In this document: one piece after another, positions 1-64,000 of the stretch | Numbering within the stretch: the first letter of the stretch is position 1 | Layout of the letters: every line of letters starts with the position of its first letter | Assembly (NCBI RefSeq): GCF_021732705.1 | Contig: NZ_JAKFUM010000011.1 | Span: 248,001-312,000, forward strand | Direction of reading: 5' to 3' | DNA length: 64,000 nt | Origin: Nevskia sp. | Lineage (GTDB): Bacteria > Pseudomonadota > Gammaproteobacteria > Nevskiales > Nevskiaceae | The notes under the pieces: generated by a model | What the model was told of the DNA's origin: nothing | Databases searched by the model: none | The model's input: only the letters and a program-made list of their open reading frames with translations | Program-made: the position numbers and the translations under genes

Positions 1-1
1 C

Positions 2-651
2 GGCACGCAGGGCGCCGGCAACTACTGGCGCTTCACCGACTGGAACCTGGGCTATTTCCAGATCGTCAACCAGGCCGGCGCGGTGCAGACGCTGGCCAAT
101 GCCACGGCGGTGGTCATCAGCTACTCGAACAGCACCAACCGCAGCCTGTTCGATCTGGATATTCCGGGCGGCGTGGCCAGCTTCCGCGACCACGCGAACA
201 CGCTGCTGGACATCATCGGCCGGCGCAAGGCGATCCTCAGCCAGGAGCGTTTCGTTCAGGCGCAGTTCCTGGTCTGTGCCGCCACGCTGCACAACACGAT
301 CACCGAGGCCACCCAGTTCGAGCGTGATCAGCAGAAGGACGGCACCAACCTGGACGTGCGCGGCGACCTTGCCAACGTCAAGGGCCTGCCGGCGTTCGGC
401 ACCAACCAGCCCGGCATCGATCTCGGCGAAAGCCGGATCCTGATGGGCGAATCGAACGTGTGCAGCTACGCATCGCCAAGCCGTTCGTGACCGGCACGCC
501 GTTCGAGGTGATGGACCCGACGACGATGCGCCCGACCGGCGAAAAGCAGGCGTATGGCGAGGAGTACTCGACCATCCACGTGCCGCTGCCGCTGCGTGGC
601 CGCCTGACCAGCGTGATCGTCTACTCGGCCACCGCCCGCGCCGCGGTCTGA
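2..651 (+). pseudogene. Major capsid-like protein, 3' part, frameshifted
   Basis: The frame is open from the window edge and encodes a capsid-like stretch (LDIPGGVASF, then FGTNQPGIDLGESRI) until about base 460. There it runs into a short out-of-frame tail ending at 490. The expected continuation (QLRIAKPFVTGTPFEVMDP to a stop at 651) lies in another frame. The junction reads AACGTGTGCAG; removing one TG would restore a single frame. This is therefore a 2-bp duplication in the gene or in the assembly. The ending resembles phage major head proteins (KPFVTGTP, EAYGE-like motif, then a beta-rich end). Position just before small head and connector genes supports a capsid role. The identity is inferred from pattern and place. 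Confidence 0.55.
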
Positions 652-714
652 GCCCTTTCCTCCGACGCACCCTTGGGGCGGGCAACCGCCCCGATCCTTT
701 TCGAGGACCGATTC

Positions 715-1035
715 ATGACGCTGAAGATCATCACGCACCCGATCGACGCCCGCGGCCCGACCTATATCGGCAGCCGGCTGGTGTACCCGGGCGAATCCGT
801 CACTGCGGACGTGCCGGATGCCGACGAAACCTCCACCACGAACGACGGCACGGCGCCGACGCTGGCCGATCTGCAGAAGGGCAGCATCGACTCGATCAAG
901 AAGGCGCTGCCAGCGCTGACCGGTGGCGATCTCGATGCGCTGCTGAAGCTGGAGCAGGATGCTGCAAAGCCCCGCACCACGCTGATCAGCGAGATCGAGG
1001 CGGAGAAGCTGAAGCGCGCGGCAGGCGGGGCGTAA
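715..1035 (+). CDS. Small phage protein with a C-terminal HeH/LEM-like helical domain
   Basis: A 106-aa protein. The ATG at 715 follows a good ribosome site (GAGG at 703-706), so I prefer it to upstream starts. The first 45 residues look beta-rich (TYIGSRLVYPGESV). The last 50 form a helical domain with the pattern IKKALPALTGGDLDALLKLE followed by RTTLISEIEAEKL. This recalls the small helical domain found in many neck and head accessory proteins. It lies between the capsid-like gene and the lysis-type genes, as small head proteins often do. The exact role is unknown. Confidence 0.65.
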   Translation: MTLKIITHPIDARGPTYIGSRLVYPGESVTADVPDADETSTTNDGTAPTLADLQKGSIDSIKKALPALTGGDLDALLKLEQDAAKPRTTLISEIEAEKLKRAAGGA

Positions 1036-1042
1036 GCCGGCC

Positions 1043-1516
1043 ATGCACTTCCTGTTCGAGCGCACGCTGGTGGAACCGAACGGCGTGTTCGGCCGGCTGG
1101 CGCTGGATCAGGTGCCGTTCTGCGTCACGGCCGAACAGCCGTGGCGCAACAACGCGAAGGGCCGCAGCTGCATCCCCGCCGGCGACTACGAGCTGCGGCC
1201 GTGGGACAGCCCGCAGTTCGGCATGGTGCTGATGTTCGTGAACCCTGCACTGCAGGTGTTCGCGACCGAAGCTGATGTGCCGCCGGCGCAGCGCGGCATC
1301 GGCCGTTCGCTGGTGCTGATGCACGCCGCCAACTGGCCGCACCAGCTGCAGGGCTGCATCGCACTGGGCAAGCACATCGCCCCGCTGCCGCCGTACGGCA
1401 TGGCGGTGACCGACAGCCAGGACACGCTGAAGGCGCTGCGCAAGGTCTGGGGCAACCGGCGCGGCCACACGGCGACGGTGCGCTGGTTGTGCCCGATTCC
1501 GAAGGCCGCCCCGTGA
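1043..1516 (+). CDS. DUF5675 family phage protein
   Basis: A 157-aa protein. It matches the DUF5675 pattern: an N-terminal strand pair (LFERTLVEPNGVFGRLALD), a conserved RSCIPAGDYEL segment, then HAANWPHQLQGCIALG near residue 93. DUF5675 proteins are widespread in phages and have no proven activity. The fold and conserved His/Asn/Cys suggest a peptidoglycan-related or structural role. Here it stops inside the start of the Rz-like gene (GTGA overlap at 1513-1516), so it is translationally coupled to spanins. That makes a lysis function worth considering, because no conventional endolysin is visible in the window. Confidence 0.75.
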   Translation: MHFLFERTLVEPNGVFGRLALDQVPFCVTAEQPWRNNAKGRSCIPAGDYELRPWDSPQFGMVLMFVNPALQVFATEADVPPAQRGIGRSLVLMHAANWPHQLQGCIALGKHIAPLPPYGMAVTDSQDTLKALRKVWGNRRGHTATVRWLCPIPKAAP

Positions 1517-2238
1517 CTGCGCTGTTCACGGCGTGGCTGGTGCGGCGCTTCGGTGCTGCGGCGGCCGAGCGGATTCAGTCCCTGCTGTGGGCGCTGCTGG
1601 CGATCACCATTGTGGTGGGGTTCTGGGCCGCCTACTCGGTAGCCGCCTACCGCTACGGCGTCAGCGTGGAGCGCACGCGCGGTGCGCAGAAGGCCCTGCA
1701 GCTGGCGCTGCAGCACGAGCGCGCGCTGAGCGATCAGCGGGCGCGTTCCCTGAAGCTGCTGAATGAGTCGGTGACGATTGCCGAGCAGCTGCGCGATCAC
1801 ATCGACCGGCTGGCGCAGCAGCGCCAGACCACCGTGCGGACCATCATCAAGAGGATCCCCGATGTCACCACTGTCTATGTGCCGGCACCTGGTGCAGCCG
1901 CTGAGCCGCTGCCTGCTTGCCTGTTCACTGCTGGCTATCGCCGCCTGTGGAACACAGCCCTCGAGGCCGATCGCCTGCGAGCCGCAACCGATCCCGACGC
2001 CACCCGCGTGGATGCTGGCACCCTCGCCGCCTCCGATTCCGCTGCCGCAGGATCCACCGACACCACGCCCGGCGAACCTGCTGCCGGTGCCGAGCTCGCG
2101 ATCGCCGCCGGCGTGACGCCTGCCGCCCTCCTCGAAAACCACACCCTCAATGCCGAGCGCTGCGCCGGCATCGAGGACTCGCGCACGGCGCTGATCCAGT
2201 GGATCCGCGCCGTGCGTGCTGACACCCCTGATCGGTAA
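1513..2238 (+). CDS. Rz-like inner-membrane spanin
   Basis: A 241-aa protein starting at a GTG that overlaps the preceding stop. It has a short cytoplasmic N-terminus and one membrane segment at about residues 24-44 (LLWALLAITIVVGFWAAYSV). A long charged helical stretch follows (residues 55-115), typical of the periplasmic coiled coil of i-spanins. The C-terminal half is unusual: it is read across the embedded Rz1 frame and is low in order until a final conserved-looking block (ENHTLNAERCAGIEDSRTAL). I-spanins pair with an outer-membrane lipoprotein to fuse the two membranes at the end of phage lysis. The partner is encoded inside this gene at 1862-2116. Confidence 0.75.
   Translation: MTALFTAWLVRRFGAAAAERIQSLLWALLAITIVVGFWAAYSVAAYRYGVSVERTRGAQKALQLALQHERALSDQRARSLKLLNESVTIAEQLRDHIDRLAQQRQTTVRTIIKRIPDVTTVYVPAPGAAAEPLPACLFTAGYRRLWNTALEADRLRAATDPDATRVDAGTLAASDSAAAGSTDTTPGEPAAGAELAIAAGVTPAALLENHTLNAERCAGIEDSRTALIQWIRAVRADTPDR
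1862..2116 (+). CDS. Rz1-like outer-membrane spanin lipoprotein, embedded in Rz
   Basis: An 84-aa protein lying wholly inside the Rz-like gene in a different frame. The ATG at 1862 has its own ribosome site (AAGAGGA, 1849-1855). Residues 1-28 form a signal peptide ending in the lipobox IAA-Cys29. The predicted mature protein of 56 residues holds 21 prolines, including the runs SPPPIPLP and DPPTPRP. Short, proline-rich lipoproteins encoded within Rz are the classic Rz1 arrangement (lambda type). A lipobox and proline richness arising together by chance in a shadow frame is unlikely. Confidence 0.85.
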   Translation: MSPLSMCRHLVQPLSRCLLACSLLAIAACGTQPSRPIACEPQPIPTPPAWMLAPSPPPIPLPQDPPTPRPANLLPVPSSRSPPA

Positions 2239-2244
2239 CTCCCC

Positions 2245-2853
2245 ATGGCTCAATACGGTGTAGGCGTCCGCAACGCGATCCTTCAGGCGATCGAAACCAC
2301 CTGGGGAGCCAACGCGATCATCGCCGGCTTTAGCGGCAGCATGCCGGCCAACTGCGCGGCGGCCGATGCCGGTACGCGCATCGCGCAGGGCACCTTGCCG
2401 GCCGATCCGCTGACCGCCCCGGCTAGCGGCGCCAGCGGCAAGAACGGCACCTGGACGATGACCGGCCTGGCCGCTGCCGGTGCCGGCACCAACCTCGATT
2501 ACTACCGCGTTTACGACAGCGCCGGCACCACCTGCATGGAGCAGGGCTCGGTGACCAATACGGTCACGCTGAACACCAATGCTGTAACGGCTGCCAACGG
2601 CAACGTCCTGAACTTCGCGTCGACCACTGGCGTGGTGGTCGGCATGTTCGCCACCGGCACCGGCGTGCCGGCCGGTGCCACAGTGCTGGCCGTGACCGGT
2701 ACCACGGTGACCCTGAGCCACACCAGTTCGGCCGGTGTCGGTTCCGGCGTGACGATCACCTTCCGCGGCGACATGTACGTGGACAACCGCAACGTGGCGA
2801 ACGGTCAGGTGATCACCATCAACACCGTGACCAAGACTGCCGGCAACGCCTGA
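2245..2853 (+). CDS. Gly/Thr/Ala-rich phage structural protein
   Basis: A 202-aa protein with no cysteine-based or enzymatic motif. It is rich in Gly, Thr, Ala and Val and made of short beta-type repeats (GTGVPAGATVLAVTGTTVTL). It ends in a segment like those at the end of small virion proteins next to fibre genes (DNRNVANGQVITINTVT). The stop overlaps the ATG of the next gene by one base (TGATG). The composition suggests a beta-sandwich decoration or fibre-associated protein. I do not recognise a named family. Confidence 0.7.
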   Translation: MAQYGVGVRNAILQAIETTWGANAIIAGFSGSMPANCAAADAGTRIAQGTLPADPLTAPASGASGKNGTWTMTGLAAAGAGTNLDYYRVYDSAGTTCMEQGSVTNTVTLNTNAVTAANGNVLNFASTTGVVVGMFATGTGVPAGATVLAVTGTTVTLSHTSSAGVGSGVTITFRGDMYVDNRNVANGQVITINTVTKTAGNA

Positions 2854-3206
2854 TGCTGCAGCTGGCCGCCCATGTGCCTTCTGCTGCAGCGCTTGAAAGC
2901 GCGTGCGGGCCGTGGCCGACCTTGCTGGTTTTCGATGATCCGGCAGCCCCGGCCGACTGCGCCAGCCCGAACGCTGGCGAGTCGGTCTGGCAGGTGCCCT
3001 TGCCGGCAGGCTGGAAGCACGCAGCCGAGCGCGGCGTGCCGTGCGCGTTCAGCCCTGCAGACGACTGGCGCGGTCATTTCCGCGTGTGCGACGCCGCCGG
3101 TACCTGCTGCGCGCAAGGGCTTGCCGCAGTGGGTGCGGAGGCGATGGCCGAGATGCGCCTGCAGATCCTGCCGCTGAACACGCTGCTGACGATCGCGTTC
3201 GCGTAA
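2853..3206 (+). CDS. Small phage protein, unknown function
   Basis: A 117-aa protein. It begins in the TGATG overlap with its upstream neighbour and ends in a TAATG overlap with the next gene, so the start and frame are well supported. Its six cysteines (for example CDAAGTCCA) are unusual for a virion protein made in the cytoplasm. The central part (WPTLLVFDDPAAPADC, then VWQVPLPAGW) looks like a compact beta domain. The neighbouring genes on both sides look fibre-like, so it may belong to an appendage or adsorption structure. No function is assigned. Confidence 0.6.
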   Translation: MLQLAAHVPSAAALESACGPWPTLLVFDDPAAPADCASPNAGESVWQVPLPAGWKHAAERGVPCAFSPADDWRGHFRVCDAAGTCCAQGLAAVGAEAMAEMRLQILPLNTLLTIAFA

Positions 3207-4837
3207 TGGCCTCGTTCATCGCCGCCAGCGCAGTGGCCTATTCAGGCTATGGCGCCGTAGACGTGGCGCTGCCCGCTGGCCTGTCGACGGGCGACGGCCT
3301 GTTTGCGTTTGTCATGGTCGAAGGCAGCGACGCGAGCGTCACCATGCCGTCCGGCTGGGATGAGGTCACCGTGAGCGGTACGCCGGTGGCCGTCACCGAC
3401 AACATCACGCTGCGCGCCTATCGCCGGACTCGGCAGGCTGGCGATGCCGACGTGATTTCGATCAGCGCCAGCGCCATCTCGCAGGCCGTCACCATCCTGG
3501 CGTTCGGCGCGCTGGGTGCGGCCACCGTCTTCGCGGTCAACAGCACGGGCTTTGCCAACCAGCCGCCGTCGATCTCGGTCACGACGACCAGCGCCAACCA
3601 GTGGCTGCTGTACGTGGCCGGCATTGGCACGCAAGGGCGGACGATGACCCCGCCCGATGGCATGACGCAGCCGGCGGCCGTGGCAAGCGGCGGCAGCAGC
3701 GGATCCTCGTTTGTCTCGATGGGAGCGGCATATCAGGGGCCGATTGCGGCCGGCACCTATGCCCGGCAAGCGACGTGGGACGGCGGCAGCCCCACGGGTG
3801 CCTTGTTGCTCGCCGTTGCCGAGGATGCCGGCGGCGGTGGCGGTGGCGGCATCGCCGGGGATCTGGCTGACCAGACCACGGCTGCGGGCAGCGCGGCGGC
3901 CACCAGCGCGGTCGCGGCGGCCGCGGCGGATCGCTCGGTGCAGGCCGGCAGCGCCGCGGCCACCAGTGCGATCGCCTCGAGCGCGCTGGCTGCCACCGAT
4001 CAGGCCGGCACGGCTGCGGCCAGCACGGCGATCACCGCCAACCTGAGCCACGGGCTCGATGCCGTGCTCGGCAGTCTCTACGGCATCGCAGCGATCGCAG
4101 CCGCTGCCGCCGGCGGCGTCGCCTGCGATGGCAGCGCTGCAGGCATGGCGGCAATCGCTGCCGATGCCGCGCAGACCACCACGCAAGCCGGCGACCTGAG
4201 CGCGGCAGCCGTGGCGATCCGGCAGGCGGACCTCGATGGCGCGATCGCGATCACGGCGGCCAGCGATGCCAGCAGCGCGATCAGCGCCAGCATGGCGCAG
4301 CTGCTGGATGCCGTCCTGGGCAGCTATGGCGGCAACGCGGCGACCGCCGGCGCGCTGCTGGGCGATGGCTCTGCCGCCAGTGCGGCCGAAGCCGGCAACG
4401 CGATCGCCGCCGGCACCGCGGGCAGCGTCAGCACCGGCAGCGAGCTGTCCGGCTCCGCGGTGGCGGTCACCCAAGCCGATGCCAGCCAGATTCTTGACCC
4501 GGTGGCGGGCGATCTCGCCGCCGGTGTCGCGATCAGCGCCAGCCTCAGCACCGGCATCGACACCGTGCTGGCCAGCCTCGGCAGTACCGTGGCGATCACG
4601 GCGGATCTGATGGCTGCGGTCGACGTCGAGAGCACGGCAACTGCCGCGGCGCGCATTGGCGCCAGCCTGGCGATGCGCTCGGCCGTGCTCGATGCAATGC
4701 AGGCGCGCGGCAGTCTGGAGCTGATCCCGGCGCGTACGGCGCGCGCGAAGCGGCCGACGACCCGGGCCCGCGCGCTGCGGCCGCAGATCAACGGGCGGGC
4801 CGTGGCGCGCCCGACCACCTGCAAGGCGGCGGCATGA
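3206..4837 (+). CDS. Fibre-like protein with long Ala-rich repeat region
   Basis: A 543-aa protein; I chose the ATG at 3206 because it overlaps the preceding stop. Residues 1 to about 205 form a beta-rich head domain (VALPAGLSTGDGLFAFV, later NQWLLYVAGIG). A six-glycine linker follows at about residues 212-217. Then come roughly 275 residues of degenerate repeats rich in Ala, Ser, Thr and Asp, with recurring GSAAATSA, LDAVLGS and GDGSAAS motifs. The end is basic (RARALRPQ) over the last 40 residues. Such a head-linker-rod plan fits a fibre or appendage shaft. It is followed by a fibre-adaptor-like protein, which supports that reading. Confidence 0.6.
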   Translation: MASFIAASAVAYSGYGAVDVALPAGLSTGDGLFAFVMVEGSDASVTMPSGWDEVTVSGTPVAVTDNITLRAYRRTRQAGDADVISISASAISQAVTILAFGALGAATVFAVNSTGFANQPPSISVTTTSANQWLLYVAGIGTQGRTMTPPDGMTQPAAVASGGSSGSSFVSMGAAYQGPIAAGTYARQATWDGGSPTGALLLAVAEDAGGGGGGGIAGDLADQTTAAGSAAATSAVAAAAADRSVQAGSAAATSAIASSALAATDQAGTAAASTAITANLSHGLDAVLGSLYGIAAIAAAAAGGVACDGSAAGMAAIAADAAQTTTQAGDLSAAAVAIRQADLDGAIAITAASDASSAISASMAQLLDAVLGSYGGNAATAGALLGDGSAASAAEAGNAIAAGTAGSVSTGSELSGSAVAVTQADASQILDPVAGDLAAGVAISASLSTGIDTVLASLGSTVAITADLMAAVDVESTATAAARIGASLAMRSAVLDAMQARGSLELIPARTARAKRPTTRARALRPQINGRAVARPTTCKAAA

Positions 4838-5127
4838 GCACGTTCGTCAAGGATCCGCGCTACGAAGGCCCCTATGGCGTCGACATGAGCGACTGCCTCG
4901 CCGCCGGCGTGACCGTGGCTACCGTCGAGGTCACCGTGAATGCCCCTGGCCTCAGTGCCACCGGCGAAGGCGTGCGGGACGGCACCACGGTGTACGCGGT
5001 GATCGCCGGCGGCGTGCTGGGCAAGACCTACGAGGTCACCTTCATCGCGGTCTTGAGCAGCGGCGAGCGCGTGCCGACCACGATCCGGATTTCCATCGAT
5101 ACCGCATATGCGGTTCCCATCACCTGA
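4834..5127 (+). CDS. Phage fibre-tail adaptor-like protein
   Basis: A 97-aa protein starting in an ATGA overlap with the repeat-rich gene. It has the pattern of Gp77-like fibre-tail adaptors: an N-terminal KDPRYEGPYGVDMSDCL segment where the family has K-D-P-x-x-x-x-x-Y-x-x-D-W, followed by a small immunoglobulin-like beta domain (VATVEVTV, GKTYEVTFIAVLSSGE). These proteins join a fibre to the tail or neck in several phages. Its place directly after the fibre-like gene agrees with this. Confidence 0.65.
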   Translation: MSTFVKDPRYEGPYGVDMSDCLAAGVTVATVEVTVNAPGLSATGEGVRDGTTVYAVIAGGVLGKTYEVTFIAVLSSGERVPTTIRISIDTAYAVPIT

Positions 5128-5139
5128 CCGGCCACCGTC

Positions 5140-5553
5140 ATGAAAGATCGCCTTCGCACCGTCACGCCGGCTCAGCTGTTTGCCGCTCTTGCCGCCCTTA
5201 CGTCGTTGGGGCTTACCTCGCAATCCGTGCGCGACTGGCTGGTGCTGATCGGCGAGTTCATGCAGCACCCGCTGGCGCTGACCATCGGCATCCTGATCAT
5301 CGCGGCCTTGCTGGTCTGGCTGCTGATGCACAGCCAAGCGGATCGCGCTGCGCTGCGCGAGGAGCTGCAGCGCAGCCAGACCTGCATCCTCGCCATGAGC
5401 ATGATCCTTAGCCAGGACTGGCGTTTCCGCGGCAAGCTGCCGGACGCGCAGCTGGTGATCGACGGCGAAATGTCGATGACCGAGTGGATGAACAAGCTCA
5501 ATGCGCTGAACGTGCCGACCGCCGGGCACGGCCAGCCGGAGCGCGCGGCGTGA
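5140..5553 (+). CDS. Membrane protein, holin candidate
   Basis: A 137-aa protein. It has one strong membrane segment at about residues 47-66 (ALTIGILIIAALLVWLLM) and a weaker hydrophobic stretch near residues 12-26. A charged helix (residues 69-85) and a soluble C-terminal region follow. Size and hydrophobic profile fit class II or III holins, and it is the only membrane protein of that kind near the spanin genes. It is about 3 kb from them, however, and there is no family-defining motif, so the holin call is an inference. Its stop overlaps the GTG of the next gene. Confidence 0.45.
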   Translation: MKDRLRTVTPAQLFAALAALTSLGLTSQSVRDWLVLIGEFMQHPLALTIGILIIAALLVWLLMHSQADRAALREELQRSQTCILAMSMILSQDWRFRGKLPDAQLVIDGEMSMTEWMNKLNALNVPTAGHGQPERAA

Positions 5554-6197
5554 GCTTCACGCTCGAAACGGCACGCGAGCAGCTGGCGAGCTCGTTGCTG
5601 GATGCGCGCAGCCTGTTCGGCGAGGACGGCAGCGCAGCGCAGGGTGCCGCGCTGGACAACCACCTGCGCGCGGCGGCGGCCGATTTCAACCGCGTGCGGC
5701 CGCGCATCGAACCCTTCGAGCTGACGCTGATCGCCGATCAGGCGGACTACCCGGCCCCGGCCGGTGCGCTGCGCTTTCACCTGGCGGAGATGGTCGATGC
5801 AAACGCGCTGTTCGAACCCTACGATCCGCGCCGCCAGCCGCAGGTGCCGCTGCCGTTACTGATCCGCACCAGCACCGGCCGCAGCTGGCGCTTCCGGCCG
5901 GTGCCGACCCAGCGGCTGATCAGCGCGCTGGGCTGCCGGTACCGCTACACGGCCATCGTGGCGCACGTGCTGGCCGACGATGCCAACGACACCACGTTTG
6001 CCGATGCGGATCTGCCGCTGCTGGTGATGCGGGCGCAGGTGGAAAGCCTGCGCGCGCTGGCCATCCGCAACGCGCACAAGCCGTTCACCACGCGCGATCC
6101 CAGCTATGGCCAGACCCGCAACAGCACGCCGGCCGCGCTGGCGCAGATGACCTTGGACGCCTGGGAAGTACAGGTGCGCGAGGGCTTCCGGTCATGA
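5550..6197 (+). CDS. Head-tail connector-like protein
   Basis: A 215-aa soluble protein starting at a GTG in a GTGA overlap. It is mainly helical with a middle beta section. The opening (FTLETAREQLASSLLDARSL) and the later DFNRVRPRIEPFELTLIADQ segment recall neck or connector proteins such as gp6/gp13-type components. The following genes are a gp10-like tail-completion protein and a tail-terminator-like protein, so the place in the order is right for a connector. No diagnostic motif was seen. Confidence 0.5.
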   Translation: MSFTLETAREQLASSLLDARSLFGEDGSAAQGAALDNHLRAAAADFNRVRPRIEPFELTLIADQADYPAPAGALRFHLAEMVDANALFEPYDPRRQPQVPLPLLIRTSTGRSWRFRPVPTQRLISALGCRYRYTAIVAHVLADDANDTTFADADLPLLVMRAQVESLRALAIRNAHKPFTTRDPSYGQTRNSTPAALAQMTLDAWEVQVREGFRS

Positions 6198-6721
6198 CCA
6201 TCTCGCTGAAGGTGGAAGCCACCGGCGTGCAGGATGCGCTGGCGCGATCGCCGCTGGTGCTGCGCTACGTCGACCAGGCATTGGCCACCGGTGCCGCGCT
6301 GATCCAGCGCGAAGCCGTGCGCGCCGCGCCGAAGGCCGATGGCACGCTGGCGCGGAACATTCAGAGTGGCCGTCTGCAGGTGCTGCTGCACCAGATCAAC
6401 AGCCGCGCCGCGCACGGCGCGTATGTGGAGCGCGGCACCGGGCTTTACGGCCCGGAGCGGCGCGCGCCCGGCAAGGGCGGGCTGGGGACCAACGGGCTGG
6501 CCAACATCGCCGCGTGGATTCGCCGCCGCGGCATCACCCCGCGCAATGGCGTGACGCCCGCGCAGCTGCCGTTCCTGATTGCCCGGAAGATCGCCCGCGA
6601 CGGCACCCGCGCGCAGCCGTATCTGGCGCCCGCGAACAACCGCCAGAACGCCGGCCGCATCGCGGATCTGGTGCAGGCTGCAGCTCGCCGCGGCCTGACT
6701 GAAGCGGGGCTGATCCGGTGA
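6194..6721 (+). CDS. HK97 gp10-like tail-completion/minor tail protein
   Basis: A 175-aa protein. The N-terminal pattern (an amphipathic helix LRYVDQALATGAALIQREAV, then APKADGTLARNI) and the AAHGAYVERGTG segment match the HK97 gp10 family. Members act at the head-tail junction in tail completion. The ATG at 6194 overlaps the upstream stop, and its own stop overlaps the GTG at 6718. The basic C-terminus is also usual for the family. Confidence 0.7.
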   Translation: MTISLKVEATGVQDALARSPLVLRYVDQALATGAALIQREAVRAAPKADGTLARNIQSGRLQVLLHQINSRAAHGAYVERGTGLYGPERRAPGKGGLGTNGLANIAAWIRRRGITPRNGVTPAQLPFLIARKIARDGTRAQPYLAPANNRQNAGRIADLVQAAARRGLTEAGLIR

Positions 6722-7134
6722 CCACCGAGGCCAAGGTGGCACTGATCAGGACCGCGCTGCAGGGCGCTTTCCCGAATCGCCTGGTCACGCGCAGCGCAGT
6801 GGATTTCGCGCAGCGCGCAGCGGCCGATCGCAAGCGCGGCGTGATCACGCTGGCCAGCAACTTCATCGGCGACCTGCGCGCACCGAATGCGTTCTTCGAG
6901 GTGGCGGGCCGGCTGCGGCTGGGGCTGCTGTACGAGTTCGAGCTGTCAGAGAAAGCCGATGGCGAGGCCGTCGAGCGTGCCGAGTGGGCCTTCCTCGAGG
7001 AGCTGCGCGCCTTCATCCGTTCCCCCGGCGACGGGCTGTGCCCGTTGGCCATCCTGAGCGCGGAGTTCAGCAAGCAGGCGGTGGTGCCCACCGGCTGGCT
7101 GTTCGCCGACCTTGAATTTTCCGAGCTGGACTGA
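6718..7134 (+). CDS. Tail terminator-like protein
   Basis: A 138-aa protein starting with GTG in a GTGA overlap. It alternates helix and strand with no catalytic motif. It lies directly between a gp10-like protein and the tail tube, where siphoviruses encode the tail terminator that caps the tube and sets its length. Length (about 140 aa) and position are the main evidence; sequence similarity cannot be checked here. Confidence 0.5.
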   Translation: MTTEAKVALIRTALQGAFPNRLVTRSAVDFAQRAAADRKRGVITLASNFIGDLRAPNAFFEVAGRLRLGLLYEFELSEKADGEAVERAEWAFLEELRAFIRSPGDGLCPLAILSAEFSKQAVVPTGWLFADLEFSELD

Positions 7135-7149
7135 TCCCAGGAGCACGCC

Positions 7150-8115
7150 ATGTTTGTTTACCCCGGCCGCACGGCCACCCTCGCCGGCTACTTCGAATCC
7201 GCGTTCCGCACGCCGGGCGCCACGCCGCAGGGCCAGCTGCTGAAGTTCAGCACGATGAATCCCGGGCAGGAGGCGGTGCTCGAGGAGAACCCGACGATTC
7301 AGGCCAACGCGCTCACCGACAAGCGCACCGAGATGGACAGCAGCGCCAGCATGGAGCTGAGTGCCATCCTGTGCCTGAACGACATCGGCTGGTGGCTGAA
7401 AGCGCTGCTGGGCTCCCCGACCACCACCGGCACCGGCACCTACACGCACACGTTCACGCTGAACCTGAACGACCGGCCGAGCCTGGCGTTCGAGGCCACG
7501 GTCACCGCGAACGCCGTGGTCCGCTATCACCGCTTCATCGGCATGATGCTGAACCAGCTGAGCTGGGATGCGCTGGCCAACAACCAGAGCTTCAGCGCCA
7601 GCTTGATCGGCGCGGTGGAAGTGAAGCCGCGGCCCACTGCGCCGCTGGATGCCTCGCTGACCCCGCGCTTTGCCACGCGCCGGGCCTGCACCAAACGCGC
7701 GAACGTGTACGACGTCAGCGGCAGCAACACGCTGGGCCGCTTGAACCAGACCACGATCCAGTGGAGCAACGACCTCACCGGCTATCCGCTGGCCGATGGC
7801 CAGGAGGGCTTCGGCGCGATCCTGCTGGGGCAGCCCGCCGTCAGCGGTACGCTGGGCGGCCTGTTCGAGGACGCCACCCTGTTCGATCACGCCTGGGGCA
7901 ATGTCAGCAAGACGCTGGTGATCGATCAGGCCGATGAGACCGGGAACGCCACGATGAAGGTCACCATCCCGAACATCGAGTTCGATCGCCCGAAGCTGAA
8001 CGTCAACACCAGCAAGGGCCTGGTGGTGGAAGGCGTGAACTGGCGCGCGCATTACGCCGCCGGCGCCAACCCGGTGACCGTGGTGCTGGTGAACGATGTC
8101 CCGTCCTACCCGTAA
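7150..8115 (+). CDS. Major tail tube protein
   Basis: A 321-aa protein with a good ribosome site (AGGAG, 7139-7143). It has the make-up of siphovirus and myovirus tube proteins: an N-terminal extension, then a long beta-sandwich (TYTHTFTLNLNDRPSLAFEATV; FSASLIGAVEV). The C-terminal part holds further strands (GNATMKVTIPNIEFDRP). The gene after it encodes a frameshifted tail assembly chaperone, the universal neighbour of the tube gene. That strongly supports the assignment. The protein should polymerise as the inner tail conduit. Confidence 0.75.
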   Translation: MFVYPGRTATLAGYFESAFRTPGATPQGQLLKFSTMNPGQEAVLEENPTIQANALTDKRTEMDSSASMELSAILCLNDIGWWLKALLGSPTTTGTGTYTHTFTLNLNDRPSLAFEATVTANAVVRYHRFIGMMLNQLSWDALANNQSFSASLIGAVEVKPRPTAPLDASLTPRFATRRACTKRANVYDVSGSNTLGRLNQTTIQWSNDLTGYPLADGQEGFGAILLGQPAVSGTLGGLFEDATLFDHAWGNVSKTLVIDQADETGNATMKVTIPNIEFDRPKLNVNTSKGLVVEGVNWRAHYAAGANPVTVVLVNDVPSYP

Positions 8116-8124
8116 AGCCTCCCC

Positions 8125-8538
8125 ATGACCTTGATCCTGAACACTCGCCGCCGCTGGATCGATCTGCCCGGCAGCCAAGGCACGCGCCTGCAGCTATCGC
8201 CACTGCCGGCATCCCGCCGGGCTGCGCTGATCGAGCAGGCGATGGTCACCAGGCCGCCGGCGAACGGCGCCCGCAAGAGCCCGCCGCCGGTGTTCGATCA
8301 GGCCGTATACGGCCAACTGGTGGCGGCTGAATGCCTGCACGGCTGGGATGGTGTGGACGAACAGGGCGACGACGGCCGCCCGCACCCGGTGCCGTTCAGC
8401 GCAGACGGCCGCACCGCGCTGATGGAGATCGACCCGGTGGCGGCGTTCGTGATCAACACCGTCACCGGCCTGGGCATTCACCTGCAGCAGTTGGAGACCG
8501 ACGCGGGAAACGACTCCGCGCGTGCGCTGCCTGGGTAA
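8125..8538 (+). CDS. Tail assembly chaperone, short form (gpG-like)
   Basis: A 137-aa protein read in frame to the TAA at 8536-8538. It is acidic toward the end and has no motif of its own. It stands immediately after the tube gene. Near its 3' end lies the heptamer GGGAAAC in the correct phase, so part of the ribosomes should shift -1 and make a longer fusion. In lambda-like phages the short form is made in excess and coats the tape measure before tail tube assembly. Confidence 0.8.
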   Translation: MTLILNTRRRWIDLPGSQGTRLQLSPLPASRRAALIEQAMVTRPPANGARKSPPPVFDQAVYGQLVAAECLHGWDGVDEQGDDGRPHPVPFSADGRTALMEIDPVAAFVINTVTGLGIHLQQLETDAGNDSARALPG

Positions 8539-8819
8539 ACGCCGGCGGCCCACGCGCGCTGGCCACCCTGCGCGATCTCAAGGTGCGGCCGGGCAAGGCC
8601 GATCTGCCGCCGCGCCTGCAGTGGGAAACCGAGATCTGGACGTGGTTCTGGCGGCTGGCCGAAGTGCCGACCGCCGGCGGCGGCCCACGTGCTGGCCGGG
8701 CCGCGTGGCTGGAGCTGATCCGCACGCAGGGCTGGTGCCCGGATCTCGCGTTCGGGCTGCTGCGGGTGATCGAGGCCGCACTGCAGCCGCGCGACGGGCA
8801 AGCCGATGACCGACGCTGA
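8125..8819 (+). CDS. Tail assembly chaperone, -1 frameshift fusion (gpGT-like)
   Basis: The fusion joins residues 1-129 of the short form to 102 residues of the -1 frame, about 231 aa in all. The shift is on AAC at 8509-8511, after which reading continues from base 8511. The T part has a clear protein character (RLQWETEIWTWFWRLAE, then GWCPDLAFGLLRVIE). It has no start codon of its own with a ribosome site, as expected for a frameshift product. In siphoviruses the GT form bridges tape measure and tube protein. The last 14 bases overlap the start of the tyrosine recombinase gene. Confidence 0.8.
8505..8558 (+). promoter_or_regulatory. Programmed -1 ribosomal frameshift signal
   Basis: The slippery heptamer G GGA AAC lies at 8505-8511 with its codons in the zero frame (GGA at 8506, AAC at 8509). 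It fits the X-XXY-YYZ rule. Six bases downstream an 8-bp stem can form: 8517-8524 pairs exactly with 8551-8558, with a 26-base loop. The zero frame stops at 8536-8538, and the -1 frame is open to 8819. Heptamer, spacing, stem and gene position all agree with tail-chaperone frameshifting. Confidence 0.85.
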
Positions 8820-9822
8820 GCGATTCCAGCTCGAAAGCTGGCTGCAGCACAACGCCCACAACAAGGGCCATGCCGGCACCACCGTGGCGAACTACCGCGC
8901 GGCCGTGGAACAGCTCAGCGCCTGGTGCGACAGCCAGCGGCTGGTGATGACCCGGATCACGCCGGAGCAGGTGCAGAAGTTCGCCGGCATCGTGCTGCAC
9001 GAACGCGGCCTGAGCACCGCCACGCGGCGGGTGTATGTCTCCGCGCTGCGGGGCTGGTTCAAGTGGCTGGTGAACCGGCGACTGATGAGCGTGAGCCCCT
9101 GCGAGACGCTCCCCTACCCGAAGCTGGGCCGGAACCTGCCGCTGCCGATCCCGACCGCGGATGCCGAGAAGATCCTCGCGCAGTGCGATCTGGACACCTT
9201 TGCCGGCGTGCGCGACGTGGCCATCCTGAGCGTGCTGATCGGCTGCGGGCCGCGCGTGAGCGGCCTGGTGGCGATGAACGAGGGCGACCTGATCTTTGCC
9301 GCCAGCGATGCCGGCATCGAGGAGATGGTGATTCGCCTGCGCGAGAAGGGCAAGCACGAGCGCTACGTGCCGGCGCCGGAGGAAACCCGGCTGCTGGTGC
9401 GTGCCTACCTTGGCCACCCGGAGCTCGAGGCGATCGACCGCCGCCTGCCGAGCGGCGAGCAGGTGCTATGGGTCAACCAGACCAACACCCACACGCTGGG
9501 CCCGGACCACCGCGGCGAGGCCCGCCGGCTGACCGAGTGGAGCGTGTGGAACATGATCAAGACCCACGGCGAGCGCGCCGGCGTGAACCCGCGCCACCTG
9601 CACCCGCATGCGTTCCGGCACCTGTACGGCCAGGAGCTGGCGGAAGGCGACGTGGATCTGGTGATCCGCCAGAAGCTGATGGGCCACGCCGACCCGAAGA
9701 GCACGGCGATCTACAGCCACATCGCGTTCCGGAAACTCAGAAAGGCAGCGACCGACGCCAACCCGATGAAGCGGATCAAGAACCCGGCGAGCGGGCTGGC
9801 GGCGTTTTTGAGGGGGAAGTGA
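8806..9822 (+). CDS. Tyrosine recombinase (XerC/D-like, full length)
   Basis: A 338-aa site-specific recombinase. Residues 1 to about 105 form the SAM-like core-binding domain (VANYRAAVEQLSAWCD; STATRRVYVSALRGWFKWL). The catalytic domain has the full set of residues: Arg in GCGPRVSGL, Lys in REKGKHERYVP, HxxR in HAFRH, His in LMGHADPKS and the Tyr nucleophile in TAIYSHI. The start overlaps the tail-chaperone frame by 14 bases. A recombinase between chaperone and tape measure is very unusual. It may drive movement of this block, or resolve or invert DNA. It is probably not the prophage integrase, because a serine integrase sits at the tRNA. Confidence 0.9.
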   Translation: MTDAERFQLESWLQHNAHNKGHAGTTVANYRAAVEQLSAWCDSQRLVMTRITPEQVQKFAGIVLHERGLSTATRRVYVSALRGWFKWLVNRRLMSVSPCETLPYPKLGRNLPLPIPTADAEKILAQCDLDTFAGVRDVAILSVLIGCGPRVSGLVAMNEGDLIFAASDAGIEEMVIRLREKGKHERYVPAPEETRLLVRAYLGHPELEAIDRRLPSGEQVLWVNQTNTHTLGPDHRGEARRLTEWSVWNMIKTHGERAGVNPRHLHPHAFRHLYGQELAEGDVDLVIRQKLMGHADPKSTAIYSHIAFRKLRKAATDANPMKRIKNPASGLAAFLRGK

Positions 9823-9836
9823 CCGTCTGACGTGCC

Positions 9837-9887
9837 GGAACAGCCTCTGTTCCGCGCGGTGAAAATACTTTTCACCTCTGTTCCGCG
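9837..9887. promoter_or_regulatory. Operator cluster upstream of hicBA
   Basis: Three nested signals occupy 51 bases. GGAACAG and CTGTTCC form a perfect inverted repeat with a 3-base centre (9837-9853). CCTCTGTTCCGCG is present twice as a direct repeat, at 9844-9856 and 9875-9887, exactly 31 bases apart. Between them lies a perfect palindrome, GTGAAAATACTTTTCAC (9859-9875). The CTGTTCC half-sites are good candidates for HicB autoregulation. The GTGAAAA palindrome resembles the sequence at the phage repressor region (23816-23832). Confidence 0.6.
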
Positions 9888-10015
9888 AAGTGGTACGCTT
9901 TTGCAACTCCTGAATTACAGCCGTGTCAACGGGTGATTCACGCAGAGAAGCAGGAAATTCCCTGACTTCGCCGAAAACGGGCCTCACAGAAGGCCCTGCA
10001 CAGAGAGCGAACGCC

Positions 10016-10375
10016 ATGGCGACGAGAAAAAAGCGGGTGATCCACCCAGCAGATATGCAATTGCGGTGCTATGCGCAGCTGGAAGGCGATCAGTGGGTCG
10101 CAGTTTGTATTGATTTCAATTTGGCGGCGCAGGCCAACAGTTTTGAGGAAGCTCGCAAAAAACTTCACCATCAGATCCTCTGGTACGTCTACGACGCGGT
10201 GGCAGGCGACGATCAGGCTCACGGGGTGGATTTGCTGCAGCGCAAGGCTCCTGTCGCACTTGTGCTGCGGTACCACGTGGTACACGCGATGAGCCGGTTC
10301 CGCGCCATGCGGGAGCGGGTGCGTGCCTTCTGCGACCTGCTACCACTTTCGCCGCAGAGACCCGCTGCTGCATGA
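10016..10375 (+). CDS. hicB: HicB-like antitoxin
   Basis: A 119-aa protein. Residues 14-60 have the HicB/DUF1902 partial-RNase-H-like pattern (MQLRCYAQLEGDQWVAVCIDF, a strand pair ending in a conserved acidic residue, then SFEEARKKLHHQIL). The C-terminal half is basic and helical rather than a typical HTH or RHH. The gene precedes and overlaps hicA by four bases (ATGA at 10372), the reverse of the usual hicAB order. A repeat-rich operator region lies just upstream. HicB proteins bind and block the HicA RNase and repress their own promoter. Confidence 0.7.
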   Translation: MATRKKRVIHPADMQLRCYAQLEGDQWVAVCIDFNLAAQANSFEEARKKLHHQILWYVYDAVAGDDQAHGVDLLQRKAPVALVLRYHVVHAMSRFRAMRERVRAFCDLLPLSPQRPAAA

Positions 10376-10608
10376 GTTCGAAGTTCCCGCCCCTGGAATG
10401 CAGGGACGTGAAACGAATTTTGAAAAAACTAGGGTTCGCCTTCGTCGTGCAGCGCGGATCGCACGAGAAGTGGCAAAAGATCGTAGACGGCAAGCTCCGC
10501 AGCGTGACCGTGGATTGCCCGAATGCTCCCTTCAGCCAGACCTTGATCACCAGCATGGCGAGCCAGGCTGGAGTATCAAAGCAGGCGTTTTACGACGCGC
10601 TTCCGTGA
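10372..10608 (+). CDS. hicA: HicA-like mRNA interferase toxin
   Basis: A 78-aa protein with the double-stranded-RNA-binding-like HicA fold. An N-terminal helix (CRDVKRILKKLGF) is followed by the diagnostic GSHEKW motif, whose His is the catalytic residue of the family. Two short strands and a C-terminal helix complete it. HicA cleaves mRNA in translation-dependent fashion. It is longer at the C-terminus than the 55-60 aa minimal toxins but lies within the family range. It is coupled to the antitoxin by a 4-base overlap and convergent with the reverse-strand gene ending at 10619. Confidence 0.8.
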   Translation: MSSKFPPLECRDVKRILKKLGFAFVVQRGSHEKWQKIVDGKLRSVTVDCPNAPFSQTLITSMASQAGVSKQAFYDALP

Positions 10609-10618
10609 CTCCAGCGCT

Positions 10619-10894
10619 TTAGCCGCGCCGCCACAAATCCCGTCTGGCCTGATTGATTTCGTCAGCCGAGAGCGTTGGCATACCCTCAGCAACAGCCTGA
10701 GCACGTGCTGCGCGGAACTGCGAACCCAGCTTCAGGTCCGGCACATCCGGAGCGCTTTTCAGCGCCGCCATGAACGCGTCGACGTTATCGAACCTCGGCC
10801 CATTCCTGGGGTCGGCAGCTAGCTCTGCCGCGATCAGGGCATCGGCTTCGCGCTGCTGATCAGTGACAGGAGCGGCTGGCGGTTTCCGGGGCAT
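10619..10894 (-). CDS. Small acidic protein of the accessory block, unknown function
   Basis: A 91-aa protein on the reverse strand. It is helical and charged, with motifs such as DNVDAFMAALKSAPDVPDLK and a C-terminal ADEINQARRDLWRRG. It has no signal peptide or known domain that I recognise. It lies 28 bases after the lipoprotein gene on the same strand, so the two probably form one unit, opposite to the surrounding phage genes. The start (ATG at 10894) has only a weak ribosome site, so translation may depend on the upstream gene. Confidence 0.55.
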   Translation of the reverse strand: MPRKPPAAPVTDQQREADALIAAELAADPRNGPRFDNVDAFMAALKSAPDVPDLKLGSQFRAARAQAVAEGMPTLSADEINQARRDLWRRG

Positions 10895-10922
10895 GGCTAC
10901 CAGTTGTCCGTGGTGGCGGTGG

Positions 10923-11510
10923 TCATGCAGGTGGCGTCACCGACTTGTCGATGCGGTTCAGCAACTCTGTCAGCAAAGACGCTGCTGCAGGCTGCCCGGC
11001 TACCGTAGGTCTCAGGAAGTCGCCCGGCTGGTTGTAATTGCTGTTGAGCAATTCAAGTCTCACCAGGGCCTTAGGCGAAGAAATCAAGCTGCGGGCGAAC
11101 TCGGTCGTGACGATGAAACGCTGAGTCGATTCGGCCTTGGTGTAGAGGGTATTCCCGGAGCGTGTCACGTCCGAAGTGAAATCCGTCAATGTGCCAGCGG
11201 GCCGTATCGTAATCGGCTCGGCACCGAGGTTGAACTGGATAGCCTGAATGCTTTTGATATCGCGGAGCTTGGCCACGACCAAGATCGAGTCGCCGCCGGC
11301 CCACAGAAACCGAAGGGTCATGCGGGTGTCGCACAGCAAGCCTTCACTCGAGGGGCAATAGACAAAGCCCTCGCCCGTCTCGATGACACGCTTGCCGGTG
11401 AAGGTATCGACCCGCTCCGTGACGCCGCCCACGCCGAGGAATCCGGAGGATGTGGAAGCGCATGAAGCCAACCCAATCGATGCCAACGCGACGATCAGAA
11501 CCTTCAGCAT
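10923..11510 (-). CDS. Lipoprotein moron, unknown function
   Basis: A 195-aa lipoprotein. I chose the ATG at 11510 because it follows a strong ribosome site (GGAGGGA on the reverse strand) and begins a perfect signal peptide, MLKVLIVALASIGLASC, with lipobox LAS-Cys17. The mature part is soluble and beta-rich, with two further cysteines (VYCPSSEGLLCD). It is read against the phage operon from its own upstream region, which holds a GTGAAAA-like site at 11533-11549. Lysogeny-expressed lipoproteins in prophages often alter the host envelope or block superinfecting phages. That role is only an inference here. Confidence 0.75.
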   Translation of the reverse strand: MLKVLIVALASIGLASCASTSSGFLGVGGVTERVDTFTGKRVIETGEGFVYCPSSEGLLCDTRMTLRFLWAGGDSILVVAKLRDIKSIQAIQFNLGAEPITIRPAGTLTDFTSDVTRSGNTLYTKAESTQRFIVTTEFARSLISSPKALVRLELLNSNYNQPGDFLRPTVAGQPAAASLLTELLNRIDKSVTPPA

Positions 11511-11703
11511 TCCCTGTCCCTCCAAAAGCGAAGTTGAAATTTTTTCACCGCTGGTGCATGTTACGTGCACTGCTACTAAAGCGTTACCCGCACACGAAAG
11601 GCTTGCGGTTTTTTTGTGCCCGTCATCACAGAACGGGTAGGCTTTCCATGGCGGGACGATAGGCCCCAATACAATACCCGCAAGGGGAATAAGGTCAGCC
11701 GTC

Positions 11704-11760
11704 TTTAGCGGTAGTTGAGTCCCGCCTTCCTCATCTTGAAGGCGGACTACTGAAGCTAAA
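11704..11760 (+). promoter_or_regulatory. Structured RNA leader abutting a ribosome-binding site
   Basis: Three nested perfect stems lie in 57 bases. TTTAGC (11704-11709) pairs with GCTAAA (11755-11760). GTAGT (11711-11715) pairs with ACTAC (11746-11750). CCGCCTTC (11722-11729) pairs with GAAGGCGG (11738-11745). The terminal loop is eight bases. The outer stem shares its last bases with the ribosome site AAAGGAG (11758-11764) of the gene starting at 11771. Folding could therefore control translation. A possible -10 box (TACAAT, 11670-11675) lies upstream. Confidence 0.6.
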
Positions 11761-11770
11761 GGAGTCCGTC

Positions 11771-12289
11771 ATGCTGTCATCCGCCGCAGTGCCCTGCAGC
11801 CATATCCGGCTGCACTTCAAGCGTTCCACCCCCACCGTTGCCACCTTGCAGCACGCGCGCCGCGCGCTGCTGCGGGACGTGGCGCAGCAGTTGGAAGACC
11901 TTGACCGCTGGATCAAGGCCACCGGCATCAAGCCGAAGACCTACGGCGACCAGCTGTGTGCCGCGATCATCGAACATCGCTGCGTGTCCCGTGCGGCAAC
12001 GGCGTTGAATGCTCAGGGCGTGAAGACTCCCGACAATCAGCCCATTACCGGACGATGGGTCCGCGAGTGGATGCTGCAATATCCCGGCAGTCAGCGGCCT
12101 GTGAATTGGGTGCTGTTTGATCTGGCATTGCGGCTGTGCCTTGGGACCCGCTACGGGCGCACCCCGGAAACCCGAGCGTTCGTTTTCGGAATTCGACGTG
12201 CGCAAGCCGATCTTGAAATCGAGCGCGGTTACTGGCAGCACCGGCAGTTCGCCAGCACCGTGCGGGCGGCGATGGAGGTGCGGTCATGA
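11771..12289 (+). CDS. HTH-like protein of the accessory block
   Basis: A 172-aa protein with a strong ribosome site (AAAGGAG, 11758-11764). Residues 1-60 are basic and helical. Around residues 72-100 lies a helix-turn-helix-like segment (AATALNAQGVKTPDNQPITG, then RWVREWM). It resembles the DNA-binding element in the recombinase domain of serine recombinases (ALN-x-x-G, then T/P-rich turn). The C-terminal half is helical with several Trp and Arg. It overlaps the BRO-N gene by ATGA. A DNA-binding or regulatory role is likely but unproven. Confidence 0.6.
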   Translation: MLSSAAVPCSHIRLHFKRSTPTVATLQHARRALLRDVAQQLEDLDRWIKATGIKPKTYGDQLCAAIIEHRCVSRAATALNAQGVKTPDNQPITGRWVREWMLQYPGSQRPVNWVLFDLALRLCLGTRYGRTPETRAFVFGIRRAQADLEIERGYWQHRQFASTVRAAMEVRS

Positions 12290-12678
12290 GCAATCGCAAG
12301 CGACCGCTTACCGACTTTGCACCTTTACGTTTTCCGTTCGAGCGAGACGAGATTCGGGTCAAGGTTGAGTCCGGGCTACCTTGGTTTTGCGCTACCGACT
12401 TGTCGCGGATTTTGCAGATCAGCAACACGCGCGAGTTTGTCAGGCGACTGGACGAGGACGAACTTCAGAAACTGCAGTGCCGAGACAGGAAAGGGAGGCT
12501 GGTGTTGATGAATTTCGTCTCAGAGTCTGGGCTCTATGCTTTGGTGCTGCGGACGCATCAGGCGCTGGAGGTTGGGTCAATCGCGCACCGGTTCCGGGGT
12601 TGGATTCGCAAAAGTCTTCTCCCTGAACTGCGGAAAAGCGGACTCCTTTCTGCAGGCAACCAGGGAGCCAAGGCATGA
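12286..12678 (+). CDS. BRO family N-terminal domain protein (antirepressor-like)
   Basis: A 130-aa protein matching the Bro-N domain almost end to end. It shows FPFERDEIRVKVESGLPWFC, then the ATDLSRILQISNTREFVRRL helix, a FVSESGLYALVL core and a final RGWIRKSLLPELRKSG. Bro-N domains bind DNA and occur in phage antirepressors, usually with a second domain. Here only Bro-N is present. In this block it could act as an antirepressor or a regulator of the local operon. It is coupled on both sides by ATGA overlaps. Confidence 0.85.
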   Translation: MSNRKRPLTDFAPLRFPFERDEIRVKVESGLPWFCATDLSRILQISNTREFVRRLDEDELQKLQCRDRKGRLVLMNFVSESGLYALVLRTHQALEVGSIAHRFRGWIRKSLLPELRKSGLLSAGNQGAKA

Positions 12679-12857
12679 GCGCCCCGGATATCTCGGTGGA
12701 CCTGATGGAACTGCGGGCCTACGTGGAAGGCGTGCAGACCCTGTGCTGTTTCGGGGAACAGCCGGTGCAGATGAGCAGCACCGCGTTGCTGCAACTGTTT
12801 GCCCCGGTGGCCACGCGCCTGCAGGTGATCGAGGAGCGGCTGACGGCCACGGCCTGA
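12675..12857 (+). CDS. Small phage protein, unknown function
   Basis: A 60-aa protein starting in an ATGA overlap with the BRO-N gene. It is helical (DLMELRAYVEGVQTLCCF; LLQLFAPVATRLQVIEERL) and acidic. It is the last gene before a strong terminator, so it closes the accessory block. No family is recognised. Confidence 0.55.
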   Translation: MSAPDISVDLMELRAYVEGVQTLCCFGEQPVQMSSTALLQLFAPVATRLQVIEERLTATA

Positions 12858-12898
12858 CGGGACTACACTCCCGCCATCAGGCATAACGCCCCGTCGCG

Positions 12899-12936
12899 AA
12901 AGCCGCAGCATCCAACCGGATGCTGCGGCTTTTTTC
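12899..12936 (+). terminator. Rho-independent terminator before the tape measure gene
   Basis: A 13-bp perfect stem (12901-12913 with 12918-12930) with loop AACC is followed by six T residues (12930-12935). It lies 25 bases before the tape measure start, inside what would otherwise be one late operon. Confidence 0.92.
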
Positions 12937-12960
12937 GTTTGCGGGGCCATCGAGGCAGCG

Positions 12961-15588
12961 ATGGCAGAGCCCAATCAGATCCGGCTGGTCCTTTCGCTCG
13001 ACGGGCAGGAATTCACGTCGCGCATGGCGCAGGCGCGCCGGGAAACCGAAGGCCTGGGCACCAGTGCCAAGTCGGTCGACGCCGATCTGGCGCGGGTCGC
13101 GGCACAACTGAAGGCCATGGGCGATGCCGCCGCGATGGCCACGCAGCAGTTCCAGCGGGTGCAGCTGGAGAACGCCGGACTGGCGACCACGGCGGATTCC
13201 GCCGGCCAGATGCTGCGCAAGCAGCAGGACGAAACAATGAAGGTCGGCGCGGCGTCGCAGGCGGCTGGCCGACAGATCGGTTTTCTGGAATCAGCCGTCC
13301 GGGGGGTGATTGCTGGCATCGGCGTTGCCGGGTTGGTGCAGCTTGGTCAGACCGTGTTCACCGTGGGCACCGAGTTCGATGACCTGCGCGGGAAGATCAC
13401 GTCCGCAACCGGGTCTGCAGCGGCGGGCGCAGCGGGCTTCACGTTCGTGCGGCTGGAAGCGGACCGGCTGGCGCTGCAGATCCAGGACACCGCCGCGAAC
13501 TACGCGGATTTCGTGGCAGGCACGGCCAGCAGCGGGCTGTCCCGCACTCGCCGCGACGACATCTTCAGCGCGCTGAACGAGGCCGGCGCGGCCTACAACC
13601 TGACGCAGCAGCAGATCAACCAGAACTTCGACCAGGTGATCCGCATCGGCGGCAAGGCCAAGATCACGCTGGACGATCTGGCCGGCACTCTTGGCACCAA
13701 CCTGCCGCAGACTTTTGACGCCGTGGCCCGTGGGCTGGGCATAACCAACGACCAGCTTCGGAATCTGATCAAGAACGGCGAACTGGCCGGCAACGAAGTG
13801 CTGCCAGCCTTGGGCGACGGTCTGCGTCTCGCCTTGGGCACCAGCGCGCAGACCGAGATTGCTGGCGCGGCCAATGAGGTGAAGCGCCTACGCAACGAAT
13901 TGCTTCTACTGGCTGACAACACATCCGGCCCGGTGAAGTCCGCGTTCGGGGATCTGAGCAGCTACATCGCGACGCTGCTGCGCTACGAGCGCGAGAACGG
14001 GCTGACCGCTTCGGTGCAGACGTTCTTCGCGCCGCTGGTGGATACGGCGATTGCCGGCGCCAATGCCATCACCGGCGGCAATCTGCGCGGCATCGGCTCG
14101 CTGGCGCGGAGCACGAATGCCGCCCGCGATTTCGTCACCGCCAACCCGTTCGCGCCGCAGCTCTTCGACCCGAACCGACCAGCGGCTGCGCCGTTCATTT
14201 CCCCCGGCCGGCCTGCGCCGGACTTCCTGACCGGCGCCAACCTGCTGAGCTTCGGCCAGAGCGCGCCGGATCCGCGAGCCCAACGAGACGCCCAGCGCGA
14301 CGCCAACCGCGCGCTGCGCGACGATGCCCGGGAGGCCGCGCGTGCCGCCGCCGACGAACTGCGCGACCGCCAGCGGGCGCTGGAGATCGCGGTGGAGCGC
14401 GAGGCATCGGAGCGCCGGACGATCGAGGACACGCGCGTACGGGCGGCGATCGTGGCGGAGGAGCTGCGCACTGGCGAGGCCCTGACCGGTGCGGCGCGCG
14501 ATCTGTTCGAGCTGAAGGCCCGAGGCCGGAGCACTGACCAGGCGTCGCTCGCTACCGAGCTGGAGAAGCTGGCCGCGCTCGAGGCGCAGGTGAAGGCGCA
14601 GAAAGATTCCGAGGAACTGGCGCGCAATGCCCAGCGTGCCCGCGACCGCGCGGACGCTGCCTCGCAGCGCTTCTTGCGTCGCCGGGATCAGGGTCCGAAC
14701 TTGGCGCGTGGCGAAGAGGACTCCGATCCGTTCGGACGGCTCGATAGCGGGCAAGAGCGTGCAAGGGGGCTTGCCCGGCAGGAGTATCAAAGCTTGTTGC
14801 GCCTAGAACTCGATGCGCAAATCGCGTCGCGCGCGGCTGGAACCGAAGACTTTGCTGCGAATCTGCAGCGGCAAAGAGACCTTGCAGCGGCACATGCAGA
14901 AGCGCTGATGGAGATCGATCAAGGCTATGCCAATGCGCGGGTGCAGGTCTTCGCCGAGATTTCGATGGGCACGGCGGCAGTCTTCGGCCAGTTAGCGACC
15001 TTGGCTCAAAGCTTTGGACGGAAAGGCTTCGAAACCTACAAGGCATTTGCAATTGCTCAGGCGTTGGTCGCGATCCCGGGCGTAGCGATCGAGGCATACA
15101 AGAGCACGGTAGGCATCCCGGTGGTCGGCCCGTTCCTGGCACCGGTGGCTGCGGCCACGGCCGTGGCCATCCAGCTGCGGCAGGTGGCGCAGATCCGCGC
15201 CGCCCAGCCACCCGGCCGGCGCTTCGGCGGGAGCGTGGCCGCCGGCGGGCTGTACGAGGTCACCGAGTCGGGTGTTCCGGAAGTGTTTCGCGACAGCCGA
15301 ACCAGCCGCAGCTACCTGCTGCCCGGCAATGCCGGCGAGGTGGTGCCGCTGGGCAGTGGTGGCGGCAATGGTGGCGCTGCTGGCGGCGGGGCCTTGAACC
15401 TGAACGTGCAGGTGATCAACCAGGTGGCGAACGCGCAGGTGCGCACCGAGCGCAGCACCGATGCCGATGGCCGGCCGACCCTGCGGCTGATCGTGGCGGA
15501 GATCGGGCGCGATATCCGGGAGGGTGGCGAAGTGGGCAGCGCGATCCGCGATACCTACGGCCTGCGCCGCGCCGGGCGGGTGCTCTGA
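12961..15588 (+). CDS. Tail tape measure protein
   Basis: An 875-aa protein, the longest tail-region coiled-coil protein here. It has an N-terminal helical region with repeated Ala/Gln heptads (residues 20-100), a hydrophobic segment near residues 106-130 (FLESAVRGVIAGIGVAGLV) and a long charged coiled coil at about residues 440-560. A second hydrophobic region lies near 690-745 (AFAIAQALVAIPGVAIEAYK). The end has the FGGSV...YEVTESGVPEVF segment seen in many prophage tape measure proteins. It sets tail length and is ejected at infection. It follows the terminator at 12899-12936 rather than the chaperone gene directly. Confidence 0.85.
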   Translation: MAEPNQIRLVLSLDGQEFTSRMAQARRETEGLGTSAKSVDADLARVAAQLKAMGDAAAMATQQFQRVQLENAGLATTADSAGQMLRKQQDETMKVGAASQAAGRQIGFLESAVRGVIAGIGVAGLVQLGQTVFTVGTEFDDLRGKITSATGSAAAGAAGFTFVRLEADRLALQIQDTAANYADFVAGTASSGLSRTRRDDIFSALNEAGAAYNLTQQQINQNFDQVIRIGGKAKITLDDLAGTLGTNLPQTFDAVARGLGITNDQLRNLIKNGELAGNEVLPALGDGLRLALGTSAQTEIAGAANEVKRLRNELLLLADNTSGPVKSAFGDLSSYIATLLRYERENGLTASVQTFFAPLVDTAIAGANAITGGNLRGIGSLARSTNAARDFVTANPFAPQLFDPNRPAAAPFISPGRPAPDFLTGANLLSFGQSAPDPRAQRDAQRDANRALRDDAREAARAAADELRDRQRALEIAVEREASERRTIEDTRVRAAIVAEELRTGEALTGAARDLFELKARGRSTDQASLATELEKLAALEAQVKAQKDSEELARNAQRARDRADAASQRFLRRRDQGPNLARGEEDSDPFGRLDSGQERARGLARQEYQSLLRLELDAQIASRAAGTEDFAANLQRQRDLAAAHAEALMEIDQGYANARVQVFAEISMGTAAVFGQLATLAQSFGRKGFETYKAFAIAQALVAIPGVAIEAYKSTVGIPVVGPFLAPVAAATAVAIQLRQVAQIRAAQPPGRRFGGSVAAGGLYEVTESGVPEVFRDSRTSRSYLLPGNAGEVVPLGSGGGNGGAAGGGALNLNVQVINQVANAQVRTERSTDADGRPTLRLIVAEIGRDIREGGEVGSAIRDTYGLRRAGRVL

Positions 15589-16376
15589 TGCAGTACCCGG
15601 CCAGCCTGCTGCAGGCGCCGCTGCGCGCCAGCTTTGCCGACGCTGCCCCGGAGACGGTGATCCGCAGCCAGAACGACAGCGGCCCGCGCAAGGCCCGGCA
15701 GCGCTACACCGCAGCCGAGCGGCCGCTGAGCTGCACGGTGCTGCTGCGCTCACAGGCGGAGAAGGATCTGCTGGACAACTGGTTCCAGTACACGCTGGCC
15801 GGTGGCGCCCTGCCCTTCGCCTGGCCAGCGCTGGGCTCGGCGCTGGGCGAACGCAACCTGCTGAACAAGGGCAGCTTCGCGGATCTGCAGCGCGGACTGT
15901 GGACCGGTTCCGGCAGCACGATCCAGAGCACGACGGAAGCCTGGGGCGGCTTTTTTCAGGCGCTGCAGCGGGACAATTCCGAGAACGCGCCGTTCGATGT
16001 CACGCCCGGGCAGCGGCTGTTCACGCGGCTGCGGATGCGATCCACCGGCTGCACGTATCCGCTGGCGTTCAACGTGGCCTTTGCCAACGCCAGCGGCGCG
16101 AACTTCGTGTTCGGCGCCGGCGGCGACCTGCCGGCCAATACCGGCTGGACGCTGGTCACGGCGTCATGCCTGGTGCCGGATGGTGCGGTCAGCGGCCGCG
16201 GCTATCTGGTGATCAACGGACCGGCCAGTACCAACATTGGCCCGGCCGGGTTTGCCGAGCTGTCGGTCTCGACCTCGCCGCTGGATGCCCGCTACAGCGT
16301 AGTGGCCGGGCCGACCTATCGGCTGGCGGGTGCCCGCGTGTGGACCGCGGACCTTCAGCTGGTGCGCCTGCCGTGA
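15588..16376 (+). CDS. Minor tail protein (distal-tail region)
   Basis: A 262-aa protein whose ATG overlaps the last base of the tape measure gene. The first 90 residues hold a conserved minor-tail pattern (RQRYTAAERPLSCTVLLRSQ, then LLDNWFQYTLAGGALPFAWP). A carbohydrate-binding-like beta domain follows (LLNKGSFADLQRGLWTGSG), and a long beta-rich remainder. Position after the tape measure and before a DUF1833 protein fits the tail-tip assembly set. It probably forms part of the baseplate-like tip. Confidence 0.65.
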   Translation: MQYPASLLQAPLRASFADAAPETVIRSQNDSGPRKARQRYTAAERPLSCTVLLRSQAEKDLLDNWFQYTLAGGALPFAWPALGSALGERNLLNKGSFADLQRGLWTGSGSTIQSTTEAWGGFFQALQRDNSENAPFDVTPGQRLFTRLRMRSTGCTYPLAFNVAFANASGANFVFGAGGDLPANTGWTLVTASCLVPDGAVSGRGYLVINGPASTNIGPAGFAELSVSTSPLDARYSVVAGPTYRLAGARVWTADLQLVRLP

Positions 16377-16843
16377 GCCTGTCGCTGCGGGCGCTGCAGG
16401 CAGTGCTGGCCGAGAACACCGGCGAGGTGTTCGTGGAGTGCGCGGTGCTGTCCGGCGGCGGGCTGGCCAGCCCGGTGCGCATCGTCAACGACCCGGTGCC
16501 GCTGGTGCGCAGCGAAGGCACGTTCCAGCCGCTGGCCTTCGAGCTGGTGCTGCCGAAAGACGATGGCGAAAGCCTGCCGCAGCTCAGCATGGTGATCGAC
16601 AACGTGGACCAGGCGATTGCCGCGACGCTGCGCAGCATCACCGGCACGCCCACGGTGCGGCTGGAGATCGTGCTGGCCAGCCAGCCGAACACGATCGAGG
16701 CCGGGCCCTACACCCTGACGCTGAAGCGCTGGCGGGTGAACGCGGACAGCGTGAACCTGCAGCTGGCGTACGAGAACATCCTGGACGAACCATTCCCGCG
16801 CGATCAGTTCACGCCGGTCAACTCGCCGGGGCTGTTCGGGTGA
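16373..16843 (+). CDS. DUF1833-like minor tail protein
   Basis: A 156-aa protein starting with GTG in a GTGA overlap. It contains the pattern expected of DUF1833 tail proteins: FVECAVLSG, then VRIVNDPVPL, FELVLPKDDGESLPQLSMVI and a C-terminal NLQLAYENILDEPFPRDQFT. Members lie between the distal tail protein and the NlpC/P60 protein in many siphovirus prophages, exactly as here. They are thought to be tail-tip components. The stop overlaps the GTG of the next gene. Confidence 0.75.
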   Translation: MSLSLRALQAVLAENTGEVFVECAVLSGGGLASPVRIVNDPVPLVRSEGTFQPLAFELVLPKDDGESLPQLSMVIDNVDQAIAATLRSITGTPTVRLEIVLASQPNTIEAGPYTLTLKRWRVNADSVNLQLAYENILDEPFPRDQFTPVNSPGLFG

Positions 16844-19551
16844 CGCCGGCAATTGCCCGCTTTGTCGGCGTGCCGTACGTGGACATGGGCCGCGATCCGG
16901 CGATCGGGCTGGACTGCTGGGGCGTGGTCAAGGCGGTGCGCGAGCAGGTGTACGGCCTGGCCACACCGGACTACCGCGAACAGTGCCGCGCCGACCAGCC
17001 GGACCGACACGGGCTGATCGATGCCTGTGCGCGCGACTGGGAAGCGGTCACCGATCCGCAACCGGGCGACGTGGTGCTGCTACGCATCGGCAGCCATGTG
17101 CGCCACGCGGGCGTGGTGGTGGCCACCGCGCCGCTGCAGATGCTGAGCAGCACGGACGACGTTGGCAGCGCGATCGAGCGGCTGGACGGGCCGCGCTGGG
17201 CCACACGAATTGCCGGCTACTACCGGCAGGCACCGGAAGTAACGATCCGCGTGTTCCCGCAGCCGCTGCGCGCTGACTGCCTCGAGGCGAAGGCGCCCGC
17301 CGGCGGCAGCCTGAAGCAACTGCTGGGCGACGCGGCGGGCCACTACCGAGTGAGCGTCAACGGCGTGGAAGTTCCGCGCGAGCAGTGGCCCCACGTGCGG
17401 CCGAAGCCCGGCGCGCTGGTCACGGCACATGCGGTGCCGCAGCGGGTGTTCCGCCGAATCCTGGGCGCGCTGCTGGGCGTCATCAGCTTCATCACCAAGC
17501 CGCTGCTGAAGCTGCTGGCACCGCCGGTGCCGTCCGCCCCGGGTGCGGGCGACAGCTTCAACCGGCGCACGGCGCTGACCGGCACCCGCAACAACGTGGC
17601 GCCATACGAGGTGGTGCCCTGCGTGTATGGGCGAATGCGCTTCTATCCGCCGTTCGCCGCGCTGCCGTTCACCGAACAGGTGGGCGACACCCAATACCTG
17701 CGCGTGCTGCTGATGCTGGGATACGGCCCGCTGACGATCAGCGATATCCGCATCGGCACCACGCCGATCAGTTCGTTCCAGGGCGTGGAGGTCGAGATCG
17801 GCAGCGCGCCGTCGCTGTTCGCCAACGATGTCAGCGAGGAGACTTTGGCAGTGGAACTGAATGACCCCGCCAGCACCGTGACCCGCACCACGGCGCTGGG
17901 CGTGGATGAGTTCAGCTTCGATCTGGCTTTTCCGCAGGGTTTGTACAGCGTGGATGACCGCAACCGTACGCGGCTGGCCACAGTGCGCTTTTCGGTGGAG
18001 TACCGCGCAGCCGGCAGCGGCGGCGCGTGGATCAATCCGGTGCTGACTGGCACGGCCAGCTTCAGCGCCGGCTGGATCAGCGTGCCGGGCGGCGACTACG
18101 CCTTTGCCTGCGTGGGCATGGTGCGCGAGACGCGCATGGCCGGCATCCGCGTGAAGCCCGGCGCGCGCGGCCAGTACGAGGTGCGGATTTCCCGGCAGAA
18201 CACGGTGACCGAGATCGGCAGCCCGACAATCACGGCGGCAGACTGCCAGCTGATTGCGCTGCGCGGCGTTACCTACACCGTGCCGAGTGCCGTGCCGAAC
18301 ACGCTGCTGCTGGCCATGCGGATCAAGAGCACCGACCAGCTCAATGGTGTGACCGATCGCATCAACGTGCTGGCGCAGCGTGCACTGCCGGTGTGGAGCG
18401 GCAGCGCCTGGGTGACACAGGCCACGCGATCGCCGGCGTGGGCGTTTGTCGACGTGCTGACCGGCATCGCGACCGAGCGCGCGGTGGACCGCAACAGCCG
18501 GCTGGCGCTGGCCGAGATCATCGACTGGGCAGCCGAGTGCACCACGCGTGGCCGCACCTTCGATGCCGTGATCGACAGCCGCACCACGGTGTTCGAGCTG
18601 GCGCGGGACATTGCCAGCGTGGGGCGCGCCAGCATCAGCCAGCGCGATGGCCGGTTCACGGTGATTCAGGACCAGGCGATCAGCGTGCCGGTGCAGTGGT
18701 TCACGCCGCGCAACAGCCAGAACTTCGAGGCGGAGATCTCGCTGGAGCCCCTACCCCATGCCGTGCGCGTGCGCTTCGTCAATCCCGATCTGGACTACCA
18801 GCAGGATGAAATCATCGTGCCGGATACCGGCTACACCGAGGCCACCGCCACCCGCTTCGAGACGCTGCAGCTGCGCGGGGTAACCAGCCCGCAGCAGGCC
18901 TGGCTGGGCGGCAAGTACTTCCTCGCGCAGAACCGGCTTCGGCGCACGAACTACACGCTCACCTGCGACGTGGAGAATCTGGTGGCGCGCCGCGGCGATC
19001 TGGTGGGCGTCGCCAGTGACGTGATCGGCGTAGGGCTTGGCAGCGGCCGGGTAACGCGCGTGGTGCTGAATGGCAGCAGCCAGGCCACCGAGGTGGAGAT
19101 CGATGAATTCGTGACGCTGGCTGCCGGCCGCACGTATGCGCTGCGGATCCGCCGGAACATTGCGGCCAGCGTGGTCTCGCAGGTGACGTCGGTGGTCGGC
19201 ACGGTCAACCGTTTCACCTTGATGACGCCGCTGGGCGGCGTGAATGTCGGCGATCTGGCGATGGTCGGCGAGCTGAACAGCGAAACCCGGCTATGCCGCG
19301 TGGTCTCGCAGGATCCCGGCCCGGACCTGACCGCCACGCTGACCCTGGTGGATGACGCACCGGAGTTGCTGGAAACCCAGAACCTGACGCCGCCGGCGTT
19401 CCCGCCACGCGGCGACATCGTGGTGGACCCGGCGCTGATCCAGTGCTGCCCGCGGCTGCCGACACTGGCCAGCGGCGGCACGTCCGGCACGGCACCGACC
19501 ACCGCCCCCGGCGGATCCACGAGCCCGGTGATTCGAGTGTCCATTCCGTGA
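16840..19551 (+). CDS. Fused NlpC/P60 peptidase and tail-tip (TipJ-like) protein
   Basis: A 903-aa protein. Residues 1-125 have an NlpC/P60 fold with Cys26 in GLDCWG and His89 in VRHAGVV, the catalytic pair of these cell-wall peptidases. Residues 130-200 form a ubiquitin-like segment typical of lambda gpI. A hydrophobic stretch follows (FRRILGALLGVISFI, about residues 205-220). The rest is the large beta-rich TipJ/gpJ-like central tail-tip region (VPCVYGRMRFYPPFAALPF). Lambda encodes K, I and J separately; here all three lie in one chain. It should form the tail hub and help open the cell wall. It starts with GTG in a GTGA overlap. Confidence 0.8.
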   Translation: MTPAIARFVGVPYVDMGRDPAIGLDCWGVVKAVREQVYGLATPDYREQCRADQPDRHGLIDACARDWEAVTDPQPGDVVLLRIGSHVRHAGVVVATAPLQMLSSTDDVGSAIERLDGPRWATRIAGYYRQAPEVTIRVFPQPLRADCLEAKAPAGGSLKQLLGDAAGHYRVSVNGVEVPREQWPHVRPKPGALVTAHAVPQRVFRRILGALLGVISFITKPLLKLLAPPVPSAPGAGDSFNRRTALTGTRNNVAPYEVVPCVYGRMRFYPPFAALPFTEQVGDTQYLRVLLMLGYGPLTISDIRIGTTPISSFQGVEVEIGSAPSLFANDVSEETLAVELNDPASTVTRTTALGVDEFSFDLAFPQGLYSVDDRNRTRLATVRFSVEYRAAGSGGAWINPVLTGTASFSAGWISVPGGDYAFACVGMVRETRMAGIRVKPGARGQYEVRISRQNTVTEIGSPTITAADCQLIALRGVTYTVPSAVPNTLLLAMRIKSTDQLNGVTDRINVLAQRALPVWSGSAWVTQATRSPAWAFVDVLTGIATERAVDRNSRLALAEIIDWAAECTTRGRTFDAVIDSRTTVFELARDIASVGRASISQRDGRFTVIQDQAISVPVQWFTPRNSQNFEAEISLEPLPHAVRVRFVNPDLDYQQDEIIVPDTGYTEATATRFETLQLRGVTSPQQAWLGGKYFLAQNRLRRTNYTLTCDVENLVARRGDLVGVASDVIGVGLGSGRVTRVVLNGSSQATEVEIDEFVTLAAGRTYALRIRRNIAASVVSQVTSVVGTVNRFTLMTPLGGVNVGDLAMVGELNSETRLCRVVSQDPGPDLTATLTLVDDAPELLETQNLTPPAFPPRGDIVVDPALIQCCPRLPTLASGGTSGTAPTTAPGGSTSPVIRVSIP

Positions 19552-22295
19552 CCGCTGCCTGCCTGCCGATCGATTATGTGGAGGTCCGCGTGCGGCCGAG
19601 CGCCGTACCGGATGACTGGAAATACCACCGCTTTGCCCCCGGCCAGCCGATCCTGATTCCCGGCGTGGAGGTGGGCGTGCAGTACGTAGTGGAAACCCGC
19701 TGCGTGCCGAAGCTCGGCGGCATTCCCAGCGACTGGAGTGCAGCCACGCACACGGTGCAGGCCGCGCGCCTGTACCTGCCGCAGGTGACCGGCGCTGCCG
19801 CCACGCCGCTGGCCGATGGCGTGCACCTGATGTGGACCCGCCCGGCCGGACTGGCAGCCGACGTGCGCACCGAGATCTACCGCGCGCCGGACGCCGGCGG
19901 CATGCCCGGCACCTTCACCCTGCTGTTCATCGCCCCGGGCACCGCCTACAACGATGCCGTGACCAACGGCGCGCTGTACTGGTACACGATGCGCTTCGTG
20001 GATTACGGCGGCAGCAGCGGCAGCTACAGCACACCGGTGTATGCCCGGGCCAAGACGGTGGAAGACGGGGCCACCAACGGCGCGGTGCTGGGGACCAACC
20101 TGATGCTGCCCGGTGGCGGCGGCGTGGTTTCGAATCTGGACCAGTTCCCGGACGGCACGAACTACGCGCGGCTGCGCGCAAACCAGCTTCAGCGCGGCGT
20201 GCTGATCGGCAAGATCCAAGGCGCGAACCTGTGCCCGAACCCGGGCTTCGAGCTGAACGATGCTGACTTCCCGGCCGGCGCGGTGCTGACGGCGAGTACC
20301 GGTATCTGCGATGGCTGGTATCGGTCGGTCTCGACCGGCGGCTGGGCGGTGTCCCGCGAGACCAGCGGCTTCGCGCCGCATTCCGGTGGCGCGAACCTGC
20401 TGATCAGCCTGCAGCCCGGGCAGAGCCTGGGGCCCGGCACCTATGGGTGCGTGGTGCAGTCCGACCGCATCAACGTGATTGGCGGTGACGATTACATCTA
20501 TGGCGGCTTCCGCCGGGCCGATGCCCATGCTTCGCTGCCTGGCACGGTCAGCGCGCTGCGGCGCATCGGCCTGTTCTGGTATCGGGCGGATGGCTCCGCG
20601 TGCACGCCTCCGGAAAGCTATGCCGACGCCACCGGCGCGGCCGGCATCGCCTACGAGGCGGACTACCTGAGTTACCGCATCACGGCCCCCAGCGATGCCG
20701 CCTATGCGCGGTTCCAGTGCGCGGCGTTCATCATCGTGGCCAGCGGCACGTTCAATACCGGCAGCTCGCTGTACTGCGATGCCCGGTTCGATGACATGCG
20801 CCTGACCGCGGCGGTGTCGATCGACAAGCACGTGGTCGACGGGCCGGTCTACAGCCGCACCGGCACGCCGTATCTGCAGGCGGGCCGGCCGCGCTCGGTC
20901 ACGTCGGGCAAGAACATGTTGGTCAACCCAACGTTCGAACTGGCGAGCGTCGGCATCGGCACCGGTGGTGGTGGCGTCACGACGATGCAGGCGGGCGTGA
21001 TCGTGCTGGACGGCTGGGAGACGACCAGCGGCGACGGCACCAACATCGGCGCGTTCCCGCAGGATGCCGTGCAGTTCGCCTATGACACGGTGGCGTTCGC
21101 GGGTTCGCGTGCCGTGCAGCTCCGCGTGCCAGCGGGCCAAGGCATCACGGTCAACAGCAACAGCTATCACGCGCTCGCGCTGCAGAGCGATCGCGTCTAT
21201 CCGCGGCCGAACGAGGCGTTCCTGCTGACCGGCCAGCGCTGGGTCGATTCGGCCTATCTCACGAGCGTGGCCGGGCTCGAGTTCATCGCGCGGGTCGGCA
21301 TCTGCTGGTTCACCAGCACCGGTACGCTGCTGTCATCCGGTGGTTTTCAGTTCGCCGATCTGAGTGCTGGCACCGGCAGCGCCTACGCCGGCTTCACGAT
21401 GACCGGATCAGTGCCGGCGGCGGCGGCCTTCGGCCGGGTCTACATCGGCCTGTTCGTCCGCAACACGACCGGCGCGACGATCACGCCCGGCAATTTCTAT
21501 GCGGTGTTCCGGGTCGACGACCTGAGCTTCACGCAGCCGGTGTCGCTCGATGCTGAAGTGCTGGACGGCGGCACCTTCGGCAAGACGCGCGTCGACATCC
21601 TGACCGACAACCGACCGGACTTCGCCAAGCCGATCCCGAACCGGACCGCCGACTACATTGCCGAGACTGGCGGTCGGCGCTGGGCTGCCGAAAGCGGCGC
21701 GACGGTCGGCGCCACTGCCGGCGTGAACCTGCGGCGAAACAGCGGCGTGACGCTCGACGATGCCGATGTGATCACGAGCATGGGCACGGCCAATGACGTG
21801 GCCAATGTCAATGGCACGGCAGCCGCGATCGTAAGGAGCAACGCTTTTGCGGGATGGGCGCTCACAGACCCTACAACCGGTGTGCGCGTAGGCGGCGGCC
21901 GCAATCTGCCGCCAGTCAGAACAGCCGGAGCGGGGAGCCAGTGGAACGGCGCGAACCTCACTGCGTCGTGGGACTCAGCGAGTCCCGCCAATGTCACGAT
22001 CACGGCGGCGGCGGGGACGCTGCAGCAGGGCAGTTTTGGCGCCAGCTTTGGCGCCTCAAGCGTCGCTCTCGGTGCAATTCCCCGCGGTTCGCCACAGACC
22101 TTCCGGCTGTATTACGAGGGCAGCACGATCCTTCTGGGCGGGACGTTCAGCCTGCAGGCCACATCCAACCCAGTGACGCTGGTCAGCAGCGATCTGCGCA
22201 TCCATGTGGGCACCATCACTTTTACCGTTCCGGTCAGCGGAGGGTCCGGCTCGGGCGGCACTCCAACCAGAGGCGGCGGCGGAGTCATTCCATGA
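19548..22295 (+). CDS. Large tail fibre/receptor-binding-type protein
   Basis: A 915-aa protein starting at a GTG that overlaps the preceding stop. Residues 1-190 look like two fibronectin-III-type beta domains (YVEVRVRPSAVPDDWKYHRF; GVHLMWTRPAGLAADVRTEI). Two similar modules follow, each opening with an N-P-x-F-E motif (CPNPGFELND; LVNPTFELAS) and ending in a V-S-x-D-x-x-V-x-D-G signature, likely carbohydrate-binding beta-sandwiches. The last 200 residues are a stalk-like beta region ending in a Gly-rich tail. This plan fits a host-recognition fibre attached to the tail tip. Confidence 0.75.
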   Translation: MTAACLPIDYVEVRVRPSAVPDDWKYHRFAPGQPILIPGVEVGVQYVVETRCVPKLGGIPSDWSAATHTVQAARLYLPQVTGAAATPLADGVHLMWTRPAGLAADVRTEIYRAPDAGGMPGTFTLLFIAPGTAYNDAVTNGALYWYTMRFVDYGGSSGSYSTPVYARAKTVEDGATNGAVLGTNLMLPGGGGVVSNLDQFPDGTNYARLRANQLQRGVLIGKIQGANLCPNPGFELNDADFPAGAVLTASTGICDGWYRSVSTGGWAVSRETSGFAPHSGGANLLISLQPGQSLGPGTYGCVVQSDRINVIGGDDYIYGGFRRADAHASLPGTVSALRRIGLFWYRADGSACTPPESYADATGAAGIAYEADYLSYRITAPSDAAYARFQCAAFIIVASGTFNTGSSLYCDARFDDMRLTAAVSIDKHVVDGPVYSRTGTPYLQAGRPRSVTSGKNMLVNPTFELASVGIGTGGGGVTTMQAGVIVLDGWETTSGDGTNIGAFPQDAVQFAYDTVAFAGSRAVQLRVPAGQGITVNSNSYHALALQSDRVYPRPNEAFLLTGQRWVDSAYLTSVAGLEFIARVGICWFTSTGTLLSSGGFQFADLSAGTGSAYAGFTMTGSVPAAAAFGRVYIGLFVRNTTGATITPGNFYAVFRVDDLSFTQPVSLDAEVLDGGTFGKTRVDILTDNRPDFAKPIPNRTADYIAETGGRRWAAESGATVGATAGVNLRRNSGVTLDDADVITSMGTANDVANVNGTAAAIVRSNAFAGWALTDPTTGVRVGGGRNLPPVRTAGAGSQWNGANLTASWDSASPANVTITAAAGTLQQGSFGASFGASSVALGAIPRGSPQTFRLYYEGSTILLGGTFSLQATSNPVTLVSSDLRIHVGTITFTVPVSGGSGSGGTPTRGGGGVIP

Positions 22296-22768
22296 GCTAC
22301 ACCAAGGTCACCGATCCCGCCGACCTGGCGGCGTTCACACTGCCTGACCCTGACACTGGCGAGCCGATCAGCGTCATCGCGCCAGACGAGGAACTGCTGC
22401 TACTGGACACCGGCGACTACGTGGCAGCGAGTTGCTCGGCCTATCGGCACGAGCACATGGGCGGCCGGACGCTGATCGGCGTGGTGCGCTGGCTGGATCA
22501 TGAAGGTGGCGCGGTGCTCGATGCGCTGGATCGCCGCGTTATGGTCACCATGCAGCACACGGCCAGCGTGGGGCAGCTGACGCGCTATGGCGAGGGGCCG
22601 CTGAAGCGCGAGCTGCTGCTGATGCTTCTCGGTGAGCCGCCAACGCTGATCGAAGGCGAGCCCATCATCATCTGGCCCGATGATGTGCGCGCCAGCGTCA
22701 GCATTCGCAACGCGATCACCGCGGCAACCAATGAGGGCCCGGCGTACGACCTGGCAGACCTGCTGTGA
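22292..22768 (+). CDS. Tail fibre-associated protein, unknown function
   Basis: A 158-aa protein starting in an ATGA overlap with the fibre gene. It has an N-terminal acidic part (LPDPDTGEPISVIAPDEEL), a middle alpha-beta region (YRHEHMGGRTLIGVVRWLD) and a helical end. Small genes directly after a fibre gene often encode fibre chaperones or caps, which fits its place, but no family was recognised. Its stop overlaps the GTG of the next gene. Confidence 0.55.
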   Translation: MSYTKVTDPADLAAFTLPDPDTGEPISVIAPDEELLLLDTGDYVAASCSAYRHEHMGGRTLIGVVRWLDHEGGAVLDALDRRVMVTMQHTASVGQLTRYGEGPLKRELLLMLLGEPPTLIEGEPIIIWPDDVRASVSIRNAITAATNEGPAYDLADLL

Positions 22769-23109
22769 CGATCGAGATCCGCTGCGAGGTGGGCAGGCTG
22801 CTGATCGGCGATCACGCCGTGCTGTCGGGCAGCATGCTGGCGGTGACGCTGGCCCAGCTACCGATCGAGATCTCCGCCGACGTTGCGACGGGCGTCTGGC
22901 GCGCGCTGCTGACGCATGCCGGTACCGCCGTGGATCCAGCGATCGACGTGGCGGTGATGTACGGCGAGGCGCTGGGCGAGCGCTACAGCCTGACCCCCGC
23001 AGGCGTCAGCCGGTTCGGCTGCAGCGTGGTGATCGAGGGCGAGCTGGGCGATCGCGTGCTGATCAGCGCGGCCGCGCTGCCGGCTGGTGATGTCAGTCCT
23101 GCAGCCTGA
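22765..23109 (+). CDS. Last gene of the late operon, unknown function
   Basis: A 114-aa protein starting with GTG in a GTGA overlap. It is beta-rich (TIEIRCEVGRLLIG; FGCSVVIEGELGDRVLIS) with an Ala-rich helical middle. It is the final rightward late gene; its 3' end overlaps the 3' end of the CI-like repressor gene by 17 bases on opposite strands, with no terminator between them. The function is unknown. Confidence 0.55.
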   Translation: MTIEIRCEVGRLLIGDHAVLSGSMLAVTLAQLPIEISADVATGVWRALLTHAGTAVDPAIDVAVMYGEALGERYSLTPAGVSRFGCSVVIEGELGDRVLISAAALPAGDVSPAA

Positions 23110-23842
23110 GCAGCTGCAGCCAGCGCGCGGCCTTTTCGTCGCTCATGCGCTCGACTTCCGCGTGCAGGGCTTCCTTGCTGGAGACGTAGTTCAGCGCCGT
23201 GTCTGCTACGGCAACGGCTGGGGGTACCGGGGCGCTACCGAACAGCGGCGGCTGTGCCTGCAGCATTTCGTAGCGGCCTACGCGGCCCTCCGCCACGGCC
23301 GCGAAGACGGCTGATTCCAGCAGGTGGTTTTCCGAGCCGAACCGCTGGTGCGTGCATACGGCGTACTGATCCAGCGATATCCGCCCCAGCTCGCCAGCCA
23401 GCACCACGAACGCGGCGGGCAGCGCTGCGAATGGTTGACGCTCGATCACCAGGAGCCAGCGCTTGGTCGTGGCGTCGATCGCGCGGATGGCACGCGCAGC
23501 AGTGGCCGGCGACAGGATCTCGCGCATGCGGCGCGCGGCGCTGACATCGGTCTCGAAATGCTCCACCTGGTACGGCGCACCCATGCCGGTCAGCAGCCAA
23601 GTGACGTTGACGTTTTCGGCCTCCGCCAGCTGCTGCAGCTTGGTGCTGCCCGGTACCACGCCGGCCTTGATCCGGGTGACATCGTTGGCAATCCAGCCGA
23701 TGCCCTTCAGCCAAGGCGTGAGTTTTCGGCCGGCCGCTATTTTCTCAATGCGATCAATGAACAGGCTCGCGTCAGTGCGAATTTCCGTATCAGCGGCTTG
23801 CTTAGTACGGTTTTTGTGATTAGATTTTTCACCACGCACCAC
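23093..23842 (-). CDS. CI-like phage repressor
   Basis: A 249-aa protein on the reverse strand. Residues 29-90 match the phage CI repressor HTH pattern: FIDRIEKIAAGRKLTPWLKG, then GWIANDVTRIKAGVVPGS and the ending VTWLLTGMGAPY. The C-terminal part is a helical region, not an obvious S24 peptidase; I see no Ser-Lys LexA-like catalytic pair. No ATG is available, so GTG at 23842 or 23839 is chosen; the ribosome site is poor. The gene points against all phage operons and faces the RHH gene. It is the best candidate to hold the lysogenic state. Confidence 0.75.
   Translation of the reverse strand: MVRGEKSNHKNRTKQAADTEIRTDASLFIDRIEKIAAGRKLTPWLKGIGWIANDVTRIKAGVVPGSTKLQQLAEAENVNVTWLLTGMGAPYQVEHFETDVSAARRMREILSPATAARAIRAIDATTKRWLLVIERQPFAALPAAFVVLAGELGRISLDQYAVCTHQRFGSENHLLESAVFAAVAEGRVGRYEMLQAQPPLFGSAPVPPAVAVADTALNYVSSKEALHAEVERMSDEKAARWLQLLRLQD
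23798..23832 (+). promoter_or_regulatory. Early promoter with overlapping operator
   Basis: TTGCTT (23798-23803), a 17-base spacer and TAGATT (23821-23826) form a good sigma-70 promoter reading toward the RHH gene at 23857. The near-palindrome GTGATTAGATTTTTCAC (23816-23832) overlaps the -10 box. It matches the perfect GTGAAAA palindrome at 9859-9875. Binding there would block the promoter, as expected for a prophage repressor operator. Confidence 0.6.
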
Positions 23843-23856
23843 GGAGACACCCCGCG

Positions 23857-24108
23857 ATGACGGCACGGGCAGCAGCGAAAAAGACGGCAGGTCGCGAGCG
23901 CGAAGGGCGCTGGAAGCGCACGGCCAGCAAGCACACGAATATCCGGCTGCCGCTCGATCTGCGGCAGCGGTTGGAGGGCGCAGCCGAGCGTGAGAACCGA
24001 ACGTTGTCGAGCATGGGAGGGGAATGCATTCGGCGCGCCCTCGATGCGATGGAGGGGGTGCATGCGCACGGAGCGGGTCAATCGTCCGCCGGCAGCGCCG
24101 CAACTTAA
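23857..24108 (+). CDS. Ribbon-helix-helix (Arc/CopG-like) regulator
   Basis: An 83-aa protein with a basic N-terminal tail (residues 1-27). A ribbon-helix-helix core follows: strand TNIRLPL, then helix DLRQRLEGAAERE, then helix LSSMGGECIRRALDAM. The ribosome site is GGAG at 23843-23846. It is the first gene rightward from the repressor region, the place of Cro-like regulators. It probably dimerises on an operator in this control region. The CI start is only 15 bases away on the other strand, so the CI promoter would have to lie within this gene. Confidence 0.75.
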   Translation: MTARAAAKKTAGREREGRWKRTASKHTNIRLPLDLRQRLEGAAERENRTLSSMGGECIRRALDAMEGVHAHGAGQSSAGSAAT

Positions 24109-24122
24109 GTAGAGAAAAAGGT

Positions 24123-24154
24123 GCACCGATCAGGGCGGCAACCCTGACCGGTGC
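24123..24154. promoter_or_regulatory. Inverted repeat between the RHH and CII-like genes
   Basis: GCACCGATCAGGG (24123-24135) pairs with CCCTGACCGGTGC (24142-24154) with one mismatch and a 6-base loop. There is no T run. It could be a weak terminator after the RHH gene, a protein site or an mRNA structure. Confidence 0.45.
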
Positions 24155-24184
24155 GAGGGATTACTGGCTTGGTCACCCGTTCGT

Positions 24185-24221
24185 CCCCGGTGAAAAATTA
24201 ACAGTTTTCAGCTGTCCGGGG
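24185..24221. promoter_or_regulatory. Nested palindrome upstream of the CII-like gene
   Basis: CCCCGG (24185-24190) and CCGGGG (24216-24221) flank an inner repeat, TGAAAA (24191-24196) and TTTTCA (24204-24209), with an 8-base centre. The inner part carries the GTGAAAA half-site seen at the repressor region and upstream of hicBA. This is a likely operator for early transcription. Confidence 0.5.
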
Positions 24222-24272
24222 TAGTTCGCCGGTTTTCCCTCTCGATCTCAAGTGAATCGAGGGGCTGCTTTC

Positions 24273-24740
24273 ATGCACAGCACCATTCGCACGGCGATTT
24301 ACCTGACCGTGCACCAGTTTCCAGCCCGCCGCGGGCTGAACCCGATCGAGACCGCCGCGCAGGCGATCGGCCGGGCACCGGGCACCGTCTACAACAAGGC
24401 GGCCACCGATAGCGAGCACGGCTTCACGATCGCCGAGATCGTGATGCTGATGACGGCCAGCAGCGACTACCGCGTGCTGCATGCGCTGGCCAACTCGGTG
24501 GATCACTGCGTGGTTCGCCTGGGCGATTACCGCCGCACCTCCGACCTCGAGCTGCTGGACCTGCTGCTGATGCAGGTGCGGGCCGAAGGCGATCGCAGCG
24601 ATCGCATCCGCCGCGCGCTCGAGGACGGCCGAATCAGCGGTGCGGAGATCTCCGACATCCGCGACGGCGTGCACGCCCACATCACGGCGGAGCTCGAACT
24701 GCTGGCACGCCTGGAAGGCCTCGCCGATGCCGCGCGCTAA
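24273..24740 (+). CDS. CII-like phage regulatory protein (CP76 type)
   Basis: A 155-aa protein; the ATG at 24273 follows GAGGGG at 24259-24264. The sequence follows the CP76/CII pattern: an N-terminal helix (IRTAIYLTVHQFPARRG), an HTH region (IETAAQAIGRAPGTVYNKAA), then FTIAEIVMLMTASSDYRVLHAL. The C-terminal half is a long charged helix likely to oligomerise. CII proteins activate lysogeny promoters. It starts the dense early operon that runs to the primase gene and lies downstream of a palindromic operator. Confidence 0.75.
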   Translation: MHSTIRTAIYLTVHQFPARRGLNPIETAAQAIGRAPGTVYNKAATDSEHGFTIAEIVMLMTASSDYRVLHALANSVDHCVVRLGDYRRTSDLELLDLLLMQVRAEGDRSDRIRRALEDGRISGAEISDIRDGVHAHITAELELLARLEGLADAAR

Positions 24741-24900
24741 GGCCTTGCCGCTGCCCGTGATCACCGACAACGCGCCGAACGGCCTGAACGCCGCGGCCGT
24801 TGCCCGCCTGCTGGTGCTGACCGCCGGGCCGCGTCTGGCCCGGCTGGCCACGCCGCCCTCCCCCGCTGTGCCTGCGAGTGCCAAGCCATGCCCACCGTGA
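24727..24900 (+). CDS. Small early protein, unknown function
   Basis: A possible 57-aa protein starting inside the end of the CII-like gene and overlapping the next gene by 13 bases. It is Ala/Pro/Leu-rich (LNAAAVARLLVLTAGPRLAR), which in GC-rich DNA can be accidental. The overlaps and the lack of any other frame filling 24741-24887 support it modestly. Confidence 0.4.
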   Translation: MPRAKALPLPVITDNAPNGLNAAAVARLLVLTAGPRLARLATPPSPAVPASAKPCPP

Positions 24901-25187
24901 CCTATCGGGATCTGCCCGAGACCCCTGCGTTCCGCTTTCTGCTGGAGCCGGGCAAGCCCGCGCCGTTTGTCCTGGGCTGGACCTTGACCGCGTTCGTGGA
25001 CCGCGATGAACGCGATCAGAAAAGTCTGCGCTTCGAGCTGCAGATGAACGGCGTCGTGATCCGCATGCACGGCCTGCAGGCGGGCTTCCGCGGCCAGGTC
25101 TTCGCCATCGGCTGGGCCCTGACCCACAACGCCACGACCTTCGACGACGCCGGCAGCCCTGTGCTGATCGACGTCGAGCTGCACTGA
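24888..25187 (+). CDS. Small early phage protein, unknown function
   Basis: A 99-aa alpha-beta protein (TPAFRFLLEPGKPAPFVLGW; RFELQMNGVVIRMHGLQAGF). It has no recognised domain. The start is an ATG within the overlap with the preceding small gene. It lies directly before a short tyrosine recombinase. It is not obviously DNA-binding. Confidence 0.5.
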   Translation: MPTVTYRDLPETPAFRFLLEPGKPAPFVLGWTLTAFVDRDERDQKSLRFELQMNGVVIRMHGLQAGFRGQVFAIGWALTHNATTFDDAGSPVLIDVELH

Positions 25188-25223
25188 CCCTGCTGTTCCG
25201 CTGATCCACAAGGTGACCGAGCC

Positions 25224-25838
25224 ATGCAAACCATCCTGCGGCGGTATCTCACGCCGGCTGAAGAGAAACAGTTTTTCGATGCCATCAAGGCGCGCAGTGG
25301 CTTCGCAGCCGCGCGGGACTATCACGTGCTGCGCCTGATCCGCCTGTGCGGCGGCCGCGTGGGCGCGATCTGCAAGCTGACCGTGGGCGATGCCCGCAAC
25401 GCGCTGGCCGAGCAGTCCCTGCAGTTCCGCAGCGCGATCGCCAAGGGCGGCCGCGGCTACGAGGTGCCGCTGACCAAGGCCATCACCGAGGAGCTGCGCG
25501 CCCTGCTGAAGCTGCGCAAGGATGAAGGCCTGTCGATGGATCTGGCCGAGCCGCTAGTGATCAGCCGCACGCGCGGCGTGGGCGGCACCGGGCTCACGCC
25601 GCGCGCGCTGCAGATGCGCTGCCGGCATTGGAGTCAGGCTGCGGGTCTATCCGTGGAGGTCTCCCCGCACTGGCTGCGCCATACGTTGGGGCAGCGCCTG
25701 GTGGAGCGCAGCACCGGCAAGGAACCGGTGCTGCACGCCGCCGCCGTGCTGGGCCACCGCGATCTGCGCAGCACGATGATCTACACCCGCCCCACCCGCG
25801 AAGCCGTGGCCAGCAGCCTGCGCGAGGCGGCACTGTGA
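25224..25838 (+). CDS. Short tyrosine recombinase, catalytic domain only
   Basis: A 204-aa protein. All catalytic signatures are present: Arg in CGGRVGAICKL, Lys in AIAKGGRGYEV, HxxR in HWLRHTLG, His in VLGHRDLRS and Tyr in TMIYTRP. The N-terminal core-binding domain of phage integrases is absent, so this is about half the usual length. Small recombinases of this kind are found in mobile elements and some phages, where they may resolve dimers or help excision. It is the second tyrosine recombinase in this prophage and is coupled to the next gene by a GTGA overlap. Confidence 0.85.
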   Translation: MQTILRRYLTPAEEKQFFDAIKARSGFAAARDYHVLRLIRLCGGRVGAICKLTVGDARNALAEQSLQFRSAIAKGGRGYEVPLTKAITEELRALLKLRKDEGLSMDLAEPLVISRTRGVGGTGLTPRALQMRCRHWSQAAGLSVEVSPHWLRHTLGQRLVERSTGKEPVLHAAAVLGHRDLRSTMIYTRPTREAVASSLREAAL

Positions 25839-26110
25839 AGCGCGCGCTGAAGAACGTAGTGCTGACGGACCGCGTTGCAGAGGAAGCCGGGCTGGTGCGC
25901 CTTGTCGCCACGATCAAGCCCAGCAGCCCGTACTACAGCCAGGCGGACTTCGCGCCGGGCTCGCTCACCGTTCAGTTGGCGTTCCCGGTCTCGACGCAAG
26001 ACGACATGTTTGGCTGGGTCTTTATCGGCGGCCCCGGTGGCAGGTACCGCCGCGAAGATCTGCACCTGTTCGCCGTGGTCGGCACCAACAAGCTGGTGGC
26101 CCTGTCATGA
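25835..26110 (+). CDS. Small early phage protein, unknown function
   Basis: A 91-aa protein starting with GTG in a GTGA overlap with the recombinase gene. It is alpha-beta (LVRLVATIKPSSPYYSQADF; LTVQLAFPVSTQDDMFGWVF) and has no motif I can name. Its stop overlaps the ATG of the next gene. Tight coupling suggests it is made with the recombinase, perhaps as an accessory protein. Confidence 0.55.
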   Translation: MKRALKNVVLTDRVAEEAGLVRLVATIKPSSPYYSQADFAPGSLTVQLAFPVSTQDDMFGWVFIGGPGGRYRREDLHLFAVVGTNKLVALS

Positions 26111-26583
26111 CCGCCGCTGCGCAGACCCATGACAACCGCCATGCCGCCCTGCACGGCGAGCTCGACGTGACATTCACGGTGACCATGCCGGCGTCCGAGA
26201 AGGACAAGTTCCTGACCTTCTGGTCGGACTGGAAGACCGGCGACAAGTTTGATCGCCGCCTGCAGCTGCGCAACGCCGACATCGAGCAGGGCCGAAAGAG
26301 CCTGGCGCATTTGATGAATCTGGTGATGCACGTGAACTTCACCTGCGGCCAGAGCTATGTCGTGGCCGGGGTGCTGGCCGGCATGTACAACGGCGACCGC
26401 GTGAAGCCCAACCTGTTCGATCTCAAGGGGCTGGATAGCGATCTGATCGAGCACCTGATCCATGTGCTGCGCCTGCATCACGAGAACGTGATGGAGATCC
26501 ACCGCTACCTGCCGAATGGCAGCGCGGTGTTCGAGAAGATGATTTCGGCCTACCGCCTCGAGCGGAAGCGGAGGGCCCGATGA
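26107..26583 (+). CDS. Conserved early phage protein, possible DUF7673-like
   Basis: A 158-aa protein. The C-terminal half carries a recognisable conserved block, CGQSYVVAGVLAGMYNGDRV, followed by LFDLKGLDSDLIEHLIHVLR and a final EIHRYLPNG. A similar pattern occurs in uncharacterised proteins of integrative elements and phages. No biochemical role is known to me. It starts in an ATGA overlap. Confidence 0.55.
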   Translation: MTAAAQTHDNRHAALHGELDVTFTVTMPASEKDKFLTFWSDWKTGDKFDRRLQLRNADIEQGRKSLAHLMNLVMHVNFTCGQSYVVAGVLAGMYNGDRVKPNLFDLKGLDSDLIEHLIHVLRLHHENVMEIHRYLPNGSAVFEKMISAYRLERKRRAR

Positions 26584-26984
26584 ATGGACTCGCCGCAGGA
26601 CAAGGTGCTGATGATCTGCATCAGCCGGCTGCCGCCCGAGCTCAAGCGCCGGGTGTGGACCTTCATCAAGACCGAGCGGCCCGCGACGGCAGCGATGCTG
26701 AACGGTGCGGATCCGGACTGCCCCTTCGCTCAGATGATGGCGACGTTCGGGGAGTGCTCGATCTGGCTGCCGGTACCGGACACGGGGCTGACATCAGCCG
26801 AGGTCGGTTCGCTGAGCATTTCGATGGTGTCGTGGCGTGGCGGGGGGATTACTACGCCTACACCGACGCACTCGATGGCGGCCGATTCGTCCAGCGACTC
26901 GGCACCGAAGGTGAGCTCAGCGCGGATCAAGCGCTGATGGCCGTCATCGATGCCGACATCGCCTATCGCCGGAGCAAATCATGA
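26584..26984 (+). pseudogene. Small early gene split by a probable frameshift
   Basis: The ATG at 26584 begins a convincing protein (PPELKRRVWTFIKTERPA, then PFAQMMATFG) in one frame to about base 26760. From about 26790 the credible coding sequence is in the -1 frame (FDGVVAWRGDYYAYTDALDG) and ends at 26984 in an ATGA overlap with the next gene. Neither frame alone looks like a whole protein. A 1-base indel, a sequence error or a real frameshift would explain it. The product would be about 133 aa; its function is unknown. Confidence 0.4.
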
Positions 26985-27334
26985 CCCAGCACTTTGCCCC
27001 CGGGGCCGAAGCGATCCTGGTCAACTCGCGCTGCCTGAGCCCGCACGGCCGAGCCTTCATCGGCGAGAACGTGCTGGTGAAGTACCCGATCCCCGATGAC
27101 CATGTACCGGCGAAATTCCGGATCCACCCGTCTGGCTCCACCGCCGGCTTCTACTTCGTGACGCTGGCCGATGGCATCCCGACCGTGGTCTGTGGCCACT
27201 GCCTGCAGCACCGCCCGGCGAATTACTTCACCTGGGATGGCATCGAGGCCATGACCGGCTGGCACCCGCCGGCGTCGATGCCGATCGCCAACAACAGCAC
27301 GGCCGGCAATGCGCCTGCAGGCGGTGAGTCATGA
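26981..27334 (+). CDS. Small early phage protein, unknown function
   Basis: A 117-aa protein starting in an ATGA overlap. It is mainly beta (HGRAFIGENVLVKYPIPDDH; FYFVTLADGIPTVVCGHC) with a CGHC motif that could hold a metal or disulfide, and a Pro/Asn-rich tail. I do not recognise a family. It is coupled by ATGA to a small membrane protein downstream. Confidence 0.55.
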   Translation: MTQHFAPGAEAILVNSRCLSPHGRAFIGENVLVKYPIPDDHVPAKFRIHPSGSTAGFYFVTLADGIPTVVCGHCLQHRPANYFTWDGIEAMTGWHPPASMPIANNSTAGNAPAGGES

Positions 27335-27501
27335 GCCTGCTGGTGCATCTGTTCCTGCTGCTGATCGTGATCGGGATCGTCTGCGGCCTTGTCGGCTGGT
27401 GGGCGGACAGCGTGGCGATGAAAGCCAATCTCACGGGCGATCCGGCGCGTGATGCCGAGACGCTGAAGTTGCTGCTGCAGCGGGAGGGTGATGAGTCATG
27501 A
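27331..27501 (+). CDS. Small single-pass membrane protein
   Basis: A 56-aa protein with ATGA overlaps at both ends, which fix its frame. Residues 2-24 form one strong membrane helix (LLVHLFLLLIVIGIVCGLVG), followed by a charged cytoplasmic or periplasmic tail. Small early phage membrane proteins often modify host membrane processes or block superinfection. No specific evidence is available here. Confidence 0.65.
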   Translation: MSLLVHLFLLLIVIGIVCGLVGWWADSVAMKANLTGDPARDAETLKLLLQREGDES

Positions 27502-28061
27502 GCGCCCAAATGCCGGTTCGCCATCTCGACACCCTGCGCCCGATCGCGGCACTCGCCGCCAACCGGCCGCACGGCGATCGCCTGCGGTATCTCGCCGGCT
27601 GCCGCTGCGAGTGGTGCAAGAAGGCCAATTCGCTATACGAGAACGCGCGGCGGCAAGCCCGGGCCCGCGGCGAGCACAACGGCATTGTCGATGCCACCGA
27701 GGCCCGCGAGCACCTGCTGTACCTGCGCAAGCGCCACGTCGGCCGGCGTGCGGTGCACGCGGTATCGGGCGTGTCTGAAACCGTGCAGCAAGAGGTCGCC
27801 AGCGGCCGCAAGCCGAAGATCCGCGCCGAGACCGCGCGCAAGATCCTGCGCATCACCGTCCAACAGTGCAGCGACCACGCGCTGGTGTCGGCGAAGACCA
27901 CGTGGAAGCTGCTGAACGAGCTCCTCGAGGAGGGCTTCACCGAAGCGCAGCTGGCGAAGGCGCTGGGCTACCAGCAGCCATATCTGCAGATCAAGCGTAC
28001 GAAAGTGCTGGCGATCACCGAGCTCAGGGTGCAGCGGCTGCACGCGAGGCTGATGGCATGA
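27498..28061 (+). CDS. Phage protein with N-terminal zinc-like motif and HTH-like end
   Basis: A 187-aa protein. Residues 27-55 contain HGDRLRYLAGCRCEWCKKAN, a C-x-C-x2-C motif followed by a Lys/Arg-rich helix, seen in many phage proteins of unknown role. The C-terminal half has a helix-turn-helix-like element (TEAQLAKALGYQQPYLQIKR). It could be a DNA-binding regulator. Start and stop are in ATGA overlaps with its neighbours. Confidence 0.6.
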   Translation: MSAQMPVRHLDTLRPIAALAANRPHGDRLRYLAGCRCEWCKKANSLYENARRQARARGEHNGIVDATEAREHLLYLRKRHVGRRAVHAVSGVSETVQQEVASGRKPKIRAETARKILRITVQQCSDHALVSAKTTWKLLNELLEEGFTEAQLAKALGYQQPYLQIKRTKVLAITELRVQRLHARLMA

Positions 28062-28660
28062 GCGCGCATCGCTGCCATTGGCCTGGTTGTTCAAGCGCAG
28101 TGCCGCCGGCGTTGTGGGGATGCCGCAGCCATTGGTTCAGGCTGCCAAAGCACCTGCGGGATCTGGTGACGGCGACGTATCGACGCGGCCAGGAGATCAC
28201 CAAGGATCCGTCGCTGGAGTATGTCGCTGCAGCGAACGCCGTTCAGGAATGGATCCGATCGAACTGCGCCGATGAAATCGGAGTGCCGATGATTCACACC
28301 CTGAGCATCCTGCAGCCGTGGGCGTGGCTGATCGTGCATGGCTACAAGGACATCGAGAACCGTGACTGGGCAACCAGCTTCCGCGGACGATTTCTGATTC
28401 ATGCCGGCAAGCGATTCGGTCGCGAGCAACGCGAGGATGTCGCTCAGGTGATTCAGCGCTTTCCTGCCATCAAGCTGCCGGAGCAGTTCGCGCTGGGCGG
28501 CATCGTTGGCGATGCCGAGTTGCTGGACTGCACCGATCAGCATTCGAGCCCTTGGTTCGTCGGCAGCTTCGGCTTCGTGCTCGCCAATGCCAGGCCGTTG
28601 CCGTTCCGCGCCTACACCGGGCAGCTGGGCTTTTTTCGAACGCCGGATGTGAAGTCATGA
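28058..28660 (+). CDS. Fusion of a small Cys/His phage domain to an ASCH domain
   Basis: A 200-aa protein. Residues 1-66 form a domain common as a separate 80-aa phage protein (CHWPGCSSAVPPALWGCRSH, then RDLVTATYRRGQE). Residues 78-200 form an ASCH/PUA-like domain: HTLSILQPWAWLIVHGYKDI, ENRDWATSFRGRFLIHAG and a final GQLGFFR. ASCH domains bind RNA or act as nucleases or acetylcytidine hydrolases in known cases. A methionine precedes the ASCH part, so a separate start there (about 28289) is possible, but the frame is continuous. Confidence 0.75.
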   Translation: MSAHRCHWPGCSSAVPPALWGCRSHWFRLPKHLRDLVTATYRRGQEITKDPSLEYVAAANAVQEWIRSNCADEIGVPMIHTLSILQPWAWLIVHGYKDIENRDWATSFRGRFLIHAGKRFGREQREDVAQVIQRFPAIKLPEQFALGGIVGDAELLDCTDQHSSPWFVGSFGFVLANARPLPFRAYTGQLGFFRTPDVKS

Positions 28661-28896
28661 GCGCGCCGACAGCCAAGGCCCGCAAGCCGCCCGCGCCCGT
28701 GAAGATGTGGGCGGTGATCGTCGTCAACTCGCGCTGTGACTGGATTCATTACACGTCGATCGCCCGCACACGGCGCGCTGCCTGGGAATCGTTCCTCGCC
28801 CTGTGGGACTTCGAAGGTCAGCAGCGACGCCGCGAAGATTTGAAGGCTGGCCACTATCGCCTGGCGCGCGTGAAAGTCATCGAGGATCTGAAATGA
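28657..28896 (+). CDS. Small early phage protein, unknown function
   Basis: A 79-aa basic protein in ATGA overlap with the ASCH gene. It has a short Pro/Lys-rich start, then one alpha-beta unit (KMWAVIVVNSRCDWIHYTSI; RAAWESFLALWDFEG). This recalls small single-domain proteins common in phage early operons. No function is known. Confidence 0.55.
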   Translation: MSAPTAKARKPPAPVKMWAVIVVNSRCDWIHYTSIARTRRAAWESFLALWDFEGQQRRREDLKAGHYRLARVKVIEDLK

Positions 28897-29129
28897 CCCT
28901 GCCCGCCAAGCCGCCGGTGGCGGCAGAGACCAAGCCGTGGCGCTCCGCGCCGATCGCCGATCAGATCGAGGCGCTGAAGCGCGCGCAGGAAGGCCAGCGC
29001 CGGTATCACAAGAAGATCATGGCGGTGGGCTCGAACGCGAACCCGACGTTCTATCGCTTGGAGGACTGGCGGCTGTCTTCCGCGCTGCGCACGCTGGAAC
29101 GGCTGCAGGCCGAAGGTGCGACCGAATGA
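28893..29129 (+). CDS. Small early phage protein, unknown function
   Basis: A 78-aa protein in ATGA overlap with its upstream neighbour. It is helical and basic (IADQIEALKRAQEGQRRYHK; LSSALRTLERLQAE). The helices could form a short coiled coil. No recognised family. Confidence 0.5.
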   Translation: MTLPAKPPVAAETKPWRSAPIADQIEALKRAQEGQRRYHKKIMAVGSNANPTFYRLEDWRLSSALRTLERLQAEGATE

Positions 29130-29347
29130 GCGCCGGCCGCAGCCCGTTCGAGGTGCTGGAGGAGCTGTGCAGCGCGAAGGTTATCGTGCAAGGCCGGCGC
29201 GTGAAGATCCAGCAGGCGATGTTGTGGATGGGCGTGGGCTCGATCCGCGTGGGGCGCCGGGTGTTCGAGTGCCCCGGCCCGAGCTCGCGCCTGACCATCG
29301 CCGTGCTGCCGGCAGACCCGGCCACGGTGCCGGCTTCAACGATCTGA
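29126..29347 (+). CDS. Small early phage protein, unknown function
   Basis: A 73-aa protein in ATGA overlap. It has an N-terminal helix (SPFEVLEELCSAKVIVQGRR) and a beta-rich rest. Its stop overlaps the ATG of the next gene (TGATG). No function is assigned. Confidence 0.5.
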   Translation: MSAGRSPFEVLEELCSAKVIVQGRRVKIQQAMLWMGVGSIRVGRRVFECPGPSSRLTIAVLPADPATVPASTI

Positions 29348-29616
29348 TGCCGCGCCAGGCCGACCTGTTTCCGGCGAAAACCGCGCACCCGCGGCTGCCC
29401 GGAGAGGGTTACGCCGGCACCCCCGGCACCGGCCCGCAGGGGCAGACCTGCAAGACCTGCGATCACCTGACCTGCCACGAACACCACACCGGCGGACGCG
29501 CGCGGCGTTGGTACAAGTGCAGCCTGGTGAAGCGGCGCTTCAGCGCCGTGACGGACATTCGGCTGGATGCACCCGCCTGCCACCAGTGGGCACCTTCAAC
29601 AGACCAACAACCATAA
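29347..29616 (+). CDS. Small cysteine-rich, probably zinc-binding phage protein
   Basis: An 89-aa protein. It contains CKTCDHLTCHEHHTGG, then KCSLV and a later CHQW. The spacing of four to five Cys and several His suggests one zinc site. Proteins of this pattern lie just upstream of replication genes in several phages and plasmids, often as single-strand DNA or regulatory factors. It lies seven bases before the primase-helicase gene and is probably co-translated. Confidence 0.55.
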   Translation: MPRQADLFPAKTAHPRLPGEGYAGTPGTGPQGQTCKTCDHLTCHEHHTGGRARRWYKCSLVKRRFSAVTDIRLDAPACHQWAPSTDQQP

Positions 29617-29622
29617 GCGGAC

Positions 29623-32490
29623 ATGCAGCCATCGGACTCAGAGGGATTCAAGGAAGCACTATGGCGCAACGCGGCGGAGATCAAGGAACGGGTGGATCTG
29701 CACGATCTGGCCGAGAAGCTTGGGCTGGAGCGGCCGGTGCGCAGCGGCAACTACAAGAGCCCGCACCACAAGGACAAGAGCCCGAGCCTGTCGATCTTCG
29801 ACGGCGGCACCGGCTGGAAGGACTGGAGCAGCGACGCCGGCGGCGATGCCTTCAGCCTGGTGATGTATGTGAACGGCTGCGACTTCCCCGAGGCCAGCCG
29901 CTGGCTGCATGACTACTGCGACATCCCCTGGCCAACAGCCAAGGAAGCCCCGCGGCGAGAGCGCAGCGCGGCCGAGTTCATCGCCACCAGTTGCCTTGCG
30001 GATCCTGAGCCGGCGGTGGCCTATCTGCGCGATGAGCGGAAGATCCCGGAAGCGACGATCCGCGAAGCGATCAAGGCGCGCACACTGGGCTATTCGAGCT
30101 GGACCAGCGACAAGACGCCGGCCGGCGAGATCGGACATCAGGGCCCGGCGGTGGCTTTCATCGCGTATGACCCCACCACGGGCCTGGCGGAGGGCGTGGA
30201 CAAGCGCTTCATCGATCCCGCCCTGAACGGCGGGCTGAAGACCTGGAGCAAGGGCGAAAAGCTAGGCCTGCCGTGGCTGGCCAGCCGTCGATCGCTGAAG
30301 GCCGCGCGCACGGTCTACGTGGTGGAGTCTGCGATCAATGCGCTGTCGATCGAGGCCTGCGAGATCAAGGGTGCCTGCGCGATGGCCGTGCGCGGCCTGC
30401 AGGGCGCGGCGGCGATCGACTGGACGCAGTGCCACGGCAAGCACGTGGTGATCGTGTTCGATGCCGACGAACCGAACGCCAGGGACCGCCGGCCCGGGCC
30501 GGAAGCGGCCTGGGCGCTGTATGACCAGCTGACGGCGCTGAACATTGGCTGCGCGATCGTGGACCAGACCGACTGGGCCCGCCGCAAGCTGAACGACTGC
30601 AACGACGTGCTGAAGGCCGAAGGGGTCGACGGCCTGCGCACGCGGCTGCGGCGCCTGGAGGATTCCGCGATCGCCGGCGTACCGGCGAAGGTGCAGCCCG
30701 GGCCGAAGCGGCTGTGGCTGCCGGGCTATGACTTCGCGGTGTACGGCCGCTTCAAGGCGCAAGCCGACTTCACGCAGTACATCAGCGATCTCGGCGACGA
30801 CCCGGAGGAAGATTCCGGCAGCGATGACGACGATGAAGCTGGCGGCGAACGCCGCGGCGTGAAGCTGGCGCCGCTGGCCGGCTTCCGGATTGCGGCGATC
30901 TCGCGCGTGACCATCCAGAGCCCGAAAGCGACGGTCAGCGGCGTGAAGGATTCCGCACCGACGACGCAGTTCGCGGCCACGGTGCAGGTGCCACGCCACG
31001 GGCCGCGGCTGCTGCGCCGGGTGTTCCGCGATGAAGATCTGCATCGACTGGCGCGCTGGGAGGACTTCGGGCCGATCTACGACCCGAAGCAGTTCAAGCG
31101 CCTGGTCACCTTGTTCGAGCGCGCCGTGCACTTCGGCGAACGCCGCGCGGCCAACTTCGTGGGCCTGTGCTGGCTGGACGGCAAGCTGCGCGTGAACGAG
31201 GGCACGGACTGCTATTTCGAGCGGCCCGACAAGCAGTGCATCTATCACGATGCCGTGTTCCATCGCGGCACGCAGAGCGACGCCCGGGCGGTGATCGATG
31301 CCTACCAGACCACGTTCAAGCAGAACGCGGCCGCGATCCCGCTGGTGTGGGTCTGCGGCGCCGTGGCGCTGAAGTGCATCCTGGGCTTCTGGCCGCACTT
31401 CGAGATGCAGGCCAAGAAGGCATCCGGCAAGTCGACGCTGATCGAGCGCCTGAGCGGCACCACGGGCTTCCAGATGTTCAGCTCGGAACAGCTCAAGACC
31501 TCGTACCGCATCATCAGCTCGGTGGGGCATTCCTCGATCCCGGTGGGCTGGGAAGAAGTCAGCAAGGCCGGCAAGGTGAGCCTGGCGATGGCGATCACCA
31601 TGCTGCAGGAGAGTTACCAGTTCACGCCGCACACGCGCGGATCCGAGAACCTGCGGTATCTCAATGCCGCACCGGTGCTGCTGGCAGGTGAAGACGTGCC
31701 GGCCAAGGACATCACCGGCAAGTTGGTGCGCACCAAGCTGACCAGCGAAAAGCAGGGCCCGGTGATGCCGAAGAAGCTGCCGCTGTGGCCGATGCGCAAC
31801 TGGCTGGACTGGGTGGCGGAGCTCGACCCGGAAACGGTGGTGAAGCGTCACGAGCGGCTGCTGGAGTACTGCTATCGCAACAGCCGCAGCACCAAGGGCG
31901 ATCTCGGTGCCAAGCGCATGGCCACGAACTACAGCGCGCTGCTGCTGGCGTGGAAGCTGATGACCGAGTTCGCCGGCATCGAGGAGAACGCGGGCGACTT
32001 TCCGCGCGACTGCATCGCGGAAATGAACGCCCACATGACCGAGACCGAGCACGATCGCGAGCCGTTCGTGTGGATCCTGGAGAAGCTGGCCAGCGAGATC
32101 GCCAGCGATCGCTTCGTTTATCCGTTCGCGTGGCGCGAGGTGAAGCCAGGGCCGGATCAGGAGCCGGAGGTGTGCCTGGTGGTCAAGGCGCAGTACGTGA
32201 TGGATCACCTGTCGACGTCCAACAACCTGCGCGACTTCTACGACACGCTGCCGATCAAGACCGCGCGCGTGTTCAAGCAGCAGCTGGTCGACGCGGAGCT
32301 GGTGGTTGATCCCGATTTCCGCACCGTCATCAACGGCCGCGACCAGTACCACTGCATCGCGATCGGCGTGAAGCGGTGCTCAGCCAAGGGCATCGACCTG
32401 CCGGTCAAGGTGATCAAGGACGGCAGTGAGACCGAGATCGGCCGCGCACTGGCTGCCGAGATGCGCGCTGCGGATGAAGCGCCCGTCTGA
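29623..32490 (+). CDS. Primase-helicase with a cysteine-free zinc-ribbon fold
   Basis: A 955-aa replication protein. Residues 43-82 align with the DnaG CHC2 zinc ribbon (SPHHKDKSPSLSI; GWKDWSSDAGGDAFSLVM), but the three Cys ligands are replaced by Ser46, Asp67 and Ser70; only His49 remains. A Toprim domain follows, with Glu235 (VVESAIN) and Asp280/Asp282 (FDADEPN), which supports RNA primer synthesis. The C-terminal half is a helicase-type ATPase with Walker A Lys603 (KKASGKST). An acidic linker at residues 390-405 divides the parts. It ends the early operon and is followed by a terminator and the iteron-like array. Confidence 0.8.
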   Translation: MQPSDSEGFKEALWRNAAEIKERVDLHDLAEKLGLERPVRSGNYKSPHHKDKSPSLSIFDGGTGWKDWSSDAGGDAFSLVMYVNGCDFPEASRWLHDYCDIPWPTAKEAPRRERSAAEFIATSCLADPEPAVAYLRDERKIPEATIREAIKARTLGYSSWTSDKTPAGEIGHQGPAVAFIAYDPTTGLAEGVDKRFIDPALNGGLKTWSKGEKLGLPWLASRRSLKAARTVYVVESAINALSIEACEIKGACAMAVRGLQGAAAIDWTQCHGKHVVIVFDADEPNARDRRPGPEAAWALYDQLTALNIGCAIVDQTDWARRKLNDCNDVLKAEGVDGLRTRLRRLEDSAIAGVPAKVQPGPKRLWLPGYDFAVYGRFKAQADFTQYISDLGDDPEEDSGSDDDDEAGGERRGVKLAPLAGFRIAAISRVTIQSPKATVSGVKDSAPTTQFAATVQVPRHGPRLLRRVFRDEDLHRLARWEDFGPIYDPKQFKRLVTLFERAVHFGERRAANFVGLCWLDGKLRVNEGTDCYFERPDKQCIYHDAVFHRGTQSDARAVIDAYQTTFKQNAAAIPLVWVCGAVALKCILGFWPHFEMQAKKASGKSTLIERLSGTTGFQMFSSEQLKTSYRIISSVGHSSIPVGWEEVSKAGKVSLAMAITMLQESYQFTPHTRGSENLRYLNAAPVLLAGEDVPAKDITGKLVRTKLTSEKQGPVMPKKLPLWPMRNWLDWVAELDPETVVKRHERLLEYCYRNSRSTKGDLGAKRMATNYSALLLAWKLMTEFAGIEENAGDFPRDCIAEMNAHMTETEHDREPFVWILEKLASEIASDRFVYPFAWREVKPGPDQEPEVCLVVKAQYVMDHLSTSNNLRDFYDTLPIKTARVFKQQLVDAELVVDPDFRTVINGRDQYHCIAIGVKRCSAKGIDLPVKVIKDGSETEIGRALAAEMRAADEAPV

Positions 32491-32510
32491 CATCGATCCC
32501 CTGCTGCACT

Positions 32511-32536
32511 GCCCCGCCCCGCGGGGCTTTTTTTTG
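32511..32536 (+). terminator. Rho-independent terminator of the early operon
   Basis: GCCCCGC (32511-32517) pairs with GCGGGGC (32521-32527), followed by eight T residues (32528-32535). It lies 20 bases after the primase-helicase stop and immediately before the iteron-like array. Confidence 0.9.
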
Positions 32537-32541
32537 CCCGG

Positions 32542-32986
32542 AACCTGCACGGTCCCCCGCAAACCTGCACGGTCCACTTGCCTTGATCCCCTCGCTTGCG
32601 GGGGAAAAAGCCGTTTACCGCGCGTGTGAGGCAGGCATTCCGTTTCAACTTGCACGGTGCCCCCTGCCTTTTGGCCTAAGCCTTTGATTGTCTAAGCAAC
32701 TGCACCGTGCAACTTCCAACGATTACCGTGCAACTTTCCCGCTGTACCGTTCACCTTTTCACCTTCCGCTGCACATGAAGTCTTTCGAGCTTTCATATCT
32801 ATCTCTCTCTTTTTATTGAAAAAGAAGAAGAAGAATGGAGAAAGCGGGCATGTGCAACTTTCGTCGGTCCCGAAAAAAGGACCGTGCAACTTCTCAGTGC
32901 GGAAATCGCAAACCTGCACAGTCCCGATCCTCGACAGATCAATGACTTACGCCGCTTTCCGGGCAGAAAGCGGGACCGTGCAGGTT
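32542..32986. repeat. Iteron-like array: ten copies of a 14-bp motif; candidate origin
   Basis: The motif AACCTGCACGGTCC occurs in full or near-full form at 32542, 32562, 32647 (variant) and 32911. In reverse orientation (GGACCGTGC-A-R/A-STT) it occurs at 32702, 32723, 32744 (degenerate), 32847, 32879 and 32973. All ten lie in 445 bases. The first two are spaced exactly 20 bp. An AT- and purine-rich tract (32780-32840) lies in the middle, where DNA would open easily. No protein-coding gene fits the interval. Position right after a primase-helicase gene suggests a replication origin with initiator-binding iterons. A partition site or transcription-control array is an alternative. Confidence 0.7.
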
Positions 32987-33478
32987 GATCGCATGCCTGC
33001 CACGCGATCGGCAGCAGCGACGGCGGCGACATCGAGCTGCAGCCTGGCGATGGGGCGCGATCGAGGACGCGCCGGCGGCAGGCGCGCGCGCTGCCCGGCC
33101 AGCCCATGCAAATCGTAGAGCCGGGGCTGCGCACACTCTCAGAAGCTATGCAGGCGGACGTTTGCGCGGGGTCTCTAAGAAGGCCTTGGAGCGGCCTATC
33201 TCAAGCGGTGTGCTGAACTTCGCGTTCTGGAAGATTGCGAAGTTGACCGACGATGACGACACGGCCGATCAAGGGCTTGCGGATGCCATCGTGCGAGATA
33301 AGCGAAGTTCATTCGCCAGTGTCGCGATCGTCGGTCATCGTGCAGCGGCCGGACCATAGTCCCGGCAGGGGTGGGGGCTCGGCAGGATAGCCCCGCCCTA
33401 TCAGGTGGGTAGGTGGGTACCAGAACATCCGCAATATCCAGAAGCGCTTTTTTGGCGCGCGCGACCGGTGACCGAGCC
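32987..33478. other. Intergenic region before the serine integrase, no clear gene
   Basis: About 490 bases without a credible gene. One frame (to 33359) encodes a plausible short segment (SSGVLNFAFWKIAKLTDDDD) but lacks a start codon with a ribosome site. A GC-rich stem (GGGGGCTC with GATAGCCCC, near 33371-33394) and a short GGTGGGTA tandem repeat (33405-33418) lie before the integrase gene. These may be transcription or integrase-control elements, but I cannot assign them. Confidence 0.5.
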
Positions 33479-35105
<1,627 letters not shown>

Positions 35106-35120
35106 ACATTGCGGTCGCGC

Positions 35121-35148
35121 ATTTTACCCAACTCGTTCCGCAAAGCAA
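35121..35148 (-). promoter_or_regulatory. Promoter of tRNA-Asn
   Basis: On the reverse strand TTGCTT (35143-35148), a 16-base spacer and TAAAAT (35121-35126) precede the tRNA. A GC-rich discriminator (GCGCGACC) follows, as in stringently controlled stable-RNA promoters. It lies on the host side, so the tRNA stays expressed in the lysogen. Confidence 0.6.
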
Positions 35149-35283
35149 CACCCTTTTCGACATCCCGGCGATGTTCTTGATCCGCGTCCAGACCCCACCC
35201 CGACCCCACCCCGACCTCGCCCGACATCGGCCCGGCAGCACGCGATTCGCGCTGCGGGGCTCAAGGCACGGCGGTGGCGTCGA

Positions 35284-36468
35284 TCAGCTGCGGGCGTAGG
35301 CGTCGATGCGCTTCAGGCACTCGGTCAGCACGCGGTCGCTGGTCGCGAAGCTCAGGCGCATGTGACCCGGCGTGCCGAACGCCGATCCCGGCACCAGCGC
35401 CACCAGCGATTCCTTCAGCAGCACGTCGGCCAGCGCCAGATCGTCGGCCAGACCCTTGGCCTTGACCAGGCCGGAGACGTCCGGGAACGCGTAGAACGTG
35501 CCATCGCTCGGCTGGCAGCGAATGCCCGGAATCTCGTTCAGTCCGGCGACGAGGAAATCGTGACGGCGCTTGAACGCGACGGTCATGTCGGTGACGCAGC
35601 GCTGGTCGCCGTTCAATGCGGCTTCGGCGGCAACCTGCGCGATCGACGTCGGATTCGACGTACTCTGGCTCTGGATATCGGCCATCGGCGTGATCAGCCA
35701 CTTCGGGCCGCACGACCAGCCGAGCCGCCAGCCGGTCATCGAATAGGTCTTCGACACGGCGTGGATGACGACCGTACGGTCATACAGTTCCGGGCAGACG
35801 TTGACGATGTTCGCGAACGGCTCGTCACTCCACAGGATCTTTTCGTACATGTCATCGCTGGCGATGATGATGCGCGGGTGCTTCAGCAGCACCTCCGCCA
35901 GCGCCGCAAGCTCGGCGCGCGTGTACGCGACACCCGAAGGGTTCGACGGCGAGTTCAGGAAGATCAGGCGGGTCTTCGGCGTGATCGCCGCTTCAAGCTG
36001 CGGGGCGGTGATCTTGTAGCGGGTCGAGGCATCGGTCGGCAGGATCACCGGCGTGCCGTCGGCCAGCAGCACCATGTCCGGGTAGCTGACCCAGAACGGC
36101 GCCGGGATGATCACTTCATCGCCATCGTTCAGCAGCGCCTGGCACAGGTTGTAGCAGGCCTGCTTGCCGCCGACCGAGGCCAGCACCTGATTCGGTGCGT
36201 AGTCGAGGCCGTTGTCGCGCTGGTGCTTGGCGATGATCGCCTTCTTCAGCGACGGCGTGCCGCCAACCGGCGTGTACTTGGTGAAGCCGTCGGCAATCGC
36301 CTTGACGGCGGCAGCCTTGACGTGGTCCGGCGTGTCGAAGTCCGGTTCGCCGGCACTCAGGGAGAGCACATCGAGCCCCTGCGCCTTCAGTTCACCGGCC
36401 TTGGCGGTGACGGCGAGAGTCGGAGAGGGCTTGATACGGCCCACGCGGGCGGCGAGCGTCTGGTCCAC
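35284..36468 (-). CDS. Class I pyridoxal-phosphate aminotransferase (aspartate aminotransferase type)
   Basis: A 394-aa cytosolic enzyme. It begins with the family signature (RIKPSPTLAVTAKAGELKAQ) and LSAGEPDFDTP, and carries the PLP-lysine motif HAVSKTYSMTGWRLGW. Other conserved points are NSPSNPSG (PLP phosphate and ring contacts) and the final MRLSFATS, whose Arg holds the substrate carboxylate. This is the prokaryotic I-gamma/beta-type aspartate transaminase class, converting aspartate and 2-oxoglutarate to oxaloacetate and glutamate; some relatives also use prephenate. It is the first host gene beside the prophage. Confidence 0.9.
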   Translation of the reverse strand: MDQTLAARVGRIKPSPTLAVTAKAGELKAQGLDVLSLSAGEPDFDTPDHVKAAAVKAIADGFTKYTPVGGTPSLKKAIIAKHQRDNGLDYAPNQVLASVGGKQACYNLCQALLNDGDEVIIPAPFWVSYPDMVLLADGTPVILPTDASTRYKITAPQLEAAITPKTRLIFLNSPSNPSGVAYTRAELAALAEVLLKHPRIIIASDDMYEKILWSDEPFANIVNVCPELYDRTVVIHAVSKTYSMTGWRLGWSCGPKWLITPMADIQSQSTSNPTSIAQVAAEAALNGDQRCVTDMTVAFKRRHDFLVAGLNEIPGIRCQPSDGTFYAFPDVSGLVKAKGLADDLALADVLLKESLVALVPGSAFGTPGHMRLSFATSDRVLTECLKRIDAYARS

Positions 36469-36621
36469 GAGATGTCCTGAAGTTGGGTCGGCAAAAGCGG
36501 CGCGTGCAAGGCACCAAAAAAGCGCGCGAAGGATACTGGAAGTCGAGGCCCCAGCCCATCGCCGTGCGTCGCTCGCCGGCCGCCCGCAGGCGGCCTCAGC
36601 CCCCGGACCCCGGGAAAAAGT

Positions 36622-37143
36622 TCAGGGAAGCTCGGTCACCGTCAGCTTGACCAGCTTGCGCACGCCGCGGGCGTTGCGCTTGTCGGTCGGCACGATCAGC
36701 CGCCACGGACCATCCTCGCTCGGCAGCGGCGCATCGTCCTGACGATTGCTGACGATCACCAGCTTGTCGCCGATGCTGGGATCGAGTTCGCCGAACGCGT
36801 AGGCCACGCGGTAGCCATCGGCGCCTTCGGCGACGATCACCCGGCGCAGCGACGCACCGCGCATGCCGTCGATCTCGTCGACACCGGCCGCTTTCAGCAG
36901 CTCGCGCAGGTCCACGCCTTCGAACAGATGACCCGCGTCGCGCAGCATCACCACACGCGACACGCGCGGCATCGACGCCAGCTTCTCGGGCGTGATCCGG
37001 ACGCTGGCGCGATTCGGCAGGAACACCGTGATGCCGCTAGCCTCGGTCGCCACGGGCAGGCTTTCGGCCGCCGGCGCCGGGCTGGTCACGATCAGCAGCA
37101 GCAAGGCCAGCATCGGTGCCAGCAGCGGCAGAGTACGGCTCAT
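36622..37143 (-). CDS. Periplasmic protein with sulfite-oxidase-like (SUOX) fold
   Basis: A 173-aa protein; the ATG at 37143 opens a clear signal peptide (LPLLAPMLALLLLIVTSPAP, cleavage after AAA/AES-type site near residue 26). The mature part has the small molybdopterin-oxidoreductase-like domain: LPNRASVRITPEKLASMP, later DGYRVAYAFGELDP and WRLIVPTDKRNARGVRKLV. Such short proteins keep the fold but usually lack the catalytic Cys and a full cofactor pocket. Substrate unknown. It stands alone between the aminotransferase and the malic enzyme. Confidence 0.7.
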   Translation of the reverse strand: MSRTLPLLAPMLALLLLIVTSPAPAAESLPVATEASGITVFLPNRASVRITPEKLASMPRVSRVVMLRDAGHLFEGVDLRELLKAAGVDEIDGMRGASLRRVIVAEGADGYRVAYAFGELDPSIGDKLVIVSNRQDDAPLPSEDGPWRLIVPTDKRNARGVRKLVKLTVTELP

Positions 37144-37377
37144 TCGCGCGTCCGTTATCGAATCGGTTGACGGGTGACGGCACCGCCGCATCACGGCGGT
37201 CCACCGCATCGAGACACGGCCGGAACGGGCCGGGTTCGATGCGATCACCAGCGCCGGGCCGCCGCCGAACCGGGCATCAGTCTCGCGTCCGGCACCGGCC
37301 TGAGCAAGGTGTCAGCAATATTGCAACACCCGACCCTGGGGCTGACAAGCCACCGCGTTGTCCCATAGCGGCGGCCG

Positions 37378-39669
37378 TCAGGCGACGCCGGTGGCCGCTT
37401 CCATCACCGTCAGCGCCGTCATGTTGACGATGCGCCGCACCGTCGCCGATGGCGTCAGGATGTGCACCGGCCGGGCGCAGCCGAGCAGCACCGGGCCGAT
37501 CGCCACGTTGTTGCCGGCCGCCGTCTTCAGCAGGTTGTAGGCGATGTTGGCCGAGTCGAGATTCGGGCAGACCAGCAGGTTCGCCTCGCCGGTCAGGGTC
37601 GATTCCGGCAGCACCGTGCGGCGCAGCGCGGCGTCGAGCGCGCAGTCGGCGTGCATTTCGCCGTCCACGATCAGATCCGGCGCCTGCTCGCGCAGCAGGC
37701 GCAGCGTCTCGCGCATCTTCAGCGCACTCGGTGAATCGCTGGACCCGAAGTTCGAATGCGACAGCAAAGCCGCCTTCGGCACGATACCGAAGCGGCGGAT
37801 GGCGTCGGCCGCCATCCGCGTGATTTCCGCCAGCTGCTCGGCGCTCGGGTCGACATTGACGTGGGTATCGACGATGAACACCTGGCGCGTGGGCAGGATC
37901 ACGCCATTCATTTCGGCGTAGCAATTGGCACCCGGCTTCTTGCCGATCACCCGGTCGATGTACTGCAGGTGGCGCCAGGTCGTGGTGAACGTGCCGCAGA
38001 TCATGCCGTCGGCCTCGCCCATGCGCAGCAGCATCGCGGCGATCAGCGTCGTGCGGCGGCGCATCTCGATCCGCGCGTACTGCGGCGTCACGCCGCGCCG
38101 CGCCATGATCGCGTGGTACTCGCTCCAGTACGCGTGGTAGCGATCGTCGTGCTCGGGGTTGACGATGTCGAACTGCTCGCCCGGGGTCAGGCGCAGCCCG
38201 AACTTGGCGATGCTCTGCTCGATCACCTTCGGCCGCCCGACGAGGATCGGCTTCGCCAGCTTCTCGTCGACGACGATCTGCACGGCGCGCAGGATGCGCT
38301 CGTCCTCGCCCTCGGCGTAGATGATGCGGCTCTTCTCCATCGGCACGCGGCGCGCCGCGGCGAACACCGGCTTCATCATCGTGCCGCTGTGGTAGACGAA
38401 CTGCTGCAGGCTCTGGCGATAGGCGTCGAAGTCGGCGATCGGCCGCGTCGCCACGCCGGACTCCATCGCCGCCTTGGCCACGGCCGGCGCAATGTGCACG
38501 ATCAGGCGCGGGTCGAACGGCTTCGGAATCAGGTATTCCGGGCCGAAGGCCAGGTCCTCGATGCCGTAGGCATTGGCCACGACATCGCTCTGTTCCAGCC
38601 GCGCCAGTTCCGCCACCGCTTTCACCGCCGCGATTTCCATCTCGCGCGTGATCGTCGTCGCGCCGGCATCGAGCGCGCCGCGGAAGATGAACGGGAAGCA
38701 CAGCACGTTGTTGACCTGATTCGGATAATCCGTGCGGCCGGTGGCGACGATGGCGTCGTCGCGCACGGCGCGAACTTCGTTCGGCAGGATTTCCGGCGTC
38801 GGGTTGGCCAGCGCCAGGATCAGCGGCCGTGCGGCCATCACTTTCACCATCTCCGGCTTGAGCACACCACCGGCGGACAGGCCGAGGAAAACATCGGCGT
38901 CCGGAATCACGTCGGCCAGCGTCCGGGCGGAGGTTTCCTGCGCATAGCGCGCCTTGTCGTCGTCCATCAGTTCGGTGCGGCCGCGGTACACGACGCCGGC
39001 CAGATCGGTCAGCCAGATGTTCTCGATCCGGACGCCGAGTTCGACCAGCATGCCGACACAGGCCAGTGCCGCCGCACCGGCGCCGCTGACGACGAGCTTC
39101 ACCGCGTCGATCGACTTGCCGACGACGGTCAGGCCGTTGGTGACCGCCGCGCCGACGACGATCGCCGTGCCGTGCTGGTCGTCGTGGAACACCGGAATCT
39201 TCATCCGCTCGCGCAGGCGACGCTCGATGTAGAAGCAGTCCGGCGCCTTGATGTCTTCGAGGTTGATGCCGCCGAAAGTCGGTTCGAGCGCGGCGATCAG
39301 CTCGATCAGCTTGTCCGGATCGCGCTGGTCGACTTCGAGATCGAACACGTCGATGCCGGCGAACTTCTTGAACAGCACCGCCTTGCCTTCCATCACCGGC
39401 TTGGCGGCCAGCGGGCCGATCGCGCCGAGGCCCAGCACCGCCGTGCCGTTGGTGATCACCGCCACCAGATTGCCGCGCGCGGTGTAGCGGAAGGCGTTGG
39501 CCGGGTCCTTGACGATTTCCTCGCAGGCCGCCGCGACGCCGGGCGAGTACGCGAGCGCCAGATCGTTCTGGTTGACCATCTGCTTGGTCGGCACGATCGC
39601 GAGCTTTCCCGGCGTTGGAAACTCGTGGTACTCGAGCGCGGCCTTGCGCTGGGCTTCGATCGGATTCAT
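37378..39669 (-). CDS. maeB: NADP-dependent malic enzyme with phosphotransacetylase-like domain
   Basis: A 763-aa protein, the normal length for bacterial MaeB. The N-terminal malic enzyme part contains [15 protein letters not shown], the metal-binding region [29 protein letters not shown] and an NAD(P)-binding [16 protein letters not shown]. The C-terminal third (from about residue 430) is a phosphotransacetylase-like domain ([20 protein letters not shown]) that in homologues binds acetyl-CoA and tunes activity. It converts malate to pyruvate and CO2. I chose the start [11 protein letters not shown]; an ATG 21 bases earlier is also possible. Confidence 0.93.
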
Positions 39670-39766
39670 GGGCGGCGGTCTCGATGGCATCGGGAAATCG
39701 GGTCGCGCATTCTAGGGCCTGCGTGGCGCGGCGCTCGGCCCGCAAACAATCGGGGTCAGATACACA

Positions 39767-41026
39767 TTATTCGGCGGGCTGCTGCCGAGGCGTTTCGCCC
39801 GCTTCCGGCTTCAGGCCGTACGGCTCGACCAGCTTCCAGACGTGCGCCGGGATCATCGACTTCATCCGCCGCGGCTGTTCGCGACGCAGATGAACGATGG
39901 TCTCGACCGCCTTCATGTCGACGCGGGCGCGGGCGAACTCCAGCCCGCGCGGGCCGACTCTCGGCATCAGCCAGCCCACGATCGGCTTCAGCCAATCCGG
40001 CATCCGACGCAGCGGCAGACCGCCGGCGGCGCGCTCGGTGTTGGCGAGGAAACCCTTGACCGGTCCGGCCCGCTTGCCGGCACTGCCGGGTTCGGACGTG
40101 CGGACCTCGTCGCCGAGCAGCGCCAGCAGTTCGGCTCCGCGTTCATTGCGCACCAGCAGCCACTGCTCGCCCTGCCCGCCCATGTAGCCGACGGTGATGT
40201 CGGCGAGCACGTTGGTGTAGTCGACGCAGGTGCGACAGGTCAGCGGAAAGAAGTCGCGCGGCAGCTTCGAGATCGGCAGCTGCAGGAACGGGATGGTCTT
40301 GATCCGGCCATCGGTGAAGCGCAGTTCGACGTGATAGTCGGCCCGGAATTCGAGGTAGCTGATCGTTTCCGGCCGTTCCGACAGCAGATCGAGGAAGGTG
40401 TGGAAGTTCTCGGTCGTGGTGTTGTCCGAGCACGGCGTGCCGATGACGTACAGCCGCTCGAAGCCGAGTTCCGCTTCCAGCGCCCGCAGCGCATAGACCT
40501 GACACGGGATGCCGATCACCGCGAGGCGCTTGTAGCCGCGCGCGCGGGCCGGTTCGAGCAGCGCCAGCAGCGGCGCGTAGCCCATGCGCATGCCGCGGCA
40601 CTGCGCCAGATCCTCTGCCCGGGTGACGAGCACCGGCACCGGGCGCCACGGATCGGCCGCGTCAGGCGCCATCGTCAGCACGGCATCGACGGCACCGGTT
40701 TCGAGCAGCCGTTCGGCGATCCGCGTGGTGATGCCGGTCCACTGCGCGCCGGGGCGCGGCGTGGTCAGTGCGGCGCGCAGCAGTTGCCGATGCGGGCCGA
40801 AGTGGATTTCGTCCGGCCGCGCCGGATCACGGGCGCGGCCATGGACCTGCGCTTCGAGCTTCGGATAGTCCGGCTTGATGAACTGACAGGCGCTGCCGCA
40901 GCGGCCGGGCTGGCTGGAGCGCGAAATGCCGCAGTCCGTGCACAGGTCGCGCGCGGCGGCCGCGGCAACCGGCAATACGTCGAGCGCTTGCCGCGATGTG
41001 ATCGGGCCAGTCGAATGGAGGGTCAT
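39767..41026 (-). CDS. FrhB/FdhB-like coenzyme F420 hydrogenase beta-subunit family protein
   Basis: A 419-aa flavo-iron-sulfur protein. The N-terminus holds CTDCGISRSSQPGRCGSAC (four Cys for a 4Fe-4S cluster). The middle contains the family PCQVYALRALE motif and a later CRTCVDYTNVLADITVGYMG with further cluster Cys. The C-terminal extension of 100 residues is basic. The family includes F420 hydrogenase subunits, and 7-hydroxymethyl chlorophyll a and divinyl chlorophyllide reductases (BciB). Nothing here shows phototrophy or F420 use, so the electron donor and substrate are unknown. It lies 39 bases after the CinA-like gene and is probably co-transcribed with it. Confidence 0.8.
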   Translation of the reverse strand: MTLHSTGPITSRQALDVLPVAAAAARDLCTDCGISRSSQPGRCGSACQFIKPDYPKLEAQVHGRARDPARPDEIHFGPHRQLLRAALTTPRPGAQWTGITTRIAERLLETGAVDAVLTMAPDAADPWRPVPVLVTRAEDLAQCRGMRMGYAPLLALLEPARARGYKRLAVIGIPCQVYALRALEAELGFERLYVIGTPCSDNTTTENFHTFLDLLSERPETISYLEFRADYHVELRFTDGRIKTIPFLQLPISKLPRDFFPLTCRTCVDYTNVLADITVGYMGGQGEQWLLVRNERGAELLALLGDEVRTSEPGSAGKRAGPVKGFLANTERAAGGLPLRRMPDWLKPIVGWLMPRVGPRGLEFARARVDMKAVETIVHLRREQPRRMKSMIPAHVWKLVEPYGLKPEAGETPRQQPAE

Positions 41027-41065
41027 CGGGGTCTGCGGGCTCCACTCGGTGGCAGGTCAGGACGG

Positions 41066-41827
41066 CTAAGGGTGCCCGAGATCCTCGATCCGGATGTCGC
41101 CGCGCGCGAGCAGACGCTGGCGAAACCAGCGGGTCGCGGCTTCGGCATCGGCCCGCGGGCCCTTGATGCCGAATTCGATGTGCCGCTCGCGCTCCGGGCT
41201 GCCGCGGAACGGCAGGCTGGCGAGCTTGATCGGCGGGTAGGCGCTGAGCGTGGCTTCCATCAGGTCGATCAGGTCGCCCTCGCCGCCGGACCCGTAGGCC
41301 CGGAACGTGAATTCGACCGGCGGCTCGGCGTTGTGCAACGCGCCGAGGCGTTCGTCGAGCACCCATTCGAGCATCGGCCATGCCATTTCCGGGAAACCCG
41401 GCACGAAGTAGCAGGTGCCGATGTAGAAACCGGCGATGTTGTTGATCGGATTCGGAATCAGTCCGGCACCGAGCGGAAAGTCCGCCATCAGCACGCGGTT
41501 CGGGTAGGCCTTGTCACCGTACTGACGCTCGATGATCGCCAGTGCCTCCGGATGACGCGCGATCGGCACATCGAAGGCGCGTGCCGCGGCCTGCCGGGTG
41601 CGATCGTCCGGGGTGCCGCCGATCCCACCACACGACAGCAGCACATCGCCGCGACCGCGTGCCGCACGGATCACGGCGGCAATCTGTTCCTCGTCGTCGC
41701 CGGCGAAGTGGGCCCACTCGAGCGCGATGCCACGCGCGCCGAGCAATTCGATCACCTTCGGGAGATGCTTATCCGCGCGCTTTCCGGACAGCAACTCGTC
41801 ACCCACGATCAACAGACCGATCGACAT
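41066..41827 (-). CDS. CinA N-terminal/MoCF-like molybdopterin-binding domain protein
   Basis: A 253-aa protein. It starts with the MoCF-type signature GLLIVGDELLSGKRADKHLP and has the conserved LLSCGGIGGTPDDRTRQAAA loop that binds nucleotide or molybdopterin-like ligands. The C-terminal amidase domain of full CinA is absent. Members without it are usually annotated as competence/damage-inducible or molybdopterin-binding proteins and have no settled function. Its tight spacing to the FrhB-like gene suggests they act together. Confidence 0.8.
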   Translation of the reverse strand: MSIGLLIVGDELLSGKRADKHLPKVIELLGARGIALEWAHFAGDDEEQIAAVIRAARGRGDVLLSCGGIGGTPDDRTRQAAARAFDVPIARHPEALAIIERQYGDKAYPNRVLMADFPLGAGLIPNPINNIAGFYIGTCYFVPGFPEMAWPMLEWVLDERLGALHNAEPPVEFTFRAYGSGGEGDLIDLMEATLSAYPPIKLASLPFRGSPERERHIEFGIKGPRADAEAATRWFRQRLLARGDIRIEDLGHP

Positions 41828-41975
41828 GGCAATGGATCCTTTCTCCGCAGTTCGATTCGTCGCGCGACCGGATCAAGCCGGCCGCTGCGTGCCACAAGCG
41901 CCATAGTTTTACCGATTGATGACGCTGACGCGACCCCAGTCCGCCGTCCCGCCCCCGACGCGGGCGGAGCCAACG

Positions 41976-42001
41976 AAAAGGGCAGCTTGCGCTGCCCTTT
42001 T
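41976..42001. terminator. Bidirectional terminator after icd
   Basis: AAAAGGGCAGC (41976-41986) and GCTGCCCTTTT (41991-42001) form an 11-bp stem with a 4-base loop, with A and T tracts on both sides. It ends icd transcription on the reverse strand. Confidence 0.85.
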
Positions 42002-42020
42002 CTACCGCTGGATCAAGCGC

Positions 42021-43802
42021 TTACTCGGAAGCCCAGCCGAACTTCTCGACCGCGTTGAAGATGTCGGTCTCGGTCACGATGCCGATGATCTTGTCGCCCT
42101 GGGCCACGGTCAGGCGGCTGTAGCGGGCATCCGCGATCATTTCCGCCGCTTCGCGGATCGAGGTCTCGGCCGGCACCGACACCACCGGGCGGGTGGCGAT
42201 GGCATCGACCTTCGTCGTCGACGGCGACTTGTTGTTGCGGACGATCTTCGAAACGATGTCGCGGCGGGTCAGGATGCCCCAGATGCCGCGGGCATCCGGC
42301 TCGACCACGATCGAGCTGATGTTGTTCTCGGTCATCAGGTGCATCGCGTTCTCGACCGTCTCGTCGCCGTTCACCGTGATCAGCGAGCGGGTCATCAGAT
42401 CGCCGACCGACTGCGGCACGCGGCCGGATTCGGTCATCTCTTCCATCGGCTGCAGCAGGCGACGGATTTCGCGCTGCTTGCGCTCCTTGACCAGCTGCGC
42501 CTGCTGCGCGCGGCGCTTGGCTTCCAGATCGATGCCGCCCTGGATGCGCTCGATCAGCGCGTCGGCGAACGCCGAGGTGCTGACTTCGGTGGCGCCGTCG
42601 ATCTGGCGCGCGAAGTCATAGGTCACGATGCCGTCGCTGACCACTTCCGGATAGACCAGCGTGATCAGGTCGGCGGCTTCGGTCCAGCCCATGTATTCCA
42701 GCATCATCACGCCGGAGAACAGCAGCGAGCCCGGGTTGACCTTGTTCAGGTTGGCGTACTTCGGCGCGGTGCCGTGCGTCGCCTCGAACACGGCGACGTG
42801 GTCGGCGATGTTGGCGCCCGGAGCGATGCCCATGCCTCCGACTTCGGCCGCGATGGCGTCCGACAGGTAGTCGCCGTTCAGGTTGGTGGTGGCGATGACA
42901 TCGAACTCGTCCGGCCGCAGCAGCATCATCTGGAACATGATGTCGGCGATGCGATCCTTGATCACGATCTTGCCTTCCGGCTGCTTGCCCTTGAACTCGC
43001 CGTAGAGCTGTTCTTCGGTGATCGTGACGCTGCCGAATTCCTCGCGGGCGACTTCATAGCCCCAGTTGCGGAACGCGCCTTCGGTGAACTTCTGGATGTT
43101 GCCCTTGTGCACCAGGGTGACCGACTCGCGACCGTTGTCGACGGCGTACTGGATCGCCTTGCGCACCAGACGCTTGGAGCCGAATTCCGAGACCGGCTTG
43201 ATGCCGATGCCGGCGCCTTCGAAGAACTTGGCCTTCATCTCGTTGCGCAGGAAATCCGCAACCTTCTTGTTCTCCGGCGTGCCGGTCTTGTATTCGATGC
43301 CGGCGTAGACGTCTTCGGTGTTCTCGCGGAACAGCACGATGTCGACCTTGTCCGGATGCTTCAGCGGGCTCGGCACGCCGGCGTAGTGGCGCACCGGACG
43401 GACGCAGGCGTACAGGTCGAGGTCCTGGCGCAGCGCGACGTTCAGGCTGCGGAAGCCGCCGCCGACCGGCGTGGTCAGCGGGCCCTTGATCGACACGACG
43501 AGGTCCTGCAGCACCTTCAGCGTCTCGTCCGGGCAGTAGTTGCCGTCATAGAGCCCGGCCGCCTTCTCGCCGAGAAAGGTTTCGCACCAGTGGATCTTGC
43601 GCTGGCCGCCGTAGGCCTTCTCGATCGCCGCATCCCAGATGCGGAGGCAGGCGCGCGTGATGTCGGGGCCGATGCCGTCGCCTTCGACGTAGCCGATGAT
43701 CGGCTGGTGCGGCACCACGATCTTGCCGTTCTGGATCGTGATCTTCTCGCCGGTGGCGGGAATCTTGATGTGGCGGTACTGCGCTGCAGTGGGGGTAGTC
43801 AT
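42021..43802 (-). CDS. icd: NADP isocitrate dehydrogenase fused to a CBS domain pair
   Basis: A 593-aa protein, about 175 residues longer than normal Icd. Residues 1 to about 415 are a typical NADP-Icd, with [15 protein letters not shown] (substrate site), [17 protein letters not shown] and THGTAPKYA (NADP-preferring Lys-Tyr pair). A charged linker (about 420-465) leads to two CBS motifs: [20 protein letters not shown], then [20 protein letters not shown], ending at [15 protein letters not shown] pairs bind adenosine nucleotides, so energy charge may control this TCA branch point. I prefer the ATG at 43802 because it follows AGGAG. Confidence 0.93.
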
Positions 43803-43976
43803 GGCCTCGCGCTCCTGACGCGATGATCGAATTTCGAGCAACTGTTCGTTTGGCTTTTCGTGTTTCGGGGAGCCGAAGCGCTTTCCGGCTCCGGATAGCC
43901 GATTCTAGCATTCGACAGCCGCCGCTCCGGGCGCAAAGACCCGGCCCCGGCCGCCCCCCGACATTCGAGGAAACCG

Positions 43977-44543
43977 ATGCAAAACGCCGCTGCCGCACGT
44001 GTTCTGGTGGTTGTCGCCGATGGCTCCGAAAGCCTCGAGGCGGTGACCGTGATCAATGTCCTGCGCCGTGGCGGGCTCGAGGTGCAGGTCGCCGGCATCG
44101 GCCCGGACCGGGTGATTGCCGGCACGCGCGGCATCCGCTTCGTGGCCGACGTTCGTCATGCCGATGTCGCCGACCATCCCTGGGACCTGCTCGTGCTGCC
44201 GGGCGGCGAGTCGGGCGCGCGGGCGCTGGCCGCGCATGCGCCTTTGATCGACCAGCTGCGGGCGCGCCTCGCCGCGAACCAGCCGGTGGCGGCGATCTGC
44301 GCGGCGCCGGCGCTGGTGCTCGCGGCGCACGGGCTGCTCGCCGGTCGCCGGGCAACCGGCTATCCGGCCTTCCGCGCGCAAGTGCCGGACTGGCAGAACC
44401 AGGCGGCGGTCAGCGACGGTGCGCTGATCACGAGCCAGGGGCCGGGCACCGCGATCGCGTTCGCCCTGGCGCTGCTCGAGCGGATGGCGGGACGGGAAAC
44501 GCGCAATGCGGTCGCCGGCGCGCTGCTGGTCGACGCGCTCTAG
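43977..44543 (+). CDS. DJ-1/PfpI family protein (YajL-like)
   Basis: A 188-aa protein with the DJ-1 fold: RVLVVVADGSESLEAVTVIN, LVLPGGESGARAL and the nucleophile elbow AAICAAPALVLA, whose Cys is the family's reactive residue. The glutamate in DGSES aligns with the acid that lowers its pKa. The end is GTAIAFALALLERMAG, as in YajL/DJ-1. Such proteins protect against oxidative and carbonyl stress and may act as glyoxalases or deglycases. It is transcribed divergently from icd. Confidence 0.85.
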   Translation: MQNAAAARVLVVVADGSESLEAVTVINVLRRGGLEVQVAGIGPDRVIAGTRGIRFVADVRHADVADHPWDLLVLPGGESGARALAAHAPLIDQLRARLAANQPVAAICAAPALVLAAHGLLAGRRATGYPAFRAQVPDWQNQAAVSDGALITSQGPGTAIAFALALLERMAGRETRNAVAGALLVDAL

Positions 44544-44601
44544 GGGCTCGCTCCGTATTGGCCAGTGGGGCTCAGCACCGGCGCCCAGACGACCGCACCA
44601 A

Positions 44602-44632
44602 CGAAAACGCCCGCGCGAGGCGGGCGTTTTCG
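44602..44632. terminator. Bidirectional terminator between DJ-1 and grxD genes
   Basis: A 13-bp perfect stem (44602-44614 with 44620-44632) with AAAA and TTTT tracts on the two arms serves the convergent genes on both sides. Confidence 0.88.
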
Positions 44633-44648
44633 ATCACGCAATGCGTGA

Positions 44649-44969
44649 TCAGGCCGGAACGACGGCTTCCTTCAGCATTTTCTGCAGTTCGCCGGACTGG
44701 TACAAGTCGAGCGTGATGTCGCAGCCGCCGACCAGTTCGCCCTTCACGTACAGCTGCGGGAACGTCGGCCAGTTCGCGAACTTCGGCAGCGCGCGGTAGA
44801 CCTCTTCGTCCTCGTAGATATTGACGTAGGCGTATTCGGCGCCGCAGGCGTTCAGCGCCTTGACCACGCGCGACGAGAAGCCGCATTGCGGGAAGTCCGG
44901 CGTGCCCTTCATGTAGACGATGATCGGGTTCTGAGTGACCTGCTGCTTGATGCGTTCGAGTGCGTCCAT
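44649..44969 (-). CDS. grxD: Monothiol glutaredoxin (Grx4/GrxD)
   Basis: A 106-aa protein. It has the monothiol CGFS active site (DFPQCGFSSRVVKAL), the preceding IIVYMKGT loop that binds glutathione, the cis-Pro segment WPTFPQLYVKGELVGGCDI and the usual length. Grx4 homologues dimerise around a 2Fe-2S cluster and take part in iron-sulfur delivery and iron sensing. It is convergent with the DJ-1 gene and near sodB, making a small oxidative-stress neighbourhood. Confidence 0.95.
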   Translation of the reverse strand: MDALERIKQQVTQNPIIVYMKGTPDFPQCGFSSRVVKALNACGAEYAYVNIYEDEEVYRALPKFANWPTFPQLYVKGELVGGCDITLDLYQSGELQKMLKEAVVPA

Positions 44970-45169
44970 GGTTCATCCCGTTGAGGTGCTGCGGATGGGT
45001 CATTTTACCACCCTGCCGGATCGGCTACATTCTGCCGGCGCGCGGTGGCCTCGACGGCGATGCTAAAATCGCGCCAGCCGCCGGGCCAGTCGAACGCGCC
45101 CGTGCCGAGTTTCGATGCATCGATGGATTATTCGTTCATCCCTTCTTCACCGCCTTCAAGAGAATCACC

Positions 45170-45745
45170 ATGACCTTTGCCCTGCCGGAACTGCCGTACG
45201 CCCGCGAAGCGCTCGAACCGCACATGTCGCGCGAGACCTTCGAGTATCACTACGGCAAGCATCACAAGGCCTATGTCGACATGGCCAACAAGCTGATCGT
45301 CGGCACCGAATTCGAGAACGCGTCGATCGAGGACGTGATCAAGAAGTCGTCCGGCAAGCTGTTCAACAACGTGGCCCAGATCTGGAACCACACGTTCTTC
45401 TGGCACTGCCTGACCCCGAACCAGACCGCGCCGGGCAAGAAACTGACCGATGCGCTGGTCAAGACCTTCGGCGGCGTCGAGGACTTCAAGAAGCAGTTCA
45501 CCGAAGCCGCGATCGGCACCTTCGGCTCGGGCTGGGCCTGGCTGGTCAAGAAGGGCGACGGCACGCTGGCCATCGTCTCGACCACCGGCGCCGGCAACCC
45601 GATGACCAATGGCGACACGCCGCTGCTGACCTGCGACGTCTGGGAACACGCCTACTACGTCGACTACCGCAATGCCCGTCCGACCTACCTCGAGCATTTC
45701 TGGTCGATCGTGAACTGGGAATTCGTCGAGAAGAACCTGAACTGA
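45170..45745 (+). CDS. sodB: Superoxide dismutase, iron type
   Basis: A 191-aa protein; the ATG at 45170 follows AAGAGA. Metal ligands are all present: His in YHYGKHHKAYVD, His in IWNHTFFWHCL, Asp and His in CDVWEHAYYVDYRN. The residues FWHCLTPN and GSGWAWLVK point to the Fe form typical of SodB. It removes cytoplasmic superoxide. A UUCG-loop terminator follows at 45835-45857. An extended -10-like TGCTAAAAT lies at 45061-45069, but its -35 is unclear. Confidence 0.95.
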   Translation: MTFALPELPYAREALEPHMSRETFEYHYGKHHKAYVDMANKLIVGTEFENASIEDVIKKSSGKLFNNVAQIWNHTFFWHCLTPNQTAPGKKLTDALVKTFGGVEDFKKQFTEAAIGTFGSGWAWLVKKGDGTLAIVSTTGAGNPMTNGDTPLLTCDVWEHAYYVDYRNARPTYLEHFWSIVNWEFVEKNLN

Positions 45746-45834
45746 GGTCGTACGCGCCGCGGGCCGGGTCTCCGGTTCGCGGCGCGGAAACAGTCGCGGC
45801 ATGGACGTCTGACTGCAAGTTCATTATGGTGTCG

Positions 45835-45857
45835 AGAGTCGCTTCGGCGACTCTTTT
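45835..45857 (+). terminator. Rho-independent terminator after sodB
   Basis: An 8-bp stem (45835-45842 with 45847-45854) closed by a TTCG tetraloop, followed by TTTT then CGTTT. Confidence 0.8.
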
Positions 45858-45957
45858 CGTTTCAGCGGCAAATAATTGTTTCAATTGGATTTTCAAGCAT
45901 TCACAGGCAGTTCCCGCCGCCCGCCGTGACCCGGGCGGCGCGCCACCGGATACCGAG

Positions 45958-46854
45958 ATGACCCGTCACCTGCTCAAGCTCAGCGACTTCAGCCCCGACG
46001 AACTGCGCGCCATCGTGCGCCGCGCGATCGAGATGAAGACTGCGGGCCCGAACCGGACCGGCGTGCTCGCCGGCAAGACGCTGGCGATGATCTTCACCAA
46101 GAACTCGACCCGGACCCGCGTCAGCTTCGAGGCCGGCATGGCCAAGTTCGGCGGCCACGCGCTGTTCCTGCACTCCAACGCGACCCAGCTCGGCCGTGAC
46201 GAGCCGCTGGAAGACACGGCGAAAGTGCTGTCGCGCATGTGCGACGCGATCATGATCCGCAACGACTCGCAGGCCGATCAGGAAGCGCTGGCGCAGGCCT
46301 CGCGCGTGCCGGTGATCAACGGCCTGTCCGACCTGCACCACCCCTGCCAGCTGCTGGCCGACATGCAGACCTGGTTCGAGCACCGCGGCGATCCGTCGGG
46401 CAAGGTCGCCGCCTGGATCGGCGACGGCAACAACGTCTGCCATTCGTGGATCGAGGCAGCCCCGCTGTTCGGCTTCAAGCTGCGCATCGCCAGCCCGAAA
46501 GGCTTCGAGCCGCAGGCCGACATCGTCAAGGCCGCGGGCGATTCGATCGAGATCCTGCGCGGTGCGACGTTCGCCGCCAACGGCGCCGACCTGCTGGTCA
46601 CCGACACGTGGACCAGCATGGGTCAGGAAGCCGAGTACAACCGCCGGGTGCTGGCGTTCGCCGACTACCAGATCGACGGCCCGCTGATGGCGCGCGCCAA
46701 GGCGGACGCGATCTTCATGCACTGCCTGCCGGCACACCGCGGTCAGGAAGTGTCGGCCGAGGTCATCGACGGCCCGCAGTCCGTGGTCTGGGACGAAGCC
46801 GAGAACCGGATGTGGGCGCAGATGGCGCTGCTGGAATTCCTGCTGTCGGCGTGA
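45958..46854 (+). CDS. argF: Ornithine carbamoyltransferase
   Basis: A 298-aa enzyme of arginine biosynthesis, joining carbamoyl phosphate and ornithine to give citrulline. Signatures are complete: STRTRVSFE (carbamoyl phosphate site), HPCQLLAD, the ornithine-binding VTDTWTSMGQE and HCLPAHRG (catalytic Cys). It is slightly shorter than E. coli ArgF (about 334 aa) but usual for this lineage. An AT-rich region without an obvious consensus promoter precedes it. The stop codon lies in the first copy of a heptanucleotide tandem repeat. Confidence 0.95.
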   Translation: MTRHLLKLSDFSPDELRAIVRRAIEMKTAGPNRTGVLAGKTLAMIFTKNSTRTRVSFEAGMAKFGGHALFLHSNATQLGRDEPLEDTAKVLSRMCDAIMIRNDSQADQEALAQASRVPVINGLSDLHHPCQLLADMQTWFEHRGDPSGKVAAWIGDGNNVCHSWIEAAPLFGFKLRIASPKGFEPQADIVKAAGDSIEILRGATFAANGADLLVTDTWTSMGQEAEYNRRVLAFADYQIDGPLMARAKADAIFMHCLPAHRGQEVSAEVIDGPQSVVWDEAENRMWAQMALLEFLLSA

Positions 46855-46892
46855 GGCGTGAGGCGTGAGGCGTGAGGCGTGAGGCGTGAGGC
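46851..46892 (+). repeat. Six tandem copies of GTGAGGC between argF and nadC
   Basis: Six perfect 7-bp units span 46851-46892. The first includes the argF stop codon, and the last ends one base before the nadC ATG. Each unit contains GAGG, so the tract supplies repeated ribosome-binding-like sites; the copy at 46881-46884 has the best spacing to the start. Copy number can change by slippage. Confidence 0.95.
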
Positions 46893-46893
46893 G

Positions 46894-47763
46894 ATGATTG
46901 CAGGAAGACTACCGGTGTACGTCAACGACCTCGATGCCGTGGTCGCCCAGGCGATTGCCGAAGATGTCGGTGCCTGCGACTGGACCGCGCAGCTGGTCCC
47001 GGCCGATCGTCAGGCGGCTGCGCGCGTGATCTCGCGCGAGGCGGCGGTGATCTGCGGGCAGGCCTGGGTCGATGCCGTGTTCGCGCAGATCGACCGGGCC
47101 GTGCGCGTCGACTGGCAGGTCGCCGACGGCGAGCGCGTGGCGCCGGATCAGGAGCTGTATCGCCTGCATGGGCCGGCGCGTGCGCTGCTGACCGGCGAGC
47201 GCACCGCGCTGAACTTCCTGCAGACCCTGTCCGGCACCGCCACCGCGGTGCGGACCTACGTCGATGCCGTGGCCGGCACCGGTACCGCGATCGTCGACAC
47301 CCGCAAGACCCTGCCCGGCCTGCGCAACGGCCAGAAGTACGCGGTGCTGTGCGGTGGGGGCGCCAATCACCGCATCGGCCTGTACGACGGCATCCTGATC
47401 AAGGAAAACCACATTGCGGCGGCCGGCGGCATCGTCCACGCGATTGCCGCCGCACGCGCGCTGAACGCCGGCGTGCAGTTGATGACGGAAGCGGAAAACC
47501 TCGACGAGGCCCGTGCCGCGCTGGCCGCGGATGTCGACCTGCTGCTGGTCGACGAATTCAGCGATGCCGACATCCGCGAAGCCGTGCGCCTGACCCGCGC
47601 GCACCGTGCCGCCGGCGGCAAGACGCTGATCGAATACTCCGGTGGCGCGACCCTTGCGACGATCCGGCAGCTGGCCGAAACCGGCGTCGACCGGATCTCG
47701 ATCGGCGCCATCACCAAGCATCTGCGGGCCATCGACCTGTCGATGCGCTTCATCGGAGCCTGA
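46894..47763 (+). CDS. nadC: Nicotinate-nucleotide pyrophosphorylase (carboxylating)
   Basis: A 289-aa enzyme. It turns quinolinate and PRPP into nicotinate mononucleotide in NAD synthesis. Conserved features include [24 protein letters not shown] (substrate-binding Arg/Lys), [17 protein letters not shown] and [12 protein letters not shown] at the end. I chose the ATG at 46894. It is preceded by the repeat tract, which gives the ribosome site. It lies 39 bases after argF and may be transcribed with it. Confidence 0.95.
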
Positions 47764-47851
47764 TGCAGGCTGATTGAACCCCGCGCACGGACGCGACACA
47801 CGGGCATCGGTTACTTTCGACTCGCCCAGACCACGCGCCACTGCCTAATTC

Positions 47852-50800
47852 ATGTCGAACCTTTCCGCGTCGCTGGTTCCCGAGATGCTGCGCCGAGGCT
47901 GGCAGCATCGGCCGACACCCGACGACGCGCATGCCAGCTTCGGCAGTCATGGTGCCGTGCTGTGGTGCGACATCGCGAAGTACTCGCCGCTGGCGAAGGC
48001 GCTGGTCGCGCAGGGCAGCACCGGGGTCGAACGACTGTCCCGCCTGCTGCAGCGGCATTTCGACCGCGTCACCGGCATCGTCCATCGCCACGGCGGCGAT
48101 TGCAGCGAATTCTTCGGCGACGGCGTGCTGGTGATCTTCGCCGCGGCGTCCGAACAGGGGCTCGCCGATGCGTCGCGCCAGGCACTGGCCTGCGCTGCCG
48201 CGATCATCGCGGAATGTCGTGACGAGCTGGAACCCGGCCTGCGACTGTCGCTGCATCTGCATCTGACCGCCGGCGCGCTGCAACTGCTCGATTTCGGCGG
48301 CGTCGGCGGCGAGCGCCTGCACGCGGTCGCCGGCGATGCACTGGCGCAGCTGGCGCAGATCACGCGCGACCAGTCGCCGAACCGGATCATCGTGTCGCCG
48401 GAACTCGCGGCCCTGGTCGACCGGCCGGTGATCGTCGACCGCCTGCCGCATGGCGGCCTCGTGTTCGAGGGACCGCTCTCGCCGGGCACGGCGGTGCCGT
48501 TACCCGACGCCGCGCCGCCGCCGCCGGGACTGGAGGCCTTTCTGGCCCCGCCGGTGCGCCATGGCATCGCCATCGGCGAGCTGCGCTGGGCGGCGGAATT
48601 GCGCCATGTGATCGCGGTCTGCGTGCAGCTGCCGGGCGTCGATCAGGCCGCGGCCGACTTTCCGCCGCGCATCCACGAGCTGTCGCGGCTGGTGCAGCAG
48701 GTATGCCGGCGCCATGAAGGCGTGCTGCGCTGCCTCGCGGTCGACGACAAGGGCGTGGGCTTCCAGCTGGTGTTCGGCCTGCCGCCGCTGTCGCACAACG
48801 ACGATGCCCTGCGCGCCCTGCGCAGCGCCCGCGAGCTGCATGCCGAGTTCGCGCTGCGCGGCGTCGCGTCCAGCATCGGCATCGCCGCCGGCGATGCCTT
48901 CATCGGCGTGCTCGGCAACGATCTGCGCCGCCATTACGCGGTGATCGGCGACGCCGTGAACCTCGCGTCGCGCCTGTCGCACCTGAAGGACGCACCGGTG
49001 CTGTGCGATGAGGCCAGCGTGCGCGACTGCGCCGACCGCGCGCGCTTCACGGCGCTGCCACGGGTGACGGTCAAGGGCTGGTCCGAGCCGTTGCCGATCT
49101 GGTCGCCCGACCACGAAGCTGAAGTCCGCGCCCCGGTCACGCTGGTCGGCCGGGCCGACGTGCTCGACACCGTCAACGCCGCCCTCGCCCGCGCCCGCAA
49201 CGGCAAGAGCGCGACCTGTGTCGTCGTCGGCGAGTCGGGCATGGGCAAGTCGGTGGTGATCGGGGCGGCACGGCGCTCCGCGATCGATCAGGGCTTGCAC
49301 GTGCTGGTCGGCGAATGCGCCCGCATCGAGCAGAACACGCCGTTCCAGGCGCTGCGCGGCATCTACACCAGCCTGCTCGGGCTCGACACGCTGGCCGACA
49401 ACAGCGCCCGGCGCGCGCATCTCGAGGCGGTCTGGGGCGCTGCGCACGGCGACCGCCTGTGCCTGCTGAACGCCGTGATTCCGCTCGATTTCAACGACAG
49501 CCCGTGGGCTGCCGGCCTGCTGCCATCCGAGCGCGTGGCCAGCATCCGCAGCCTGCTGGCCGAACTGCTGCAGGCCGCCGCGCGCGAACACCCGCTGCTG
49601 CTGGTGATCGAGGATGCGCAGTGGGCCGATGACGAAAGCCTGCTGCTGCTCGAGCGACTCGGCCGCCGGCTCGCCGGCGCCGCGATCCTGATCAGCACCC
49701 GGCCGCCGACCCTCGCGCTGAACGATCTGATCGACAGCGGCGCGACGCTGATCGAACTGCGTCCGCTGACGGCGGACGAGTGCGGCACGCTGATCGTGAC
49801 CCAGCTCGGCGCCGTCAGCGTGGCACCGGACGTCGTGGCCAGCCTGCACGAGCGCGCCGCCGGCAATCCGTTCTTCGCCGCCGAACTGGCGCGCTACCTG
49901 TTCGACAGCGGCGATCTCGAACGCAGCGCCGACGGCGAGGTCCGCCGCGCGCCGCGCGAGGCCGGACGCCCGGCCAGCCTGCCGACCACGGTGCGGGCGA
50001 CGATCACCAATCGCATCGACAACATGGCGCCATCGGCGCGGCTGACGCTGAAGGTCGAAAGCGTGTCCGGCCATCGCGGGCCGCTGGCGGCGGTCGAGCA
50101 GGTGCACCCGCTGCACATCGACAGCCGCACGCTGGCCGAACATGTCCAATCCCAGCAGCGCATGGGGCTGGTCGACATGATCACCGTCGATGCCGGGCCG
50201 GGCTTCGAATTCCGCCACGACATCACCCGCGAAGTGGTCTACGACCTCGTGCTGCCCGAAATGCGGCGGATGCTGCATGCCGATCTCGCACGCTGGTACG
50301 AGTCGACCCGCGGCGACGATCTGGCCGGCTGCTACCCGGTGCTGGCCTCGCACTGGGCCGCGGCCGGTCATCCGGAGCGTGCCGCGCGCTACCTCGAACG
50401 CGAGGCGGTGCGCGTGTTCAGCAACGGCCACGCGCAGCAGGCGCTGACGACGGGACTCGCGGCGCTGGCACTGCTCGGCGTCGAATTGCCGAACGATCCG
50501 GCCGAGGTCGGTGCCGCCATCGGCGCCGGCATGGGCGAGATCCAGAGCCTGATCGGCAACCGCACGCCAGCCGATCACGCCGACCTGCCGGCGATGACCG
50601 ATGCCGACGCCGCGCGCGCCGTCGCCACCCTGCTGACCGTCGCGCCGCTGGCGTTCCAGAGCAATCGCATCGATCTCTATGCACTGGCTTCGATCACCGC
50701 GATGCAGCGCACGCTGCGCCACGGCAATGGCGCCGATGCCGCGCAGGTCTATTCGCTGTACTCGGTCGTGCACGGCGCGCTGACCGGCGACCGCGCCGGT

Positions 50801-51745
50801 GCCGCCGCGTGGAGCGATCTGGCCCTGATGCTGGACCTGCGCGATGGCGGCAGCCGTTACGGCGAAGTCGGCTTCGTCCACACCTGGTTCCACAGCCACT
50901 GGCAGCGGCCGCTGCGCGACAGCCTGCGCATCAGCCTCGACGCCGCCGAGCGCGCACTGGCGACCGGCAACCTGCTGTACGCCTGCTTCAACCTCGCCGG
51001 CCACGTGATCTACCAGCAAGCGGCCGGCGTGCATCTGGAGACCGTGATCGACACCGCGCGCCGGCACCTGGACCGCAACGGCGGCCGGGTCAAGAACTCG
51101 GCCTTCCACCTGATTCACGAGATGCAGGTGGCCAAGGCACTGGCCGGGCAGACGGCGGACCTGTGCAGCTTCGGCGACGACGAGCACGACGAGGCGCGCG
51201 AGCTGGCGTCGATCCTCGACACGACGCTGAGCAACCAGATCGGCTATTTCCTCGTGTCCAAGCTCAAGGTCCACGCGCTGGCTGGCCGCTGGACGGACGC
51301 GCTGGCCTGGGCCGAGCGCGCCGAAGCCGCGCGGCAGGCCTATGGCGGCCAGACCGCGGAATTCGAGCTGGTGCAGTACGCCGCGCTCGCCGGTGCCGGG
51401 CAGGCACTGGCGTCGGGTGCGCCTGTGGACGCGCGCGCCACCGCCTTCGCCGACCAGATGCGCGCGTGGGCGGCGCTGTGTCCGCCGAACTTCGCGCACA
51501 AGGCACGGCTGCTCGATGGTGCACTGGCGCTGGCCGCCGGTGAGCACCCGCGAGCGGAAGCCCTGCTGATCGAAGCCGCCGATGCCGCCGCCAGCGCTGG
51601 TTACGCGCAGGACCACGCGCTGGCGCTGGAATGGGCTGCGCGTGCCGCGGCACCGGCGGCGGCACCGGCGTTGCGCGAGCGCGCAGCGGACGCCTGGCAG
51701 GCCTGGGGCGCGCGGGCCATGGCGCGGCGACTGCGCAGCGCCTGA
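47852..51745 (+). CDS. Soluble-adenylyl-cyclase-like protein (class III cyclase pair, ATPase, TPR-like)
   Basis: A 1297-aa cytosolic protein with the order of mammalian soluble adenylyl cyclase. The first cyclase domain (about residues 34-200) keeps both metal-binding acids, Asp40 (LWCDIAKYS) and Asp90 (FFGDGVLVIF). The second (about 250-410) has VDDKGVGFQLVFGLPP, including Lys300, and the transition-state pair Asn370/Arg374 (GDAVNLASR). An AAA/STAND-type ATPase follows, with Walker A VVGESGMGKSVV near residue 460 and a LLLVIEDAQWADD Walker B. The last 500 residues are helical repeats. It probably makes cAMP in response to an internal signal. A cNMP-binding protein lies 5 kb downstream. Confidence 0.88.
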   Translation: MSNLSASLVPEMLRRGWQHRPTPDDAHASFGSHGAVLWCDIAKYSPLAKALVAQGSTGVERLSRLLQRHFDRVTGIVHRHGGDCSEFFGDGVLVIFAAASEQGLADASRQALACAAAIIAECRDELEPGLRLSLHLHLTAGALQLLDFGGVGGERLHAVAGDALAQLAQITRDQSPNRIIVSPELAALVDRPVIVDRLPHGGLVFEGPLSPGTAVPLPDAAPPPPGLEAFLAPPVRHGIAIGELRWAAELRHVIAVCVQLPGVDQAAADFPPRIHELSRLVQQVCRRHEGVLRCLAVDDKGVGFQLVFGLPPLSHNDDALRALRSARELHAEFALRGVASSIGIAAGDAFIGVLGNDLRRHYAVIGDAVNLASRLSHLKDAPVLCDEASVRDCADRARFTALPRVTVKGWSEPLPIWSPDHEAEVRAPVTLVGRADVLDTVNAALARARNGKSATCVVVGESGMGKSVVIGAARRSAIDQGLHVLVGECARIEQNTPFQALRGIYTSLLGLDTLADNSARRAHLEAVWGAAHGDRLCLLNAVIPLDFNDSPWAAGLLPSERVASIRSLLAELLQAAAREHPLLLVIEDAQWADDESLLLLERLGRRLAGAAILISTRPPTLALNDLIDSGATLIELRPLTADECGTLIVTQLGAVSVAPDVVASLHERAAGNPFFAAELARYLFDSGDLERSADGEVRRAPREAGRPASLPTTVRATITNRIDNMAPSARLTLKVESVSGHRGPLAAVEQVHPLHIDSRTLAEHVQSQQRMGLVDMITVDAGPGFEFRHDITREVVYDLVLPEMRRMLHADLARWYESTRGDDLAGCYPVLASHWAAAGHPERAARYLEREAVRVFSNGHAQQALTTGLAALALLGVELPNDPAEVGAAIGAGMGEIQSLIGNRTPADHADLPAMTDADAARAVATLLTVAPLAFQSNRIDLYALASITAMQRTLRHGNGADAAQVYSLYSVVHGALTGDRAGAAAWSDLALMLDLRDGGSRYGEVGFVHTWFHSHWQRPLRDSLRISLDAAERALATGNLLYACFNLAGHVIYQQAAGVHLETVIDTARRHLDRNGGRVKNSAFHLIHEMQVAKALAGQTADLCSFGDDEHDEARELASILDTTLSNQIGYFLVSKLKVHALAGRWTDALAWAERAEAARQAYGGQTAEFELVQYAALAGAGQALASGAPVDARATAFADQMRAWAALCPPNFAHKARLLDGALALAAGEHPRAEALLIEAADAAASAGYAQDHALALEWAARAAAPAAAPALRERAADAWQAWGARAMARRLRSA

Positions 51746-51767
51746 TTCGAACCGCCTTTCGGAAACG

Positions 51768-51795
51768 CGTCATTCCCGGGTTCGCGGGAATGACG
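51768..51795. repeat. REP-like palindrome between convergent genes
   Basis: CGTCATTCCCG (51768-51778) and CGGGAATGACG (51785-51795) form an 11-bp stem with loop GGTTCG. GTCATTCCCG...CGGGAATGAC palindromes are frequent intergenic repeats in many proteobacteria and often act as weak terminators. Confidence 0.7.
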
Positions 51796-51829
51796 GCTCG
51801 GCAGACCCGCGCTGTCAGGTGCCGCGGCT

Positions 51830-52834
51830 TCAGTCCCGCGCCAGCAGCAGCGCGTGCGCGTGCATGTCCGGCCCGAGCGCGAACAGCACCAGCCGGTCCT
51901 TCGCGATGCCTTCGTTCAGCTCGGCCCACGCGAGGTTCACCGGAATGTTCGCCGCCGTCATGTTCGCGAACAGCGCCAGCGTGCCGAGGTACTGCGCCGG
52001 CTGGATCGCGGCCTGCCATGCGTTGGTCAGCACGCTCGATGCCTGATGGCTGATCAGGCTGATGTCGGCACCCGCGAGATGGTTGCGCTTCAGCAGTTCG
52101 AACACCGCGCCGACGGAGGCATCGACTCCGAAGCTGCCGAACGCCTTGGCGCCGTCGGGCGTGATCACGAACGTCGGCGGCGTGTCGAGGCTGCTGTAGC
52201 CCTCGACCGGCAGCGCCAGCGTGACCGGCTGCCCGGCCATGATCATCGAACCGTAGTGCTCGGTCGCCATCAGCACCTGCTGGTCGACGATGCGCCAGCC
52301 GCGCCGGCCGGAACCGACCACGGCCGCCGCCGCGCCATCGGCGGCGCTGATCGCCTGTGGTGTGTGGTAGTCGACATGCCGCGTCCAGTTGGTGCCGACC
52401 GCCACCAGCACGTTCGTCGCGCGCTCCGCCCGGATCATCGCGTCGGCCAGCAGCAGGCCGGCGTTGAAGTTCGAGAAGTCGTTGGCCAGCGGCAGCACCC
52501 AGCAGGTCGCCGACAGGCCGAGCTCGCGATGCAGCTGGCTCAGGGCATTCGGCGGGTCGAACGCGCTGACCGAGCCGATGCCGAGCAGCAGGTCGACATC
52601 GCCGGCCGCAAGCGTCGCCGCCGCCAGCGCCGACCTGGCGGCCGGCACCATGATCGTCATCAGGTCCTCACCCGGCGCCAGCACCCGGCGCTGCTCGTAG
52701 CCGGCGAACAGGTGCTTGCCCGGCGGGTCGTTGGCGTGCAGCCACGCGAAGATCGGATCGTCGTTGCCGCGGATCGTCTTCGGCACGCAGTAGCCGGTGC
52801 CGAGGATGCGCGGCTCGGTTCTGGCCTCATGCAT
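51830..52834 (-). CDS. FabH-like (KAS III family) thiolase-fold protein lacking the usual catalytic Cys
   Basis: A 334-aa protein. It has the KAS III layout: ILGTGYCVPKT at the start, a central NVLVAVGTNW strand and a C-terminal catalytic half with His263 (LISHQASSVL) and Asn291 (FANMTAANIPVNL). At the nucleophile position, where FabH has AACAGF, this protein reads NDFSNF, with Phe120 in place of Cys; Cys111 aligns with a different position. It may be a non-elongating partner subunit, a decarboxylase or an acyl-binding protein rather than a normal ketosynthase. It overlaps the amine oxidase gene by eight bases and is the last gene of the operon. Confidence 0.75.
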   Translation of the reverse strand: MHEARTEPRILGTGYCVPKTIRGNDDPIFAWLHANDPPGKHLFAGYEQRRVLAPGEDLMTIMVPAARSALAAATLAAGDVDLLLGIGSVSAFDPPNALSQLHRELGLSATCWVLPLANDFSNFNAGLLLADAMIRAERATNVLVAVGTNWTRHVDYHTPQAISAADGAAAAVVGSGRRGWRIVDQQVLMATEHYGSMIMAGQPVTLALPVEGYSSLDTPPTFVITPDGAKAFGSFGVDASVGAVFELLKRNHLAGADISLISHQASSVLTNAWQAAIQPAQYLGTLALFANMTAANIPVNLAWAELNEGIAKDRLVLFALGPDMHAHALLLARD

Positions 52835-54536
52835 TCGGCGTCACCCAGGTGGGCGCCGGCAGCTGCAGACGCTGCTGCAGCACGATCTCGGCCGTCTGCA
52901 GCGCCCCTTCGACCCAGGTCTGATTGGTCGAATACGCCTCGCCGCAGACGTAGGCCGGGAAGTCGGCCACCGGCTGCGTCATCGTCTGCAGCACCTGCTC
53001 GGAGCGATAGCCGGGGTTCCAGAAATGCACCGCGCCGCCGTACGGATCATCGGCCCAGTCCATGTACGCCGCGTCGATCGGGGCCGGCGCGTGCAGCACG
53101 CCGTGCATCTGCTGAAGCTGGCGATGCATCTCGGCCACCATCACGTCCGGCGCCTTGTGCGTGCGCCAGTTGCGCCGGTACGGATGCTCGTTGCGCACGG
53201 ACTTGTGCGCCGGGCCGAACGCGTTCGCGGTCTGGCCGTGCGCGTGGTCGCGGGCGCCGCGGAAGTGCGCGGGACGGCCCTCGTCCAGCGACGGTGGCCG
53301 CTGCCGCAGCCCGGCCCAGAACGAGACGCTGGTGGCATCGTTGTAGGCCATGATCGCGGCGTGGCCGGATTCGGGATCGACCTTGCTGGTCGGCTCCGAG
53401 CCCCAGTAGTAGCACTGGCGCAGCGGCAGGTCGGTCAGCGAACGGCCCTGGCTGACGCCGACCGCCTGCCACCAGGCGTTCGGATAGACCACGAACAGCT
53501 TGAACAGCGGCACGCCTTCGACCGAGTCGAGCAGCGACTGCACGGCCGGCGCCCGCGCCGGATCGAGCACCGGACCTTCCGGCCGCAGCAGGCGCAGCGC
53601 GCGCTTCGGCATCGCCAGCACGATCGCCCGCGCCTTCAGGCTCGGCCGACCATCGTGATGACGGATCTCGACGCCGGTGCTGCCATCGGCAAAGGTCACG
53701 GCATCGAAGCCGGCCACCCAGGTCTCGGTCGCGACGCGGCCACCCACCGCCTTGAAGCGCCGTTCGAGCTGCCACGGCAGGCTTTCGTAGCCGTCATCGA
53801 GCAGCGAGTACTTCACCGTCGGCGTGAAGTCGAAGTATTCGGCGAGCAGGTCCGCCGCGTTGGCGTTGGAGCCGAGGCAGTCGTAGCCGATGGTCTTGAT
53901 CGCCAGCTCGTGCGCTTCCGGGCTCAGCACGCGCGCCAGCAGGTTCCAGAAGCCCCAGCGATGCAGCGGCTGGCCGTCGATGCGGGCGGTGTGCAGGAAG
54001 CTGCGCAGCGCGTCGCCGCTCAAGGTCGAGATGCCGGGCAGCAACTGCTCGGCCGCCCAGCCGATCAGGGTCGGCGCCGGGTTGCTCGCGTCCAGCGCCT
54101 GCTGCTCGGCCCAGCGCAGGCGATACGGCAGCTTTGCGGCATCGCCGAGATCGCGGTTGCGCAGCCGGTGATCGCGCAGGTACGCGAGGTTCGCGGCCGT
54201 GTCGACGATCTGCGGATGGCGCGCCATCTTCAGCTCGTTCTCGATCAGGCTGCGCGCCAGCGTCTGGCTCGACACGTAGCGCATGCCGCCGAGCTCGCAG
54301 GTGACCTTCGGCATCGTCGGCGGCCGGGCCGACAGCAGTCGGCCACCGATCCGCGCGCTGCCTTCGATGACGGTGACGCTGAGCGTGCGGCCGCCTCGGG
54401 TCCACTTCGACAGGATCGGCGATGACGCCGGATCGGCCGTCATCAGGCGCCAGCCGGTGTAGAGGCCGGAGACGCCGCCGCCGACGATGGCGACATCGAC
54501 ATCGGGTTGCAGATCAGTGCTGGTCTTGCGGGTCAT
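52827..54536 (-). CDS. FAD-dependent amine oxidase
   Basis: A 569-aa flavoprotein. It opens with the FAD-binding dinucleotide fold VAIVGGGVSGLYTGWRL and the following IEGSARIGGRLLSA, then CELGGMRY, all typical of flavin amine oxidases. A second FAD contact lies at the end (VCGEAYSTNQTWVEGALQTA). The middle is a variable substrate domain. Relatives of this size include L-amino acid and L-tryptophan oxidases such as VioA, which release imino or keto acids. The ATG at 54536 has a GAGGAA ribosome site. It lies 30 bases after the ThDP enzyme gene, so the two likely work in sequence. Confidence 0.85.
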   Translation of the reverse strand: MTRKTSTDLQPDVDVAIVGGGVSGLYTGWRLMTADPASSPILSKWTRGGRTLSVTVIEGSARIGGRLLSARPPTMPKVTCELGGMRYVSSQTLARSLIENELKMARHPQIVDTAANLAYLRDHRLRNRDLGDAAKLPYRLRWAEQQALDASNPAPTLIGWAAEQLLPGISTLSGDALRSFLHTARIDGQPLHRWGFWNLLARVLSPEAHELAIKTIGYDCLGSNANAADLLAEYFDFTPTVKYSLLDDGYESLPWQLERRFKAVGGRVATETWVAGFDAVTFADGSTGVEIRHHDGRPSLKARAIVLAMPKRALRLLRPEGPVLDPARAPAVQSLLDSVEGVPLFKLFVVYPNAWWQAVGVSQGRSLTDLPLRQCYYWGSEPTSKVDPESGHAAIMAYNDATSVSFWAGLRQRPPSLDEGRPAHFRGARDHAHGQTANAFGPAHKSVRNEHPYRRNWRTHKAPDVMVAEMHRQLQQMHGVLHAPAPIDAAYMDWADDPYGGAVHFWNPGYRSEQVLQTMTQPVADFPAYVCGEAYSTNQTWVEGALQTAEIVLQQRLQLPAPTWVTPNA

Positions 54537-54567
54537 GCGCGGGTTCCTCGGCGAGCGTGATGGCGCG

Positions 54568-56385
54568 TCAGGCATGCGGCGGCAGATAGGCCGGGTTGTA
54601 GTACGGCGGCACCTGCTTGCGATCGATGCGGGCCACGATCACCTGCGGCCGGCCCTTCGCCGCCGCCTTCAGCACCGCGGGCATCACGGCCGCCAGATCG
54701 TCCGGCGAATCGATGCCATGGGCGTCGGCGCCGAGGCCTTCGGCGAACTTGACCAGATCGGGCTTGCCGAGCCCGTACAGGCCGTCGTAGACCTTCGGGT
54801 CCGTCGGATCGGGATGCAGGATGCTCATGCCCTGCGTGACCATGTGCAGGTCGTCGTCGTTGAGAACGACCCAGATCGCGCCGAGCCGGTAGGCCTGCGC
54901 GGTGGAGACTTCGGCACCGTGCATCAGGAAGGCGCCATCCCCGACCACCGCGAGACAGACCCGCTCCGGTGCCGCGAACTTGGCGCCGATGACCGCGCCG
55001 ACGCCGAAGCCCATCGGCCCCATCGCCAGCGAGGGATGAATCTGCCGCGGCGGGTCGATCACGAAGTAGTGCGAGGCCCAGCCGACGCAGTTGCCGGAGT
55101 CGAGCATCACGATGGCATCGTCCGGCAGCGCGTCCTGCAGCACGCGGATCAGCGCCGGCGGCTTGATCGGCCGGGCCTTGCCCTTGTAGTCGTTCGGCGC
55201 CACGAACGGCGAGAAGCGGCGCTTGATGCCGGCGAGGAAGTCGCGCCGGGCTTCGATGTCCGCCGCGCTCCAGGTGCACGCGGCGGCGGCCGCCGGCAAC
55301 GCGTCGAACAGTGCGCCGGCCTCGCCGACGACGCCGAGCGCCAGCGGCAGGCCGCGGCCGAGCGCGCGGCTGTCGACATCGACCTGCACGATCGGACCTT
55401 GCGGTTCGATCATCGGCAGCCAGTTGTGCGTGGCCAGCCCACCGAGCGCCGAGCCGATGATCAGCAGCGCGTCGTAGGGTTCGGCGTTCGGATCGGCCAG
55501 CGTCGGCTTCATCCAGTATTGCGGCCACTGGCAGCTGGCGAAGCCGTAGACCCGCAAGGACAGCGGATGCGATTCCGGGAAGATTCCCTTGCCGTCGGCA
55601 GTCGTGATCACCGGAATCTGGTACTGCTCGACGAAGGCCAGCAGCCTGGCCAGCCCGCCGGCCGCGAGCGCCTTGCGGCAGCCGTTGCCGAGGAAGACCA
55701 GCGGCCGTTTCGCCCGACTGAGGATTTCGGCGATGCGCTGGACGTCGCTGGCGGCAATGCCGCCGGGGCCGCAGCGGTAGCGGGTCGTCGCCTTGGCCAG
55801 ACCCGCGGCCGGCAGGGTTTCGAGCGACACGTTGTCCGGCAGGCTCAGGTGGGTCGAGCGCCCGGGCGTGCCGAGCGCGATGCGCAGCGCCTGCTCGATC
55901 AGTTCCTGGGCATTGCTGCCGGTGCTGATCATCGCGCTGAAATCGGTGCTGGCCGCGTACAGGCGATTGACGTCGAGCCTGAAGTCCGTGCCCTCCTGCA
56001 GATAACCCTTGCCGAAGAACTGCTGGGCCACTTCGCCGGTGATGGTCAGCAGCGGCGAGCCGTCGTTGTCGGCATTCATCGTGCCGGTCAGGGCATTGGT
56101 GGCGCCGGGACCGGTGGTGACCATGACCACGCCGAGCCCGCCGCTGATCCGGGCGTAGCCGTCGGCCGCGTAGGCGGCGCCGGTCTCGTGCCGGCAGATG
56201 ACGTAGCGAACCTCGTCCCGCGCATTCTTGAAATTGACCAGCAGGTTCTGCAGCCCGCCGCCGGGGATGCCGAAGACGTGTCGCGCGCCTTCGAGCTTCA
56301 GGTAATGGAGGATGGTGTCGGCGACCGTGACATCGACCGGTGCCGGCGGCGTCACCAGCGCGGCGGGAGAGGGAGATGGGGACAT
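54568..56385 (-). CDS. Thiamine-diphosphate-dependent enzyme (acetolactate synthase/benzoylformate decarboxylase family)
   Basis: A 605-aa enzyme. It has the full ThDP family order: N-terminal PYR domain with the activating Glu in CRHETGAAYAADGYAR, a central domain, and the PP domain with VVGDGAFLMHGAEVSTAQAY, then VVLNDDDLH (GDG...N metal/ThDP motif). ThDP enzymes of this group decarboxylate or join 2-oxo acids. The start at 56385 has AGGAG ten bases upstream. It is the first gene of a reverse operon with an amine oxidase and a FabH-like protein. This suggests an amino-acid-derived keto or acyloin product rather than valine biosynthesis. Confidence 0.85.
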   Translation of the reverse strand: MSPSPSPAALVTPPAPVDVTVADTILHYLKLEGARHVFGIPGGGLQNLLVNFKNARDEVRYVICRHETGAAYAADGYARISGGLGVVMVTTGPGATNALTGTMNADNDGSPLLTITGEVAQQFFGKGYLQEGTDFRLDVNRLYAASTDFSAMISTGSNAQELIEQALRIALGTPGRSTHLSLPDNVSLETLPAAGLAKATTRYRCGPGGIAASDVQRIAEILSRAKRPLVFLGNGCRKALAAGGLARLLAFVEQYQIPVITTADGKGIFPESHPLSLRVYGFASCQWPQYWMKPTLADPNAEPYDALLIIGSALGGLATHNWLPMIEPQGPIVQVDVDSRALGRGLPLALGVVGEAGALFDALPAAAAACTWSAADIEARRDFLAGIKRRFSPFVAPNDYKGKARPIKPPALIRVLQDALPDDAIVMLDSGNCVGWASHYFVIDPPRQIHPSLAMGPMGFGVGAVIGAKFAAPERVCLAVVGDGAFLMHGAEVSTAQAYRLGAIWVVLNDDDLHMVTQGMSILHPDPTDPKVYDGLYGLGKPDLVKFAEGLGADAHGIDSPDDLAAVMPAVLKAAAKGRPQVIVARIDRKQVPPYYNPAYLPPHA

Positions 56386-56610
56386 GTGCGGGTGGCTCCT
56401 GAGCCGAAATGCCGTCTGCAGCGGCATGCCCGAAGAATGGCCCCGAGCCCATCGCATGAACAGCCCTGCAGGCCGCCGCGGGCGCCCGGTGCGAGCGCTG
56501 TGTCGCAATTTGCACCGGCTTCGTGCCGAAAGCGGACCTTGCCTGCTAGCCTTCGCGCGAGCGCTGCCGAATCCGGTTCGGTGCGGCATGACACGCCAAG
56601 GAGCCCTGAC

Positions 56611-57462
56611 TTGAGCCACGACCTGCACCTGCTGCGCCGCGTGCCGCTGTTTTCGGAACTGACCGACGAGGATCTGCGCAGCATTGCCGATCGCATGACC
56701 CTGCGCCGCCTCGGCGCTGGCGAAACGCTGTTCGAGCGCGGCGATCCGGGTTCCGCCCTGTATGTCGTGCTGCGCGGCACGGTGCGCGTGCTGCTGCCGT
56801 CGGCCAAGCCGGGCAGGAAGCCGGTGGTGCTGGAACAGCTCGATGCCGGCGAATTCGTCGGCGAGATGGGACTGATCGACAGCGCGCCGCGCATGGCCAG
56901 CGTCGATTCCCCCGGCGGGGCAGACCTGCTCGAACTGACTCGCGAGAACTTCATGCTGCAGCTCGACGGCTCCCCGAGAGTCGGCATCGCGATGCTGGCG
57001 ATCATGTCGAAGCGCCTGCGGATCGCCGCCGAGCTGCTCGGCACCACGGCCTCGCGCGACATCAACAAGGAGGCGGATGCCGAACTGACTTGGTCGCAGC
57101 GGCTGGCGGATCGCGTTGCGGAGTGGAACGGCAGCTGGTCGTTCCTGCTCATCCTGATCATCGGCACGGCGATCTGGGCCGGCATCAACAGCATTCCGGC
57201 GCTGAAGTTCGACCCCTACCCGTTCCAGTTCTTCAACTTCTTCCTGGCGCTGCTGGTCGCGATCCAGGGGCCCCTGTTGATGATGAGCCAGAACCGGCAG
57301 ACCCGGAAGGAACGGCTGCACGCCGATGCCGACTACGAGGTCAACCTGAAGAACGAGACCGGTATCCACCGCATCCTGTTCGAGATTGCCGAACTGCGCG
57401 ATCAGCTCGACATGCTGCGCCGGGAGCAGGCCCGTTCGTCCAGCGAGACGTCCGGCGGCTGA
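56611..57462 (+). CDS. Cyclic-nucleotide-binding domain plus DUF1003 membrane protein
   Basis: A 283-aa protein. The best start is the TTG at 56611, seven bases after a strong AAGGAG. Residues 9-130 form a cNMP-binding domain (LFERGDPGSALYVVLRGTVR; GEFVGEMGLIDSAPRMASV, phosphate-binding cassette with Glu and Arg). Two membrane helices follow near residues 175-215 (FLLILIIGTAIWAGI; FFNFFLALLVAIQGPLLM), then the DUF1003 signature RLHADADYEVNLKNE and a short coiled coil. It probably responds to cAMP or a related nucleotide at the inner membrane. The nearby cyclase at 47852-51745 is a natural source. Confidence 0.85.
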   Translation: MSHDLHLLRRVPLFSELTDEDLRSIADRMTLRRLGAGETLFERGDPGSALYVVLRGTVRVLLPSAKPGRKPVVLEQLDAGEFVGEMGLIDSAPRMASVDSPGGADLLELTRENFMLQLDGSPRVGIAMLAIMSKRLRIAAELLGTTASRDINKEADAELTWSQRLADRVAEWNGSWSFLLILIIGTAIWAGINSIPALKFDPYPFQFFNFFLALLVAIQGPLLMMSQNRQTRKERLHADADYEVNLKNETGIHRILFEIAELRDQLDMLRREQARSSSETSGG

Positions 57463-57537
57463 TGCCTCCGGCGATGGTCGGGTCGGATCGACGGTGAACC
57501 CGGCACGCGCACCCGACGATGCACGTGCCGGTAAGTT

Positions 57538-59397
57538 TCAGCGACCGCCGAGCGACGGCGTGCAGAAGCAGATCGCGTAGATCCGCTTCGGGTCATCGAG
57601 ACGCTTCACGGCATCACCGAGCGCATCGGCCGGTGCGGCGAGCGCCTTGCCCCCGGGCAGCGCGGCCAGCAACTGCGACAGGTCGATCCGGCTCCTGCTG
57701 CCGAACAGATCGCCGACGAACTGCTTGAAGAAATCGCGATCCGGCTGCAGCTCGTTGATCCGGTAGCTGCCCGGTTCCAGCTGCGCGATCGTGGCCAGCG
57801 CGGCTTCGGCGTCACCGAAGCTGCCGAGTTCGTCGACCAGACCCAGTTCCTTGGCCGCCTTGCCGCTCCAGACCCGGCCGCGGGCAATCGAGTTGACCTG
57901 CTCGACCGGAATCTTGCGGCCCTTGGCCACCCCTTCGATGAAGTTGCGGTAGCCCTTCTCGATCTGCAGCTGGAACAGGGTCTTGATCTCCGCCCCCAGT
58001 GGCCGGTCGATGCGCAGCGCGCCGGCCAGCGGCGTGGTGCCGACGCCATCGGTGTGGACACCGATCTTGTTCAGCGGCTCGGCGAACGTCGGGATCATGC
58101 CGAAAATGCCGATCGAGCCGGTGATCGTCGTCGGCTCGGCAAAGATCTTGTTGGCGTCCATCGACACCCAGTAGCCGCCGCTCGCCGCGAGCGTCGACAT
58201 CGATGCGACCACCGGCTTGCCGTCGGCCTGCAGCGCCAGCACGCCGCGGCGAATCTTTTCGGACGCGAAGACGCTGCCGCCGGGCGAGTTCACGCGCAGC
58301 AGCACGGCCTTGACCTTGTCATCGCGCCGGGCCTTTTCGAGCAGCTCGCTGACGGTGTCGCCGCCGGCCGTGCCTTCGTCGCCTTCGCCATCGACGATCT
58401 CGCCCTGGACCACGACGACCGCGATCTGCTTCGACGCGAGTTGCGCCGCCTTCTCGGCCTTGACCGCCGCCAGATAGCTGCCGGTGTCGATCTGCCGGAA
58501 CGAGCCGTGGTCGCTGTCCTCGCCGACCTTCTCGATCATCCGCTTGCGAAACTCGGCCTGGGTTTCGACTCGGGTGACGAGCTTGGCGTCGAGCGCGTAG
58601 GCGGCGATGTCGCCCCGATGCTTTTCCAGCCCGGCCGACAGACCGGTGATGTAGCGGTCGGCGGCATCCGGCGTCAGCTTGCGCGCCTCGCCGACGTTCT
58701 TGCCGTATTCCTTCCACAGGTCGCCGAGCCAGGCCTGGTTGGCGGTACGCGCTTCCGGCGACATGTCGTTGCGCTCGTACGGCTCCACTGCCGACTTGAA
58801 CTCGCCGACGCGGAAGATGTTGACCTCGACCCCGAGCTTGTCGAGCGCGTCCTTGAAGTAGTTGGTGTAGACCGAGAAGCCTTCGAGCAGCACCGAGCCG
58901 AACGGGTCGAGCGAGATCTCGTCAGCCTGTGCCGCGAGGTAGTACTGCTTCTGGTCGAACGAGTCGCCGTAGGCGTAGACCGGCTTGCCGGCGGCCTTGA
59001 ACTTGCGCAGCGCGACGGCGATTTCCTCGAGCTGCGGCAGCCCGGCGCCTTCCATCTCGTCCGGCTTGACCACGAGGTACGGGATGCGCGGATCGGTGGT
59101 CGCGGCGTCGATCGCCTCGACCACTTCGCGCAGCGAGGTCTGCGTCGGCTTGGCATCGCTGAACTGACGCAGGAAGTGGCGACCGCGATCATCGACGACC
59201 TGATCGCTGAGTTCGCCGAACGGGATGACGGTCAGCGCCAGGTTGTCCTCGATCGTCGGTGCGGTGTTCTTCGAGCCCGCCCACAGGCTGACGCCGATCA
59301 CGACCAGCGTGATGACCACGAGGGCGCGCCAGCAGAAGACGATCAGGGTCCAGATCCAGCTGAACAGGCGCACGATCAGGGAGCGCGGTTCTTTCAT
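57538..59397 (-). CDS. sppA: Signal peptide peptidase SppA, 67K type
   Basis: A 619-aa inner-membrane serine protease of the long double-domain type. One N-terminal membrane anchor lies near residues 20-42 ([19 protein letters not shown]). The first domain carries the general-base Lys region ([17 protein letters not shown]). The second carries the nucleophile Ser in [15 protein letters not shown]. It degrades cleaved signal peptides. The ATG at 59397 is chosen for the anchor; its ribosome site is weak. Confidence 0.93.
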
Positions 59398-60751
<1,354 letters not shown>

Positions 60752-60782
60752 GGCCGTCCGCGTCGACGCGCGGAAGCCCCGA

Positions 60783-60809
60783 ACCCTCCCCGCACAGGAG
60801 GGTTTTTTT
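60783..60809 (+). terminator. Rho-independent terminator after trxB
   Basis: ACCCTCC (60783-60789) pairs with GGAGGGT (60797-60803) with a 7-base loop, followed by a run of seven T. Confidence 0.9.
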
Positions 60810-60837
60810 GTGGCCGCGGCGATGGCACTCTCGCCAC

Positions 60838-61293
60838 ATGCGCCGCCTTGCAACTCTGCTGCTGATCGTCGTTCTGGCCATGCTGGCCGGATGCGCCAGC
60901 GCGCCGAAGGATGATTTCGGCGCGCAGCGGCAGGCGATCATCGAGACCGCGCTCGGCCAGCTCGGCCGGCCGTATCGCTATGGTGGGCGCGATCCGTCCG
61001 GCTTCGATTGCAGCGGGCTGGTGCAGTTCTCGTATGCCGAGGCGGGTGTCATCGTGCCGCGCGACACGAAATCCCAGCGCGACTTCGGCAAGACCATCGA
61101 GCTCGATCAAGCCCGGCCCGGCGATCTGCTGTTCTATCGCTTCGAACGCGGCAATGGCCTGCATGTCGGCCTGTACATCGGCGACGGCCGCATGGTGCAC
61201 GCGCCGGCATCGGGCAAGCAGGTCAGTCTGGTGGCGGTCGAAGCGCCGGAGTGGAAGAAGCGCTACGTCGAAACGGTGCGGCTGCTGCGCTGA
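60838..61293 (+). CDS. NlpC/P60 family lipoprotein peptidase
   Basis: A 151-aa cell-wall hydrolase. Residues 1-18 form a lipoprotein signal (LATLLLIVVLAMLAGC) with lipobox LAG-Cys19. The NlpC/P60 catalytic triad is complete: Cys in FDCSGLVQ, His in GLHVGLYIGDG and a third His in RMVHAPAS. It should cut peptide stems of peptidoglycan from the inner face of the outer membrane. Close relatives include Spr/MepS and NlpC. I chose the ATG at 60838 because it starts the signal peptide. Confidence 0.9.
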   Translation: MRRLATLLLIVVLAMLAGCASAPKDDFGAQRQAIIETALGQLGRPYRYGGRDPSGFDCSGLVQFSYAEAGVIVPRDTKSQRDFGKTIELDQARPGDLLFYRFERGNGLHVGLYIGDGRMVHAPASGKQVSLVAVEAPEWKKRYVETVRLLR

Positions 61294-61326
61294 GCTGCGC
61301 GTTGGCAAGGCGCGCGAGGTCGGCGC

Positions 61327-61770
61327 TTACTTCGCCAGTTCCTGCAGGTTGACCGGATCGATGTACTTCTGCAGTCCCGACATTGCGGCGGTGACACCCG
61401 GGTTGCTGTAGAGCTCGGTGCCGGCCACCTGTCCCAGCGCCTGGAAGGCGGTCTGGAAGGTGTTCGGGCCTTCGAGCTGGATCGCCTTCTTCGCCTGCTC
61501 GCGGCAGGCTTCGGTGACCAGCTTCATCGTCAGTTCGCCTACTGCCTTGTTCGAAGCCTCGACCTGCTCGGCGGTGACCTTGACGATCGACGCGAGGTCC
61601 GGATGGGCCGCGCCGGCCGTGAACATCCAGCGCACCAGGGCGGCACGGTCGGCCGGCGTCGTCGCGGTGATCATGCATTTCGACAGATCGTCGGCGAACG
61701 GGCCGGCCCACGACGCGGTGCTGACGCTGGCCAGCAGCGCCGCGGCTGCCAGTGAAATCGAACGGGACAT
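61327..61770 (-). CDS. Periplasmic protein, unknown function
   Basis: A 147-aa protein with a clear signal peptide (SLAAAALLASVSTASWAG). The mature part is helical with two cysteines (LSKCMITATTPADRAALVRW; TEACREQAKKAIQ) that could form a disulfide. It looks like a conserved but uncharacterised secreted protein. It is convergent with the NlpC/P60 gene. No function can be given. Confidence 0.65.
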   Translation of the reverse strand: MSRSISLAAAALLASVSTASWAGPFADDLSKCMITATTPADRAALVRWMFTAGAAHPDLASIVKVTAEQVEASNKAVGELTMKLVTEACREQAKKAIQLEGPNTFQTAFQALGQVAGTELYSNPGVTAAMSGLQKYIDPVNLQELAK

Positions 61771-61886
61771 CCGTGTGCTCCGATGGTCGGGTCGCTGCCC
61801 TGCCGACCCGGATCGAGGATAGCCGAACCGGCCTTGCCCCGGCTGCCGCCCGTCACCTTTTCCGATGCAACAGCGCGCAGCGGGTC

Positions 61887-62294
61887 TCAGTGGCAGGGCT
61901 GCGCCGCGTTCAGATAGTCCCGCGAGACCTGCTGGCGGTTGTGCACGCCGTCCGTCAGCACGACGAACCGGCAAGCGCCCTGGGCGTCGCAGAGGTCGCC
62001 ACAGGCGCCGTAGGCCCGGTTGCCGCGGCTGCCGTCGAGCCGCGTGCCCGACAGGATGTTCTCGTTCAGCACATCGAACGCCTGCGCCATCGAGCGCGAC
62101 GAATCCAGCACGCCGTGACGCTTGGCCATGATGGCGAACAGGGCAACCATCACCAGCACGCTGAGCGCGACCAGCCCGCCTTCGGACCAGCGCCTGACCT
62201 GCGTCTGTCGTGCGCGGATCGCGCGAACCCGCTGACGTCCGGCTGGGCTGACGATCATCGTGAGCGCTTGTCGTGACCACGGCATCCGGAACAT
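61887..62294 (-). CDS. Single-pass membrane protein, unknown function
   Basis: A 135-aa protein. A basic N-terminus (residues 1-36) leads to one membrane helix at about residues 39-57 (GGLVALSVLVMVALFAIMAK). The remainder should lie in the periplasm and has four cysteines (YGACGDLCDAQGACRF; AAQPC), likely disulfide-bonded. An internal ATG three codons later is an alternative start. No family recognised. Confidence 0.6.
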   Translation of the reverse strand: MFRMPWSRQALTMIVSPAGRQRVRAIRARQTQVRRWSEGGLVALSVLVMVALFAIMAKRHGVLDSSRSMAQAFDVLNENILSGTRLDGSRGNRAYGACGDLCDAQGACRFVVLTDGVHNRQQVSRDYLNAAQPCH

Positions 62295-62531
62295 GGCCCA
62301 CCTCCTGTGTTGCTCCGGGGTGGCGCCTTACAAGTTCCGTTCCCGCGACGGCGGGGCCGGCAGCAGCGGTCTCGGGCGGCGCCTCCCATTCATCAAATCC
62401 CTGATGAATCAGCCGTTTTGCGCGATGCGTCAGCCGCGCCCGGCGTCCGTCGAGTCGCGGATCGTGATCGGATTCCGACGCCGCCGGGGCGCTGATGCCG
62501 GTCGATCCGGCACCGGCGCCGCGACATCGAC

Positions 62532-64000
62532 TCAGCTGACGATAATCCGACTCGCCTCGCCTGCCGGCTTGGCGCCGGACAGGATCAGCGCGTTCAGGCG
62601 GCGCACGAACGCCGCCGGGTCTTCCAGCTGCCCGCCTTCGGCCAGCACCGACTGGTCGTACAGGATCGCGGCCAGATCGCCGAACTCGGCGTCGTCGGTC
62701 GCGTTCTGCAGGCGCGTGACGAACGGATGGTCCGGGTTGATCTCGAGCACCGGCGGCAGCGCCGGCGCGGCCTGCCCGGCCTGCTTCAGGATCTTTTCGA
62801 GGCGGCGGCTCATGCCGTAGTCCGGCGCCACCAGACAGGCCGGCGATTCGACCAGCCGCGACGACACCTTCGCCGATTCGATCTTCGCACCGAGCGCGGT
62901 GCCGATCCGTGCCAGCAGCGGCGCGAATTCGGTCTCGATCTTTTCCTTCTCGGGTGTGGCGATCGCCGAATCCAGATCAGCCCCGCCGGTGGCGCAGGAT
63001 TCCAGCGCCTTGCCGTCGAACTCCGGCAGGTGCATGACCACCCATTCGTCGATCCGGTCGGTCAGCAGCAGCACTTCCCAGCCCTTCTTGCGGAAGCCTT
63101 CGACATGCGGCACGGCACGCGCCGCAGCCGGCGTGTCCGCGGTGACGTAGTAGATCTTGGACTGGCCTTCCGGCATCCGGGCAACATAATCGGTCAGCGA
63201 CACGCGGCTGCCATCGGTGCTGGCCGTCGATTCGAAGCGGCACAGCTTGGCGATGCGCTCGCGATTGACGGTGTCTTCGACCAGACCTTCCTTCAGCACC
63301 GCGCCGAACACGTCGTAGAACTTGCCGTAGTCCTCCGGCTTGTTCTTGGCCATGTCGTCGAGCAGGTCGAGCACGCGCTTGGTCAGCGCGGCCTTCAGCT
63401 TCTCGACATTGCGATTGCCCTGCAGCAGCTCGCGCGAGACGTTCAGCGGCAGGTCGTCGGAATCGACCAGGCCGCGCACGAAGCGCAGGTAGGCCGGCAG
63501 CAGTTCGGCGCCGTGGTCCATGATGAACACGCGCTTGACGTACAGCTGCAGGCCGCGCGACTTGTCGCGGTCCCACAGATCGAACGGCGCGACGCTCGGG
63601 ATGTACAGCAGCGAGATGTAGCTGAGGTTGCCTTCGACTCGCTGGTGGGCCCAGGTCAGCGGCTTGGCCGGGTCATGCGACAGGTGCGTGTAGAAGCCGG
63701 TGTAGTCGTCGTCGGTCAGCTCGGCCTTCGGGCGCGTCCACAGTGCGGCGGCCTTGTTCAGCGTTTCGCTGTCCTTGTCGCCGATCTTCAGCCGCACCGG
63801 CAGGCCGATGTGATCGGAATACTTCCGCACCAGATGGCGCAGGCGGTGCTCTTCAAGGAATTCCTTTTCGTCCTCGCGCAGGTGCAGCGTGACGTCGGTG
63901 CCGCGGCTGGCCTTGTCCGCCGGCTCCAGCGAGTAGCTGCCCTCGCCGGTCGATTCCCAGACGTGGGCCTCGGTCTCGCCGGCCTTGCGCGAGGTCACCG
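62532..64000 (-). CDS. htpG: Molecular chaperone HtpG (Hsp90), C-terminal part
   Basis: The 3' part of htpG; the gene continues beyond the right edge of the window. The visible 488 residues cover the end of the N domain (GTDVTLHLREDEKEFLEEHR) and the whole middle domain, including LYIPSVAPFDLWDRDKSRGL and the client/ATPase arginine region SRELLQGNRNVEKLKAALT. The C-terminal dimerisation domain ends in a family-like helix (FVRRLNALILSG). It is an ATP-dependent chaperone. The N-terminal nucleotide pocket is outside the window. Confidence 0.95.
   Translation of the reverse strand, partial: VTSRKAGETEAHVWESTGEGSYSLEPADKASRGTDVTLHLREDEKEFLEEHRLRHLVRKYSDHIGLPVRLKIGDKDSETLNKAAALWTRPKAELTDDDYTGFYTHLSHDPAKPLTWAHQRVEGNLSYISLLYIPSVAPFDLWDRDKSRGLQLYVKRVFIMDHGAELLPAYLRFVRGLVDSDDLPLNVSRELLQGNRNVEKLKAALTKRVLDLLDDMAKNKPEDYGKFYDVFGAVLKEGLVEDTVNRERIAKLCRFESTASTDGSRVSLTDYVARMPEGQSKIYYVTADTPAAARAVPHVEGFRKKGWEVLLLTDRIDEWVVMHLPEFDGKALESCATGGADLDSAIATPEKEKIETEFAPLLARIGTALGAKIESAKVSSRLVESPACLVAPDYGMSRRLEKILKQAGQAAPALPPVLEINPDHPFVTRLQNATDDAEFGDLAAILYDQSVLAEGGQLEDPAAFVRRLNALILSGAKPAGEASRIIVS

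What the first reader, a model, noticed from the sequence alone, without database searches (positions are those of the whole stretch)
32542..32986. Iteron-like array with AT-rich core between primase-helicase and integrase
Ten copies of a 14-bp motif (AACCTGCACGGTCC and close variants) occur in both orientations within 445 bases. The first two are 20 bp apart. An AT/purine-rich tract lies at 32780-32840. Two subtypes exist, one with AACCTGCAC and one with AAGTTGCAC. There is no gene in the interval, and I did not notice the motif elsewhere in the window. This looks like a phage origin of replication with its own initiator sites, or a partition/control array. The initiator protein is not obvious; the primase-helicase or a small early protein could be it.
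Basis: partly seen in the sequence, partly recalled or inferred. Interest (0 to 1): 0.85.

Follow-up and report, generated by a model that had tools for sequence, protein, structure and literature searches.

The report
Phage replication origin with swappable iterons
The repeats are probably the start site of DNA replication of an integrated phage, one of about a hundred related origins that keep the same spacing of parts but use different repeat words, apparently read by the winged-helix tail of the phage's own primase-helicase.

Summary
The array is real and is best explained as a phage replication origin. Ten copies of ACCGTGCANNTT (seven exact, one degenerate) lie in 32542-32986 around a pyrimidine-to-purine core, just 3' of a primase-helicase gene. 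Relatives of that gene carry the same structure: a core lies downstream in 125 of 158 testable loci, against 1 of 145 upstream control stretches. 101 non-redundant origins share helically phased spacing (21 bp in 123 of 136 left-hand intervals) and inverted IHF-consensus sites, but the iteron word differs between phages. The word follows the C-terminal winged helix of the primase-helicase; the five columns of 659 that track it best all lie there, three in the beta-wing. The modelled protein is a DnaG-type primase fused to an MCM-like helicase nearest to SCCmec Cch, so it probably works like SaPI/PICI Rep-ori. It is not a PICI, because it carries phage tail and lysis genes; a published statement that this layout occurs in no other replicon seems too narrow. 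All evidence is comparative. 33 of 158 relatives lack a core by my score, and independent specificity changes are few.

The parts
29623..32490 (+). primase-helicase (955 aa): CHC2 zinc finger and TOPRIM primase, AAA+/MCM-like helicase, C-terminal winged helix; proposed initiator
   Evidence: phrog_5629, E 1.6e-297; model, mean pLDDT 90.7; best PDB match 5dgk Cch
32167..32385 (+). part coding for residues 849-921, the winged-helix domain whose sequence follows the iteron word
32511..32535 (+). intrinsic-terminator-like hairpin and T run between the primase-helicase gene and the array
   Evidence: pattern match only; 2 found in the stretch, 1.2 expected in shuffles
32542..32553 (-). iteron copy ACCGTGCAGGTT, outer, outside the common layout
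32562..32573 (-). iteron copy ACCGTGCAGGTT, outer, outside the common layout
32647..32658 (-). inverted outer iteron ACCGTGCAAGTT (centre -161; counterparts at about -140 to -175 in relatives)
32677..32689 (-). left IHF-consensus site AATCAAAGGCTTA (exact match to WATCAANNNNTTR)
   Evidence: left site exact in 76 of 101 origins
32704..32715 (+). left triad iteron 1, ACCGTGCAACTT
32725..32736 (+). left triad iteron 2, ACCGTGCAACTT (21 bp on)
32746..32757 (+). left triad iteron 3, ACCGTTCACCTT (one mismatch, 21 bp on)
32794..32841 (+). conserved core: pyrimidine run, TTATTGAAA, purine run; proposed melting and helicase-loading site
32849..32860 (+). degenerate right iteron (GTGCAACTT), 32 bp before the next
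32881..32892 (+). right iteron ACCGTGCAACTT
32911..32922 (-). inverted right iteron ACTGTGCAGGTT
32937..32949 (+). right IHF-like site GATCAATGACTTA (one mismatch)
32975..32986 (+). outer right iteron ACCGTGCAGGTT

Best explanation
It is the replication origin of a tailed temperate phage. Inferred mechanism: the primase-helicase encoded just upstream binds the iterons with its C-terminal winged helix, mainly through the beta-wing. The 21/32-bp phasing puts bound copies on one face of the DNA on each side of the core, and host IHF bends the DNA at two inverted sites so that the outer inverted iterons fold back. The assembled MCM-like rings open the pyrimidine/purine core, are loaded outward, and the fused DnaG-type primase makes the primers. 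Shown by comparison: the conserved scaffold, swapped iteron words, IHF-consensus sites, and co-variation of the words with the winged helix. Not shown: binding, IHF action, melting, two-ring loading, replication.
For: Core downstream of the primase-helicase in 125 of 158 loci (10 of 168 too short to test) against 1 of 145 upstream stretches. An iteron family beats its 20 shuffles and refines to at least 4 sites in 93 of 101 non-redundant origins; 84 of those 93 pass a loose layout test; left spacing is 21 bp in 123 of 136 intervals. Window layout -161- -108+ -87+ -66+ core 37+ 69+ 103- 163+ matches L107 (different word) on the left to within a base and on the right with the set about 20 bp nearer the core. 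IHF consensus: exact left 76 and right 42 of 101; one mismatch allowed, 90 left against 22 of 1780 random left-type zones. Iteron similarity follows residues 841-930 (peak 881-910, partial 0.49; largest of 300 permutations 0.288). Top five of 659 columns: 855, 910, 902, 856, 909. Y910 with CCACGAGT (21), H910 with CCACGGGT (22), 3 exceptions in 46. E900 with CC-type words 69 of 69, not E with TGCGC/GTGC words, the window among them, 6 of 6; L060, a TGCGCGG origin outside that set, has S900. Model nearest to Cch; C-terminal domain nearest to TcpK, a beta-wing reader of tandem boxes.
Against: No experiment. 33 of 158 loci have no core by my score; of 32 of these searched for repeats, two (L027, L141) show family-like arrays, three (L089, L132, L176) unresolved repeats, four tRNA clusters. 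Independent specificity changes are few and none reaches significance: residue 910, 5 pairs, about 4.9 concordant, sign test p 0.0625; residue 855, 3 of 4, p 0.25; residue 900, 1 pair. The residue rules were noticed and counted on the same data. A second co-variation peak at residues 171-220, in the primase part, is unexplained. Of the top 25 columns only 9 are in residues 830-930 and 4 in the wing; 4 are in the disordered tail. The TcpK match is weak (E 0.012, none below 0.001). The window is a long-branch member with an extra iteron pair outside the layout. 24 of 125 cores lie over 2 kb from the gene. Two records annotate a hypothetical gene across the core.
Confidence: 0.87

Rival explanations
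1. attP intasome: arm-type integrase sites plus IHF sites beside the integrase gene, used for recombination and not replication.
For: IHF-consensus sites and inverted repeats next to integrase or excisionase genes in the window, KL3 and Mana.
Against: Same scaffold beside a serine recombinase (window), beside integrases annotated or matching as tyrosine type (Menos, Mana) and in KS14, reported as a plasmid prophage. Iteron words follow the primase-helicase; I did not test them against the integrase. The window's likely attachment site, a tRNA-Asn at 35030-35105, is 2 kb away.
Confidence: 0.05
2. Partition site (parS-like centromere) bound by a ParB-like protein.
For: Array of inverted sites; ParA genes lie between primase and array in FLC10 and next to the array in KS14.
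Against: No ParA is annotated in the stretches viewed of KL3, Menos or Mana, and none among the window ORFs searched, a part of the window; a core with IHF sites and helical phasing is origin-like; co-variation is with the primase-helicase.
Confidence: 0.04
3. Only a regulatory or copy-number control array (a handcuffing site or operator), the origin being elsewhere.
For: Extra outer iterons in the window (32542, 32562) beside a terminator-like hairpin; KS14 has a separate replication initiation gene.
Against: The conserved low-GC pyrimidine/purine core flanked by phased sites. In SaPI, SCC and PICI systems the region directly 3' of the helicase is the origin or putative origin (PMC7581432, PMC6092414 passages).
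Confidence: 0.04

Closest known systems
SaPI/PICI pri-rep-ori replicons
   Same: Initiator helicase (sometimes fused to the primase) with the origin directly 3' of it; two iteron sets around an AT-rich region; C-terminal domain of SaPI Rep recognises the origin (PMC6092414, PMC7581432 passages). Iteron words differ between elements (recalled).
   Different: Here the element carries phage tail and lysis genes; the primase is DnaG/TOPRIM type, whereas the SaPIbov1 and SaPI5 primases are AEP; a sequence-conserved pyrimidine/purine core, paired IHF-consensus sites and 21/32-bp phasing. I did not align these origins with PICI origins, so whether PICIs share these details is untested.
SCCmec Cch / Cch2
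   Same: Best structural match of the window protein is Cch (5dgk, E 7.1e-11, TM 0.62 by target). Cch2's isolated C-terminal domain binds direct repeats downstream of its own gene (PMC7581432, section 6).
   Different: Cch2 works with a separate CCPol-MP primase and has three short iterons; Cch has 9% sequence identity to the window protein.
TcpK of plasmid pCW3
   Same: Best PDB match of the C-terminal domain; a winged helix that reads tandem 9-nt boxes with its beta-wing in the major groove (abstract and passages of PMC6137059).
   Different: A separate relaxosome protein; weak match (E 0.012, TM 0.42/0.57).
Crenarchaeal plasmid pRN1 replicon
   Same: A replication protein with a needed 166-bp stretch downstream (start of the abstract of PMC4234260 seen in a listing).
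   Different: Archaeal plasmid, also needs the upstream promoter region; not read further or compared.
Phage P4 alpha protein with ori and crr
   Same: Primase, helicase and origin binding in one chain (recalled).
   Different: P4 alpha has another primase type and needs two distant sites (recalled); not compared here.

Membership tests
PICI/SaPI-type replication origin | Origin immediately 3' of an initiator helicase gene | tested here: met
   Window 29623-32490 then array; 93 of 125 cores within 700 bp of the primase match end, 8 at 0.7-2 kb, 24 over 2 kb
PICI/SaPI-type replication origin | Two iteron sets flanking an AT-rich region | tested here: met
   G+C 0.36-0.44 in the core
PICI/SaPI-type replication origin | Initiator binds iterons through its C-terminal domain | tested here: inconclusive
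   Co-variation and model only; no binding test
PICI (as an element) | Satellite that depends on a helper phage for its virion | tested here: not met
   Tape measure, J-like fibre, minor tail and spanin genes in the window; head and terminase genes not looked for
Cch/MCM-like self-loading helicases | MCM-like AAA+ helicase fold | tested here: met
   5dgk top match, MCM chains and PriRep1 (7pds, rank 49) among the 50 listed; no Pfam helicase hit
Cch/MCM-like self-loading helicases | Helicase activity and self-loading | not testable with these tools
   Needs biochemistry
Iteron plasmids (RepA/TrfA type) | RepA-type initiator that recruits host DnaB through DnaA and helicase loading (recalled) | tested here: inconclusive
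   No RepA-type hit among the ORFs searched (a part of the window); the primase-helicase has its own motor; DnaA boxes not searched
lambda-type attP | Arm sites of a tyrosine integrase with IHF sites around a crossover core (recalled) | tested here: not met
   The adjacent window recombinase is a serine recombinase, though a short tyrosine-recombinase-like gene lies at 25224-25838; scaffold kept in KS14, reported as a plasmid prophage
P4 alpha/ori/crr | Two separated cis sites (ori and crr) required (recalled) | not tested
   No second cluster of this word in the window; function not testable

The most novel reading that the evidence does not exclude
A widespread, undescribed class of phage origins in which a TOPRIM primase fused to an MCM-like helicase reads its iterons mainly with the beta-wing. 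The scaffold (core, IHF pair, helical phasing) is fixed while the word drifts, giving natural initiator/origin specificity groups, and a few residues of the winged helix (855, 900, 902, 909, 910) form a readable code.
Probability: 0.45. Interest if true: 0.8.

Novelty: new variant of a known kind. Interest (0 to 1): 0.66.

Why it matters
If right, it gives about a hundred natural origin/initiator pairs with one geometry and many words, so how an initiator's specificity evolves becomes directly testable. [quoted passage not shown] It also places an origin in named phages (KL3, Menos, Mana, FLC10, KS14) whose record tables show none in the stretches viewed.

Tried and rejected
Considered and rejected: attP intasome, parS-like centromere, pure control array (see rivals). 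Co-resident prophages having different iterons: L025 and L040 (same isolate) differ, L023 and L029 (same isolate) carry similar words, so no rule. A promoter or known RNA in 32400-33450: none found. Loci without a core: 32 of 33 were searched for repeats with 4 shuffles per stretch (L063 gave no result); L027 and L141 show family-like iteron arrays, L089, L132 and L176 show repeats I did not resolve, L049, L050, L070 and L073 repeats are tRNA clusters, the rest little above shuffles. Host identity was not established: genomes from the genome search are unnamed. Fold comparison with viral models added nothing firm: best E 7.0e-21 but TM only 0.23.

Weak points of method: the core matrix was built from 49 distinct cores of these same loci, the window's included. 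The layout test behind '84 of 93' is loose (two left or three right direct sites plus one inverted) and lets through L047, L110 and L066, whose words look like noise; they were kept in the 80-origin tests and dropped, 3 of 80, for the column scan. 4 of the 84 have no full-length protein. Five of 80 origins could not be classed for the residue-900 rule; all have E. L020, outside the layout set, has E900 with a doubtful GCGG word. The one-mismatch IHF counts are inflated by iterons that resemble the IHF consensus; one search leaves those out and widens the zones (the window's right site, +121, is outside the zone). The core itself holds a one-mismatch IHF-like match in 57 origins. The random zones imitate the left zone only. 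L017, a weak partial primase match, was not used. Literature: 10 searches, judged from their listings, showed no paper on this origin family; they cover open-licence PMC only.

Full report
OBSERVATION. The array is real. Written as ACCGTGCANNTT, 9 of the 12 matches with at most one mismatch in the 64-kb window lie in 32542-32986; dinucleotide shuffles of the window give 2.84 on average and 6 at most. A tenth degenerate copy at 32849 keeps the register. In the 4.53-Mb assembly 7 of 13 exact matches are here and the other 6 are scattered. The best 8-mer family around the core scores 7.0 against at most 3.0 in 20 shuffles.

SETTING. Upstream is a 955-aa primase-helicase (29623-32490) with CHC2 and TOPRIM domains and a near full-length match to phrog_5629. 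Downstream is a large serine recombinase (33413-35071) whose end overlaps a tRNA-Asn (35030-35105). Tape measure, J-like fibre, minor tail and spanin genes lie further left, so this looks like a prophage of a siphovirus-like phage (my reading). A terminator-like hairpin separates the gene from the array. With a profile of the family at E 1e-50, 1 of 194 genomes searched has this gene, and that one is the window's own; with phrog_5629 at E 0.001, 2 of 18 in the genus, the second a weak partial match (E 1e-7).

RELATIVES. tblastn found the gene in 20 of 50,697 phage records at 45-49% identity, 19 of them Burkholderia, with duplicates. I fetched 6 of these, one IMG/VR locus, and 80 + 80 loci with the alignment A1 (the tool keeps the best 80, of 89 and 272 relatives). 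With the window this makes 168 loci.

THE SCAFFOLD. In KL3 and Menos the same intergenic place holds a closely similar pyrimidine-to-purine core but another repeat, GCCACKAGTC. A core matrix built from 49 distinct cores, the window's among them, finds a core downstream of the gene in 125 of 158 loci with enough sequence (10 too short, 33 without), against 1 of 145 upstream stretches totalling 701 kb. 93 of 125 are within 700 bp, 8 at 0.7-2 kb and 24 over 2 kb away. After removing near-duplicates and truncated ones 101 origins remain. An 8-mer family beat its 20 shuffles and refined to at least four sites in 93 of 101, and 84 of those 93 pass a loose layout test. The usual order is an inverted iteron at about -160, two or three direct iterons, the core, two or three direct iterons, inverted iterons, then a pair. 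Neighbouring direct sites in the left set are 21 bp apart in 123 of 136 intervals; on the right the commonest distances are 32, 8 and 21 bp (55, 50 and 39 of 318). The window fits: -161-, -108+, -87+, -66+, core, 37+, 69+, 103-, 163+. L107, with a TGCGCGGGT word, has -162-, -108+, -87+, -66+ on the left, and its right set lies about 20 bp further from the core. The window also has two extra outer copies.

IHF SITES. Between the outer inverted iteron and the inner set, on both sides and facing each other, lie matches to the IHF consensus WATCAANNNNTTR (consensus recalled; the string occurs in papers listed). Exact matches: left 76 of 101, right 42 of 101; background 0.018 per kb; with one mismatch allowed, 3 and 7 of 101 on the opposite strand of the same zones. 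Allowing one mismatch and leaving out iteron look-alikes: left 90, right 84, both 76 of 101, against 22 of 1780 random left-type zones. The window has the left site exact (32677-32689) and the right with one mismatch (32937-32949).

WHO READS THE ITERONS. Among 80 origins with a full-length protein, similarity of the iteron matrices follows the C-terminal region of the primase-helicase once overall divergence is removed: peak residues 881-910, rho 0.59, partial 0.49; the seven windows that start at 841-901 exceed all 300 permutations at their own place (largest permuted value over all windows 0.288). A smaller peak at 171-220 (up to 0.33) is unexplained. A column-by-column scan (77 of 80 origins; 659 columns) puts residues 855, 910, 902, 856 and 909 first; further down the top 25 is mixed, 9 of 25 in residues 830-930. 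Natural contrasts: Y910 with CCACGAGT and H910 with CCACGGGT (43 of 46, 3 exceptions); N855 with CC(C)C in 7 of 7, R855 with CC(A)C in 51 of 58, C in 4, T in 3; E900 with CC-type words in 69 of 69, not E (D, N or, in the window, R) with TGCGC or GTGC words in 6 of 6, 5 of 80 unclassed. A TGCGCGG origin outside the 80, L060, has S900. On a tree of residues 1-820 there are 5 independent pairs for residue 910, concordant in 4.9 on average (p 0.0625), 3 of 4 for 855 (p 0.25) and 1 for 900. These are few events, none significant by itself, and the rules were found on the data that count them.

STRUCTURE. The model of the window protein is good (pLDDT 90.7). Its best PDB match is Cch, the MCM-like helicase of SCCmec (5dgk, E 7.1e-11, 9% identity), then DnaG primases, MCMs and, lower, PriRep1. 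The C-terminal domain, modelled apart (pLDDT 90.5), has the make-up of a winged helix and its best match is TcpK bound to oriT DNA (E 0.012, probability 1.00; no match below 0.001). TcpK reads its 9-nt boxes with the beta-wing in the major groove (abstract and passages). Residues 900, 902, 909 and 910 lie in the modelled beta-hairpin (894-903, 906-915) and 855-856 at the start of helix 856-865. That the wing reads the DNA is therefore a reasoned proposal, not a result.

COMPARISON WITH THE LITERATURE. SaPI Rep uses its C-terminal domain on an iteron origin directly downstream of its gene, and Cch2's isolated C-terminal domain binds repeats downstream of cch2 (PMC7581432: passages and section 6). 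[quoted passage not shown]). The phage origins here have that organisation in outline, plus the conserved core, IHF-consensus sites and phasing; I did not align the two. KS14, reported as a plasmid prophage (PMC3091744, passages), has the same origin with ATCCTCG iterons at six family positions, although it also carries a separate replication initiation gene; the words iteron and primase have no occurrence in that paper's main text.

VERDICT. An origin of replication with the primase-helicase as initiator: 0.87. New variant of a known kind.

Noticed in passing
35030-35105 and 33413-35071: The serine recombinase gene runs into a tRNA-Asn gene on the other strand; likely attachment site.
   Followed up: partly
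25224-25838: A short (204 aa) tyrosine-recombinase-like gene in the early region besides the serine recombinase; Microcystis phage yong1 also has a XerD-like gene upstream of its primase.
   Followed up: no
27866-28660: ASCH-domain protein of unknown role upstream of the primase-helicase.
   Followed up: no
32542-32573: Two extra iterons 20 bp apart outside the common layout, next to the terminator-like hairpin; possibly a control site.
   Followed up: no
window 29623-32490, residues 171-220: Second region of the primase-helicase whose divergence follows the iteron word; no explanation.
   Followed up: partly
L178 (KS14), core at record position about 29868: Plasmid prophage KS14 carries this origin and also a separate replication initiation gene gp37.
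   Followed up: partly
Thermus composti control genome: The primase family phrog_5629 also rings in this control genome.
   Followed up: no
origin cores of the family, about -7 on the minus strand: In 57 of 101 origins the core itself is one mismatch from the IHF consensus.
   Followed up: no
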